DNA from: Gammaproteobacteria bacterium
GTDB lineage: Bacteria; Pseudomonadota; Gammaproteobacteria; Acidiferrobacterales; UBA6901
Reading direction: 5' to 3'
Assembly: GCA_016218345.1 (NCBI GenBank)
Contig: JACREH010000029.1
Location: 1-50,436, forward strand
DNA: 50,436 nucleotides
The notes beneath the pieces are model-generated. The model worked only from the letters and a program-made list of their open reading frames with translations. It did no database searches and was not told where the DNA came from. Within the stretch, counting starts at the first letter, position 1. The number at the start of each line of letters is the position of its first letter. This document shows positions 1-50,436 of the stretch, one piece after another. The translations under genes and the position numbers were made by a program.

Positions 1-28
1 ACCTTAGTCCGGCTATATCAAGTTGGGT
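1..28 (+). repeat. 3' part of an integron attC site (upstream cassette)
   Basis: The left edge ends in a GTTGGGT core site (22-28), which fits the R' consensus GTTRRRY. It is preceded by CGGCTATATCAAG, which resembles the conserved 3' half of attC sites such as that of aadA. The GTTGGGT is the exact reverse complement of ACCCAAC at 676-682, as expected when the two are the ends of one cassette. The rest of this attC lies outside the window. Confidence 0.7.
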
Positions 29-40
29 GCCGTCTTCATC

Positions 41-706
41 ATGCTATCTTCAACGAAGAGTTTTTTTTCGCCCACTACAGAGCAGAGCCATGGGCTCGCG
101 GCCCTTGGCGTGCTCCTCCTTCTAGCAGTTTCGGCGTTGTCACTGCTGGCTGCGCCGCTGGTTATGCCAGAGAGTTACTCATGGTTATCGAATACAACTA
201 GTGAGTCCGGCGCACAGGGTGTCGCAGGTGCTTGGCTCGCACGACTCGGGTTTCTCACATTCGGATTGGCGGTGTTGTTGCTGACCGCATCCTTGAGGTC
301 CGTGTGGGCACGTGGCGCGAATTGGCTGCATGCGGCCTTCGGTGTGTTTATGATAGCGACGGCTGCCTTCTCCCATCGACCTTGGGTAGTTGACGCCGCC
401 TTCGATCCTATCGAAGACTTCTTACACTCGTTCACAGCTACGGCGATGGGCTTCGCGTTCGCGTTAGGGGTCTTGGTGCGGTTACTCCAACGAGAAAGGC
501 ACGGCTTGTGCAGTCGGGCATTCGATATTACAGCTCTGGTAACCGCGACCGTCATTCCTATCTTGATGGTCTACCTGCCGACAATGGATGGCCTGGTTCA
601 GCGACTCATGTTTCTAACAGCGTATCTCTGGTATGGAAACGAAGCACTACTAGTTCGTGCGCCTGGAAGAGGAGCACCCAACAAACCCTTGGAGTCGACG
701 CGGTGA
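41..706 (+). CDS. Integron cassette-encoded DUF998-like membrane protein
   Basis: This 221-residue protein is very hydrophobic, with about six predicted membrane segments. The layout and the spacing of the WL..R and H..F..A motifs resemble the DUF998 family of unknown function. The first ATG at 41 is preferred over an upstream in-frame TTG at 23, which lies inside the attC core site. The gene fills a complete integron cassette (23-758), and its last codons (APNKPLESTR, stop at 704-706) run into the attC site, a common arrangement in chromosomal integrons. It is less GC-rich than the genes further right, which agrees with acquisition by transfer. The function is unknown. Cassette genes are usually read from an upstream integron promoter, which is not in view. 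Confidence 0.7.
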   Translation: MLSSTKSFFSPTTEQSHGLAALGVLLLLAVSALSLLAAPLVMPESYSWLSNTTSESGAQGVAGAWLARLGFLTFGLAVLLLTASLRSVWARGANWLHAAFGVFMIATAAFSHRPWVVDAAFDPIEDFLHSFTATAMGFAFALGVLVRLLQRERHGLCSRAFDITALVTATVIPILMVYLPTMDGLVQRLMFLTAYLWYGNEALLVRAPGRGAPNKPLESTR

Positions 707-764
707 TACGGTGCGCCGTTTCCTGTAATGTCTGTGGCCGCGCGGCTTAAGGGTGGCGTTATAC
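676..764 (+). repeat. Integron attC recombination site (89 bp)
   Basis: The site starts with R'' ACCCAAC (676-682) and ends with R' GTTATAC (758-764). Between them the arms AACAAACCCTTGGAGTCGAC and GCCGCGCGGCTTAAGGGTGG are imperfectly complementary and closely resemble the aadA attC arms. R'' is the exact reverse complement of the cassette's own start (GTTGGGT at 22-28), the diagnostic cassette relation. Cassette orientation places any intI/attI to the left, outside the window. ppnP follows directly, so this appears to be the last cassette of the array. Confidence 0.85.
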
Positions 765-809
765 ATTTTTCCGCCCCCATCGTTATCCCCCTAACCACGA
801 GAAATCGCC

Positions 810-1121
810 ATGAGTTTTAAAAACGTCGAAGTCAAAAAGCAGGCCAACGTCTACCACGAAGGCCGCGTGACCAGCCGCACCGTCATCACCCCGCAGGGCG
901 AGATGAAAACCCTCGGTGTCATGCTGCCCGGCGTGTACCGCTTCAGCACCCAGGCGCCCGAGACCATCGACGTCACCCAGGGGCATTGCCGGGTGAAACT
1001 CGCCGACCAGCCGCACTGGGACAACTACCAGGCCGGACAGAGCTTCGATGTCCCGGCCAATTCGCACTTCGAGATCGAGGTCGTGGATCTGTTGGATTAC
1101 GTCTGCCATTTTGGTTCATGA
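810..1121 (+). CDS. ppnP: Pyrimidine/purine nucleoside phosphorylase PpnP
   Basis: This 103-residue protein is full length for the PpnP (YaiE/DUF1255) cupin family. The family phosphorolyses several nucleosides to free base and ribose-1-phosphate in the cytosol. Family features visible are the N-terminal FKNVEVKKQANVY segment, the TPQGEMKTLGVMLPGVYRF core and the C-terminal VPANSHFEIEV...DYVCHF segment that closes the single cupin barrel. The start follows a weak GAGAAA ribosome-binding sequence. The gene is alone, between the end of an integron array and a convergent gene, and may be the first chromosomal gene after the array. Base use is typical of the rest of the window, unlike the cassette. 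Confidence 0.93.
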   Translation: MSFKNVEVKKQANVYHEGRVTSRTVITPQGEMKTLGVMLPGVYRFSTQAPETIDVTQGHCRVKLADQPHWDNYQAGQSFDVPANSHFEIEVVDLLDYVCHFGS

Positions 1122-1204
1122 TTGAACCAAGGGCCACGCGCCCAGGATGGCGCGGTTGTGGTTTCGGTTGAGCAGCTTCACTACCCGGCCGGGAATTCTC
1201 TGAT

Positions 1205-1693
1205 CTATACATAAAGCTCGCGGGCACGATCGAGAAACTCGGCGTAACCGAGATAGTGACTGCCGTCGCAGGAAAAATTCAGCCCCACCAAGCCATTGAT
1301 CACGTTGAGCGAGCCGGAGCGCAGATACATTTGCGGATCCATGCCACGCAGCCGCTTGAACTCGGCAAGCACCAGTGGGATCACGGTTGTCGGCACGACC
1401 GCCATTTGTGTGTAGGCCACGCACGGATAGGCCAAACAGAGATTTGGATCGAGAAACTCCTCTTTGATATGCACGCGGTAACGCAAAGGATCCTGCAACA
1501 ACCATAGAGTGACCTGGCCGCTCGAAAAATGCACCTTGGCGTGAAACACGCCGTGTTTCAGGATCAGGGTTTCGACATGCATGAGCACTTCATCCAGGTG
1601 CGCATCGAACTCGCTGGCGATTCGTTCTTGGTCGAAGACAAACTGTCGAACGGAAGGATCGCCGCGAATTTGCAGCCAGCGTTTTTGCAGCAA
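1205..1693 (-). CDS. Hypothetical protein at the end of the nitrate uptake cluster
   Basis: I do not recognise this 162-residue protein. It has no signal peptide or membrane segment and looks like a mixed alpha/beta cytosolic protein. It starts with TTG, supported by GAGGAAA about seven bases upstream. Notable stretches are an N-terminal charged region, the pattern KVHFSSGQVTLWLLQDPLRY and a Cys-containing middle part (LCLAYPCVAYTQM). It follows the porin by 33 bases on the same strand, so it is probably co-transcribed with the nrt genes. No function is proposed. Confidence 0.6.
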   Translation of the reverse strand: MLQKRWLQIRGDPSVRQFVFDQERIASEFDAHLDEVLMHVETLILKHGVFHAKVHFSSGQVTLWLLQDPLRYRVHIKEEFLDPNLCLAYPCVAYTQMAVVPTTVIPLVLAEFKRLRGMDPQMYLRSGSLNVINGLVGLNFSCDGSHYLGYAEFLDRARELYV

Positions 1694-1726
1694 ACTAATT
1701 TCCTCGTATCAAATCGTGCACCGTGG

Positions 1727-3004
1727 CTAGAACTGCCAGTCGGCCTGTAGCCAGACCTTGTCTATGTCCCTGGCGAGCGCCGCCGGCGCCGGATTACGTG
1801 TCTGGTTCGGGCTGTTGGGATCGCCGTTGTAGGCCGCGTATTTCGCGGTCAGGGTGAGGTTTTTATCGAGCTTCTTCGAGGCCAGGGCGTTCCACTCCGA
1901 GCCATAGCGGTAACCGAGGTTATCGGACGAGTAGTCGTGATAGATCGCGAGCAGATTCACCCCCAGCCATGCGCCGCCCACGCTGATATAGGCGTCCTTG
2001 ATACCGTCCTTCGGCGTGGTCAGAAACTTATCGGCCCAGCCGTTGAACGCGTGCAGCGTGGCGAGCGGCGTGGCGAAGCCGTACACGCCGTCGCCGCTCA
2101 AGAGTTCATAATTGAACTTGATTTGCACACCGCCGAGATCGACACCGAGCATGGCGTAACCGTAGTCGGCGTCAACCGTGGAGGCGCCGTCTTTGTAATC
2201 GCTCTGTTTGGCGTACTCCGCGGTGTACAGCAGTTTCGTGCCGCCGAGCGGATAACCGCCGTCAAAACGCACGCCCAGGGTCTTGTTGGAGGCGGTGATT
2301 GGAAACGGCTGCCCCGGTTCATAATCCAGGAAGTACCCGTAACCGACCAGCGCTCCGGCCTTGAGACCCTTATAGGCGACGTTCAACAACTCACCGTTCA
2401 TCTCCACGTCGCTCAACGTGGGGTGTTTCTCGCTGAAGATACGATTGGCGTTGTCCACGTGCGCGAACGAGATTACCGTGCTCGGTAACGAGCTGTTCAC
2501 AAGCGAGAACGCATCGTAGGTCTGCTCGTTCTGCCGCCAGCCGACGTTGCCGATGAAACGGTGATTGTCATAGATGATGGCCTGGCGGCCGTATTTAAAC
2601 GTGGTCCCGGGAATCCCCTTGAAGCTCAGGTAGGCCTGGTTGACCTCCGTGTCCGCCGGGTCGGCCACCACCGGGTACTGAGTAAGGCCATTGATCGTGC
2701 TGTTGTAACGCTCGTTGCCGACCACGTGCACGTCCTCGAACTGCACAAAGCCGCCGAACCCATGATAGTCGCCGGTGGTATACCCCAGCACGGTGCGCAT
2801 CGTCGAGGCCCCGGCCTTCTCGGCGACGCCCTCCTGGTCGACCCATTCGTAACGGTAACGCAGATTGGCGGACACCTTACCGCCGGTCAGGGCGTCGGCC
2901 AGCGAGTCGGCGGCCGATGCCGGAACGGCGAGTGCCGCCAGACATGCGACCGTCAGTGCGCCGCGAACGAATGGTTGATAGTTGGCGTTGTTATTGCGTT
3001 TCAT
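1727..3004 (-). CDS. Outer-membrane porin, alginate-export/OprD-like, linked to nitrate uptake
   Basis: The 425-residue precursor has a typical Sec signal peptide (residues 1-31, ending VPASAAD). Alternating aromatic/polar beta-strand sequence follows, and the protein ends in a terminal phenylalanine (ADWQF), the usual outer-membrane beta-barrel signature. Motifs such as NLRYRYEWVDQEG and NQAYLSFKGIPGTTFKYGRQ resemble the alginate-export porin superfamily. The start ATG has a GGGAG ribosome-binding site eleven bases upstream. It lies 53 bases downstream of nrtD on the same strand, so it may let nitrate or nitrite cross the outer membrane. The substrate is inferred from context only. Confidence 0.75.
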   Translation of the reverse strand: MKRNNNANYQPFVRGALTVACLAALAVPASAADSLADALTGGKVSANLRYRYEWVDQEGVAEKAGASTMRTVLGYTTGDYHGFGGFVQFEDVHVVGNERYNSTINGLTQYPVVADPADTEVNQAYLSFKGIPGTTFKYGRQAIIYDNHRFIGNVGWRQNEQTYDAFSLVNSSLPSTVISFAHVDNANRIFSEKHPTLSDVEMNGELLNVAYKGLKAGALVGYGYFLDYEPGQPFPITASNKTLGVRFDGGYPLGGTKLLYTAEYAKQSDYKDGASTVDADYGYAMLGVDLGGVQIKFNYELLSGDGVYGFATPLATLHAFNGWADKFLTTPKDGIKDAYISVGGAWLGVNLLAIYHDYSSDNLGYRYGSEWNALASKKLDKNLTLTAKYAAYNGDPNSPNQTRNPAPAALARDIDKVWLQADWQF

Positions 3005-3057
3005 GAAAAAAATCTCCCGAGTTTGAATTGGACATGGTTATCGCCGGAACGAATTGC

Positions 3058-3849
3058 TTACGCGGCCCGGTCTTGGCGTTCGTACAGAAACCGCAACACT
3101 TCGCCGCGCAGACACAAGTAGCGCGGGTCCTGAAGCAGTTCCAGACGCTGGCGGGGCCGCGGCAAATCGATGTCGAGAATCTGGCCGATGGTCGCGGCCG
3201 GGCCGTTGGTCATCATCACGATACGGTCGGACAGCAGCACCGCCTCGTCCACGTCGTGCGTTACCATGATCGTGGTGCAGCCGGTGGCGGCGACGATGCG
3301 CAGGATCTCGTCTTGCAAATGGGCGCGGGTGAGCGCGTCGAGCGCCCCGAGCGGCTCGTCCAGCAGCAGCACCTTGGGTTGCATGGACAGCGCGCGGGCG
3401 ATGCCGACGCGCTGCTTCATGCCGCCCGAGATCTCGTGCGGGTACTTGTGCGCGGCGTGCACCAGGCCCACCAGTTCCAGGGCCTCGTGGGTGCGGCGCT
3501 GCAAATCGGCCTTGGCTTCCTGGGACTTGAACACGCGTTCGACCGCGAGATAGACGTTCTCGAAACAGGTCATCCACGGCAACAGCGAGTGATTCTGGAA
3601 CACCACCGAGCGATCCGGCCCGGGCCCGGCGATCTCGCGGCCGGCGCACACCAGCACGCCGCCCGAGGACTCGGTAAGCCCGGAGATCAGATTCAGCAGC
3701 GTCGACTTGCCGCAGCCCGAATGGCCGATGATCGACACGAACTCGCCCTGGCGAACGGCGAGATTCACGTCACGCAGCGCCACGAACCGGCCGCTGCGAG
3801 TGTCGAACACCTTCTGGACGTTTTCCAGCAATACGTAACGTTGTTCCAC
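3058..3849 (-). CDS. nrtD: Nitrate ABC transporter ATP-binding protein NrtD
   Basis: This 263-residue cytoplasmic ATPase powers nitrate import with the NrtB permease. Seen in order are Walker A GHSGCGKS, a Q-loop (VVFQNHSLLPW), the ABC signature SGGMKQR, Walker B VLLLDEPLGALD and the switch histidine in VTHDVDEA. The DVDEAVLLSDRIVMMTNGPAA stretch is characteristic of the nitrate/sulfonate/taurine subfamily. The length is that of a single-domain NrtD, not the NrtC fusion with an extra binding domain. The gene follows nrtB after three bases, so translation is probably coupled. Aliphatic sulfonate transport is the main alternative, but the adjacent NrtA and ANTAR leader favour nitrate. Confidence 0.9.
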   Translation of the reverse strand: MEQRYVLLENVQKVFDTRSGRFVALRDVNLAVRQGEFVSIIGHSGCGKSTLLNLISGLTESSGGVLVCAGREIAGPGPDRSVVFQNHSLLPWMTCFENVYLAVERVFKSQEAKADLQRRTHEALELVGLVHAAHKYPHEISGGMKQRVGIARALSMQPKVLLLDEPLGALDALTRAHLQDEILRIVAATGCTTIMVTHDVDEAVLLSDRIVMMTNGPAATIGQILDIDLPRPRQRLELLQDPRYLCLRGEVLRFLYERQDRAA

Positions 3850-3852
3850 GGT

Positions 3853-4752
3853 TCACCCCTGATATTCGAAGCGTTTGGCGACCAGCACCAGCGCCTGCTC
3901 TAGCAGCAGACCGACGATGCCGACCACGAAGATCGCGATGATGATGTGTTCGACGTTGAGGTTGTTCCACTCGTCCCACACCCAGAAACCGAGGCCCACG
4001 CCGCCGGTGAGCATCTCGGCCGCGACGATCACCAGCCAGGCGACGCCGATGGACAGGCGCACACCGGTCAGCATGTACGGCAGCACCGCCGGGAACAGGA
4101 TCTTGCTGAACACCTTCCATTCGTTGAGCCGCAGCACCCGCGCCACATTCAAATAGTCCTGCGGCACGCGCGTCACGCCCACGGCGGTGTTGATGATCAT
4201 CGGCCAGATGCTGGAGATGAAAATCACCCAGATCGCCGCCGGCTGTGCCTCCTTGAACACGTACAGGCCGATCGGCAACCAGGCGAGCGGCGACACCGGT
4301 CGCAGCAGGCTGATGATCGGCGCGCTCATCCGGTTCAGAAAAGTGAACCGGCCGATCATGAAACCGAACGGAATGCCGATCAGCGCCGCCAGGCCGAAGC
4401 CGATCGCGACACGCGCCAGCGAATGCAGCACATTCCAGCCGATGCCCTGGTCGTTCGGACCGTTCTGATAGAACGGATTGCCGAACACTTGCTGCGCCGA
4501 ATCCCAGGTCTTGACCGGTCCGGGCAGACCGCTGAGCGTGGAGATTTGCGCCCACAGCAGCACGAACAGCACCAGCCCGAGCGCCGGTGGCACAACGTAG
4601 CGCAGCGCCGCCAGTAATTGCGGGGCATAGCGCGGCAACAACGGCAGGTTTTTTTGGACCGCCGCCGCTGCACCGGCCTCCACGGCCGGCGCGGCGTGCG
4701 CATCCACGTGCTTCGACATTTCTACCTTCGCCTTCAGTTTCACAACCGCCAT
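3853..4752 (-). CDS. nrtB: Nitrate ABC transporter permease NrtB
   Basis: The 299-residue inner-membrane subunit belongs to the binding-protein-dependent permease family (BPD_transp_1). About 50 polar, alanine-rich residues come first, then roughly six membrane segments. The cytoplasmic EAA-like loop appears around VARVLRLNEWKVFSKILFPA. The segment SLLRPVSPLAWLPIGLYVF is typical of nitrate/taurine permeases. It is 18 bases downstream of nrtA and three bases upstream of nrtD, forming the usual nrtA-nrtB-nrtD transport unit. Confidence 0.9.
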   Translation of the reverse strand: MAVVKLKAKVEMSKHVDAHAAPAVEAGAAAAVQKNLPLLPRYAPQLLAALRYVVPPALGLVLFVLLWAQISTLSGLPGPVKTWDSAQQVFGNPFYQNGPNDQGIGWNVLHSLARVAIGFGLAALIGIPFGFMIGRFTFLNRMSAPIISLLRPVSPLAWLPIGLYVFKEAQPAAIWVIFISSIWPMIINTAVGVTRVPQDYLNVARVLRLNEWKVFSKILFPAVLPYMLTGVRLSIGVAWLVIVAAEMLTGGVGLGFWVWDEWNNLNVEHIIIAIFVVGIVGLLLEQALVLVAKRFEYQG

Positions 4753-4770
4753 GACACGCCCTCCTCTCGT

Positions 4771-6036
4771 TTACGCCTTGACCTTGAAACCGTTGGCATA
4801 GGCCTTCGGGTCCTTGCCGTCCCACACCACGCCGTCGATCAGCTTGCTCACGCGCATCGGGTTGGACGGCACCGGCACCTTGGCCAGCGCCGCGGCTTGT
4901 TTGTAGAATTCGATCTGGTTCACCTGCTTGGCGACAGCGAGATAGTCCGGATCGGTCTTGAGCAGGCCCCAGCGCTTGTGCTGGGTCAGGAACCACATGC
5001 CGTCCGACAGGTGCGGGAAGTTCACGAATCCGTCGTTGTAGAACTTCATGTAATTGGGATCCTTCCAGCTCTTGCCGTTGCCGTTGTCGTAATCGCCCAG
5101 GAAACGTCCGAGGATCACCTCTTCCGGCGCGTTCACATATGACTTGCTGGCGATGATCTGGGCCACCTTGGCGCGGTTGGCGGTGGCATCGATGAACTTC
5201 GAGGCCTCAAGGACCGCCGCCATCATGGCGCGCGTGGTGTTCGGATATTTTTTGGTGAACTCCAGACTCGTGCCCAACACCTTTTCAGGATGATCCTTCC
5301 AGAGATCCTGGGTGGTGATGGCGGTGAAACCGATCTTGTCGTAGATGGCGCGCGCCCCCCACGGCTCGCCGACGCAGTAACCGTCCATGTTGCCGACGCG
5401 CATGTTGGCCACCATCTGCGGCGGCGGCACGACGATGGTCTTGACGTCGGTCATCGGGTTGATGCCGTAGGTCGCCAACCAGTAATAAAGCTCCATGGCG
5501 TGCGTGCCGGTCGGGAAGGTCTGGGCAAAGGTGTACTCGCGCTTCTCCTTGGCGATCAGCGCCTTGAGCTTGGCGCCGTCGGTGGCGCCTTTTTCCTTGA
5601 GCTGATTGGAGAGCGTGATCGCCTGGCCGTTGTGATTGAGTCCCATGAGCACGGCCATGTCTTTCTTCGGCCCGCCGACGCCGAGCTGCACGCCGTAGAT
5701 CAGGCCGTAGAGCACGTGCGCAGCATCGAGCTCGCCGTTCACGAGCTTGTCGCGCACCGCCGCCCAGCTGGCCTCCTTGCTCGGCGTGATCTTGATGCCG
5801 TACTTCTTGTCGAAGCCCATCTCCGAGGCGATCACCACGCTCGCGCAGTCGGTGAGCGGAATGAAGCCGATCTTGACCTCGGTCTTCTCCGGCGCGTCCG
5901 AGCCCGCCGCCCAGGCGCCGGCGCGCAGCCCCGGCGTCAGTCCGGACAACCCGGCGGCGCCGAGCGCCGCGGCACCGGCCTTGAGAAATCCGCGGCGCGA
6001 CAGACCGCCGTTGTTCGTGTCTTTTTTGCGTTGCAT
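4771..6036 (-). CDS. nrtA: Periplasmic nitrate-binding protein NrtA, Tat-exported
   Basis: This 421-residue substrate-binding protein captures nitrate for NrtBD. The N-terminus carries a twin-arginine signal (SRRGFLKAGAAALG, residues 13-26), so it is probably exported folded. The mature part begins with the NrtA/NasF motif VKIGFIPLTDCASVVIASEMGFD and contains LYGLIYGVQLGVGGPKKDM and the C-terminal KRWGLLKTDPDYLAVAKQVN. The start ATG follows the CGGAG of the leader. Expression should depend on the sigma-54 promoter and on antitermination in the 5' leader. A role as the cytoplasmic nitrate sensor NasS is unlikely because of the Tat signal. Confidence 0.92.
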   Translation of the reverse strand: MQRKKDTNNGGLSRRGFLKAGAAALGAAGLSGLTPGLRAGAWAAGSDAPEKTEVKIGFIPLTDCASVVIASEMGFDKKYGIKITPSKEASWAAVRDKLVNGELDAAHVLYGLIYGVQLGVGGPKKDMAVLMGLNHNGQAITLSNQLKEKGATDGAKLKALIAKEKREYTFAQTFPTGTHAMELYYWLATYGINPMTDVKTIVVPPPQMVANMRVGNMDGYCVGEPWGARAIYDKIGFTAITTQDLWKDHPEKVLGTSLEFTKKYPNTTRAMMAAVLEASKFIDATANRAKVAQIIASKSYVNAPEEVILGRFLGDYDNGNGKSWKDPNYMKFYNDGFVNFPHLSDGMWFLTQHKRWGLLKTDPDYLAVAKQVNQIEFYKQAAALAKVPVPSNPMRVSKLIDGVVWDGKDPKAYANGFKVKA

Positions 6037-6053
6037 GTCATTCTCCGATTGTG

Positions 6054-6106
6054 AAAAATAAAAAGGCGCCCATCCCCCCGAGATAGCTCTCGGATTGATG
6101 GACGCC
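6054..6106 (-). terminator. Intrinsic terminator (attenuator) in the nrtA leader
   Basis: Read on the minus strand, GGCGTCCATC (6106-6097) pairs over ten positions with GATGGGCGCC (6074-6065). A smaller hairpin (CCGAGA-GCTA-TCTCGG) lies inside, and the U-rich tail TTTTTATTTTT (6064-6054) follows at once. It ends only 17 bases before the nrtA start codon, so it works as an attenuator. Its 5' arm shares bases with the second ANTAR hairpin (6099-6114), so the two structures exclude each other. Confidence 0.9.
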
Positions 6107-6137
6107 GTTGTCCAGTTTGCCGGCCGCCGTTGGCCGG
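6099..6137 (-). promoter_or_regulatory. ANTAR-responsive RNA: two hairpins with identical AACGGC loops
   Basis: On the transcribed minus strand, P1 (6137-6120) is CCGGCC-AACGGC-GGCCGG and P2 (6114-6099) is TGGAC-AACGGC-GTCCA, separated by five bases. Both loops are six bases long with A at position 1 and G at position 4, the known recognition signature of ANTAR antiterminators such as NasR, NasT, AmiR and EutV. The 3' arm of P2 is part of the terminator stem, so ANTAR binding would release the terminator and allow nrtABD transcription. Two ANTAR proteins are encoded immediately upstream. Confidence 0.92.
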
Positions 6138-6153
6138 GCTTATCTAGTGCGTT

Positions 6154-6169
6154 AGCAAATCGCGTGCCA
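6154..6169 (-). promoter_or_regulatory. Sigma-54 (RpoN) promoter of the nrt operon
   Basis: The minus strand reads TGGCACGCGATTTGCT, an exact match to the -24/-12 consensus TGGCACG-N4-TTGCW. Transcription would start near 6143, a few bases before ANTAR hairpin P1. RpoN itself is encoded at 13277-14779. Confidence 0.88.
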
Positions 6170-6231
6170 CTGTCTGTACCCGCGGAATCAGCGGTTTCCC
6201 AGACTGTTCCTGTCCAACCGACCGGCTCCGT

Positions 6232-6248
6232 TGCACCACTTCGGTGAG
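6232..6248. promoter_or_regulatory. Candidate NtrC binding site
   Basis: TGCACC-ACTTC-GGTGAG closely matches the NtrC dyad GCACC-N5-GGTGC, with one mismatch at the end. It sits about 95 bases upstream of the predicted start site, a normal place for a sigma-54 enhancer. Only one clear site was found, whereas NtrC enhancers often have two. Confidence 0.55.
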
Positions 6249-6291
6249 CCGAATCCGTCGGCGCTTGAAAATGGCGCAGCGGGCAGCCTGC

Positions 6292-6912
6292 TTATACCTG
6301 CGTCAGCAATTCCTCGGCGGCGACGATGACCTGGGCCACGTCGAGCAACCGTTTGCCGCGATCCATCGCCAGTTTGCGCAACGCCCGGTAGGCCTCGTCC
6401 TCGGTGCAACCGCGCTGCCGCATCACGATGCCCTTGGCGCGCTCGATGAGTTTGCGCTCGGTTAGGTTGGCGTTGGCCTTCTCCAGGTCGCGCTTGAGGA
6501 TCTGATACTCCCGGAAACGCGCGATCGCCACGTCGATCACCGGCTTGATCCGCTCGCTCGCCAGGCCGCGCACCACGTAGGCGCTGACCCCGGCCTGCAT
6601 GGCGGCGCGAATCTTGGCGCTGTCCTCGTCGTGAGTGAAGATCACCACCGGGCGCGGCTGGTCGCGGCTGATGCAGCACAGATGCTCGAGCGTGTCGCGA
6701 TCCGGGGACTCCGTGTCGATGATGATCACGTCCGGCTGGTGCTCGCGCACCTGCGCCGACAGATCGCCGCCCGCCCCCGCGCAGCACACCACGCGATAGC
6801 CGGCGTCCAGCAGAGCGTGTTCCAGAAACACCGCGCGCTTGGAGCTTTCGTCCACCAGCATTACCTGCATCCCGGCTGTGCCCGGCCCGGTGCCGCCGTC
6901 GTGCGCGATCAT
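6292..6912 (-). CDS. nasT: NasT-type ANTAR antitermination regulator
   Basis: This 206-residue response-regulator-like protein has a receiver domain followed by an ANTAR RNA-binding domain. The receiver retains the acidic pocket (VMLVDE) and an Asp in the acceptor position (DVIIIDTESPDRDTL, D66). It then shows THDEDSAKIRAAMQAGVSAY. The C-terminal ANTAR domain contains ERKLIERAKGIVM and EAYRALRKLAMD. NasT proteins relieve termination in nitrate assimilation leaders, and the matching RNA target lies about 150 bases downstream. The ATG at 6912 overlaps the upstream stop (ATGA); ATG 6870 is an alternative that would remove 14 residues. The usual inhibitory partner NasS is not in the window. Confidence 0.9.
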   Translation of the reverse strand: MIAHDGGTGPGTAGMQVMLVDESSKRAVFLEHALLDAGYRVVCCAGAGGDLSAQVREHQPDVIIIDTESPDRDTLEHLCCISRDQPRPVVIFTHDEDSAKIRAAMQAGVSAYVVRGLASERIKPVIDVAIARFREYQILKRDLEKANANLTERKLIERAKGIVMRQRGCTEDEAYRALRKLAMDRGKRLLDVAQVIVAAEELLTQV

Positions 6913-7499
6913 TTCTGCGAGACCAGCAGTCGCTCGACCGTCACGACGTTGTGCGAGATTTCTCCCAGGCGTTTGCCGTTTTCCAAGGCCATCTTGCGCA
7001 GCGCCGCGTGCGCCGCATGATCCGACAGGTTGCGGCGCTGCATCAGAATACCCTTGGCTCGCTCGATCATGCGACGCTCGGCGAGCTTGGCCAGCGCCTC
7101 GTCGCGCTGGTTGCGCAACGACTGGAGTTCGGCAAACCGCGCGAATGCCGCCTCCAGCACCGACGCGATGCGCGCGGCCTGGAAACCGTCGACCACATAG
7201 GAGCTCACCCCGGCCTTTATCGCCGCACGGGTGGCCTGGCTGTCGCTGCGCGCGGCGAACACCACCACCGCGCACGGCAGCTGCTCGTCCAGCCGGCGCA
7301 GTTGTTCTAGGAAGTCGGGCGACGGCGCGGCCAGTTCGGCAATAACCGCATCCGGCCGCGCGCTTTGCGCGTAGAACAGCAGATCGTCGTCCGGGCCGAT
7401 GGTGGCCACCACCCGGTGGCGCGCCGCCGCCAGCGCCCGCTCGATCTGCAGGGCGCGTTCGTGGCGTTCGGTGACCAGCAGAATTCGTAATCGCATCAT
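6909..7499 (-). CDS. Second ANTAR regulator, receiver acceptor Asp replaced by Glu
   Basis: This 196-residue paralogue of the next gene has a receiver-like domain (residues 1-125) and an ANTAR domain (about 135-196, ERRMIERAKGILMQRR...AALRKMALENGKRL). At the position of the phospho-acceptor aspartate it has glutamate (DAVIAELAAPS, E55), and the acidic pocket LVTE is reduced, so normal phosphorylation is unlikely. The Met-Met start at 7499/7496 is preferred; an in-frame GTG at 7553 would add 18 residues. Its stop overlaps the start of nasT. Possible roles are a constitutive antiterminator, a heterodimer partner for NasT or a competitor. Confidence 0.85.
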   Translation of the reverse strand: MMRLRILLVTERHERALQIERALAAARHRVVATIGPDDDLLFYAQSARPDAVIAELAAPSPDFLEQLRRLDEQLPCAVVVFAARSDSQATRAAIKAGVSSYVVDGFQAARIASVLEAAFARFAELQSLRNQRDEALAKLAERRMIERAKGILMQRRNLSDHAAHAALRKMALENGKRLGEISHNVVTVERLLVSQK

Positions 7500-7672
7500 G
7501 TGAGGCAGTTTCCGGGCGACATTACCAACCACCCATAGCAACCGCCGTGCCACACCGGGAAATCTGAATATTCTCTTTAAATCAGATAGTTATCAGAAAA
7601 CCCGAAAACCGCGTTTGCACCAAGACGGGCGGGGCAGGTGGAATCGTGAACCAGATTGGTACAGAGCCGCGA

Positions 7673-9649
7673 TCAACCCTGCAATAAAATCTTCTCGGCC
7701 TCGTCCAGGGCGTCGGGCGCACCGTACAACACCAGCACGTCGCCGGACTTGAGCTTGGTGTCGGCCGTCGGTTGCGGCCCGCGAATACCGCCGCGTCGCA
7801 CCGCCGTCACCACCACGCCGGCGGCGTCGAGGTGCAGATCGGCCAGACGCCGGCCGACCGCATGGGCCTCGGACAACAACGTCACCGAATGCAGACGCTC
7901 CTGGCCGGCATCGGCCTCCTCCGGGCTGTCCGCCTCCTCGCCCCGAAAGATGCCGCGCAACATCCGGTAACGGTCCTTGTGCACGGCGCGCAACTGCTTG
8001 ACGACACGCCCCACCGGCACGCCGACCGCGACCAGCACGTGCGAACCCATCATGAGGCTGCCCTCCAGGCTCTCGGCGACGACCTCGGTGGCACCGGCGG
8101 CGCGCAGCTGTTCGAGCTCGTGGTCGTCCTTGGTGCGCACGATCACCGGCAGGTCCGGACGCAGGCTGTGCACCACCTCGAGCATGCGCAGCGCCGAGGG
8201 CGTGTCGGCGAAGCTGATAGCGAGCGCACGCGCCTGCATGAGCCCGGCGGCCAGCAGCACATCGCGGCGCACGGCGTCGCCGTACACCACCGGCTCGCCG
8301 GCGTCGCGCGCGTCGCGCACCCGCACCGGATCGAGATCGAGCGCCACCGAGGGAATTTCCTCCTGCTTCAGCATCCATGCCAAATTCTGGCCGCTGCGGC
8401 CGTAACCGGAGATGATCACATGACCCTGCGCGGCCCCGGCCTCGGCACGGATGATGTCAAGATTGCTCTCGCGTCGTTCCTGATAGCTCGGCACCAAGCG
8501 CCGGGCCAGCCAGCCGTTGTGGCGAATGAGCAACGTACCGCACAACATGCTGAGCAGCACCGTGGCAAGCACCACCTGCGGCGCAGTGCCGGTGAGAATA
8601 TTGACATGCCCGGCCTGCACCAGCAGCGCGAACCCGAACTCGCCGCCGGCCGCCAACACCAGACCGGTGCGCAGCGCCACGCCGGTCTCGCTGCCGAATG
8701 CCCGGCTTAAGCCGAGAATGAGCCCGGTCTTGAAGACCATAACGATCGCCGTCGCCCCCAACACCCACGGCCACAATGCCCAGACGACCTTGAGGTCGAG
8801 CAGCATGCCGACGGTGATGAAAAACAGCCCCATCAGCACGTCACGGAACGGCAGGATATCGCCCTCGACCTGATGCCGATACTCGGTCTCGGCGATCATC
8901 AGTCCGGCGAAGAATGCGCCCAACGCCGGCGACAGGCCGGCCGCCTGGGTGATCCAGGCGGCGGCGAGCGTCACCAGCAGCACCGTGAGCATGAAGAATT
9001 CGCGCGAGCGCGCCAGCGCCACCTCGTGAAACAGCGGCCGCAACAACCAGCGCCCGGCCAGCAGGATGATGACCAGCACCAACACGCCCTTCAAGGCACT
9101 CGCCCCCAACAGCACCCAGATCGATTGACCGGCATCGCCGGCCAGTGCCGGTATTAAAATGAGAAATGGCACCACGGCGATGTCCTGAAACAGCAGGATT
9201 CCGAACGCCCGGCGCCCATGACGCGAGTGATGTTCGAGCTGCTCGACCAGGAGCTTCATGCCGATGGCGGTCGAGGACAGTGCCAGGATGCCGCCGATCA
9301 CGATCGCGCCCTCGACCGACACGCCCAGGGCATAGGCCAGGCCGCCGAACGCCAGGCAACTCACCAGCACCTGCAGGCCGCCCAGGCCGAACACCGTGCG
9401 GCGCATCGCCACCAACTGCGGCAGTGAGAATTCGATGCCGATGCTGAACATCAGGAATACCAGGCCGAACTCGGCGAGGTAGCGGGTGCCTTGCAGGTCC
9501 GGGATCCACGCCAGGCCGTGCGGGCCGACGGCGATGCCGGCGCACAGATAGGCCAGCACCTGCGGCAGGCGCAGGTAGCGGAACAACACCACCAGCGCCA
9601 CGGCGGTCGCCAGCAGGATCAGGATATAGTGAAAATCGAGCTGGTCCAT
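7673..9649 (-). CDS. Kef-type monovalent cation:proton antiporter (CPA2) with RCK domains
   Basis: This is a 658-residue inner-membrane protein. An N-terminal Na+/H+ exchanger domain (about residues 5-385, 12-13 membrane segments) is followed by a TrkA-N/RCK nucleotide-binding domain (about 410-530; GHVIISGYGRSGQNLAW and a VVYGDAVRRDVL segment). A TrkA-C domain (about 585-655) is last. This is the YbaL/KefB/KefC architecture used for K+ or Na+ efflux and pH control. ATG 9649 is chosen over an upstream TTG-like start because it begins at the natural MDQLDFHYILILLATAVALV membrane entry. It is divergent from kdsD. The ion and ligand cannot be told from sequence. Confidence 0.88.
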   Translation of the reverse strand: MDQLDFHYILILLATAVALVVLFRYLRLPQVLAYLCAGIAVGPHGLAWIPDLQGTRYLAEFGLVFLMFSIGIEFSLPQLVAMRRTVFGLGGLQVLVSCLAFGGLAYALGVSVEGAIVIGGILALSSTAIGMKLLVEQLEHHSRHGRRAFGILLFQDIAVVPFLILIPALAGDAGQSIWVLLGASALKGVLVLVIILLAGRWLLRPLFHEVALARSREFFMLTVLLVTLAAAWITQAAGLSPALGAFFAGLMIAETEYRHQVEGDILPFRDVLMGLFFITVGMLLDLKVVWALWPWVLGATAIVMVFKTGLILGLSRAFGSETGVALRTGLVLAAGGEFGFALLVQAGHVNILTGTAPQVVLATVLLSMLCGTLLIRHNGWLARRLVPSYQERRESNLDIIRAEAGAAQGHVIISGYGRSGQNLAWMLKQEEIPSVALDLDPVRVRDARDAGEPVVYGDAVRRDVLLAAGLMQARALAISFADTPSALRMLEVVHSLRPDLPVIVRTKDDHELEQLRAAGATEVVAESLEGSLMMGSHVLVAVGVPVGRVVKQLRAVHKDRYRMLRGIFRGEEADSPEEADAGQERLHSVTLLSEAHAVGRRLADLHLDAAGVVVTAVRRGGIRGPQPTADTKLKSGDVLVLYGAPDALDEAEKILLQG

Positions 9650-9670
9650 TAGGATAATGATTGTTGTTTC

Positions 9671-9698
9671 GTTATACTTGAGACGCAAGATACCTCAA
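9671..9698 (-). promoter_or_regulatory. Possible sigma-70 promoter of the Kef-type antiporter gene
   Basis: On the minus strand TTGAGG (9698-9693) is separated by 16 bases from TATAAC (9676-9671). The start codon is 22 bases further. No equally good promoter for the divergent kdsD gene was seen in this 71-base spacer. Confidence 0.4.
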
Positions 9699-9720
9699 TC
9701 GCCGGCAAATCTCGAAATTC

Positions 9721-10692
9721 ATGACGCAACCCTCGCTCCAGCAACTCGGCCGGGCGGTCATTCAACTCGAAGCCGAGGCGGTGGGCGCGCTCGCCGATCG
9801 CCTCGACGCCGATTTCGGGCGGGCCTGCGAGATCATGCTCGCCACCCCGGGACGGGTGATCGTGGTCGGCATGGGCAAATCCGGCCACATCGGCGGCAAG
9901 ATCGCCGCCACCCTGGCCAGCACCGGCACGCCGGCATTTTTCGTGCACCCGGGCGAGGCCAGCCATGGCGACCTCGGCATGATCACCATGACCGACGTGG
10001 TGCTGGCGATCTCCAACTCCGGAGAGACCGCCGAGATCCTCACCATCCTGCCGCTCATCAAGCGCATGGGCGTGAAGCTCGTGGCGCTCACCGGCAACCC
10101 GCAGTCCACGCTCGCCCGCCAGGCCGACGCCCATATCAACGTCGGCGTGACGCAAGAGGCCTGTCCGCTGAACCTGGCGCCGACCGCCAGCACCACCGCG
10201 GCGCTCGCCATGGGCGACGCCCTGGCGGTGGCGCTGTTCCAATCGCGCGGCTTCACCGAAGAGGATTTCGCGCGCTCGCATCCGGGCGGCATGCTCGGAC
10301 GGCGTCTGTTGATGTATGTCTCCGACATCATGCACAGCGGCGCCAAGATCCCGCTGGTGTCCGAGGACGCCAGCCTGCGCGAGGCGCTGCTCGAAATGAC
10401 CAGCAAGGGCCTGGGGATGACCGGCGTCACCGACGGCGGCCAACGGCTGTGCGGCATCTACACCGACGGCGATCTGCGCCGCACCCTGAACCGCGGCGAC
10501 GACGTCTACACGGTCAAGATTCGCGACGTCATGACCCGCGGCCCCAAGACCACGCGTCCCGACCGGCTGGCGGCCGAGACCGTGCAACTGATGCGCAGCG
10601 CCAACATCAACGGCCTGTTCGTGGTCGATGACGACAACCGCGTGGTCGGCGCGCTCAACATGCACGATCTGCTCAAGGCCGGGGTGGTCTAA
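9721..10692 (+). CDS. kdsD: D-arabinose 5-phosphate isomerase KdsD
   Basis: This 323-residue enzyme interconverts D-ribulose 5-phosphate and D-arabinose 5-phosphate, the first step of Kdo synthesis for LPS. An N-terminal SIS sugar-isomerase domain (about residues 35-170, with VVGMGKSGHIGGKIAATLAS and ISNSGETAEI) is followed by two CBS domains (about 205-323). The segment HPGGMLGRRLL linking them is typical. It begins the kdsD-kdsC-lptC-lptA-lptB-rpoN run. Its stop codon is followed after one base by a copy of the dispersed GAAGCCC repeat. Confidence 0.95.
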   Translation: MTQPSLQQLGRAVIQLEAEAVGALADRLDADFGRACEIMLATPGRVIVVGMGKSGHIGGKIAATLASTGTPAFFVHPGEASHGDLGMITMTDVVLAISNSGETAEILTILPLIKRMGVKLVALTGNPQSTLARQADAHINVGVTQEACPLNLAPTASTTAALAMGDALAVALFQSRGFTEEDFARSHPGGMLGRRLLMYVSDIMHSGAKIPLVSEDASLREALLEMTSKGLGMTGVTDGGQRLCGIYTDGDLRRTLNRGDDVYTVKIRDVMTRGPKTTRPDRLAAETVQLMRSANINGLFVVDDDNRVVGALNMHDLLKAGVV

Positions 10693-10693
10693 T

Positions 10694-10734
10694 GAAGCCC
10701 TACTCGCTACGCTCATTCGTCTCGCCATCATAAT
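10694..10734 (+). repeat. GAAGCCC dispersed repeat, copy between kdsD and kdsC
   Basis: GAAGCCCTACTCGCTACGCT followed by CATTCGTCTCGCCATCATAAT fills the whole spacer between the kdsD stop and the kdsC start. It matches the family consensus GAAGCCCTACTCCGCTGCGC / TGCGTTCGTCTTGTCATAA with a few changes. Confidence 0.8.
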
Positions 10735-11286
10735 ATGATGTACGACACCCTGCCATTCGACACCGAGGGCCTGCCGTTGGAACGCGCCGCGGCCGTCAAG
10801 CTCGTGCTCTTCGACGTCGACGGCGTGCTCACCGACGGCCGGTTGTTCGTCGACGACCGCGGCCAGGAATACAAGGCGTTCAATTCGCGCGACGGCCACG
10901 GCATGAAGATGCTGCGCCACAGCGGCGTCGAGATCGGCATCCTCACCGGCCGCAACTCCGGCGTGGTCGCGCACCGCGCCAAGGAGCTCGGCATCCAGCT
11001 CGTCCACCAGGGCAGCGACGACAAGCTTGCGACCTTCCGGCAGATACTCAAGGAGACCGGCCTCGACGAGGCCCAGACCGCGTTCGTCGGCGACGACGTG
11101 GTCGATCTGCCGGTGCTGTTGCGGAGCGGCCTGGCGGTGGCGGTGCAAAACGCCCACCCGCTGGTCAAGAAACACGCCCACTGGATCACGCCCAGCGCCG
11201 GCGGCCAGGGGGCGGCGCGCGAATTGTGCGAGATGATCATGCTCGCCCAGGGCAGCTACGCGGCCATGCTCGGACGCTATTTATAG
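10735..11286 (+). CDS. kdsC: 3-deoxy-D-manno-octulosonate 8-phosphate phosphatase KdsC
   Basis: This 183-residue haloacid-dehalogenase enzyme removes phosphate from Kdo-8-phosphate. HAD motif I is LVLFDVDGVLTDG, with both catalytic aspartates. Motif II is in GILTGRNSG, the lysine is in the QGSDDKL segment and motif IV is VGDDVVDLPVL. The length is right for the capless tetrameric KdsC family. ATGATG starts directly at the end of a dispersed repeat and there is no clear Shine-Dalgarno sequence, so translation may rely on coupling with kdsD. The TAG stop overlaps the first base of the next repeat copy. Confidence 0.95.
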   Translation: MMYDTLPFDTEGLPLERAAAVKLVLFDVDGVLTDGRLFVDDRGQEYKAFNSRDGHGMKMLRHSGVEIGILTGRNSGVVAHRAKELGIQLVHQGSDDKLATFRQILKETGLDEAQTAFVGDDVVDLPVLLRSGLAVAVQNAHPLVKKHAHWITPSAGGQGAARELCEMIMLAQGSYAAMLGRYL

Positions 11287-11324
11287 AAGCCCTACTCACT
11301 GCGCTCGTTCGTCTTGCCAAAAAT
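11286..11324 (+). repeat. GAAGCCC dispersed repeat, copy between kdsC and lptC
   Basis: GAAGCCCTACTCACTGCGCT followed by CGTTCGTCTTGCCAAAAAT occupies the whole gap from the kdsC stop codon to the lptC ATG. It is in the same orientation as the copy after kdsD. Confidence 0.8.
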
Positions 11325-11771
11325 ATGATTCATCACGAAACCACCTGGACGCTCAACAAGCTCGCGCTCACCGCGATCCTGTTCATGCTGGGCGCGCTGT
11401 CGTGGTGGCTGCCGAACACGCTCGTCCAGCCGGGCCTGGTGTTCGAGCGTCAGGTGCGCCACGACCCCGATTACTACGCCGAAAACGTCAACGCCGTGGC
11501 CATGGACGAGAACGGCGAGAAGAAATACACGCTCGTGACCCGGCGCCTCACCCACTATCCGGACGATCAAACCGTGTATTTCGAGCAACCCGACCTGACC
11601 CAGTACAAACCCGGCGCCGCGCCGGTGCATACCTGGGCCGACCGCGGCCGCAGCGCCGCCGACGGCAAACAGCTGATCATGACCGGCAACGTCAAGGTGG
11701 TGCGCGGCCCGAACAAGGACGCCGCACCGGTCGAGATCAGCACGCGCGAACTCACGGTGGTGCTCGAATGA
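11325..11771 (+). CDS. lptC: LPS export protein LptC, short at the C-terminus
   Basis: The protein is bitopic, with one N-terminal membrane segment ([17 protein letters not shown]) and a periplasmic LptC beta-jellyroll. It links the LptBFG transporter to LptA. The family pattern is visible in [39 protein letters not shown] and [14 protein letters not shown]. It has 148 residues, about 40 fewer than the ~190 of E. coli LptC, and stops just after [12 protein letters not shown]. The missing strands in the family form the LptA-binding end. Its stop codon overlaps the lptA ATG. No Shine-Dalgarno sequence is evident because a repeat abuts the start. Confidence 0.85.
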
Positions 11772-12295
11772 CCGGCGCGTCAACCATGTCATGGCGCGCG
11801 GCGTTGTGGCTGGCCGCCTGGCTCGCCATGCCCGCCGCCCAGGCGCTCGCTGCCGACCGGGACCAGCCAACCCAGATCCGGGCCGACCATATCGAGGCCA
11901 ACCAACAAACCGGCGTCGTCACCTATCGCGGCCATGTCAGCTTCAGCAGGGGCGGCATCGATATCCAGGCCGACCAGGTCGAGGTACGCTCGCGCGGCGA
12001 GCAACTGCAGAGCGTCAGCGCCTACGGCGCGCCGGTGCGCTTCCGCCAACAGGCCGACGGTGCGCGCGCCGAGATCCGCGGCCAGGCGGCGCGCGTCGAC
12101 TATCGCGCCGACAGCCGCGTGGTCGTGCTGCGCGGCCAGGCGCGTCTCGAGCAACACGGCGATGTGTTCGAGGCCGCGATCCTGAATTACCAGCTCGACC
12201 GCAGCGACCTGCGCGCCGAAGGCGCGGCCGGCCAGGACCGCATTCAGGCGGTGCTGACGCCGCGCCAGCCGGGGCGAAACGGGTCGCCGCCATGA
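11768..12295 (+). CDS. lptA: LPS periplasmic bridge protein LptA
   Basis: This 175-residue exported protein has a signal peptide ending around AQALAAD and an OstA-like beta-jellyroll ([21 protein letters not shown]...[13 protein letters not shown]). LptA oligomers carry LPS across the periplasm between LptC and LptD. The start overlaps the lptC stop (ATGA); an internal ATG at 11786 would give a shorter but still functional signal peptide. Its own stop overlaps the lptB start. Confidence 0.92.
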
Positions 12296-13035
12296 GCACG
12301 CTCGCCGCCGTCGGCCTCAACAAGCAATACAAAGGACTGCAGATCGTCAAGAACGTCGATCTACGCATCGACAGCGGCGAGATCGTAGGCCTGCTCGGGC
12401 CGAACGGCGCCGGCAAGACCACCTGTTTCTACATGATCGTCGGTCTGATCCCGCTGGACAGCGGCGCCATCACGATCGACGACGTCAACATCAGCGACAT
12501 GCCGATGCACCGGCGCGCGCGCCTGGGCCTGAGCTATCTGCCCCAGGAACCGTCGGTGTTCCGCAAGCTCACGGTCGAGGACAATATCCTCGCGATCCTG
12601 GAAACCCTGCCGAATCTCACCGAGGAACAACGCCACAATCGTCTCGAGGAGCTGCTGCAGGAACTGCATATCACCGACCGCCGCAAGACCCTGGGCCTGA
12701 GCCTGTCCGGCGGCGAGCGCCGGCGGCTGGAAATCGCGCGCGCGCTCGCCACCGAACCGCGCTTCATGTTGCTGGACGAACCGTTCGCCGGTGTCGACCC
12801 GATCTCGGTGCTCGACATTCAACACCTGATCCTGCACCTGCAAAAACGCGGCATCGGCGTGCTGGTCACCGACCACAACGTGCGCGAGACCCTGCAGATC
12901 TGTCATCGTGCCTATATTTTGAACAAGGGTCAGGTGCTGGCCGCGGGCCGGCCGGACGAGGTCCTGAAAAACGACCAGGTCAAAAAGGTCTATCTGGGAG
13001 AAGGTTTTGCCTCGCTAAGCTCGCGAGCTCCGTGA
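12292..13035 (+). CDS. lptB: LPS export ABC transporter ATPase LptB
   Basis: This 247-residue ATPase of the LptB2FG exporter extracts LPS from the inner membrane. It shows Walker A GPNGAGKT, the Q-loop YLPQEPSVF, the signature LSGGERRR, Walker [14 protein letters not shown] and the switch motif [18 protein letters not shown] and TDHNVRE are characteristic of LptB. Start and stop fit the family, and the start overlaps the lptA stop. lptFG are not in the window. Confidence 0.96.
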
Positions 13036-13116
13036 ACACCGCCGGCGATCGTTTCCACGGTAAATCCCCCGTGAGCGAACCGGCTCCGGTATTGCCACCT
13101 CGATTTGTCAAGGCTT

Positions 13117-13135
13117 GGCGGGGAATTTTCCCGCC
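13117..13135. repeat. 19-bp perfect palindrome upstream of rpoN
   Basis: GGCGGGGAATTTTCCCGCC forms a nine-pair inverted repeat (one G-T) in the 241-base lptB-rpoN spacer. No U-tract follows, so it is not a terminator. It could be an operator or an RNA hairpin in the rpoN leader. Confidence 0.5.
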
Positions 13136-13276
13136 ATGCCTGGCCGCATGCGCATCGGGAGTATTCATCGACCCGGCGAAAATGGACTAAACTTGGCGTA
13201 ACAGAGGCCCAACAACAGATCCGATTCATGAACGCCGTACGGTTACGCCGGGAGTCGTAAGTCTCCAAGCATTGCA

Positions 13277-14779
13277 ATGAAACAATCTCTGGAATTAAAA
13301 CTCGGTCAACACCTGACCATCACCCCGCAGCTACAGCAGGCGATCCGGCTGCTGCAATTGTCCTCGCTCGAGCTGCAACAGGAGATTCGCGAGGCGATCG
13401 AGAACAATCCGCTGCTCGAGGAGGTCGAGGAATCCCCGGCCGACGTCAAGGCCGAATCCCTCGAGGCCGCGGCCGACGCCGAACTGAACGGCGCCGAGCC
13501 GGGCGCCGAAGAGTCCGCGACCGATGCCGCGGAGACCGCGGCTGAACGCGAAACCGACGCCGATCAGGAGTTCGACCAGGAACCGGCCGGCGACAGTGAC
13601 TGGGAGGCCGCCGAGATCTCGCTCGACAGCCCGGCCCGCAAGGATCAGGACGGCCCGGCCCCCGACCTGGACGCGCGCAACAGCGCGCCGCTGTCGCTGC
13701 GCGATCACCTCGCCTGGCAAATGCAGATGACGCCGTTCACCGACGGCGACCGGCGCATCGCGCTCGCGCTCATCGACGCGATCAGCGACGACGGCTACCT
13801 CAGCTGCGGGCTGGACGAGATTCAACAAGCGGTGGGCGGCGAGCCACCGCCCGAGATCGACGAGATCCAGGCGGTGCTGCACCAAATCCAGAATTTCGAT
13901 CCGGTCGGCGTGGGTGCGCGCGACTTGGGCGAGTGCCTGCAACTGCAATTGCGCAATCTCGATCCGGCCACGCCGTTCCTGGCCGATGCCAAGCGGCTGG
14001 CGACCCCGGAACACCTCGATCTCCTGGCCAAGCGCGACTACGGTCAGCTGCGCCGGCTGCTCAAGCTGAAACCCGAGGACCTGCAGCACGCCATCACCCT
14101 CATCCAGGGGCTCAACCCGCGCCCGGGCGCCGGCATCCAGGGCACCCAAGCCAGTTATGTCGTTCCCGATGTCCTGGTGCGCAAGCAGCGCGGCGTGTGG
14201 CGCGCCGAACTCAACGGCCAAACCGCGCCGCGGCTGCGCATCAACCATGGTTACGAGCACATGATCCAGCGCGGCAAGGACAACGCCGACAATAAATACC
14301 TGCAAGACCGCCTGCAGGAAGCACGCTGGTTCATCAAGAGCCTGGCGAGCCGCAGCGAGACCCTTCTTAAAGTGGCGCGCGCCATCGTCGACCGGCAACG
14401 GGCGTTCTTCGACCACGGCCCGGAGGCGATGAAACCGCTGGTGCTGAACGACATCGCCGAGGCGGTCGGCATGCACGAATCCACCATCTCGCGCGTCACC
14501 ACCAATAAATACATGCTCACGCCGCGCGGCATCTTCGAGCTGAAATACTTCTTCTCCAGCCACGTCAGCACCGCCGACGGCGGCACCTGCTCGGCCACGG
14601 CGATTCGCAGCCTGATCAAGAAGCTGGTTGAGGTCGAAAAACCCCTGAAACCGATCAGCGACAGCACCATCGCCGAGATATTGAGCAAGCAGGGCATCTT
14701 CGTGGCCCGCCGGACGGTGGCCAAATACCGCGAATCGCTGCATATTCCGCCGTCCAGCCAGCGGAAATCCTTGGTATAA
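13277..14779 (+). CDS. rpoN: RNA polymerase sigma-54 factor RpoN
   Basis: This 500-residue sigma-54 directs transcription from -24/-12 promoters with AAA+ activators. The glutamine-rich region I (LELKLGQHLTITPQLQQAI..LQLSSLELQQEI) binds activator and core polymerase. An acidic region II follows, then a core-binding domain, a helix-turn-helix segment (LNDIAEAVGMHESTISRVT) and the C-terminal RpoN box ARRTVAKYRE that contacts the -24 element. It sits in the usual lptB-rpoN-hpf order. At least one target is in this window: the nrtA promoter at 6154-6169. Confidence 0.97.
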   Translation: MKQSLELKLGQHLTITPQLQQAIRLLQLSSLELQQEIREAIENNPLLEEVEESPADVKAESLEAAADAELNGAEPGAEESATDAAETAAERETDADQEFDQEPAGDSDWEAAEISLDSPARKDQDGPAPDLDARNSAPLSLRDHLAWQMQMTPFTDGDRRIALALIDAISDDGYLSCGLDEIQQAVGGEPPPEIDEIQAVLHQIQNFDPVGVGARDLGECLQLQLRNLDPATPFLADAKRLATPEHLDLLAKRDYGQLRRLLKLKPEDLQHAITLIQGLNPRPGAGIQGTQASYVVPDVLVRKQRGVWRAELNGQTAPRLRINHGYEHMIQRGKDNADNKYLQDRLQEARWFIKSLASRSETLLKVARAIVDRQRAFFDHGPEAMKPLVLNDIAEAVGMHESTISRVTTNKYMLTPRGIFELKYFFSSHVSTADGGTCSATAIRSLIKKLVEVEKPLKPISDSTIAEILSKQGIFVARRTVAKYRESLHIPPSSQRKSLV

Positions 14780-14860
14780 TCGACGCTCGAAATGACAGGA
14801 GGTGAATCAGGCAATTCAATCTAGCTGACCGGCGGCCGGCGCGCAGCCCGCCGCCACCCG

Positions 14861-14885
14861 ACTAAGGCCCGGGATGGGCCGTTTA
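14861..14885 (+). ncRNA. Leader hairpin with GGGAT loop upstream of hpf
   Basis: In the rpoN-hpf spacer, CTAA-GGCCC-GGGAT-GGGCC-GT-TTAG folds into a stable hairpin about 35 bases before the hpf start. There is no U-tract, so it is not a terminator. The loop resembles the AGGGAT loops of the repeats at 18079-18240 and in nit, but that may be chance. Confidence 0.4.
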
Positions 14886-14918
14886 GAAACCGTGCAGTCA
14901 TAAGCTGGAGGGCTATAC

Positions 14919-15251
14919 ATGCAAATCAATGTCACCGGGCATCAAGTAGACGTAACCGAACCCCTGCGCAATTATCTCTCCGAGAAGATCGGCCGCATTC
15001 AAAAACACTTCGATCAGGCGACCACCGCCGACGTGGTCCTGCACTACGAAAAGAAAAAAAACCGTCATCTCGTCGAGGCCACGCTGCGCGCCAACGGCAC
15101 GCGCCTGCACGCCGACAGCGAAGACGCCGATATGTATGCCGCGATCGACGTCCTGGCCGACAAGCTCAACCGCCAGATCGTCAAGCACAAGGAAAAAATC
15201 ACCGATCACCACCGCCAGGGCGGCGCGCTCAAGAAGCAGAAGACGCTCTAA
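14919..15251 (+). CDS. hpf: Short-form ribosome hibernation promoting factor HPF
   Basis: This 110-residue protein binds the 30S decoding region and favours inactive ribosome dimers under starvation. The family signature runs MQINVTGHQVDVTEPLRNYLS...KIGRIQKHF, then HLVEATLRANGTRLHADSEDADMYAAID and the lysine-rich end QIVKHKEKITDHH. The length is that of the gammaproteobacterial short form. A TGGAGGG ribosome-binding site precedes the ATG. In most relatives ptsN follows; here no ptsN is present before hprK. Confidence 0.95.
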   Translation: MQINVTGHQVDVTEPLRNYLSEKIGRIQKHFDQATTADVVLHYEKKKNRHLVEATLRANGTRLHADSEDADMYAAIDVLADKLNRQIVKHKEKITDHHRQGGALKKQKTL

Positions 15252-15492
15252 CCACCTTCCCGGCGGGGCCGCAGCGCGGTCCCGCCGGTCGGCTTTCGCC
15301 GCGGGACCGGCCGGGGCCGTCGTATCCGCGTCCGGCGCATGTATTGACCGCGGGCCGGCAAAAATGGTATTTGGCGGGTTGATTCCTATATTCTCCCCGG
15401 CCCGGCCGCCCATGCAGCTTTCCTCGAAACCGCACTCATTCGCCCGCGCCGGTCGCCGAGCCGCTGCCGACACTTACTACAGTTAAGACGAC

Positions 15493-16461
15493 ATGACCGT
15501 TCTGCTCACCGCTAACGATTTGTTCGAGGCCCAACAGGGTCCGCTCAAGCTCAGCTGGCTGGCCGGCCACGGCGGCAAAAAACGCCTGCTCGAGCCGGCC
15601 ACCGCCAAATTCCCCGGCATGGCGCTGGTCGGTCATCTCAATTTCGTGCATCCCAACCGCGTGCAGGTGCTGGGCGTCTCGGAGATCCAATACCTGAACA
15701 AGCTCGACCCGGCCGCGCGCAAACGGGCGATCCACGATCTGTTCGCCTGCAAGACCACCACCGTGGTGGTGGTCGCGCACGACGAGCAAGTGTCGAACGA
15801 TCTGCTGGCGGGCGCCAACGCCTCGAAACTGCCGCTGTTCGCGACCCCCCTGCCCAGCCCCAAGGTCATCGACCGGCTGCAATATTACCTGACGCGCGCG
15901 CTCGCCGGCCGGGTCACTCTGCACGGCGTCTACATGGAGGTGATGGGCGTCGGCGTGCTGCTCACCGGCAAGAGCGGCATCGGCAAGAGCGAGCTCGCGC
16001 TCGAGCTGCTGAGCCGCGGCCACCGTCTGATCGCGGACGACGCCGTGGAATTCTCGCGCATCTCTCCGCACGTGCTGCTCGGCCGCTGCCCGAGCGTCCT
16101 GTCCGATTTCCTCGAGGTGCGCGGCCTCGGCATTCTCAACGTCCGCGCCATGTTCGGCGACACCGCGGTGCGCGACGAAAAGACCCTGCGGCTGATCGTG
16201 CACCTGGAGAAAATGCAGAAACAAAAATTTTCCGCGATCGATCGCCTCCAGACCGAGCGGAAGACCCGCACCATCCTGGAGGTCGAGATCCCCGAGGTCG
16301 GGCTGTTCGTCGCGCCCGGCCGCAACTTCGCTGTGCTGGTCGAGGCCGCCACCCGCAACCATATTCTGCGCATGCGCGGCGTCGATCCGCTCGCCGAACT
16401 GGTCAAACGCCAGGCCGAATCCATGCGACACTCCGGCCGGCGCGGACGCGCCGGGAAATGA
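15493..16461 (+). CDS. hprK: HPr kinase/phosphorylase HprK
   Basis: This 322-residue enzyme phosphorylates HPr on Ser46 and also removes that phosphate. The N-terminal domain (about residues 1-130) is followed by the kinase domain with Walker A LLTGKSGIGKSELAL and the catalytic HADD-like RLIADDAVEF. The HprK signature LEVRGLGILNVRAMFGD comes next. It is preceded by 241 bases without a gene and its stop overlaps rapZ (ATGA). HprK, HPr and EI without any sugar EIIBC mark a purely regulatory PTS branch. Confidence 0.95.
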   Translation: MTVLLTANDLFEAQQGPLKLSWLAGHGGKKRLLEPATAKFPGMALVGHLNFVHPNRVQVLGVSEIQYLNKLDPAARKRAIHDLFACKTTTVVVVAHDEQVSNDLLAGANASKLPLFATPLPSPKVIDRLQYYLTRALAGRVTLHGVYMEVMGVGVLLTGKSGIGKSELALELLSRGHRLIADDAVEFSRISPHVLLGRCPSVLSDFLEVRGLGILNVRAMFGDTAVRDEKTLRLIVHLEKMQKQKFSAIDRLQTERKTRTILEVEIPEVGLFVAPGRNFAVLVEAATRNHILRMRGVDPLAELVKRQAESMRHSGRRGRAGK

Positions 16462-17312
16462 TCGTTTATATCGTGAGCGGCCTGTCGGGCTCCGGCAAGA
16501 GCACGGCGTTGCAGGTCATGGAGGACATGGGGTTTTATTGCATCGACAACCTGCCGGCCGCGCTGCTGCCGTCGTTCGCCGGCCAGGTCGCCGCGGCCGA
16601 CGATGCCGGCCCGCGGAACGCCGCGGTCGGCATCGACGCCCGCAACCGCCGCTTTCTGGACGACCTGCCGGACAGCCTGGCGGCGCTCAAGTCGCAAGGC
16701 CTGCAATACCGCATCATTTTCCTCGAGGCCGACGACGCAGTACTGCTCAAGCGCTTCAACGAAACCCGCCGCCGCCATCCGCTGACCGACGAGCGAACCA
16801 CGTTGCTCGAGGGCATCCGCCAGGAACGCATGCTGCTCGAGCCGCTGTCGTTCAACGCCGATATGCGCATCGACACCACCCACACCCGCCCCCAGGAACT
16901 GCGCCAGCTGGTGCGGGCGTTCGCCGCCACCGGCGGCGAGACGGCCATGACCCTGCTGTTCAAATCGTTCGGCTTCAAGCATGGCACCCCCATGGACGCC
17001 GACTACGTGTTCGACGTACGCTGCCTGCCCAACCCCTATTGGCAAACCGAGTTGCGCGGTCATACCGGGCTGGACGAGCCGGTCATCAGGTTTCTTGAGC
17101 ATCAGGAGCAGGTCCAAAAAATGTTCGAACAACTTTGTACCTTTCTGGAGCGCTGGCTGCCGGCCTTCGAGCAGGAGCAGCGCAGCTACATGACCATCGC
17201 CATCGGCTGCACCGGCGGCCAGCACCGCTCGGTGTATCTCGCCAAACGGCTGGCCGAACACTTCGCCGCCCACGGCATCAACAGCCAGGTCCAGCACCGG
17301 GAGCTGGCATGA
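16458..17312 (+). CDS. rapZ: RNase adapter protein / nucleotide-binding RapZ
   Basis: This 284-residue protein has an N-terminal P-loop (IVYIVSGLSGSGKSTALQVMEDMGFYCIDNLP) and the C-terminal RNA-binding half of the RapZ (YvcJ) family. The C-terminal half contains SFGFKHGTPMDADYVFDVR and IAIGCTGGQHRSVYLAKRLAEH. In enterobacteria RapZ guides RNase E to GlmZ sRNA to control glucosamine-6-phosphate synthesis. The gene is translationally coupled on both sides: ATGA with hprK and an overlap with the EIIA gene. Confidence 0.95.
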   Translation: MIVYIVSGLSGSGKSTALQVMEDMGFYCIDNLPAALLPSFAGQVAAADDAGPRNAAVGIDARNRRFLDDLPDSLAALKSQGLQYRIIFLEADDAVLLKRFNETRRRHPLTDERTTLLEGIRQERMLLEPLSFNADMRIDTTHTRPQELRQLVRAFAATGGETAMTLLFKSFGFKHGTPMDADYVFDVRCLPNPYWQTELRGHTGLDEPVIRFLEHQEQVQKMFEQLCTFLERWLPAFEQEQRSYMTIAIGCTGGQHRSVYLAKRLAEHFAAHGINSQVQHRELA

Positions 17313-17719
17313 TCGGCGTGCTGATCCTGGGGCAGCGCGAGATCGGCGACGGCCTGCTGGTCGCGGTCGAACACGTGTTGGGCACGCGCCCGGCACGGCT
17401 CGAGGTGCTGCCGCTCGAACACGACCAGGATGCGGAGCGCCTGCGCCGGCTGATCGAGCAGCACCTGGCACGCCTCGACGACGGCCAAGGGGTGCTGATC
17501 CTCGCCGACGTGTACGGCGCCTCGCACACCAATGTCGCCTGCCGGCTGCTCGCCAAGCACCGGGTGGAACTGGTCAGCGGCGTCAACCTGCCGATGCTGC
17601 TGCGCGTGCTGAATTATCGCCAGCTGCCGCTCGGCGAGCTGGCGCGCAAGGCGGTCAGCGGCGGCAGCGAGGGCATCGTGCATGCCGCCCAACCGCCGCG
17701 CAGCGCGGAGGCCGGCTGA
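17309..17719 (+). CDS. PTS mannose-type EIIA domain protein lacking the phospho-histidine
   Basis: This 136-residue protein is a stand-alone EIIA-Man fold protein (VLILADVYGASHTNVACRLL and SGVNLPMLLRVLNYR are typical). In relatives the N-terminus reads like VTHGxIG, with the active histidine at residue 9 or 10. Here it reads MIGVLILGQREIGDGLL, so Gln9 stands where His is expected. The codon is CAG, one base from CAC/CAT. It therefore probably cannot accept phosphate from HPr. The gene overlaps rapZ and ptsH, so it is still expressed within the operon. It may act as a non-phosphorylated binding protein or be degenerating. Confidence 0.85.
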   Translation: MIGVLILGQREIGDGLLVAVEHVLGTRPARLEVLPLEHDQDAERLRRLIEQHLARLDDGQGVLILADVYGASHTNVACRLLAKHRVELVSGVNLPMLLRVLNYRQLPLGELARKAVSGGSEGIVHAAQPPRSAEAG

Positions 17720-17988
17720 TGCAGCAGATCGATATCGTGATTCCCAACAAGCTCGGACTGCACGCCCGCGCCGCCGCCAAGTTCGTGAATCTGGCCTCGC
17801 AGTTCAAGAGCGAAATCACCATCACCCGTAACGGCCAAGGCGTGAACGGCAAGAGCATCATGGGCATCATGATGCTGGCGGCCGGCAAGGGCAGCAAACT
17901 CCGGCTGTCCGCCGATGGCGCCGACGAGCAATCGGCGCTCGACTCGCTGCGCGCGCTCATCGACAACCGCTTCGGCGAGGACGAGTGA
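17719..17988 (+). CDS. ptsH: Phosphocarrier protein HPr
   Basis: This 89-residue phosphocarrier accepts phosphate from EI at His15 (KLGLHARAAAKF) and carries the regulatory Ser46 (NGKSIMGIMML) phosphorylated by HprK. Both sites are intact. The ATG overlaps the preceding stop (TGATG). Two bases after its stop, the spacer to ptsI begins; it consists almost entirely of repeats. Confidence 0.96.
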   Translation: MQQIDIVIPNKLGLHARAAAKFVNLASQFKSEITITRNGQGVNGKSIMGIMMLAAGKGSKLRLSADGADEQSALDSLRALIDNRFGEDE

Positions 17989-17990
17989 AT

Positions 17991-18030
17991 GAAGCCCTAC
18001 TCCGCTTCGCTCCGTTCGTCTTGTCATATG
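17991..18030 (+). repeat. GAAGCCC dispersed repeat, copy after ptsH
   Basis: GAAGCCCTACTCCGCTTCGC followed by TCCGTTCGTCTTGTCATATG starts two bases after the ptsH stop. It is in the sense orientation, as after kdsD and kdsC. Confidence 0.8.
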
Positions 18031-18068
18031 AAAATGGCTAATTTTGTGCAAGCCTGCTTTCCTTGCCT

Positions 18069-18262
18069 GAAGCCCTACCCGCTTCGCCGATTGGACAGAG
18101 GCGAGGGCCGCGGGACAGGGAAGTCCCGGTTGCGGTTTCGCCGACTGGACCAAGGCGAGGGCCGCAGGCCAGGGATGGCCTGTTCGCGGTTTCGCCGACT
18201 GGACCAAGGCGAGGGCCGCAGGCCAGGGATGGCCTGTTCGCGGTTTCGCTCGTTCGTCTGGA
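18069..18262 (+). repeat. 54-bp tandem hairpin repeats inside a second GAAGCCC copy
   Basis: A GAAGCCC copy begins at 18069 and resumes at about 18248 (CGCTCGTTCGTCTGG). The interruption is three 54-bp units (18079-18132, 18133-18186, 18187-18240) plus ten bases. Units 2 and 3 are identical. Each contains a hairpin: CGGGAC-AGGGAA-GTCCCG in unit 1 and CAGGCC-AGGGAT-GGCCTG in units 2 and 3. The stems changed on both sides while the loop was kept. An open frame passes through because 54 is divisible by three, but it has no ribosome-binding site and is not called a gene. Confidence 0.85.
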
Positions 18263-18273
18263 GATACTGACCT

Positions 18274-20013
18274 GTGTTAATTCTGCACGGCACCGGCGTG
18301 AGCAACGGCATTGCCATCGGCAAGGCCTATGTCATGCAGCGCGATCATCCGGAGGTGCCCGAGTACGTCTTGCCCGCGCATCTCGTCGACGACGAGGTCG
18401 AGCGCTTCCTGCGCGCCATCGAGCTGGGCCGCAGCCAATTGCAATCGATCCGCAGCCATATCCCCAAGACCGCGCCGCCCGAGATCGCCAGCATCATCGA
18501 CACCCATCTGCTGATCCTGGAAGACACCATGATCACCGACGCGCCGATCGAGACCATCCGCCAGAAGCAATGCAACGCCGAGTGGGCGCTCAAGACCCAG
18601 GCGGAGCGCCTGAGCGCGGTGTTCGAGCAGATGGAAGACCCGTACCTGCGCAACAAGAAGACCGACGTCGGTCAAGTGGTGGACCGGGTGCTCAATAATC
18701 TGCTGCGGCCCTCCGACCACCAGACGCACGAACAGATCAGCGACGCGCTCGCCGGTCAGATCGTCATCGCCGCCGACCTCACCCCGGCCGATACCGTGAT
18801 TCTCAAACACAATCGGGTGGCGGCGTTCGTGACCGGCCTGGGCGGTCCGATCTCGCACACCGCCATCCTGGCGCGCAGCCTGGGCATACCGGCGATCGTG
18901 GCGGCGCATAACGCCACCCGCTATATCCGCAACGGCGAGGAACTGATCGTCGACGGCAAGCGCGGCGCGCTGATCGTGGCGCCGGAGAAGGCGGTGGTCG
19001 CCGAATACCGCCAGCGCCAGAAGGACATCGTGCATCTGCGCCGCGAGCTCGAGACGCTCAAGGCCAGTCCGGCCGTGACCCGCGACGGCCACGCCATCGG
19101 CCTGCTGGCCAACATCGAATTACCCGAGGACATCAAGGCCGTCGCCAAGGTCGCGGCCGGCGGCGTGGGCCTGTATCGCAGCGAGTTCCTGTTCATGAAT
19201 CGCCGCGGTCTGCCCGACGAAGACGAGCAATTCAAGGCCTATGTGCGGGTAGTCAAGGCGCTGGCCGACAAACCGGTCACGATCCGCACCCTCGACCTGG
19301 GCGCCGACAAGCAGGTCGACGGCGGCAGCCACGGCAACGCGGTGGTCACCAATCCGGCACTGGGCCTGCGCGCGGTGCGGCTGTGCCTGCACGACACCGG
19401 CCTGTTCATCCCGCAGTTGCGCGCCATTCTGCGCGCCTCGGCCCACGGGCGCGTGCAGATCATGATTCCGATGCTGTCGAGTCTGGATGAGTTGTTTCGG
19501 GTGCTGGAGCTGATCGAGGCGACCAAGACGGAATTAACCCGCAGCGGCGAGAAATTCGACGCCGACATTCCGATCGGCGGCATGATCGAGGTGCCGGCGG
19601 CGGCGGTGTCGGCCGATCTGTTCGCGCGCCACCTGGATTTTCTGTCGATCGGCACCAACGATCTCATTCAATACACGCTCGCCATCGACCGCCTCGACGA
19701 GGCCGTCAACTACCTCTACGACCCGCTCCACCCGGCGGTGCTGCGACTGATCGCCAATACCCTGCGCGCCGGCCGGGACGCCGGGATTCCGGTGGCGATG
19801 TGCGGCGAGATGGCCGGCGACCCGCGCTATACCCGGCTGTTGCTCGGGCTCGGGTTGACCCAGTTCAGCATGCATCCGTCGGCGCTGCTGGAGATAAAGA
19901 AGATCGTGCGCGAGAGCACGCTCGCCGAGTTGCGCGAGCTGGCCGAACGCATCATGCAGGCGCACGACACGCGCGAGTTGCACCAACTCGTCGAGGACAT
20001 GAACGGGATGTGA
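18274..20013 (+). CDS. ptsI: PTS enzyme I (phosphoenolpyruvate-protein phosphotransferase)
   Basis: This 579-residue enzyme transfers phosphate from PEP to HPr. The N-terminal domain holds the phospho-histidine loop GLGGPISHTAILARSLGIPAIV, and the C-terminal TIM barrel holds GLYRSEFLFM, MIPM and the catalytic cysteine in VAMCGEMAGD. The start is GTG with GGAG ten bases upstream. The length is that of the classical EI, with no N-terminal GAF domain as in PtsP. It completes the EI-HPr-EIIA set; no sugar permease is nearby. Confidence 0.95.
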   Translation: MLILHGTGVSNGIAIGKAYVMQRDHPEVPEYVLPAHLVDDEVERFLRAIELGRSQLQSIRSHIPKTAPPEIASIIDTHLLILEDTMITDAPIETIRQKQCNAEWALKTQAERLSAVFEQMEDPYLRNKKTDVGQVVDRVLNNLLRPSDHQTHEQISDALAGQIVIAADLTPADTVILKHNRVAAFVTGLGGPISHTAILARSLGIPAIVAAHNATRYIRNGEELIVDGKRGALIVAPEKAVVAEYRQRQKDIVHLRRELETLKASPAVTRDGHAIGLLANIELPEDIKAVAKVAAGGVGLYRSEFLFMNRRGLPDEDEQFKAYVRVVKALADKPVTIRTLDLGADKQVDGGSHGNAVVTNPALGLRAVRLCLHDTGLFIPQLRAILRASAHGRVQIMIPMLSSLDELFRVLELIEATKTELTRSGEKFDADIPIGGMIEVPAAAVSADLFARHLDFLSIGTNDLIQYTLAIDRLDEAVNYLYDPLHPAVLRLIANTLRAGRDAGIPVAMCGEMAGDPRYTRLLLGLGLTQFSMHPSALLEIKKIVRESTLAELRELAERIMQAHDTRELHQLVEDMNGM

Positions 20014-20052
20014 CCGGGCGGCCGGTGTCGAAGCCGGCCGGCGCGAGAATTG

Positions 20053-20502
20053 TCAGCGCGGCGCTTGCCCGCGCCGCGGCGGCCCGATATCGGCGCCCAC
20101 CGCCTGGGGTGGATAAACCATTTGCGGCGGGCTGGCCAAGCTGGCGGCGGCGCGCGCCTCGCGGTTGCCGGGACCGGCGCCGGTGACGATCGCGACCAGT
20201 CCCTTCTGGTACCGCGGCCGGTTGGCGCTGAACCCATCGGCGCTGCGGACCGCAAAGCTCTCGTTCATGATCGAGGCGGTGGCGATCTTATTCAGACGGA
20301 ACGGGCGCCAGAACGGCGGCGGCCGGCCGGCGGCCGAATAGCCGCGCACCTGGAAGGCGTCGACCATGATCTCGCCGCGTTCGCCGGTATAGACCGCGTG
20401 CGGCTCGATCACCCGGATTTCCCGCTGGTCGTGATAACGGATTGCCACGCAGCGCTTATCTTTCACCGCGGCGACCAGCAATTTCAGGATATTTGGAATC
20501 AT
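20053..20502 (-). CDS. Stand-alone WYL-domain protein
   Basis: This 149-residue protein has a single WYL-like domain (about residues 10-90: AAVKDKRCVAIRYHDQREIRVIEPHAVYTGERGEIMVDAFQVRG). A low-complexity, Ala/Pro/Arg-rich tail follows. WYL domains bind nucleic-acid or nucleotide ligands and are usually attached to a helix-turn-helix, which is missing here. The gene is on the strand opposite ptsI and lies between ptsI and mgtE without clear operon partners. The function is unknown. Confidence 0.7.
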   Translation of the reverse strand: MIPNILKLLVAAVKDKRCVAIRYHDQREIRVIEPHAVYTGERGEIMVDAFQVRGYSAAGRPPPFWRPFRLNKIATASIMNESFAVRSADGFSANRPRYQKGLVAIVTGAGPGNREARAAASLASPPQMVYPPQAVGADIGPPRRGQAPR

Positions 20503-20633
20503 GCCTTACCACCCCAACCCGTATATTTCAGGCTTGTTTGTCGCCAACTATAGGCCAAACCGCCGGGAGCGGCCATTTCGCCCGATAACCGGCGGGGTCT
20601 GACGCGACGGCCGGTACCGCCGGGCCGGCCGAG

Positions 20634-21989
20634 TCACAGCAGGAACAGCGTGGCCAACCCCAGGAAGGCGAAGAATCCGACGACATCGGTGACGGTGGTA
20701 AGCATCACCGTGCCGGCTACCGCCGGATCGACGCCGAAGCGCCGGATCGCAAGCGGCAGCACCACGCCGGCCAGGGCGGCGGCGGCCAGGTTGATGATCA
20801 TGGCGGCGCCGATGATCAGGCCCAGTTGATAGGTGCCGTAGGCGGCGAACGCCACCGCGCCCACCACCAGCGACCAGATCAGGCCGTTCAGCAACGCCAC
20901 CGACAATTCCTTGGAGAGCACCTTGGCGGCGTTCACGCCCCCGATCTGGCCGAGCGCGATGCCGCGGATCACGATGGTGAGGGTCTGGGTGCCGGCGTTG
21001 CCGCCCATGCTGGCGACGATCGGCATGAGTACCGCGAGCGCCACGACTTTCTCGATGGTCTGCTCGAATTGTGCGATCACCCACGAGGCGATGAACGCCG
21101 TCAGCAGATTGATGCCGAGCCACAGCGCGCGGTTGCGCGTGCTGCGCGCCACCGGCGCGAAGATGTCCTCTTCCTCGCTCAAACCGGCGCGCGCCATGAC
21201 CGTGCGGTCGGCCTCCTCGCGGATCACGTCCACCACGTCGTCGACCGTAATCCGGCCGAGCAGCCGGTCGTTCTCGTCCACCACCGGCGCGGTCACCAGG
21301 TTATAGCGCTCGAAGGCGTCGGCCACGTCCTTGTCGGGCGCAGGCGCGGAGAACTTGATGAGATCGCGCTCCATCACCTGCGAGACGCGTTGCTGGGGAT
21401 CGGCGGTGAGAATCCGGGATAGCGACAGCGCGCCCAGCAGCCGGTCGCCGCGATCGACCACGAACAGCCGGTTGGTGTGCTCGGGCAATTCGCCGCGCTG
21501 GCGCAAATAACGAATCACCACCTCGAGCGTGATGTGTTCGCGCACCGTGACGGTGTCGACGTTCATCAATCCGCCGGCGGTGTCCTCGGCATAGGACAGC
21601 ACCGCGTCCAGGCGCTGGCGGTCCTGCTTGTCCATGGCAAACAGGATCTCGGCGATGACCTCGTCGGACAGGTCCGGGATCAGGTCGGCGATGTCGTCGA
21701 TATCGAGCGCGCGCGCCGCCGTCACCAGCTCGACGTCGTCCATCTCGCGGATCAGGTCGGCGCGCACCGCCTCGCTCACCTCGAGCAACACCTCGCCGGC
21801 CCTGGCCGGCTCGACCAGCGCCCAGACCGTATGACGCTGCGCCGGTGGGATGGCCTCGAGCAGCTTGCCGATATCGGCCGGGTGGAGATGCAACAGAATG
21901 GCGCTTGCCGCCTCGGGCCGCGACTCCGCGATCGCGGTCAGGACCAGCTTGAGATTATCGGGGCGTTTTTTGCGACGCGTCTGGGCCAT
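20634..21989 (-). CDS. mgtE: Magnesium transporter MgtE
   Basis: This 451-residue Mg2+ channel has an N-terminal superhelical domain (residues ~1-130; LHPADIGKLLEAIPPAQRHTVW), two CBS domains (~135-260) and five C-terminal membrane segments. The MPIVASMGGNAGTQT segment is the pore signature. Mg2+ binding between the cytosolic domains closes the channel. ATG 21989 has GGTGAG upstream. The frame extends further upstream into a CGAGGGA repeat, but that part is not expected to be protein. mgtE closing a kds-lpt-rpoN-pts locus is common in Proteobacteria; here it is on the other strand. Confidence 0.95.
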   Translation of the reverse strand: MAQTRRKKRPDNLKLVLTAIAESRPEAASAILLHLHPADIGKLLEAIPPAQRHTVWALVEPARAGEVLLEVSEAVRADLIREMDDVELVTAARALDIDDIADLIPDLSDEVIAEILFAMDKQDRQRLDAVLSYAEDTAGGLMNVDTVTVREHITLEVVIRYLRQRGELPEHTNRLFVVDRGDRLLGALSLSRILTADPQQRVSQVMERDLIKFSAPAPDKDVADAFERYNLVTAPVVDENDRLLGRITVDDVVDVIREEADRTVMARAGLSEEEDIFAPVARSTRNRALWLGINLLTAFIASWVIAQFEQTIEKVVALAVLMPIVASMGGNAGTQTLTIVIRGIALGQIGGVNAAKVLSKELSVALLNGLIWSLVVGAVAFAAYGTYQLGLIIGAAMIINLAAAALAGVVLPLAIRRFGVDPAVAGTVMLTTVTDVVGFFAFLGLATLFLL

Positions 21990-22000
21990 ATACTCACCAG

Positions 22001-22083
22001 GTACGAGATACGAGAATCGAGGGACGAGGGGCCCTCGTTGCTTGCGCATTGTACCTCGTCCCTCGTATCTCGTCCCTCGTCCT
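22001..22083. repeat. CGAGGGA inverted-repeat element between pmbA and mgtE
   Basis: The left arm (22001-22028, ACGAGATACGAGAATCGAGG...) and the right arm (22053-22082, CCTCGTCCCTCGTATCTCGT...) are largely reverse complements and would fold into a long hairpin. The element ends four bases from the pmbA stop and leaves mgtE only its ribosome-binding site. Related elements are at 32868-32948 and 34534-34606. Confidence 0.75.
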
Positions 22084-22086
22084 TGC

Positions 22087-23442
22087 TTAACTACCCGCCA
22101 GGGTCATCTCCTCGATGAGCAGCGAACCGGAGCGAATATTGCCGCGCACGTCGACATCGTTGCCGGCCTCGGCCAGGTGCAGGAACATGTCCTTGAGGTT
22201 GCCGGCGATGGTGATCTCCTCGACCGGGTATTGGATCGCGCCGTTCTCGATCCAGAAGCCGGCCGCACCGCGCGAATAGTCGCCGGTCACGGTGTTGACC
22301 CCGAAGCCGATCAGCTCGGTGACCAGCAGCCCGGTGTGCATGGTTGTTATCAGCCCGGCAAGGTCATGCCGGCCGGGCTCGATCGTGAGGTTATGCACCC
22401 CGCCGGCGTTACCAGTGGTCGTCAGTCCGAGCTTGCGCGCCGCGTAGGAATCGAGCACATAGCCCTGCAATATGCCGTCCTTGACCAGGTCACGCGGCGC
22501 GGTCGCCACCCCTTCGTTATCGAAAGCGGCGCTGCCCAGCGCCTTTTGAAGATGCGGCTGCTCATGGATGCGCACATGCGGGGCGAAAACCCGCCGGCCC
22601 TTGTGATCCAACAGGAACGACGCCTGGCGGTACAGACTGCTGCCGCGGACCGCAGAGACCAGATGCGAGAGAATGCTCGAAGCGATCGGCGCCTCGAACA
22701 GCACCGGCGTGCGCCGGGTGGCGAGCTTGCGGCCACCCAGGCGGCGCAGACTGCGGCGGGCGCTCTCGCGCCCGACCTGCTCGGGGACCTCGAGATCGCC
22801 GGCGTTGCGCGCCACCGTGTACCAATAATCGCGCTGCATGCCGCTGTCGTCCTGGCCGATCACCGCGCAACTCAAACTGTGGCGGGTGGCGCGGGTGGCG
22901 CCGATAAACCCGTGGGTGTTGGCGTAGACATCCAGGCCCTCGTAGCTGGCGATGCTCGCGCCTTCCGAGTTCCGGATGCGGCTGTCCACGTCGCGCGCCG
23001 CCTGCTCGCAGCGCTGCGCGCGCTCGATGGCATCGTCGAGCGTTAGCCGCCAGGGATGATACAGGTCGAGATCGGGCACAGTCTTGGCCAGGCGCCCCGG
23101 GTCGGCCAGGCCGGCGCAGTCGTCGGCGGCGATGTACTTGGCAATGGTCACGGCCGCGCGCACCGTATCGCGCAGCGCTGCCGGCCGCAGATCCGAACTG
23201 CTGGCCGAGCCGCTGCGCTGGCCGAGGTACACGGTCACGCCCAGACTCTTGTCGCGCGTATGCTCGACGGTCTCGACCTCGCCGAGGCGCACCGTCACCG
23301 CCAGCCCCTGGCTCATGCCGATCGTGGCCTCGGCCGCGCTCGCGCCCTGCCGTCCGGCCTCGGCCAGCACTTCCTGCACCAGTGTGGTGAGTTCCTGGCG
23401 GCTGGCGAGGCCGGCGGCGTTCGTCTCGGTCTTGGATGACAT
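22087..23442 (-). CDS. pmbA: Metalloprotease accessory subunit PmbA/TldE
   Basis: This 451-residue protein is the non-catalytic partner of TldD. Together they degrade small peptides such as CcdA and mature some peptide products. Typical regions are the N-terminal VEHTRDKSLGVTVYLGQRSGSASSSDL and the C-terminal GNAGGVHNLTIEPG...TELIGFGVNTVTGDYSRGAAGFWIENG. It lacks the HExxxH metal motif, as expected. It starts six bases after the tldD stop, so the pair is a tight operon here (the two genes are often apart in enterobacteria). Confidence 0.94.
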   Translation of the reverse strand: MSSKTETNAAGLASRQELTTLVQEVLAEAGRQGASAAEATIGMSQGLAVTVRLGEVETVEHTRDKSLGVTVYLGQRSGSASSSDLRPAALRDTVRAAVTIAKYIAADDCAGLADPGRLAKTVPDLDLYHPWRLTLDDAIERAQRCEQAARDVDSRIRNSEGASIASYEGLDVYANTHGFIGATRATRHSLSCAVIGQDDSGMQRDYWYTVARNAGDLEVPEQVGRESARRSLRRLGGRKLATRRTPVLFEAPIASSILSHLVSAVRGSSLYRQASFLLDHKGRRVFAPHVRIHEQPHLQKALGSAAFDNEGVATAPRDLVKDGILQGYVLDSYAARKLGLTTTGNAGGVHNLTIEPGRHDLAGLITTMHTGLLVTELIGFGVNTVTGDYSRGAAGFWIENGAIQYPVEEITIAGNLKDMFLHLAEAGNDVDVRGNIRSGSLLIEEMTLAGS

Positions 23443-23448
23443 GTCGTG

Positions 23449-24903
23449 TTACTCCGCGCTGCCCTGGGTGCCGCCGACCGTGAGGCCGTCGATCAACAAG
23501 GTCGGCTGGCCGACGCCCACCGGCACGCTCTGGCCGTCCTTGCCGCAGGTGCCGATGCCGTCGTCGAGCTGCAAATCGGTGCCGACCATGGTGACGCGCG
23601 TGAGCACGTCCGGGCCGTTGCCGATCAGGGTGGCGCCGCGCACCGGCCGGGTGACCCGGCCGTTTTCGATCAGGTAGGCCTCGCTGGCGGTAAACACGAA
23701 CTTGCCTGAAGTGATATCGACCTGGCCGCCGCCGAAGTTGACCGCATACAGGCCTTTCGGCACGGACCGGATGATCTCTTCTGGGGCGTGTGGACCGGCC
23801 AGCATGTACGTGTTGGTCATGCGCGGCATCGGCAGGTGCGCGTAGGATTCGCGCCGGCCGTTGCCGGTCGGCGCCACACCCATGAGCCGGGCATTCAGGG
23901 TGTCCTGCATGTAGCCCTTGAGGATGCCGTTTTCGATGAGCACGGTGTTTTGCGTGGGCGTGCCTTCGTCGTCGATATTGAGCGAGCCGCGCCGGTTGGG
24001 CAGCGTGCCGTCATCCACCACTGTGCAATAGCTGGACGCCACCGCCTGGCCGACCCGCCCGGCGAACGCCGAGGTGCCCTTGCGATTGAAATCGCCCTCC
24101 AGGCCGTGGCCGATCGCCTCGTGCAGCAGAATACCCGGCCAACCCGGGCCCAGCACCACCGGCATGGAACCGGCCGGGGCGTCGACCGAGTCGAGGTTCA
24201 CCAACGCCTGGCGCACCGCCTCGCGCGCGAACGACAGCGCCCGGTCGCTCTCCAGAAAATATTGATAGTTGTAGCGCCCGCCGCCGCCGGCCGTACCCTG
24301 CTCGCGCCGGCCGTCTTGCTCCACGATCACGGTCACGCTCAGGCGCGCCAGCGGACGGATGTCGGCGGCCAACAGGCCGTCGCTGCGCACCACCAGGATG
24401 ATCTCGTGCACACCGGCCAGGCTCGCCATGACCTGTTTGACGCGCGCGTCCAGCCGGCGGGCCTCGGTCTCGATGCTCTCGAGGATGCGTACCTTGGCGT
24501 CGTCGGCCAGGCTCGCCAATGGATCGAGCGGTCCGTAGAGTTGCAAGGCCGGCCCGGTGCGCAGCGCCACCGGCGCGCGCGCCGCGCCGCCGTGGCGGGC
24601 GATGGCGCGGGCGGCGGAGGCGGCATCCTGCAAGGCCGGCAACAGGATGTCGTCGGAATACGCAAAACCGGTTTTCTCGCCGCTGACCGCGCGCACGCCC
24701 ACGCCCTGCTCGATGCTGTGCGAGCCGGATTTGACCTGGCCTTCTTCCAGCGACCAGGACTCGTAACGCGCGTATTGAAAATACAGATCGGCGTAATCGA
24801 CCTGCGCGCTCAGCATGTTGCCGAGCAACCGCTGGAGCGCGTCCGGTTCGATGCCGGCGGGCGCGAGCAGGCTGTGTTTGGCTTGGTCGAGGGTGTCACT
24901 CAT
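23449..24903 (-). CDS. tldD: Metalloprotease TldD
   Basis: This 484-residue zinc peptidase is the catalytic subunit of the TldD/TldE heterodimer. The metal-binding motif [22 protein letters not shown] is intact, and the C-terminal [23 protein letters not shown] is characteristic. The ATG at 24903 is only four bases from a tandem array of GAAGCCC repeats, and no Shine-Dalgarno sequence remains. The repeats may have replaced the natural leader. In relatives the order nit-tldD-pmbA is common, and it is kept here apart from the ~490-base repeat block. Confidence 0.95.
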
Positions 24904-24907
24904 AAAG

Positions 24908-25195
24908 GAAGCCCTACTCCGCTGCGCTGCGTTCGTCTTGTCATAAGATTAGAAGCCCTACTCCGCTGCGCTGCGTTCGTCTTGTCATAAGATTAGAAGC
25001 CCTACTCCGCTGCGCTGCGTTCGTCTTGTCATAATATTTGAAGGCCTACTTCGCTGCGCTTGTTCGTCTTGACATATGAATGCAGCCCTACTCCGCTGCG
25101 CTGCGTTCGTCCTGTCATAAGAGTAGAAGCCCTACTCCGCCGCCCATCCCGACCTTCCCCACTCCGTGGGGGAGGAGCTGCGTTTGTCTTGTCGT
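24908..25195 (+). repeat. Six-fold GAAGCCC tandem array between tldD and nit
   Basis: Copies start at about 24908, 24952, 24996, 25040, 25082 and 25126, a 44-bp period with one 42-bp step. The first three are nearly identical, the next two are diverged, and the last is interrupted by a short hairpin-forming insert (TTCCCCACTCCGTGGGGGAG). There are no unique spacers, so it is not a CRISPR. This array and the next two entries account for the whole gene-free stretch 24904-25392; no gene or clear terminator was seen in it. Confidence 0.88.
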
Positions 25196-25205
25196 TTTCA
25201 TCGTT

Positions 25206-25322
25206 TTCAACTCAATCTCCGGTGACGGATGCTGGGGAAAGATCTGCGGATACGCTGCAGCTGCTGCCAATCATACTTCGGCCGGCCGACACCACGCCCG
25301 AGTCGCGCGGCAGGCAGTATAT
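25206..25322 (-). pseudogene. Decayed duplicate of the 3' end of the nit gene
   Basis: About 115 bases here repeat the end of the nit gene at a distance of 184 bases. Positions 25207-25267 match 25391-25451 almost perfectly (TTCAACTCAATCTCCGGTGA... through GCTGCAGCTGCTGC). The next ~50 bases match with small indels (GACACCACGCCCGAG...CGCGGCAGGC). The copy lies between GAAGCCC repeats, so it probably arose by recombination between them. Confidence 0.8.
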
Positions 25323-25352
25323 GCCTGACCTGCTCGGAAGCGCTGTTTATCA

Positions 25353-25392
25353 ATGAAACCTGCTCCGCTGCGCGACGCTCGTCTTGTCCTGT
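25353..25392 (+). repeat. GAAGCCC-family copy directly at the nit stop codon
   Basis: The diverged copy TGAAACCTGCTCCGCTGCGC followed by GACGCTCGTCTTGTCCTGTT touches the nit stop codon (25393-25395). Relative to nit transcription it is in reverse orientation, unlike the copies after kdsD, kdsC and ptsH. Confidence 0.7.
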
Positions 25393-26301
25393 TCAACTCA
25401 ATCTCCGGTGACGGATGCTGGGGAAAGATCTGCGGATACGCTGCAGCTGCTGCAAGTCGCACTCGGCCGACACCACGCCCGAGCCGCGCGGCAGGCGGTC
25501 CAGCACCTCGCCCCACGGGCTCACGATCATGCTGTCGCCGTGGGTCTCGCGGCCGTTGAGGTGATAGCCGCCCTGCGCGGGCGCGATCAGGTACGCCAAA
25601 TTCTCGATGGCGCGGGCGCGCACCAGCGTCTCCCAATGGGCGCGCCCGGTGCGGGCGGTGAACGCCGACGGCACCACGAACAGCTCGGCGCCCTGATCCA
25701 ACAGTCGCCGGAACAACTCCGGGAAGCGCAGGTCGTAACAGACCGCCAGACCGACGCGCCCACAGGGTGTTTCGAACACCACCGGCGAGTCGCCGGCCTC
25801 GGTCGTGGCCGATTCCCGGTAGCGCTCAGTCGCTCCCGACATCCTGTCTCCCGCGACACTAGTACGTCCCTCGGCCGCTGTTCCCGACGCGGCTCTACCT
25901 CCTCCATCCCTGGAGTCGTGTGCGTCGACGTTTTCAAGCTCGACGTCGAACAAGTGAATCTTGTCGTAGCGCGCCACGCGCTCGCCGCGTTCGTTGTACA
26001 CCAGGCAGGTGGCGCGCACCTTGCCGGGTTGACGCGCCTTGAGCGGGATGGTGCCGCCCACCAGCCAGATGCCATGGGTGCGCGCCTGATGGGCCAGGAA
26101 CTCCTGGATCGGTCCGCGGCCGTCGTCCTCGGCGAGCGCCAGGCGATCGCCTTCCTCGATCGGCATGAGCGCGAAATTCTCCGGCAACGCCACCAGTCGC
26201 GCGCCGCCGGCCACGGCCATGGCGATCAGCCGCCCGGCCTCGGTGAGGTTGGCGCGGTACAGCGGTCCCGAGGCCATCTGGACCGCGGCGATCTTACTCA
26301 T
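25393..26301 (-). CDS. Nit1/Nit2-like carbon-nitrogen hydrolase with an in-frame insertion
   Basis: This 302-residue nitrilase-superfamily amidase is probably a deaminated-glutathione or omega-amidase type metabolite-repair enzyme. The catalytic triad is seen as Glu41 (LPENFAL), Lys114 (RYDKIHLFDV) and Cys188 (AVCYDLRFPEL). Between Lys114 and Cys188, residues 130-159 form a Gly/Arg/Ala/Ser-rich stretch that family members normally lack. Without it the sequence would read directly from VDAHD to RYRESATTEAGD. The insertion keeps the frame and lies in a surface loop, so the enzyme may still work. The gene is part of the rng-yhdP-nit-tldD run. Confidence 0.9.
   Translation of the reverse strand: MSKIAAVQMASGPLYRANLTEAGRLIAMAVAGGARLVALPENFALMPIEEGDRLALAEDDGRGPIQEFLAHQARTHGIWLVGGTIPLKARQPGKVRATCLVYNERGERVARYDKIHLFDVELENVDAHDSRDGGGRAASGTAAEGRTSVAGDRMSGATERYRESATTEAGDSPVVFETPCGRVGLAVCYDLRFPELFRRLLDQGAELFVVPSAFTARTGRAHWETLVRARAIENLAYLIAPAQGGYHLNGRETHGDSMIVSPWGEVLDRLPRGSGVVSAECDLQQLQRIRRSFPSIRHRRLS
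25825..25914 (-). repeat. 90-bp structured element inserted in frame within nit
   Basis: On the coding strand the insert contains CTCC-AGGGAT-GGAG, then GCCGC-GTCGGGAACA-GCGGC, then a nested hairpin GTCGC-GGGA-GACAGGATGTC-GGGA-GCGAC. The AGGGAT loop is the same as in the 54-bp units near ptsI. The insert encodes 30 low-complexity residues without a stop codon. It resembles in behaviour the palindromic elements found inside Rickettsia proteins, but no sequence relation is claimed. Confidence 0.7.
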
Positions 26302-26416
26302 GACAAGTCTCGTTCAGGAAAGGTGTGGATGAAACCGCGCATCGATATGAATCGGCATGGCTGGATGCGATCCGTGTCGATCCGCGATCAGGCGTGGCTG
26401 CTCGTTCGTTTGCTTC

Positions 26417-29400
26417 CTAGTTCTCGGCCGCCGGTTCGGCGATGCCGGGTTTGCTCAGTTTGACGACGGTCGGCTCATCCCAACCGCCCTTCACGCTGTA
26501 GTTGACGCGCGTGCTCTCCTCGATCTGCGGCTTGAGCAAGTTCTGCATCAAGGCCACCGCCGCGCCGACCGCCGGCCCGCCCAGCAACCCGCTGGTGATG
26601 GTGAGTTCCTCGCCGAAGCGCGGTGTCACGCCGATCTCGAGATCGAGGTCGCGCACCGCCAAACCGACCCGTCCGGCGATCTGCAGGCTGGCGGACGTAC
26701 CCTTGATCGACAACCCTTGAGTATAGGCATTGCCGTGCTCGACCGAGACCTGTCCGCGTATGGTATCAAAGTTGAAGCCTTTCCCGAAGATGCCGCTGAA
26801 ATCGAGACTGAGATAACGCGTGATCGAACTGATATTGAGCACCCCGAGCAAACGCCCGGCGCCCTGCTGTACCTTGAGCAGCCGCCCCTTACCGGCGGCG
26901 AGCGTCAGGGCGCCGTTCAACCGCTCGAAACCGAACGCGCCCGGCCCGCCCGGCCACGACCATTTCGAGGTCAGGGTCAATTCTCCGCCGGCGATCTCGT
27001 CGGGATAACCCAGGAATGTCAGGGTCTTTCCAAGATCGTCGCTCGCCACCTCGACCTCGAGTTCGGTGACGGGCTTGCCGGCGGAATCGAGCCGCCAATC
27101 CCCATGCACCTGGAAGGCAGTGTGCGGTTGGGCGAGGCGCAGACGGCCGATGCGCCAGCCGCTGGCAAACGGCGCGGCGGCGAACTCGAGTTCGCCCCAG
27201 TTCTTGCCGGACCATTTCAGGGCGGCGGTCTTGAGCGACAGCGCCGGAAGATCGCGCGGATCGACGTGCGTGCCGTTGTCGGTCGCGAAGCGGTCGGGCA
27301 ATACCAGATAGTCGAGGCTGAAATGCGGCACGCCCCGCACCCCGGCGGTGACCGGCCACAACACGCTGCCGCCGAGCGCATCTCCCTTGATCTGTCCGTG
27401 CCAGTCACCCGGCCATTTACCGACATCCAGACTGAGCGCGCCCAGGTCATGACCGAACAGCCGCAGCGCGCCGATGTCGGCGGTCACCCGGGTAAGCCAG
27501 GCCGGCATGCCGGGTTCGCGGGAGGGAGTGGTGCTGGCCGCGAAATAATCCAGCCAGCGATCGGCATCCAGGCGTGCGGCCCGCAGATTGAGATACAAGC
27601 CGGCCTGGTCGGGCAACACCGCCGGCGGCCCGCCGATGTTGACGCGGCCCTTATTGAACGCCCACCCGGGCGCCTGTTTGAGAAACGCCAGTTGCGCGCT
27701 CAGGCGTTGATCGAGCCTGACCTCCAGCACGTGATGATCGGCGCCGGCGGTCACGGTCCGGGCGGTGAGCGGGGCCGAGACGGCGCGCGCCTTGTCGAGC
27801 GGTGCCGGCAGATTCACCCCCAGGCCTTGTAAATCCGACTCCCAGAAAAACGCCGGCACGCCGCCGGCGAGTGTCATGCGCCCACGCCAGGCGGCCGCGC
27901 CCTCGAGTCGCCCGGTCAGCACCCGGCCGAGCACGGCCTCGAGGCCGGCGCTCGTGAACCGGCCTTCGCCCTCCAGTGTCAACGACCGGCCCCGCCCGGT
28001 GTCGGTCATGGAACGCAGTTCGGCGGGCCCGCCGAGGATGCGCGCCCCCACCCGCAGGCCGGTGATGCCGGACTGGTTGAAGGCCAGACGCCCGTCGATG
28101 GCTTCGAGACTCAAGCCCTTGACCGGGGTATGCAGGGCGGCACGCTGAAATTGATATTCCCCATCGAGACGGTTCGGCTCGGCCGACAGCGGCACGGTGA
28201 TATCGAGCGCCAGACTGCCCTGGCCTTCGCCGCGCAGCCCCGGAACCAGCAGCGCCTGCCAATCCTTGGGGGGGGTTTCGTACAACATGCGCAGCGTGTC
28301 GCCGAGCGAACCGCTGGCCCGGCCGTTGATGCGCAACTGCTGATTCTCGGTCTTGCCGAGGTCGGCGATCGACACCACCACCTGGCCGACAGCGAGCGTG
28401 CCGATCCGGCCGCTGCTCGCGGTGATGAGCATCTCCGGGCCACGGAACAACAGATCGACCTCGCCCTGCTCGATGCGCGGCCAGCGCGGCAGGTATTCGA
28501 ACAAGGCGTTGTGCACGTGCGCCGCGACCTCGAACGTGCCGTTGCCGTCGCGGAACGGAAACTCATCGATCCGGCCGTCGAAGATCGCGTGGCCGGCGGT
28601 GCCGGTGCCGGCGACGATAGCGCGCTCCAACCAGGCGCGTATCTCGCCCGGCAGGATCGCCGGAAAATAACGACCGGCGTGCGCGCCGTTCAGGTCCTTG
28701 AAATCGAAACGCAGTTTGAGATAGGGCGCGACCGCCTGATGCGGCAGCCGCAGCTCGAGCGCGCCGCTGGCGCGGCCGTCGGGCGAACGCAACCGCAGCT
28801 TGTCGGCGTTCACCTGCCAATACTCGTCGGTGCGCTGCCAGCGCACCCGCCCCTCGGCCTGTTGCCATTCGAGCGGCGCGCGGAACACCTGGCGGAGATC
28901 GACCTGGCCGCCGGCCGAGTCGAGCACGAACTCGCCGCCGCGCGGGTGTACGCTCAGGCGGCCGTTCACCCCGCTCAGCCCGGGGAAATCCCGGTGCGCC
29001 GCGACCGCCAGACCGGCGGCCTCGGTTTCGAGCACGTAATGGGCCGGATTGAACCAATTCTTGTCGATGACGAGCTTGAACTCGTTGAGCGCCCCGCTCG
29101 GGCGCAGCGCCCGCATCCAATCCAGCACCTGGTTCTTTTGTTCGACCCCGGCGACGAACCGCGACACATCGCCGATGTCGACGTGCTTGATGCGCACCAC
29201 GGTATCCTCGAAACGCTGCTCGATGCGCAACCGCCCGGCCGACCATGGGGCCCCGGTCAACGCCAGCCGAAGCTTGTTGAGGTCCAGATACCAGGTCTCG
29301 TCGCCGCCGCGCCAGACCAGATCGGTCTGTGCCTGGCGGACCGCGAGCGGCCGGTGCAGGCCGGGAACCGGCAGACGCAGGTCGGCCACGCCGACGTCGC

Positions 29401-30340
29401 CCTTCACCAGCTGCAGGCTATTGTTCTTCCACTCGCTCCACAGCCGCAGACTGAACCGACCGCGAAACTCGTCCGGCAGGATTTCCCGGACGATCGGCGG
29501 CAATTTTTCGATATTGAGTCCGACCGCCTCGACGAACATCTTGCCGGTCCAGTCGTCGTCGATCAGCGGATTACCGCTGACGTCGGCGATGAACGCGCAG
29601 CGCTCGCACAGGCTGGCCGGGAACAGCGCCCGCACCCCCAGTTGGTGACGGTCGGCGATGTTGCGCAAGCTCAGGCTCACCTGGGTGAGCGTGAGGCGCT
29701 GGGCGCCGCGCTTGTGATCGAGCCACAACAGTTCGCCGTTCTCGACGATCAGCTCGCGCTGCGCGAACAGCCATTGGATGAAACCGGTTTGTTCGGCCGG
29801 CGATTCGAGATCGAGCGGATCGAATCCGCCGATTCGAAACCGCCCGTCGACCAGGCGTTCGAACACCAGGCGCGGCTCGACCATGACCAGACTGTTGATC
29901 TCGACCCGGCCGATCAAGAGCGGCAACCACGCCAGGCTCAAGCGCAGCTCCTTGAGCCGCACCACCGGACGCCCACGCGCGTCCGCCGCCACCGCAAATT
30001 CAAACGCCCGCAGGCCGGGGTTGAGCCCGTCCCAGTAGCTGTCCAGGCGCTCGATCGTCACCGGGTAGCCGCTCTGCTCGCTCAGGTAGGCGGCGATCTC
30101 CAGGTTTTTTTCGGCGAGCGCCGGCAACAACCACAGGCGTGCGACGCTGAACGTGAGCGCGAGCAGCGTCAGCACCAGGGCGCTGCCGTACCAGAGCGAG
30201 TGGAGCAAACGGCCCGACCAACGGTGCAGGCGCGCGGTAAACGGACGCCGTCCGCCATGCCTGACAAAATGCGCCAAGGCGCGCGCGCCCTGGGCCAGGC
30301 GTTGGCGGGGGGTTTGGACCGGGGTCGATGACTTGTGCAT
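26417..30340 (-). CDS. yhdP: AsmA-like phospholipid transport protein YhdP
   Basis: This 1307-residue protein has one N-terminal membrane segment (about residues 45-70, WYGSALVLTLLALTFSVARLW) and a very long periplasmic repeating-beta-groove region. It ends in a C-terminal AsmA-like/DUF3971 part (NISSITRYLSLDFSGIFGKGFNFDTI). The YhdP-TamB-YdbH proteins bridge the two membranes for phospholipid transport. Length and neighbours (rng upstream, nit-tldD downstream) are those of the usual rng-yhdP-tldD cluster. ATG 30340 is chosen because the frame further upstream has no family resemblance. Confidence 0.92.
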   Translation of the reverse strand: MHKSSTPVQTPRQRLAQGARALAHFVRHGGRRPFTARLHRWSGRLLHSLWYGSALVLTLLALTFSVARLWLLPALAEKNLEIAAYLSEQSGYPVTIERLDSYWDGLNPGLRAFEFAVAADARGRPVVRLKELRLSLAWLPLLIGRVEINSLVMVEPRLVFERLVDGRFRIGGFDPLDLESPAEQTGFIQWLFAQRELIVENGELLWLDHKRGAQRLTLTQVSLSLRNIADRHQLGVRALFPASLCERCAFIADVSGNPLIDDDWTGKMFVEAVGLNIEKLPPIVREILPDEFRGRFSLRLWSEWKNNSLQLVKGDVGVADLRLPVPGLHRPLAVRQAQTDLVWRGGDETWYLDLNKLRLALTGAPWSAGRLRIEQRFEDTVVRIKHVDIGDVSRFVAGVEQKNQVLDWMRALRPSGALNEFKLVIDKNWFNPAHYVLETEAAGLAVAAHRDFPGLSGVNGRLSVHPRGGEFVLDSAGGQVDLRQVFRAPLEWQQAEGRVRWQRTDEYWQVNADKLRLRSPDGRASGALELRLPHQAVAPYLKLRFDFKDLNGAHAGRYFPAILPGEIRAWLERAIVAGTGTAGHAIFDGRIDEFPFRDGNGTFEVAAHVHNALFEYLPRWPRIEQGEVDLLFRGPEMLITASSGRIGTLAVGQVVVSIADLGKTENQQLRINGRASGSLGDTLRMLYETPPKDWQALLVPGLRGEGQGSLALDITVPLSAEPNRLDGEYQFQRAALHTPVKGLSLEAIDGRLAFNQSGITGLRVGARILGGPAELRSMTDTGRGRSLTLEGEGRFTSAGLEAVLGRVLTGRLEGAAAWRGRMTLAGGVPAFFWESDLQGLGVNLPAPLDKARAVSAPLTARTVTAGADHHVLEVRLDQRLSAQLAFLKQAPGWAFNKGRVNIGGPPAVLPDQAGLYLNLRAARLDADRWLDYFAASTTPSREPGMPAWLTRVTADIGALRLFGHDLGALSLDVGKWPGDWHGQIKGDALGGSVLWPVTAGVRGVPHFSLDYLVLPDRFATDNGTHVDPRDLPALSLKTAALKWSGKNWGELEFAAAPFASGWRIGRLRLAQPHTAFQVHGDWRLDSAGKPVTELEVEVASDDLGKTLTFLGYPDEIAGGELTLTSKWSWPGGPGAFGFERLNGALTLAAGKGRLLKVQQGAGRLLGVLNISSITRYLSLDFSGIFGKGFNFDTIRGQVSVEHGNAYTQGLSIKGTSASLQIAGRVGLAVRDLDLEIGVTPRFGEELTITSGLLGGPAVGAAVALMQNLLKPQIEESTRVNYSVKGGWDEPTVVKLSKPGIAEPAAEN

Positions 30341-30545
30341 GGATCTATTTTGCCTAATGCCCCCGGGAATAACACGCAAACCGCTCGATCGGTTGACGCG
30401 TTCGGTCAACACACCCCGCCGGCCGCGGACCGGCGGCCTTTCGTCGGACGCGGTCGGCGCTCCGTCCGGGAGCGGTTCTCATTCGTCCCGCGACCGTCTA
30501 AACCTATACAGGACCGACCACCACCGCCCACTAAACGAGGACGCC

Positions 30546-30725
30546 ATGAAAGCCACCGACCAGGTATTCGACCAGATCATCGGCAAGATGGAGATTTCTT
30601 TGCATATGGTACAGGAACTGGAGGACATGCTGTCGAACCTGTCGGAACGCGCCCACAAGAATTCCGAACGCGACTATCTGGTAGCGGCCCCCGGCAACGC
30701 CCGACCGCTGCCGCTGCGCCAGTAG
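30546..30725 (+). CDS. Small hypothetical protein between yhdP and rng
   Basis: This 59-residue, mostly helical protein (MKATDQVFDQIIGKMEISLH, then MVQELEDMLSNLSER) has a GAGGA ribosome-binding site seven bases before the ATG. The heptad-like leucine/methionine pattern suggests a short amphipathic or coiled-coil helix. It is on the strand opposite its neighbours. No family was recognised, and it may not be expressed. Confidence 0.45.
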   Translation: MKATDQVFDQIIGKMEISLHMVQELEDMLSNLSERAHKNSERDYLVAAPGNARPLPLRQ

Positions 30726-30803
30726 CGTCCCCCACCCCCGCTCCCGGCCAAGTTCCGGGGCAGCCCCGCGGCGGCGGTCAGGCCGCCGGCGGGTGTCCGC
30801 CGG

Positions 30804-32279
30804 TCACATCAGCACCACGTCAAACTGCTCTTGCTGGTATTGCGGCTCGACCTGCAACTGGATCGGCTTGCCTATGAACTCCTGTAGCTTGAGCAGACTC
30901 ACCGACTCCTCGTCGAGCAGCATATCCACCACCGGTTGCGAGGCCAGCACCAGGTAACGGGCGGCCCCGAACTGGCGGGCCTCGCGCAGAATCTCCCGAA
31001 AAATTTCGTAACACACCGTGGTCGCGGTTTTCAGCGCGCCGCTGCCCTTGCAGACCGGGCAGGGCTCGCACAGTATGTGCTCGAGACTTTCGCGCGTGCG
31101 CTTGCGGGTGATTTCGACCAGCCCCAACGGCGACATCTCGGTGATATGGGTCTTGACCCGGTCGCGCGCCAGCGCCTTTTCGAGCGTGCGCAACACCTGG
31201 CGGCGGTGCTCGGGCTCGGCCATGTCGATGAAATCGACGATGACGATCCCGCCGAGGTTGCGCAGCCGCAGTTGGCGCGCCACCGCCTGGGTGGCCTCGA
31301 GATTGGTCTTGAACAGCGTTTCTTCCAGGTTCTTGCGGCCCACGTAGGCGCCGGTGTTGATGTCGATAGTGGTCAAGGCCTCGGTCTGATCGAACACCAG
31401 ATAGCCGCCGGACTTGAGCGGTACCTTGCGCTCGAGCGCCTTTTTTATTTCATCCTCGACCGAGTAGAGATCGAAGATCGGCCGGTCGCCGGGATAATAC
31501 TCGATGCGATTTTCGAGTTCCGGCATGAACGCGCGCGCGAATTCGATCGCTTTCTGATAGGTCTCGCGCGAATCGATGCGCACCTTTTCGATACTGTCCA
31601 CCATCAGATCGCGCATGCAGCGCAACGGCAAGGAAAGATCCTCGTGCAGCAGGCTGCCAGCCGGCGCGGTCTTGATCGACTCTTGCAGCGCCAGCCAGGT
31701 GCGGCGCAGATACGGGATGTCGGCCTTCAACTCGTCGTCGGTCACGGCACCGGCCATGGTGCGCAGGATATAGCCGCCTTCGTCGCCCGCCTCCATGGCC
31801 GACTTCACCACCTGACGCAGGCGTTCGCGCTCGCCGTCGTCCTCGATCCGCTGGGAGATGCCGATGTGCTTGGTGTACGGCATGTACACCAGATAGCGCG
31901 CCGGCAGCGTGATATGGGTGGTGAGGCGCGCGCCCTTGGTGCCGAGCGGATCCTTCACCACCTGCACGATCAGTTCCTGGCCGTCGTGCAACAGCTCGCT
32001 GATGGTCGGGGTCTCACCGGCCTCGTGCCCGCCGTTGGCGCCGCCGCGCGCCGCGGCGCGCATATCCGAGGCGTGCAAGAACGCGGTGCGCTCCTGGCCG
32101 ATGTCGATAAACGCCGCCTGCATGCCGGGCAGGATGCGCGCCACCTTGCCCTTGTAAATATTTCCGACGATGCCGCGATTGCGGGTGCGCTCGATGTGCA
32201 CCTCCTGAAGCACGCCGTTTTCGATGACTGCAACACGGGCTTCCTGCGGTGTTACATTTACGAGGATCTCTTCGCTCAT
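30804..32279 (-). CDS. rng: Ribonuclease G
   Basis: This 491-residue endoribonuclease trims the 5' end of 16S rRNA and takes part in mRNA decay. The N-terminal S1-like domain (~40-125) contains GNIYKGKVARILPGMQAAFIDIG. The catalytic DNase-I-like domain carries the Asp-containing GGIVIVDFIDM, and a zinc-link CPVCKGSG follows. Length shows RNase G, without the long tail of RNase E. The start overlaps the maf stop (ATGA). Confidence 0.95.
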   Translation of the reverse strand: MSEEILVNVTPQEARVAVIENGVLQEVHIERTRNRGIVGNIYKGKVARILPGMQAAFIDIGQERTAFLHASDMRAAARGGANGGHEAGETPTISELLHDGQELIVQVVKDPLGTKGARLTTHITLPARYLVYMPYTKHIGISQRIEDDGERERLRQVVKSAMEAGDEGGYILRTMAGAVTDDELKADIPYLRRTWLALQESIKTAPAGSLLHEDLSLPLRCMRDLMVDSIEKVRIDSRETYQKAIEFARAFMPELENRIEYYPGDRPIFDLYSVEDEIKKALERKVPLKSGGYLVFDQTEALTTIDINTGAYVGRKNLEETLFKTNLEATQAVARQLRLRNLGGIVIVDFIDMAEPEHRRQVLRTLEKALARDRVKTHITEMSPLGLVEITRKRTRESLEHILCEPCPVCKGSGALKTATTVCYEIFREILREARQFGAARYLVLASQPVVDMLLDEESVSLLKLQEFIGKPIQLQVEPQYQQEQFDVVLM

Positions 32280-32881
32280 GATGGCGTTTCCAATTTTTGT
32301 AGAATCTGGCTCAGCTCATGGAGCGGCAGGCCCATGACGCCGGAATAACTGCCCTCGAGGCGTGCGATGAACCGCGCCGCCCGACCTTGTATGGCATAGC
32401 CGCCGGCCTTGTCGGCCGGCTCGCCGCTCGCCCAGTAGGCGGCGATGTCCTGCTCGGTGAGCGGGCCGAAGGTGACCGTGCTTACATTCACCGCGCTGTG
32501 CTCGATCGTCCGGCCGCGGGCGGCGCCGGCCGCCACGCAAACCCCGGTCAGCACCTGATGACTGCGCCCGGCGAGCCGGCGCAACATCGCCAGCCCATCG
32601 GCGCGATCGCGCGGCTTGCCGAGAATCTCGCCGTCGACCGTCACGCAGGTATCGGCGCCGAGCACCGGACGCGCCGGCAGACCGCGACGGACGAGTTCGG
32701 TCAGTCCGACACGGGCTTTTTCGCACGCCAGGCGGCGCACATAGTCGGCGGGGGGTTCCTGCGGTCGCGCGTCCTCGCACACCCCGACCGCCAGCACGTC
32801 GAACTCGACGTCGATCTGGCGGAGCAATTCCTGGCGGCGCGGGCTGGCCGAAGCGAGATAAATCTTAGGGACGAGGGACAA
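32276..32881 (-). CDS. maf: Maf/YhdE nucleoside triphosphate pyrophosphatase
   Basis: This 201-residue house-cleaning enzyme hydrolyses dTTP/UTP and modified nucleotides. Motifs are LASASPRRQELL, GADTCVTVDGEILGKP, GRSHQVLTGV and KAGGYAIQGRAARFI; the last marks the YhdE subgroup. The first plausible start is TTG at 32881, which lies inside a CGAGGGA repeat. No ATG or Shine-Dalgarno sequence precedes LASASPRR, so the repeat seems to have replaced the original start region. Initiation may depend on coupling with rlmH or on the TTG. The 3' end overlaps rng. Confidence 0.9.
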   Translation of the reverse strand: MSLVPKIYLASASPRRQELLRQIDVEFDVLAVGVCEDARPQEPPADYVRRLACEKARVGLTELVRRGLPARPVLGADTCVTVDGEILGKPRDRADGLAMLRRLAGRSHQVLTGVCVAAGAARGRTIEHSAVNVSTVTFGPLTEQDIAAYWASGEPADKAGGYAIQGRAARFIARLEGSYSGVMGLPLHELSQILQKLETPS

Positions 32882-32948
32882 GGGACGAGGTTCGAGGGCT
32901 GGATGTATGAATTTAATTGTAATTGTAACTTGTCCCCCGTCCCTCGCG
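32868..32948. repeat. CGAGGGA inverted-repeat element between rlmH and maf
   Basis: The left arm GGGACGAGGGACAAGGGACG (32868-32890) pairs with the right arm CTTGTCCCCCGTCCCTCGCG (32929-32948) around an AT-rich loop (AATTTAATTGTAATTGTAA). The right end is six bases from the rlmH stop. The left end overlaps the first codons of maf. Confidence 0.75.
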
Positions 32949-32954
32949 CCTGCT

Positions 32955-33422
32955 TTATCGGTGGTACGGCAGATTCTTATAAATGCTCCAGGCCCGGTAC
33001 AGTTGCTCGGCGACCAGCACCCGCACCAGCGGGTGCGGCAGGGTCAGGGCCGACAACGACCAGGTTTCGTCGGCGCGCTCCAGACACGCGCTTGCCAGCC
33101 CCTCGGGCCCGCCGATCAACAGCGCCACATCCCGCCCCTCGGCCAGCCAGCCCGGTAACTTCCGTGCCAGCTCTTGGGTGCTAAGCGCCCGGCCGGTGCG
33201 CTCGAGCGCGATCGCCCGCGCGCCCTTCGGTAACGCCGCCAGGCAGCGCGCGCCCTCGTCTTTGATCAGGCGCGCGATATCGGCGCCCTTGGCACGCCGC
33301 CCGGCGGGAATCTCCTTCAGCACCAACCGGCACTCGCCGCGCAGGCGCTTGGCGTACTCCTGGTAACCGGCCTCGACCCACGCCGGCATGCCCTTGCCGA
33401 CGGCAATCAAATGGATGTGCAT
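32955..33422 (-). CDS. rlmH: 23S rRNA pseudouridine-1915 N3-methyltransferase RlmH
   Basis: This 155-residue SPOUT methyltransferase acts on assembled 70S ribosomes. The SAM-binding trefoil knot shows LLIGGPEGL and the C-terminal SLSALTLPHPLVRVLVAEQLYRAWSI signature. Length and the rsfS-rlmH neighbourhood are standard. Confidence 0.96.
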   Translation of the reverse strand: MHIHLIAVGKGMPAWVEAGYQEYAKRLRGECRLVLKEIPAGRRAKGADIARLIKDEGARCLAALPKGARAIALERTGRALSTQELARKLPGWLAEGRDVALLIGGPEGLASACLERADETWSLSALTLPHPLVRVLVAEQLYRAWSIYKNLPYHR

Positions 33423-33467
33423 CGCCCCGCCTCGCCGGGATGTTTCACGCGCAGACCGCCGGCACGG

Positions 33468-33890
33468 TCAGCGTCTCGGTTTGCGTCGTGGCGTCTGGGA
33501 ACGGGATTTCTTGCGCGGACCTTTCTTGGTCTTGGCGCGTGCCGACGGCCTGGCCGGCGCCTCGGGTTGAATCTCCGCCCAGAGTTTTTCCAGGTTGTAA
33601 AAATCGCGGGTCTGCGGGTGCATGACATGCGTCACCACGTCGCCGAAATCGATCAACACCCATTCGCCGAACTCCTTGCCCTCCAGGCCGATCGGCTTCA
33701 ACCCCCGGGCGCGCAGCTTGTCGACCACCTTCTCGGCCAGCGTCGCCACATGCCGGCTGGAGGTGCCGCTCGCGATCACCATGTAATCGGTGAAGCCCGC
33801 GACCTTGCGCACGTCCAGCACCCGAATGTCCTGACCCTTGGCATCCACCAACGCCCGATGGATGAGTTGCTGCATCTTCTTGGCTTGCAT
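33468..33890 (-). CDS. rsfS: Ribosome silencing factor RsfS
   Basis: This 140-residue protein binds ribosomal protein L14 and blocks subunit joining in stationary phase. The core (residues 5-105) shows DIRVLDVRKVAGFTDYMVIASGTSSRHV and GLEGKEFGEWVLIDFGDVVTHVMHP. About 35 residues of a Lys/Arg/Pro-rich tail extend beyond the usual end and may add RNA contacts. It follows nadD by 22 bases. Confidence 0.95.
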   Translation of the reverse strand: MQAKKMQQLIHRALVDAKGQDIRVLDVRKVAGFTDYMVIASGTSSRHVATLAEKVVDKLRARGLKPIGLEGKEFGEWVLIDFGDVVTHVMHPQTRDFYNLEKLWAEIQPEAPARPSARAKTKKGPRKKSRSQTPRRKPRR

Positions 33891-33912
33891 CTGCGCTCTC
33901 GTGAAAGTCCGG

Positions 33913-34533
33913 TTAATGGTAAATACGGTTGTCTTTTATATATTGCAAGACCGCCGGCGGCACCCAGTCCGCCACCGACGCGCCGCGCGCCAGGTCCGCG
34001 CGAATGCGCGTCGCCGAGATATCCTGGGGCGTCACCGGCTGAATCCACAGCCGTCCGGTTGGGTGTTGCGCCAGCTCGCGCGCGTCCCGGCACAACCGCG
34101 GCCGCGCCCAGGCCGGCAGGCCCTGCTCGACCGGCCAGCCGGGGCGCGGCATCGCCACGATGTGCGCGTAGTCCCACAGTTCCTGCCAGCGGTGCCAGCG
34201 GTCGAGTCCCAGAAACGCGTCCATGCCCATGATGAGACACAGCGACCGGCCGGCGAGTTCGGCGCGCAATTCCGTCAGCGTGAGGATCGTGTACGACGGC
34301 CCGCCGCGACGAAGCTCGCGATCGTCGGCGACGAACCCCGGCTCCCGCGCGATGGCGAGTTGCAGCATTTTCAACCGGTCGGCGCCTGCGGCGACCGGCG
34401 GCGGGCGATGCGGCGGGTTGGCCGCGGGAATGAAGCGCAGTTCGGTCAAGCCGAGCGCGCTCACCAACTCGCGCGCCGGTCGCAGATGGCCATAATGCGG
34501 GGGATCGAAGGTGCCGCCGAGGATACCGATCAC
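33913..34533 (-). CDS. nadD: Nicotinate-nucleotide adenylyltransferase NadD
   Basis: This 206-residue enzyme joins ATP and nicotinate mononucleotide in NAD synthesis. Motifs are IGILGGTFDPPHYGHL and the C-terminal ISATRIRADL. GTG at 34533 gives the usual family N-terminus. A second GTG nine codons upstream lies inside a CGAGGGA repeat (residues PRITSLVP would be repeat-encoded). There is no clear Shine-Dalgarno sequence, because the repeat borders the start. Confidence 0.94.
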   Translation of the reverse strand: MIGILGGTFDPPHYGHLRPARELVSALGLTELRFIPAANPPHRPPPVAAGADRLKMLQLAIAREPGFVADDRELRRGGPSYTILTLTELRAELAGRSLCLIMGMDAFLGLDRWHRWQELWDYAHIVAMPRPGWPVEQGLPAWARPRLCRDARELAQHPTGRLWIQPVTPQDISATRIRADLARGASVADWVPPAVLQYIKDNRIYH

Positions 34534-34606
34534 AGGTACGAGGGACGTGATACGAGGCACGAGGGGAAAAGGCGGGTTTCGTCCCTCGCCTCTCGTCCCT
34601 CGCCCC
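34534..34606. repeat. CGAGGGA inverted-repeat element between proA and nadD
   Basis: The left arm (AGGTACGAGGGACGTGATAC...) and the right arm (CGTCCCTCGCCTCTCGTCCC...) are imperfect reverse complements. The right end coincides with the proA stop codon, and the left end abuts the nadD GTG. It is the third copy of this element type in the window. Confidence 0.75.
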
Positions 34607-35892
34607 TATTTTCGAACATGCCCGTCGCCGATCACGATGAATTTCTGGGAGGTGAGCCCCTCCAGGCCGACCGGTCCGCGGGCGTGCAACTTGTCGGTGC
34701 TGATACCGATCTCGGCGCCCAGGCCGTACTCGAAACCGTCGGCGAAGCGCGTCGAGGCGTTCACCATCACCGAGCTCGAATCGACCTCGCGCAGGAAGCG
34801 ATTGGCGCGGCTGATGTCCTGGGTCATGATGGCGTCGGTGTGGTTGGAACCGTGGCGCTGGATGTGGTCGATGGCCTCGTCCAGGCCCGCGACCACGCGC
34901 ACCGCCAGGATCGGCGCGAGATACTCGGTGTCCCAATCCTGTTCGGTGGCGGTCTTGATGCCGGACAAAATGGCGCGCGTCCTGGCACAGCCGCGCAGCT
35001 CGACGCCGGCGTCGCGATAGAGCGCGGCCAGGCGCGGCAGGACCTTGGCGGCCACACCCTCGGCCACCAACAAAGTTTCCATGGTGTTGCAGGTGCCATA
35101 GCGCTGGGTCTTGGCGTTGTAGGCGACCGTCACCGATTTATCGAGATCGGCGAGATCGTCGATGTACACGTGACAGATGCCGTGCAGATGCTTGATGACC
35201 GGCACCGTCGCCTCGGCGCTGATGCGCTCGATCAGCCCCTTGCCGCCGCGCGGCACGATCACATCGACGTAATTCTTCATGCGAATCAGCTCGCCGACCG
35301 CGGCGCGATCGGCGGTCTCGACCACCTGTACAGCATCGGCCGGCAGGCCGGCCGCGCTGAGGCCGGCGTGTATGCAGGCGGCGATCGCCTGGTTGGAGTG
35401 CAACGCCTCGGAACCGCCGCGCAGAATGGCGGCGTTGCCGGATTTAAGGCACAGGCCGGCGGCATCGGCGGTCACGTTCGGGCGCGATTCGTAGATGATG
35501 CCGATCACGCCCAGCGGCACGCGCATGCGCCCGACCTGAATTCCCGACGGCCGGCGCTTGAGCTCGCTGATCTCGCCGACCGGATCGGGCAGGGTCGCGA
35601 TCTGGCGCAGGCCGTCGGCCATGGACTGGATGCGCGCACCGTTCAACTCCAGGCGATCGAGCATGGCGCTGTCCAGGCCGCTCTTGGCGCCGGCATCCAA
35701 ATCTTTTTTATTGGCCTCGACCAGGGCGGCACGGCGCTGTTCGACCGCGGCCGCGATCGCCAAGAGCGCTGCGTCCTTGGCGGCGGTTTCGGCGCGGCTC
35801 ATGAGGCGCGCGGCCGCGCGCGCCCGCTCGCCGAGCCGCTGCATCAGCTGCTTGATGTCCAGCCCCGTGGTCGCTTGCGACGCCGCTTTCAT
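34606..35892 (-). CDS. proA: Glutamate-5-semialdehyde dehydrogenase ProA
   Basis: This 428-residue enzyme reduces gamma-glutamyl phosphate in proline synthesis. The catalytic cysteine is in [13 protein letters not shown]. Other signatures are [29 protein letters not shown] and [11 protein letters not shown]-like [16 protein letters not shown] 35892 is chosen; the upstream 20 codons (cysteine- and tyrosine-rich) are not family-like. Its stop lies at the edge of a CGAGGGA element. proB is not in the window. Confidence 0.95.
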
Positions 35893-35932
35893 GACAACTG
35901 CACCTCGACAACAACAATAATGATACGCCCCG

Positions 35933-36943
35933 TTACGCGATGCGTACCCCACTCAGCGCCAGGCTGAGCGTCTCCAGTTCATGCCAGACCTCGCCGGCCG
36001 CGCGCCCCTTCAATACCCGATCGGCGCGCGCCGCGGCCCTAAGCATACCTAACCATTGCCCCGACCGCACTCGCCGGAGCGCGCGCGTCACCGGCCCGCG
36101 CCGGCTGGCCCAGACCTTGGACAATACCGCCGCTTCCGGCCGGCCCTGGGCGAGCTCGCCCGCCAGCTGCGCCATGGCGCGCAATTCGCGCGCTAAGGCC
36201 CATAGTACCAGTATCGGCTCGACACCCTCGACGCGTAAATTTCGCAACATGCGGGAGGCGACGGCCGGCTCGCCGGCCAGACAGGCATCGACCAGGCCAT
36301 AGACAGTGAAGCGTGCGCTGTCCACCAGGCTCGCCCGGACATCGGCGGCGCGCAACGTCGCGCCGGCGCCGTGCACCAGCAGCAGTTTCTCGATTTCCTG
36401 GGCGCAGGCCAGAAGATTGCCTTCCATGTGATAGGCCAGCAACTCGACCACGCCCGGCTCGGCCTCAAGCCCGCGCGCCGCCAGCCGCGCCCCGATCCAG
36501 GCGGGCAGGCGCTGGGCACCGAGCTCGCGCACCGCGATCGCCACGCCGGCGGACTCCAGCGCCTTGGCCCAGAGGCTGTCGCGCGCCGTCTTTTCGAGCT
36601 TGCCGGTGATGACGAGCAGCAGCGTATCCGGGGGCGGCTGGGCGGCGAGCGCCGCCAGCATCTTGGCGCCGGCCTCGCCGGGCCGGCCGGTGGGAAGGCG
36701 CAGTTCCAGCAGGCGGCGGGCGGCGAACAACGACAGCGACCGGGTGGAGGCGAACAGCTCGTTCCAATTGAAGCCGCTTTCCACCGTATAGACCAGGCGC
36801 TCGTCGTAACCGGCGGCGCGCGCCGCGGCGCGAATCGCATCGCAGCCTTCCTCGATGCGCAGCGGTTCCTCACCGGAGATCAAATAACAGGGCGCCAGGC
36901 CGCGCGTCAGATGCTGTCCGAGCTGTTCGATCTCGCAGCGCAC
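35933..36943 (-). CDS. holA: DNA polymerase III subunit delta HolA
   Basis: This 336-residue clamp-loader subunit opens the beta clamp. The N-terminal domain shows [20 protein letters not shown], where delta carries a degenerate P-loop. The AAA+-like middle and the C-terminal collar ([21 protein letters not shown]) follow. The start is GTG, four bases after the lptE stop, so the genes are coupled, as in most gammaproteobacteria (leuS-lptE-holA). Confidence 0.94.
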
Positions 36944-36947
36944 CGGC

Positions 36948-37454
36948 TCAGCGACCGACGCTCGCCAGCCGCCGGAGAATTTGCTGGATGGCGTCGCCGC
37001 GCATCTCGCGGCGCAGGAATTCGTCCTCCTTCTCCTTGGCCAACACGCTCAGCTTGTCGAAGCTGTATTCGCGTTGCAGCTTGACGCTTTGCGGCCCGAG
37101 CAGTTCCTTGCCGGCGGCGTCGGCGAGCGCGAATGTCAGGCTGTAATTGAGCAGGTAATTGCTCACCTTGCCGGTGCTGTCGATCGCCAGCACCTGGCTG
37201 TCGGCGCCTTCCGCCAGGAGCGTAAGGGTCGGCACCCCCGGGGTATCGACCAGGCGCACGCCGGCCTGGGATTGCAAGGCGTTGCGCATCTCGACCAGCA
37301 TGGGCGGATAGGCCGGGCCGGCGGCGGTGACACGCATGACCTTGAGTTCATCCGCCAGCGAGGCCCCGCCGGTACCGCGCAGCTGGAATCCGCAGGCGCA
37401 CAACGCCAGTAGCAACAGCACTGGCGCAAGCCGCCGGGCGGATAGGGGTGACAT
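36948..37454 (-). CDS. lptE: LPS-assembly lipoprotein LptE
   Basis: This 168-residue outer-membrane lipoprotein plugs the LptD barrel. The signal peptide ends in the lipobox LALC|ACGFQLRG, so Cys is the acylated residue. The body has the LptE pattern TLTLLAEGADSQVLAID...NYLLNYSLTFALAD...LQREYSFD. ATG 37454 is preferred; a TTG at 37472 adds six residues. It is next to holA as usual, but leuS is separated from it by two unrelated genes. Confidence 0.92.
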   Translation of the reverse strand: MSPLSARRLAPVLLLLALCACGFQLRGTGGASLADELKVMRVTAAGPAYPPMLVEMRNALQSQAGVRLVDTPGVPTLTLLAEGADSQVLAIDSTGKVSNYLLNYSLTFALADAAGKELLGPQSVKLQREYSFDKLSVLAKEKEDEFLRREMRGDAIQQILRRLASVGR

Positions 37455-37707
37455 AACGAAGGAAAGTTTCAAGCGAGCGATACGCTACCGCTAATGCCGT
37501 TGCCTGACAAGTCACGGCGGGATTTACTCGGATGCGCGGCTCTGTTACCGTTTTTGGCATGGATTTCCGCCCATCCCTGCCGTTGACGCTATTCGATCCG
37601 GCCCTGCCGGCCGTGGCCGGCGCCGCTGCGCCGGGAACCGGCCGTTCGCAGTCGCTGCTCTTCTGTCTTTTTAGTATATATCTTTGGACAACCCCAGGAG
37701 ATCGCCC

Positions 37708-38433
37708 ATGAAAAGATTCTCGTTGCTGCTCACGGCCCTGTCGCAGGCGCTGGTTGTACTGATGTTTATCCAACCCGCCGGCGCAGCCGAGAAGCCCGTA
37801 CTGGCGGTCGCCGAATTCAAGAACCAGACCAGCGCCGGTTGGTGGCGCGGTGGCGTCGGCTGGGAGCTCTCCGACATGCTCACCAACGAACTGGCCTCGA
37901 TGGAAAAATTCAAGATGGTGGAGCGCCGCAAGCTTCAGAGCGTGCTGGGCGAGCAGGACTTGGCCGCGACCGGGCGCATCCGTCCGGGCACCGGCGCCAA
38001 GATCGGCCAGGTGACCGGCGCGCAATACCTGGTGACCGGCACGGTCTCGGCCTATCAGGAAAAGACCGAGGGCGTGGGCGGCGGCATCAGCTTCCGCGGT
38101 ATCTCCGTGGGCGGCAAGAGCGAAGAGGCCTACATGGCCGTCGACCTGCGGGTAATCAACACCACCACCGGCGACATCGACTTTTCCCGCACGGTCGAGG
38201 CCAAATCCAGCGGCGGCGGAATTAACGTGGGCGTTTACCGGGGCGGATTCGGCGGCCACCTGAGCAAATACGAGGACACGCCGGCCGGCAAGGCGATCCG
38301 CGGTGTGCTCATGGAAATCTCCGAGTACCTGGGGTGCGTCATGGTGGACAAGGATTCCTGCCTGGGCGACTACAAGGAAAAGGAAACCAAGCGCCGCGAA
38401 AAAACCAAAAGCTCGATCAAGCTCGACGAGTAG
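37708..38433 (+). CDS. CsgG/HfaB-family exported protein
   Basis: This 241-residue protein has a Sec signal peptide ending in AGAAEK and no lipobox cysteine. The CsgG-type core shows LAVAEFKNQT, ELSDMLTNELASMEKFKMVERRKLQSVLGEQDL and GAKIGQVTGAQYLVTGTVSAY. A lysine-rich tail follows. CsgG forms the curli secretion pore, but no curli genes are nearby, and family members also serve as general envelope proteins of unknown role. A CAGGAG site precedes the ATG. It is on the strand opposite its neighbours and interrupts the usual leuS-lptE pair. Confidence 0.85.
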   Translation: MKRFSLLLTALSQALVVLMFIQPAGAAEKPVLAVAEFKNQTSAGWWRGGVGWELSDMLTNELASMEKFKMVERRKLQSVLGEQDLAATGRIRPGTGAKIGQVTGAQYLVTGTVSAYQEKTEGVGGGISFRGISVGGKSEEAYMAVDLRVINTTTGDIDFSRTVEAKSSGGGINVGVYRGGFGGHLSKYEDTPAGKAIRGVLMEISEYLGCVMVDKDSCLGDYKEKETKRREKTKSSIKLDE

Positions 38434-38472
38434 CCAGGCCGCGCAGGCCGGCGCAACAGCCGGCCTGCGTAG

Positions 38473-39135
38473 TTAGGCTCCCATGCGCCGACCCATGGAC
38501 TGGGCGGCGTACAGCACCAGCGCGCAACCGATCGGGAAGATAACCTCGTTGATCGTGCGCGCCGCCAGCGCCGCGGCCCCGGGCTGTTGCGGCGCCGCGG
38601 CGATCACAAGATAAATCGTCAGACCGCCAAATGCCGCGCCGACCGCGAGCCCGAGCAGCACATGGGTCCACAAACCCGCCCGTTGCCGCTGCCCGACCCA
38701 ACCCACCGCCATTCCCAATACCCCGTACTCCGCCGCCTTGATGAGCGCGAGCACCAGCACCGAGGGTGCGACCATGGCGGCGACGTCCGGCAAGGCCAGC
38801 GCTTGTGCGGCACCCTTGTGCAGGGCGCGAGCCAGGTAGAAACCCGACGGCGCCGCGAACAAACCAAGCAGGCCCATGGCCGCGGTACGCGCCCGGGCGG
38901 CGACGGTTCCAAAGGCGATGCCGACACACACGATCACCGACCAGCTGATCTTCTGGGCGAGATCGGCGGCGAACGGCTTCAGGCTGCCGAGCACGCCGTA
39001 ACCCGCGGCGACCGCCAGCAACAACCCCTCGATGGCGAGTCCCAGCAAAATAGATAGCCACGCCACCCGCAGAACGGTGGCGGACAAGGGGGCGGCGGGC
39101 GAGTTCTGCGCAAATCCGCTGTCAGTTTCGCTCAT
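38473..39135 (-). CDS. Hypothetical inner-membrane protein, about six segments
   Basis: This 220-residue protein starts at an ATG with AAGGAAG upstream. A short polar N-terminus is followed by about six hydrophobic segments rich in Ala, Gly, Leu and Val. No transporter or enzyme motif was recognised. It lies between leuS and lptE on the same strand and converges with the CsgG-like gene, so the two form an apparent insertion in a conserved cluster. Confidence 0.75.
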   Translation of the reverse strand: MSETDSGFAQNSPAAPLSATVLRVAWLSILLGLAIEGLLLAVAAGYGVLGSLKPFAADLAQKISWSVIVCVGIAFGTVAARARTAAMGLLGLFAAPSGFYLARALHKGAAQALALPDVAAMVAPSVLVLALIKAAEYGVLGMAVGWVGQRQRAGLWTHVLLGLAVGAAFGGLTIYLVIAAAPQQPGAAALAARTINEVIFPIGCALVLYAAQSMGRRMGA

Positions 39136-39221
39136 GATTTTTCTTCCTTTGTCGTATAAGCCTGCAGGAAATTTCGTCACACATTGTAGAATAATTTCCC
39201 CGGGACGTCGGCCTCCCTCGG

Positions 39222-41858
<2,637 letters not shown>

Positions 41859-41907
41859 TTATCCGGTTGACAACCCGGGAAGCATAGCGCATTCTTGAAC
41901 GCGGGTC

Positions 41908-41930
41908 TTGCCTCCGGCAAGACCGAAAAA
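41908..41930. repeat. Hairpin in the leuS-ompA intergenic region
   Basis: GGTCTTGCC-TCCGG-style sequence forms a nine-pair stem (GGTCTTGCC / GGCAAGACC). It has no U-tract in either direction at the right place, so it is probably not a terminator. It could be a leader structure of the divergent leuS or OmpA-like genes. Confidence 0.45.
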
Positions 41931-42025
41931 ACAAGAACTCCCGAGTGCGCTGAGAACAATAATCCAAGGGAAGGCGGGGGGAACTTTCATTTCCATTATC
42001 AATAAAAAACCGAAGGAGCACACCT

Positions 42026-42604
42026 ATGCAATCATCCTCTAAGACCAAATTAGTTGTGGCCGTCGCGGCCGCGGTCGCCCTGCTCGGCATGAACCCAGCC
42101 ATGGCCGACAAGGGCGGTAAGGCCAACGCCGGTTATGTCGGCGACAACACCGGCCATCTCGTCAAAGACAGCCTCGGCAAGTGCGTGAAGAACAGCGCCT
42201 GGACGCCGGCGCTGGCGCTCGACGAATGCGGCGACAAGGCCCCGGCCAAGGCGGTCGAAAAGATCTCGCTCAAGGCCGACGCCCATTTCGACTTCGACAA
42301 GTCCGACCTCAAGGCCGGCGACAAGAAGGAACTGGACGACGCCGCCGCCAAGCTCAAGTCCATGAAGATCGAATCGATCACGATCACCGGCCACACCGAC
42401 AACGTCGGCACCGACGCCTACAACCAGAAGCTTTCCGAGCGCCGCGCCGAGGCGGTCAAGAAGTACCTGGTCGGCAAGGGCGTGAGCGCCGGGCAGATGC
42501 AGACCCAGGGCAAGGGCGAAAGTCAGCCGGTCGCGGACAACAAGACCGCCGATGGCCGCGCCAAGAACCGGCGCGTGGACATCGAGTTCAAAGCCGCGAA
42601 ATAA
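42026..42604 (+). CDS. OmpA-family peptidoglycan-binding protein
   Basis: This 192-residue exported protein has a signal peptide ending in NPAMADKGG. The linker resembles a short OmpA N-terminal element (DNTGHLVKDSLGKCVKNSAWTP...LDECGD, with two cysteines). The OmpA_C domain (~80-190) contains the peptidoglycan-binding motif ITGHTDNVGTDAYNQKLSERRAEAVKKYL and the final NRRVDIEFK. There is no full beta-barrel, so it is a periplasmic or peripherally anchored cell-wall protein. An AAGGAG site precedes the ATG. It is a single gene closed by a strong terminator. Confidence 0.92.
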   Translation: MQSSSKTKLVVAVAAAVALLGMNPAMADKGGKANAGYVGDNTGHLVKDSLGKCVKNSAWTPALALDECGDKAPAKAVEKISLKADAHFDFDKSDLKAGDKKELDDAAAKLKSMKIESITITGHTDNVGTDAYNQKLSERRAEAVKKYLVGKGVSAGQMQTQGKGESQPVADNKTADGRAKNRRVDIEFKAAK

Positions 42605-42629
42605 ATCCGCGCTTTCGGGCAGTACCCTC

Positions 42630-42665
42630 AAAACCCGCTTCCGGATTCCGGTAGCGGGTTTTTTT
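42630..42665. terminator. Intrinsic terminator after the OmpA-like gene
   Basis: AAACCCGCT (42631-42639) pairs with AGCGGGTTT (42653-42661) around a CCGGATTCCGG inner hairpin, followed by a run of T. On the minus strand the same stem is followed by TTTTGAGG, so it may also serve the convergent btuF gene. Confidence 0.9.
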
Positions 42666-42682
42666 CGTCCAGACTGTCGTGC

Positions 42683-43555
42683 TTACACCCCGCGGGCCTG
42701 TTCCAACAATTCGCAGATGCGGCGCGCGCCCTGCACGATCCGCGGCGTCTGGCGCAGCGTGATGTCCGCCGCGATCGCATATAACTGTCCGCGTTCGACT
42801 GCGCGCAGCCCGCGCCGGCCACGCCACCCCTCGATCGCATCGGCACCCAGCGAATCGCTCACCAAAATCACCTGCGGATCGGCACGCAGCACGTCTTCGA
42901 TGCCGACCTGCGGCGCGAGCATGCCAAGCGTGCCGAACACGTTACGCCCGCCGCACAGACTCAACAGCTCGCCGACCATGTGGGTATCGCTCAACGTCAT
43001 GAGCGGGCGATCGGAGATTTGCAGGAACACACTGACCGGCGCGCGCCCGCGGAATTGCGCGCGCAATGCCTCGATCTCGCGTCGAAACTCCAGCGCGGCC
43101 GCGCGCGCCGCCGCCGGCGTGGCCGCCAGCCGCGCCAACCGCGCCAATGACGTCTCGATATCCGCCAGCCGGCGCGGTTCGAGGGTGAACACCGGAATAC
43201 CGAGGCCTTCGAGGCGCTCGACGGCGGCGCGATTGGTGCCGCTGCCCCAGGCCACGACCAGATCGGGACGCAACGCCACGATGCGTTCGTAATCCAGGGA
43301 CACGCTGTTGCCGACCTGCGGAAGGCGGCGCGCTTGCACGGGGAAATCGCTGAACGCGGTCACGCCGACGACCGCATCGCCGGCGCCGGCGGCGAACAGC
43401 AACTCGGTGACCATGGGCGCCAGACTCACGATCCGCTGCGCTGGCCGCGGCAAGGCGACCTCGCGGCCGCGGTCGTCGGTCTCGTGGATGCCGGCGAGCG
43501 CGGCAGTGCTCGCCAGACCGATCAGCACCGCCAACACGCACGCCGCTGGGTTCAC
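42683..43555 (-). CDS. btuF: BtuF-like cobalamin/helical-backbone metal-binding protein
   Basis: This 290-residue periplasmic binding protein of the BtuF/FepB class has a signal peptide (VLIGLASTAALAG). Conserved regions include RIVSLAPMVTELLFAAGAGDAVVGVTAFSDFP and LPQVGNSVSLDYERIVALRPDLVVAW, which are typical of vitamin B12-binding proteins. The GTG start at 43555 overlaps the restored stop of the upstream phosphatase gene (GTGA). No BtuCD permease is in the window, so an unlinked transporter is needed. A siderophore ligand is a weaker alternative. Confidence 0.85.
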   Translation of the reverse strand: MNPAACVLAVLIGLASTAALAGIHETDDRGREVALPRPAQRIVSLAPMVTELLFAAGAGDAVVGVTAFSDFPVQARRLPQVGNSVSLDYERIVALRPDLVVAWGSGTNRAAVERLEGLGIPVFTLEPRRLADIETSLARLARLAATPAAARAAALEFRREIEALRAQFRGRAPVSVFLQISDRPLMTLSDTHMVGELLSLCGGRNVFGTLGMLAPQVGIEDVLRADPQVILVSDSLGADAIEGWRGRRGLRAVERGQLYAIAADITLRQTPRIVQGARRICELLEQARGV

Positions 43556-44162
43556 GGCCGACCGCCGTGGAAGATCAGCGACGGCAACGCCGCCTCGCCC
43601 TGCCCGTCCACGCGGATCCTGGTGATACCGGCGTCGGCACGGCGATGCGAAACACGCGGACCGGCGGAATCTCCAGGACGATGGCCAAAACCGCGCGGAT
43701 AACGCCGGCATGGCCGACCAGCAACACCTGCCGGCCCCGATGGCGCTCGATCAATTCCAGCCAGGCGTCGGCGATGCGTTCCTGGAACGCCGCCAGCGGT
43801 TCGGCCCCGGCCGGTCGGTTCGCGACCGGGTCGAGCTTGAATCGCCGCAGGCAACCGGGATCGGCGGCGAGCAATTCCTCCGGAGTCTTGCCCTCCCAGT
43901 CGCCGAAACCGATCTCCATCAGGCGGGCGTCGGTATGCACTGGAATATCGAGCCGCTCGGCGAGTTCCCGGGCAAACGCCGCGCAGCGCACCAGCGGCGA
44001 GGTAACGATCGCCTGCCAGTCCCGATAGCCGGCAACGCTGGCGCGCATCCGTTCCCAACCCGCCGCACTCAGCGGATCGTCGCGCTGGCCGCGGTAGCGC
44101 CGCCCACCCACCGGCTCGCCGTGCCGCAACAGATCGATCACGGTCGACGGCGTATCGCTCAT
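43552..44162 (-). pseudogene. cobC: Alpha-ribazole phosphatase-like histidine phosphatase (CobC type), frameshifted
   Basis: The open frame 43575-44162 (195 residues) carries the phosphoglycerate-mutase-like core: the catalytic IDLLRHGEPVGGRRYRGQRDDPLSAAGW, then MEIGFGDWEGKTPEEL and the second histidine LLVGHAGVIRAVLA. After VFRIAVP the frame turns into low-quality sequence. Inserting one T at 43634/43635 would give VPYAGITRIRVDGQGEAALP and extend to a stop at 43552 that overlaps the btuF GTG. The catalytic core is intact, so the product may still work. A sequencing error is also possible. It would act in cobalamin salvage with btuF. Confidence 0.75.
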
Positions 44163-44175
44163 GCAGGGAAAAATT

Positions 44176-45108
44176 TTAACGAGCGAACAGGCCGAACAGG
44201 TGCGCGCCCGACATCAGCACCGCCACCGCCAGCCAGAACAGCAACACCCGCCACACCAGTGCCATCACCCGCCGCACATGGGCGGCATCGGCCAGTATCG
44301 AGGGACGAACGATCTTGTTGCCGTAGGCGTCCTCTTCCTCGGTTTCTTCGCAGTTGGTCATGTGCATGGCGCCCAGACCGGAGGCGAGCAGCGGACCGCT
44401 GTTGATGTCCGACCACATGCCGGCCCGGCGTCGCCAGCAATGCAGGGCATCCTCGAAGCTGCCCATGACCGCGTAACTGATCGCGGTGATGCGCGCCGGT
44501 ATCCAGCCCAGGAGATCGTCGAGACGCGCCGCCGCCCAGCCGAATTCGCTATAGCGCTCGTTGCGGTGACCCCAGAGCTTGTCGAGGATCGACGCCATGT
44601 GTTGCAGCACCACACCGAACGGCCCGAGGATGATGAACCAGAACAGCGGCGCGATCACCAGCGAATTGGCCTGCTTCAACACCGCCTCGACCGCGGCGTG
44701 GGCCACGCCGGCCTCGGTGGTTTCGGCCGTTTCCTTGCCGGTGAGTGCGCCCAGTTGTTGGGCGGCCTGCGGGACATCGTTGTTTTCGAGCGCGCTGGAA
44801 ACCGCCTCGGCCACATTCCCGAGCCGGAACAGGTCCACACACAGATACACCGCCAGTATGTCGAACAGAAACGCCAGAAACCACGAGATCTCGCCCAGGA
44901 TGAAGTGCGCCAGAAACACCGCGAGCAGGATCGGCACGGTCGCGAGCAGCGCGGCGCTCACACCGTTTGCGCGGCTACCGCCGTTGAAGCGCTGCTCGAT
45001 GGAATCGACCCAGTCTCCGTACCACACCCACAGTTTGAAGCCGCCGCGATCGGGCAGGTAGCGATCAAGGGCCAATGCCAACAAGGCGGTGATCAGGATC
45101 TGGGTCAT
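44176..45108 (-). CDS. ampE: AmpE, inner-membrane protein (CbiB/CobD superfamily)
   Basis: This 310-residue membrane protein has four to five hydrophobic segments. It is distantly related to cobalamin synthase CbiB, but its sequence fits AmpE better: IAPLFWFIILGPFGVVLQHM and LDDLLGWIPARITAISYAVMGSFEDAL align with the matching AmpE segments. It directly follows ampD on the same strand, the normal ampDE order. AmpE's role is poorly known and is linked to sensing of cell-wall recycling. The nearby cobC and btuF genes could mislead to a CbiB call. Confidence 0.88.
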   Translation of the reverse strand: MTQILITALLALALDRYLPDRGGFKLWVWYGDWVDSIEQRFNGGSRANGVSAALLATVPILLAVFLAHFILGEISWFLAFLFDILAVYLCVDLFRLGNVAEAVSSALENNDVPQAAQQLGALTGKETAETTEAGVAHAAVEAVLKQANSLVIAPLFWFIILGPFGVVLQHMASILDKLWGHRNERYSEFGWAAARLDDLLGWIPARITAISYAVMGSFEDALHCWRRRAGMWSDINSGPLLASGLGAMHMTNCEETEEEDAYGNKIVRPSILADAAHVRRVMALVWRVLLFWLAVAVLMSGAHLFGLFAR

Positions 45109-45176
45109 ACGATTCAAAAAATGAGATTGAGGGAACAGGCGTACTCTACCGGGGCGCGCGTTGTCTGCGCAAGCCG

Positions 45177-45734
45177 TTAGAGTGCGCGCCGCAGACGCAC
45201 CCAATCGAAAAACGGGCCGGGGTCGGTCTTGCGTCCGGGCGCGATGTCGGCGTGTCCGACGACGCGCGCCGGCGTAACCGCCGGATAGGCCCGCATGATG
45301 GCAGCGATCACGAGCTGCAAGCTCCGATACTGGGCGTCCTCGAACGGCGACTGGTCGCTGCCCTCGAGTTCGATACCGATCGAAAAATCGTTGACCCGCG
45401 CGCGGCCCTCGCAGCACGACTCGCCGGCGTGCCAGGCACGCGCCTGCAAGGGCATAAATTGCACGATCGCGCCGTCGCGCCGGATGAGCAGGTGCGCCGA
45501 GACCTTGAGCCCCTCGAGTTCGCGGTAATAAGGATGGCTTCGGCAATCGAGAGTATTGCAAAACAACCGTTCGATGTCGGGCCCGCCGAATTCCCCGGGG
45601 GGCAGACTGATGGCATGGATCACCACCACCTCGATCGCGCATCCTGGCGGGCGGTCATCGCAATTTGGCGAGGAAACGAAGCGAACTCCCTCGATCAGGC
45701 CTGATTTCTCATCAATCTTGAGGCTGGAGACCAT
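45177..45734 (-). CDS. ampD: 1,6-anhydro-N-acetylmuramyl-L-alanine amidase AmpD
   Basis: This 185-residue cytoplasmic zinc amidase recycles anhydromuropeptides. The Amidase_2 fold shows the metal ligands in VVVIHAISLPPGEFGG, RAWHAGES and GHADIAPGRKTDPGPFFDW, and the region DFSIGIELEGSD is characteristic. Length and lack of a signal peptide fit AmpD rather than AmiD. It is upstream of ampE by about 70 bases. Confidence 0.95.
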   Translation of the reverse strand: MVSSLKIDEKSGLIEGVRFVSSPNCDDRPPGCAIEVVVIHAISLPPGEFGGPDIERLFCNTLDCRSHPYYRELEGLKVSAHLLIRRDGAIVQFMPLQARAWHAGESCCEGRARVNDFSIGIELEGSDQSPFEDAQYRSLQLVIAAIMRAYPAVTPARVVGHADIAPGRKTDPGPFFDWVRLRRAL

Positions 45735-45855
45735 GGATGTACTGCCAATGCGCGTCGGGATGCCCGTTCGGGGCCTGAAGCATAGCGATTTTACCGGGCC
45801 GGCGGAATCCCGGAGGCCGTATGCCGTTCGTAGCGGCCGACGAAAAAGGTTGCCC

Positions 45856-45883
45856 TGGCGAAACGAGTGCGGTTAACTATACT
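45856..45883 (+). promoter_or_regulatory. Possible sigma-70 promoter of the small exported protein gene
   Basis: TGGCGA (45856-45861) and TATACT (45878-45883) are spaced by 16 bases. They would give a leader of roughly 80 bases before the ATG at 45970. The -35 match is weak. Confidence 0.35.
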
Positions 45884-45969
45884 TCGTTGAGACAGGGAAG
45901 AAAGGCCTGGAAACATAGGCTTACCGCCCTAAGCTGTGAAGCTGGTCCATCAATAACGAGGAACTAACG

Positions 45970-46314
45970 ATGAAACAAACGAAAAGACTGATTTTGACCA
46001 CGGTCCTGGCGTTCTTCCTGGCCAGCCTCGCCCCGCGCGTGGCGTTGAGCGACGTGACCGCGGAAGAACGCGATCTGGCCTATCTGACCGACGTGGCCGT
46101 GCTGCGTCCGGTCGGCCTGGTTACCACCGTGGCCGGGATCGCGCTATTCATTGTCACGCTGCCGATCTCCATCCCCACGCTCAGCGTCGAAAAGAGCTTC
46201 GACATTCTGGTGAAGACCCCGGCGGCCTACACCTTCGCGCGCGAACTGGGCGGCGATGACTACAACAGCGACGTGCGGCGCGAACAGATGGCGAAAGACT
46301 CGGGCCAGAAATAA
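45970..46314 (+). CDS. Small conserved-type exported protein of unknown function
   Basis: This 114-residue protein has a signal peptide (LILTTVLAFFLASLAPRVALSD) and a second hydrophobic segment (about residues 48-72, VGLVTTVAGIALFIVTLPISIP). A polar tail with the sequence ARELGGDDYNSDVRR follows. A GAGGAA site precedes the ATG. The pattern is that of small inner-membrane or multi-pass envelope proteins of unknown role. It is alone on the plus strand between ampD and the persulfide operon. Confidence 0.75.
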   Translation: MKQTKRLILTTVLAFFLASLAPRVALSDVTAEERDLAYLTDVAVLRPVGLVTTVAGIALFIVTLPISIPTLSVEKSFDILVKTPAAYTFARELGGDDYNSDVRREQMAKDSGQK

Positions 46315-46423
46315 ACGCTCTCAGCAACCCTTCGCACCGGTGGCAAGGTTGCCGACGGCCGGTGGCGCTCGGATCACGGGTTCTTATCAGGTTGCAGATA
46401 AACTTGTTGTTTTCAACAGCCTG

Positions 46424-46768
46424 TTAAAAGGTTACGATCTCGTCGGCTTCGCTCATTAATACACTCAAGGCCTTCATGGAGCTCCGGCCGATACCCGGCA
46501 ACGGATAGGCCTGGTCCCAACCGAACTTCTTCAGGGTGCCGCCGCACACCTGCACCTCCAGACCGACCTCGAGCAACTCGTAGAACAATGCCCGGCACGG
46601 GTTGTCGGCGCCGAGCCTGGGGTCGGCCAGACGGGCGCCCTCCTCGACCAGAAACAAACACACGTCCTTGCTATCGGCAAGCAGCGCGCCGGCAAGACGC
46701 AACGCCGTAAGCGCGCGACAATCCGGCGCCTCGGGCGGAGCGTGCACGATAATGAGCGCCCTGGCCAT
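46424..46768 (-). CDS. DsrE-family protein
   Basis: This 114-residue DsrE/YchN-like protein belongs to a fold used for sulfur transfer. The typical beginning ALIIVHAPPEAPDCRALTALRLAGALL and DVCLFLVEEGARLAD are followed by LEVQVCGGTLKKFG. One conserved cysteine is present, but the second cysteine of CxxC-type members is missing. ATG 46768 begins at the conserved strand; upstream residues are unlike the family. It is the last gene of a six-gene minus-strand run headed by the ArsR-rhodanese regulator, so a sulfane-sulfur role is inferred. Confidence 0.82.
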   Translation of the reverse strand: MARALIIVHAPPEAPDCRALTALRLAGALLADSKDVCLFLVEEGARLADPRLGADNPCRALFYELLEVGLEVQVCGGTLKKFGWDQAYPLPGIGRSSMKALSVLMSEADEIVTF

Positions 46769-46832
46769 GGTTAGGTCGGCAGTTAGTGCGGGCCCGCGCC
46801 GCGACCGGCGCACTGCGGTGAGGACAACAAGA

Positions 46833-47060
46833 CTACAGTCCGACCTTGCTGACTTCCAGACCGCGCTCGCTCACGTGCCGTCGCAGCGTCTCGGAATCGA
46901 TCACCTGTGGGTCGTAGGCGACCTCGAGCATATGCGCGCCCACCTTGCTGAAGTGCACCGATACCACGCCGTCGCAGCCTTCGATATCGCGTTCGATGTT
47001 GGTGCGATCCTGGATCGAAAGATCGGCCGGAACGTGAAACATGATGTCTACGATGTCCAT
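46833..47060 (-). CDS. HMA-like small protein without the CxxC metal motif
   Basis: This 75-residue ferredoxin-like fold protein resembles heavy-metal-associated domains (IERDIEGCDGVVSVHFSKVGAHMLEVAYDP...LRRHVSERG). The metal loop GMxCxxC is replaced by HVPADLSIQ, so it probably does not bind copper in the usual way. A perfect AGGAGG site precedes the ATG at 47060. It lies within the persulfide-type operon between a SHOCT protein and DsrE. Confidence 0.8.
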   Translation of the reverse strand: MDIVDIMFHVPADLSIQDRTNIERDIEGCDGVVSVHFSKVGAHMLEVAYDPQVIDSETLRRHVSERGLEVSKVGL

Positions 47061-47115
47061 GACAACCTCCTGCCGTATTGGCGTTTGACTTCGCGTATCC
47101 CCGGATGCGACCGGT

Positions 47116-47346
47116 CTATTTCTGCAACTCGCGCCGCATCCGTTCGTACTCCTTCTTGTCGATTTCCCCGCGTGCATAGCGCGCCTTGAGAATCTCGAGC
47201 GGCGTCTCGCCGCTCGCGGACGAAGACGACCCCAGCCACTTGATGAGCGCCATGATGCCGACGATCACCGCTACCCACACCAAGACCATGAACAGCCAGC
47301 CGAAGCCGTGCCCAAACCACCCGAAACCGTTAAAGTCACCCATCAT
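47116..47346 (-). CDS. SHOCT-domain membrane protein
   Basis: This 76-residue protein has a Gly/Phe/Trp-rich N-terminus, one membrane segment (WLFMVLVWVAVIVGIMALIKWL) and a C-terminal SHOCT motif (PLEILKARYARGEIDKKEYERMRREL). SHOCT domains end many small membrane proteins and are thought to mediate oligomerisation. It is in the same minus-strand operon as the MFS transporter. Confidence 0.85.
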   Translation of the reverse strand: MMGDFNGFGWFGHGFGWLFMVLVWVAVIVGIMALIKWLGSSSSASGETPLEILKARYARGEIDKKEYERMRRELQK

Positions 47347-47405
47347 CGTTCACCCCTTTGCGAATTTTGCCCCCGATCCGGCGCGACCGCTTTGATCCAG
47401 GGCAA

Positions 47406-48716
47406 TCAACCGGCTGGGTTGAGCCGCGGGTGAGTTTCCTCGCCCCAGATCTGCACGACCAGCCCGGACAGCGCCATGGCAATCGCCACGAACAACAGTC
47501 CCGATTCGAGCCGGCCGCTGAGGTGCGCCACCAGCCCCAACAGCAGCGCGCCGATGCCGTAGCCAAGATCGCGCCAGAAGCGGTAGATGCCGATCGCCGA
47601 GCCGCGCCAGTTGGGGTGGGCGATGTCGGCCACGGCGGCCGAGAGATTCGGATAGAGCAGCGCCATGCCGAAGCCGGTCACCGCGGCCGAGGCGATCCAC
47701 CACCACACTGCCTCACCGGCGAGCATCATCGCCACGCCGGCGCCGCACAGCCACATGCCCCACACGATCGGTCGCTGGCGGCCAATGCGGTCGGAGAGTT
47801 TGCCGGTAAAGAACTGCGAACCGCCCCACACGAACCCGTACACGCCCACCACCCAGCCGATGTGGGCGAGACTCAAGCCGCGCTCGTAGAGAAACACGGG
47901 ATATACCACCCAGATCAATGCATCGACGAATTTCTCGACCAGGCCCGCCTGGCTCAAGGCCGCCATGCGCCGGTCGCGCCACGACATGAGGGTAAATACT
48001 TCCCAGGTGGTCGGTTGCCCGGAAATGTTCTGTGGAAAGCGCGGCGCCGGCCCCGTGCTCTTGCCGGCCGCGTGGCGCGCACCCTCGGCATGCGCCCAGG
48101 CGAGCGTCTCCTTCACCCACAACGCGGTCAGCACCAAGGCGGCCACGATGACTGTGGCACCGAACACGAACAACCCCATGCGCGGCCCAAAAGCGGTCGC
48201 GAGATAACCGGTGATAATCCCCGCCACCGCGACCCCGACATAGCCGGAAAATTCGTTGAGTCCCATGGTCAGGCCGCGCTGGTCGGCGCGGGTGATGTCG
48301 AGCTTGGCGGTCTGGGTCATGGACCAGGTGAAGCCCTGGTTCATGCCGAGCAGCACCGTGGCCACCACGATCCAGCCCCAGCTCGGGGCATACAGGATCA
48401 TGAACGGGATCGGTATCGCCGAGGCCCAGCCGAGCAGCAACACGGTCTTGCGACCGAGCCGCTCGGACAGCCGGCCGGCGACGAAGTTGAGCGTGCCCTT
48501 GACGAAACCGAACGCCACCACGAACGCCATGAGCAGCAGGAACGAGCCCTTGGGCACGCCGAACTCGCTCTCGGCGAGCGCCGGCACCACGGTGCGCATC
48601 ATCCCGAGGGTCAATCCCACCAGGAACACCTGTAGCAACTGGTGCAGGAACTGCGCGAGGTTATCGCGGATACCGTGGCGGTAACCGGCGAACGCTTCGT
48701 GGTGCGTGGCGTGCAT
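47406..48716 (-). CDS. Major facilitator superfamily transporter
   Basis: This 436-residue transporter has about 12 membrane segments and the loop 2-3 motif GRLSERLGRKTVLLLG, repeated in the second half (GKLSDRIGRQRPIVWG). No substrate is evident. ATG 48716 is preferred; a GTG at 48737 directly after the upstream stop is possible. It lies between the metallo-beta-lactamase-type persulfide enzyme and a SHOCT protein, so export or uptake of a sulfur compound is plausible but unproven. Confidence 0.88.
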   Translation of the reverse strand: MHATHHEAFAGYRHGIRDNLAQFLHQLLQVFLVGLTLGMMRTVVPALAESEFGVPKGSFLLLMAFVVAFGFVKGTLNFVAGRLSERLGRKTVLLLGWASAIPIPFMILYAPSWGWIVVATVLLGMNQGFTWSMTQTAKLDITRADQRGLTMGLNEFSGYVGVAVAGIITGYLATAFGPRMGLFVFGATVIVAALVLTALWVKETLAWAHAEGARHAAGKSTGPAPRFPQNISGQPTTWEVFTLMSWRDRRMAALSQAGLVEKFVDALIWVVYPVFLYERGLSLAHIGWVVGVYGFVWGGSQFFTGKLSDRIGRQRPIVWGMWLCGAGVAMMLAGEAVWWWIASAAVTGFGMALLYPNLSAAVADIAHPNWRGSAIGIYRFWRDLGYGIGALLLGLVAHLSGRLESGLLFVAIAMALSGLVVQIWGEETHPRLNPAG

Positions 48717-48738
48717 GGCGGTTCTCGTTTTGGTCACA

Positions 48739-49473
48739 TCAGGCCGCGATATTGGCCGCCACCATCCGGTCCATCTCGGCCGGGCGCGGCGGAATTTCGC
48801 TGGTGAGCAGTTTCACGAACTCTTCCTTGTTCGTGACTTTCAGCCCAATGTTGAAGCGTTTCTCAAAGCCGATGGTCGAGGACGGTTTGCCGGAAAGCCC
48901 GGCGCCGCACACGCTGCCAGCCTGGTGGCCAGGGAAGATTTCGACTTCATCCGGTAGCGACAACAACTTCGAGTGGATGCTGTCGAATAGCATCGCCGCC
49001 ATCGCCTGCTCGCGCCCGGCCAGATCCGGCCGGCCGATCGCACCGACAAACAGCGTGTCGCCGGTAATCACGAACCATGGCTGCTCGCCGCGGCGCTTGT
49101 CGGTCACCAACAGGCAGACGCTGTCCAGGGTGTGGCCCGGCGTGTGCAGCACCTTGATGATGACGTTACCCGACTCGATCGTGTCATTGTCGTGCAGCGG
49201 ATGGAACGGAAATTTGACGAAATCGACATCGCTCTCGTGCAAGCAGTAGTGCGCGCCGGCCAGTTGCGCGAGCTTGCGGCCGCCGGAGTAATGATCGGCA
49301 TGTACGTGGGTGTCGATGACGTGGGTAATCGTGACCTTGGCCTCTTTGGCCTGGTCGATAAACCACTGCTCGTCGCCCGCGACCACGTCCACCGCCACGG
49401 CCTTGCCGAGGCTGCCGCAGCCGAAGAAGTACGAGAGCGTTGATTCCTTGGTCGCCAGTTGTTTGAAGAACAT
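48739..49473 (-). CDS. Metallo-beta-lactamase-fold persulfide dioxygenase-like protein
   Basis: This 244-residue MBL-fold protein is of the ETHE1/persulfide dioxygenase or glyoxalase II branch. Metal ligands are seen in DTHVHADHYSGG, LHTPGHTLDSVC, TGDTLFVGAIGRPDL and FPGHQAG. ETHE1 enzymes oxidise glutathione persulfide to sulfite. The gene follows an ArsR-rhodanese regulator by 36 bases, which favours the persulfide role over glyoxalase II. Confidence 0.85.
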   Translation of the reverse strand: MFFKQLATKESTLSYFFGCGSLGKAVAVDVVAGDEQWFIDQAKEAKVTITHVIDTHVHADHYSGGRKLAQLAGAHYCLHESDVDFVKFPFHPLHDNDTIESGNVIIKVLHTPGHTLDSVCLLVTDKRRGEQPWFVITGDTLFVGAIGRPDLAGREQAMAAMLFDSIHSKLLSLPDEVEIFPGHQAGSVCGAGLSGKPSSTIGFEKRFNIGLKVTNKEEFVKLLTSEIPPRPAEMDRMVAANIAA

Positions 49474-49509
49474 GTTTGTTTCTCCGTGATGAATGTTGGG
49501 GGTAATTGC

Positions 49510-50175
49510 TCAGCGGTCGTTCGCCAGCGGCAGGCCGCGTGCGCGCCACTCGGCCACGCCGTCTTCCAGGCGCGCCGCCTTGATGCCCTTCTTCGCCAGC
49601 AGGCCCACGGCCTCGATGGCCATCAGACAGAACGGGCCGCGACAATAGGCCACCACCGGCTTGCCCTTGGGGATCTCGCCAAGGCGTGCTTTCAGCTCGG
49701 CGAGCGGAATCGAGCGTGCGTGCGGCAGATGTGCGGTCTGATATTCGATTTCCGGACGGACGTCGATCACGATGACATCGCCGCGCTTGGCCTGGGCCAG
49801 TAGTTCTTTTCCGCCCATCGGCGCCAATTCGCCCGGATGCGACACCATCTCCTTCATGGCCGCTTGCAGCTCCAGCAGCCGTCCCTCGGCAAGCGCGCGC
49901 AGCATCACCCACATCTCCGCGACCTGCGCGTCCACCACCCGGTAGTAGACGTTCTTGCCCTCGCGCCGCCCCTCGACCAGGCGCGCGGCCTTGAGACCCT
50001 TGAGGTGGGCGCTGGCCAGTTTCACGCTGATGTCGGTGGCCACCGCTAACTGCTCGACGCTCTTCTCCCCCTGACTCAGCACCTCGATGAATTCGAGGCG
50101 CTTGGGGCTGGAAACCGCCTTGCCGATGCGCGCCACCTGTTCGTAGAGCAGGTTTTTGAGCTTTCTGCCGTTCAT
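49510..50175 (-). CDS. ArsR-family regulator fused to a rhodanese domain
   Basis: This 221-residue fusion has an N-terminal winged helix of the ArsR/SmtB type (residues ~10-95: SSPKRLEFIEVLSQGEKSVEQLAVATDISVKLASAHLKGL). A rhodanese domain (~115-215) follows, with the active loop VAYCRGPFCLMA; both cysteines are present. Such fusions probably sense or transfer sulfane sulfur and repress sulfide/persulfide genes. ATG 50175 begins the family-like MNGRKLKNLL; the 20 upstream codons overlap the promoter. It heads the six-gene run down to the dsrE-like gene and may regulate it. Confidence 0.92.
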   Translation of the reverse strand: MNGRKLKNLLYEQVARIGKAVSSPKRLEFIEVLSQGEKSVEQLAVATDISVKLASAHLKGLKAARLVEGRREGKNVYYRVVDAQVAEMWVMLRALAEGRLLELQAAMKEMVSHPGELAPMGGKELLAQAKRGDVIVIDVRPEIEYQTAHLPHARSIPLAELKARLGEIPKGKPVVAYCRGPFCLMAIEAVGLLAKKGIKAARLEDGVAEWRARGLPLANDR

Positions 50176-50193
50176 GGCTGCATACGATCTAAT

Positions 50194-50235
50194 ATTCGTT
50201 GGAATGATTGAATCACAGCGGATGGGGGTTGTCAA
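50194..50235 (-). promoter_or_regulatory. Promoter and possible ArsR operator of the persulfide operon
   Basis: On the minus strand TTGACA (50235-50230) and TTCAAT (50212-50207) are 17 bases apart: a perfect -35 and a 4/6 -10. An imperfect dyad ATTC-N12-GAAT (50194-50213) overlaps the -10. The half-sites resemble those of sulfide-responsive ArsR regulators, although the spacing differs from the known ATTC-N8-GAAT. Confidence 0.5.
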
Positions 50236-50391
50236 CTACACCGTCGACGGTCGGGGCCGGGCGCGGTTCGACCTGTGTCGCGGGTGGAGAGGCCCGCTCT
50301 GAGTTGTGGCTGCTGAACTGGAAATTTCGACTCGACGGGAAGCGCGGGGCTCACGCCCGGCCGAAAAGGCGCGCTAAGTCGCTGAATGGAT

Positions 50392-50436
50392 TGGTGCCGG
50401 TGACCGGAGTCGAACCGATGACCTACTGATTACGAA
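50392..50436 (-). tRNA. tRNA-Thr(CGU), 3' part, cut by the window edge
   Basis: The minus strand reads from the anticodon loop TTCGTAA (anticodon CGT) through the anticodon stem TCAGT and the T-arm GGTTCGACTCC to the acceptor CACCGGC-A-CCA. The 3' CCA is encoded. The 5' part is beyond the right edge. The acceptor and T-arm sequence are those of gammaproteobacterial tRNA-Thr. Confidence 0.88.

Follow-up and report, generated by a model that had tools for sequence, protein, structure and literature searches.

Leaders with two hexaloop hairpins, the second overlapping a terminator, are known to occur before nitrate and nitrite transporter genes (Ramesh 2012; PMC3369931). The loops of such ANTAR targets follow a rule of A at the first and G at the fourth position (A1/G4) above a C:G closing pair, which was found by SELEX for NasR (PMC7496416) and also for EutV (PMC3369931; PMC8934654). 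The NasS-NasT system has been described (PMC3795266; PMC5424462), and joint control by NtrC/sigma-54 and an ANTAR protein has been published for Klebsiella nas and for Pseudomonas nalA-nirBD (PMC5424462; PMC12830290). For nalA-nirBD, a passage of PMC12830290 that cites Romeo 2012 gives an NtrC/sigma-54 promoter combined with NasT antitermination. Sigma-54 sites have also been reported ahead of ANTAR genes and of nitrate ABC transporter genes (PMC12316311). The locus described here has a leader that belongs to this known class of ANTAR dual-hexaloop attenuators. Judging from its sequence, the leader very probably acts as an ANTAR-type transcription attenuator of a nitrate-transport operon, by the full mechanism proposed below.

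The window (the whole stretch of DNA that was analysed, 50,436 nucleotides) comes from a genome that is 80.6% complete. All genes of the locus lie on the minus strand. The nrtA gene (4771-6036) encodes a substrate-binding protein with a twin-arginine export signal (Pfam: NMT1_2, 361 bits), and its SRRGFLK signal is also present in the NrtA proteins of relatives. It is followed by nrtB (3853-4752), a nitrate ABC permease, and nrtD (3058-3849), a nitrate ABC ATPase, both of which score above the NCBIfam nitrate-transporter cut-offs (TIGR01183, 252.7 bits versus 209; TIGR01184, 351.8 bits versus 291.8). Upstream of the leader are two adjoining ANTAR genes, in agreement with the initial annotation: ANT2 (6292-6912), with a receiver-like and an ANTAR domain (Pfam: ANTAR, 79.2 bits in the genome search), and, upstream of it, ANT1 (6909-7499; ANTAR match of 54.5 bits in the same search). 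Their reading frames overlap by 4 nt, and ANT1 is probably translationally coupled to ANT2. A genome-wide ANTAR search of the 80.6% complete genome found only these two ANTAR genes. Farther along, behind a porin gene, the minus strand of the window encodes a 162 amino acid protein (1205-1693) without any Pfam or NCBIfam match, which is kept near nrtD in four relatives of the same order. Owing to this downstream gene of no known function we considered cyanate instead of nitrate as the transported substrate; the idea was dropped, given the lack of any Pfam or NCBIfam match and the nirB-like genes that share the cluster in relatives.

Transcription of the leader is probably started by a sigma-54 polymerase that NtrC activates. 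The -24/-12 promoter TGGCACGCGATTTGCT (6154-6169, minus strand) is an exact TGGCAC-GCGAT-TTGCT, and its -12 element at 6155 places the predicted transcript start near 6143, about six bases before the first hairpin. The motif TGGCAC-N5-TTGC with exact spacing is found at 6169-6154 and at 7552-7537; its strict form, TGGCAC-N5-TTGCW, has two sites on both strands of the window, one of them the leader promoter, versus 0.06 expected. The second promoter, TGGCACGGCGGTTGCT (7537-7552, minus strand), is likewise an exact consensus and precedes the ANTAR pair; together with a dyad at 7647-7663 it had been missed in the initial annotation. Since the ANTAR operon has a sigma-54 promoter of its own, the leader could also be reached by read-through. 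Most relatives of the same order have an equivalent promoter about 50 bp upstream of the ANTAR gene. The rpoN gene is itself in the window (13277-14779); the two promoters predicted to be its targets are about 6-7 kb away.

The evidence for NtrC sites is uneven. An NtrC-like dyad at 6232-6248 has its centre 71 bp upstream of the -24 element and three mismatches to TGCACCANNNTGGTGCA. The initial annotation had named this dyad, and it is indeed present and well placed; with three mismatches, however, it is not unusual over 50 kb, where five NtrC-like sites with up to three mismatches occur versus 2.6 expected. Its position gives a local p-value of about 0.02, which is not significant over the whole window. 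It is the weakest element of the leader, and its position and the relatives, rather than its sequence alone, speak in its favour. The dyad of the ANTAR promoter (7647-7663) has two mismatches and lies 103 bp from the -24 element (local p-value < 0.005). No bona fide NtrC scored above the cut-off in this 80.6% complete genome, and NtrC is present in all seven relatives examined.

Downstream of the promoter on the minus strand are two small hairpins with identical six-base ANTAR loops, AACGGC, having A at position 1 and G at position 4: P1 (6120-6137; CCGGCC-AACGGC-GGCCGG) and the putative antiterminator P2 (6099-6114; TGGAC-AACGGC-GTCCA). They are followed on the same strand by an intrinsic terminator (6054-6106), which consists of a hairpin at 6106-6065 with ten outer and seven inner pairs (-32.6 kcal/mol, z -5.7) and a U-tract at 6064-6054. 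The 5' arm of the terminator starts within the P2 loop and uses up the P2 3' arm. The leader from 6036 to 6150 folds stably on the minus strand (z -6.0). The nascent RNA from 6143 to 6099 folds as P1 and P2, and when it is extended to 6054 it folds as P1 and the terminator, with P2 gone; P2 and the terminator are mutually exclusive in the predicted folds. A search of both strands of the 50 kb for two ANNGNN hexaloops with a terminator overlapping the second found one place, the leader, versus an average of 0.05 in shuffled windows, and none of 1000 shuffles of the leader itself gave the combination of hairpins and terminator. The exact promoter, the paired AACGGC loops and the ten-pair terminator that shares its 5' arm with the second hairpin had all been pointed out in the initial annotation, and all are borne out at these positions.

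How general is this arrangement? We took loci with relatives of ANT2 from public genomes and from 57 genomes of the same order and examined 35 leaders behind an ANTAR gene, the window's leader included. P1, P2 and a terminator overlapping P2 are present in 33 of the 35, from alpha- and gammaproteobacteria; they follow an ANTAR gene, and most of those whose locus extends far enough have nrtA or another nitrate gene downstream. Our leader search required A1, G4 and at least four pairs, and the conservation of these features, including A1 and G4 in 33 of 33 leaders, is not by itself independent evidence. A2, which was not required, is found in all 33 as well, and pairs 5, 6 and 7 of P1, also not required, are formed in 32, 28 and 30 leaders, respectively. 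The first four pairs of P2 are formed in every one of the 33. In an alignment of 16 leaders all named pairs form and nine of twelve have changed on both sides (six of the seven in P1 and three of the five modelled in P2); the covariation score is 0.576, versus 0.180 after shuffling and at most 0.10 with the partners slid. In 16 of 17 genomes a P1-P2 covariance model built from these leaders has one or two matches each; the matches sit at ANTAR-nitrate loci, and in the window's own genome the only one is this leader. We rejected a second leader at the nirB of this genome (contig C66; L153 around 6158): the sigma-54 promoter there looks exact and is accompanied by an NtrC-like dyad, but there is no hexaloop pair or ANTAR leader, and the covariance model has its single match elsewhere. 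Two relatives have second dual-hexaloop elements (G028:C64:7378-7426 and G001:C9:25180-25220); of these, one has a second NrtA-like gene close by and the other is near a nirB-like cluster, which suggests small ANTAR regulons.

The comparison also bears on a different reading of the hairpin at 6106-6054, namely that it terminates the ANTAR operon and that the nrt genes are expressed constitutively from a promoter below it. The hairpin is strong and does lie behind the ANTAR genes. However, an exact sigma-54 promoter stands upstream of it, only 17 bases separate the U-tract from the nrtA start codon, and in 33 loci the terminator goes together with a hexaloop pair that covaries, whereas a plain terminator needs no P1. 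We consider it highly improbable that the hairpin serves as an operon end.

The sigma-54 promoter occurs in two positions. The window, G048 and many alpha- and betaproteobacterial loci have it between the ANTAR gene and the leader, often at a distance of about 31-32 nt from P1, as in L013-L016, L020 and L025. Most relatives of the same order have it upstream of the ANTAR gene, whose stop codon is soon followed by the leader (after 17-86 nt in most), which places the ANTAR gene inside the attenuated transcript. The window carries both promoter positions. The promoter spacing, the covariation and the exclusive terminator in 33 leaders uphold the central claim of the earlier reading, a sigma-54-transcribed ANTAR attenuation leader before a nitrate ABC transporter.

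The leader also matches an existing Rfam family. A check against Rfam, as the initial annotation had advised, gave a full-length match of narK (RF03032) to positions 6168-6099 (47.2 bits; gathering score 43.2). In the printed alignment, consensus positions 1-15 of RF03032 are the -24/-12 sigma-54 promoter, a DNA signal and not RNA; the modelled hairpin is the ANTAR hexaloop AACGGC; and the structure has P1 only, the unpaired tail ACGAC-AAAGAC-GUCG being a second, unmodelled A1/G4 hexaloop. The narK motif, reportedly introduced in a 2017 paper by Weinberg, appears from this to be a sigma-54 promoter plus an ANTAR dual-hexaloop element with half its structure modelled. Among the loci of 16 relatives scanned with Rfam none has a narK match above the gathering score; the family as modelled thus takes in no more than part of the group. 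The Rfam family P11 (RF00625), a Pseudomonas sRNA that we take to be the nalA leader, scores 14.4 bits on the window's leader, below its cut-off of 70.

We propose that these elements work together in the following mechanism. Under nitrogen limitation, phosphorylated NtrC probably activates the sigma-54 polymerase, which would start near 6143 and transcribe P1 almost at once. When active ANTAR protein is absent, the GGC in the loop of P2, together with the 3' arm of this hairpin, would pair with the downstream GGAUGGGCGCC to form the terminator, and transcription would end at 6064-6054. The switch is probably opened by an ANTAR protein: a dimer that binds P1 and then P2 would hold P2 in place and block the terminator, and nrtABD would be transcribed. 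ANT2 is the likely RNA binder at the leader, and ANT1 more likely modulates ANT2, as a hetero-partner or an antagonist, than binds the leader itself.

This assignment of roles comes from the residues that grip the RNA. In EutV, RNA binding dropped 55-60-fold with the changes E160A and Y164A and was lost altogether with M172A (PMC8934654). ANT2 retains E160, Y164 and M172, and all tested EutV RNA-contact positions in it are either kept or NasT-typical; it is the probable RNA-binding antiterminator. ANT1 has a degenerate receiver and differs at Y164 (His), M172 (Leu), E160 (Asp) and N173 (Glu; all in EutV numbering), and because these key contacts are lost it is predicted to be a poor RNA binder. 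The two proteins fall into separate lineages on the tree, and relatives have one or the other by itself, immediately ahead of a leader of this kind. Three further tandem ANTAR loci were found, in G048, G381 and G422 (upstream members at L072, L202 and L205). M172 is lost in the upstream member of all four pairs (Leu, Ala, Leu and Leu), with at least three independent losses on the tree, and E160 and Y164 are also lost in three of the four. M172 is lost in none of about 95 other ANTARs, a set that includes the downstream members, the single ANT1-type proteins and near-identical Caulobacter rows. The three independent pairs all point in the same direction, which in a sign test gives a p-value of 0.25, significance being beyond the reach of three pairs.

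Could ANT1 and ANT2 nevertheless be interchangeable antiterminators, each able to open the leader in homodimers or in mixed dimers? In both, the ANTAR and receiver domains are kept and the reading frame is intact, and the single ANT1-type proteins of relatives, encoded directly before the same leader, keep the contact residues. It is in the tandem loci that the upstream members have lost the very methionine on which RNA binding by EutV depended, three of the four also being without Y164 and E160, while M172 is kept in the others. We regard equivalence of ANT1 and ANT2 as unlikely. A somewhat less unlikely, though still doubtful, reading is that ANT1 is decaying redundant baggage with no role, and the branches of the upstream members are indeed longer (0.43-0.58 versus about 0.25 in intact sisters). 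Decay sits poorly with open reading frames that are intact in four genomes of two orders, with upstream copies in G381 and G422 that have diverged by about one change per site and still contain no stop, and with the 4-nt overlap of the ANTAR genes, which G048 shares with the window. The residue losses suggest that ANT1 is a pseudo-ANTAR partner that may either help or restrain an RNA-binding ANT2. Charge complementarity between the two proteins at the position of the receiver lysine (the tandem ANT2s have Arg or Asn there, most single ones Asp) was considered and dropped for too few cases.

What might the ANTAR proteins sense? NasS, sought through its expected similarity to NrtA and with the Pfam model NMT1_2, was not found in the window's own genome (80.6% complete) or in G012, a genome that is 99% complete, in one contig, and has the same leader. 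In the former the exported NrtA is the only NMT1_2 protein above the cut-off, next to one sub-cut-off fragment; in G012, NrtA, again with an export signal, is the only NMT1_2 protein at all. We also looked for a NasS adjoining the operon: a further NrtA-like gene, perhaps NasS, is present in the alphaproteobacterial loci but not in this one. No NIT domain was found in either genome, nor, in the window's own, a NasR-type NIT-ANTAR fusion. Both ANTARs of the window have the receiver-ANTAR architecture of NasT, and their best matches among solved structures are 1s8n (a putative antiterminator) and EutV (6wsh/6ww6). In the receiver of ANT2 the invariant lysine has become Arg; in that of ANT1 it is Asp, and Glu stands in place of the phospho-acceptor Asp. 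The lysine is also replaced in every close relative of either protein. The residues of a phosphorylation-controlled receiver (Asp, Thr/Ser and Lys) are not all intact, control by a kinase is therefore unlikely, and phosphorylation as the trigger was set aside on account of the missing lysine.

The genes controlled would point to nitrate as the inducing signal. The gate may alternatively answer to another cue, such as general nitrogen status or c-di-GMP. That would agree with two genomes in which the exported NrtA is the only NMT1_2 protein above the cut-off and NIT is absent, and c-di-GMP inhibits the NasT of Pseudomonas putida (PMC12830290); on the other hand, the window's genome is incomplete, the controlled genes serve nitrate uptake, and the well-studied nas ANTAR leaders respond to nitrate or nitrite. 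A non-nitrate cue is a possibility to be taken seriously, although we do not favour it. Equally tentative is our suggestion that, in bacteria that lack NasS, ANT2 binds the hexaloops and the pseudo-ANTAR ANT1 replaces NasS as a regulatory subunit (hetero-partner or antagonist), the balance of the two-ANTAR complex setting antitermination. If true, this balance, and not a separate nitrate sensor, would govern antitermination. In the literature searched we found no description of NasS-less tandem ANTARs with a degenerate partner.

These results indicate that the little-explained Rfam narK is an ANTAR attenuator together with its sigma-54 promoter, and they extend the ANTAR attenuator class to many proteobacterial nitrate transporters. 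The stripped tandem partner and the lack of a recognisable NasS raise the question of how ANTAR antitermination can respond to its signal when no NasS, NIT or kinase takes part.

Among known systems, the leader resembles RF03032 down to the promoter bases and the AACGGC hairpin. Like the nalA leader of nirBD-PA1779-cobA in Pseudomonas aeruginosa, it has a sigma-54 promoter immediately upstream of the attenuator and nitrogen genes downstream, and a receiver-ANTAR protein, which opens the nalA attenuator, probably does so here as well; nalA controls nitrite reductase and has NasS, whereas here a transporter is controlled and NasS was not found. The leaders of Enterococcus eut share the dual-hexaloop A1/G4 rule and the overlap of P2 with the terminator, but EutV is phosphorylated by EutW, and the receivers here, without the invariant lysine, are unlikely to be under kinase control. 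Klebsiella oxytoca nasF is alike in its two hexaloops, the second overlapping the terminator, in being Ntr-dependent and in having transport genes first; NasR carries its own NIT nitrate sensor, in contrast to the receiver-type ANTARs of the window, in which no NIT domain was found. The initial annotation had drawn the parallel to nasF in a different lineage, and the parallel holds; the layout is not new, given Rfam narK and the published cases of dual control. As a member of its class the leader is ordinary, and the less expected part of the locus is the loss of RNA-gripping residues from ANT1, as in three other genomes.
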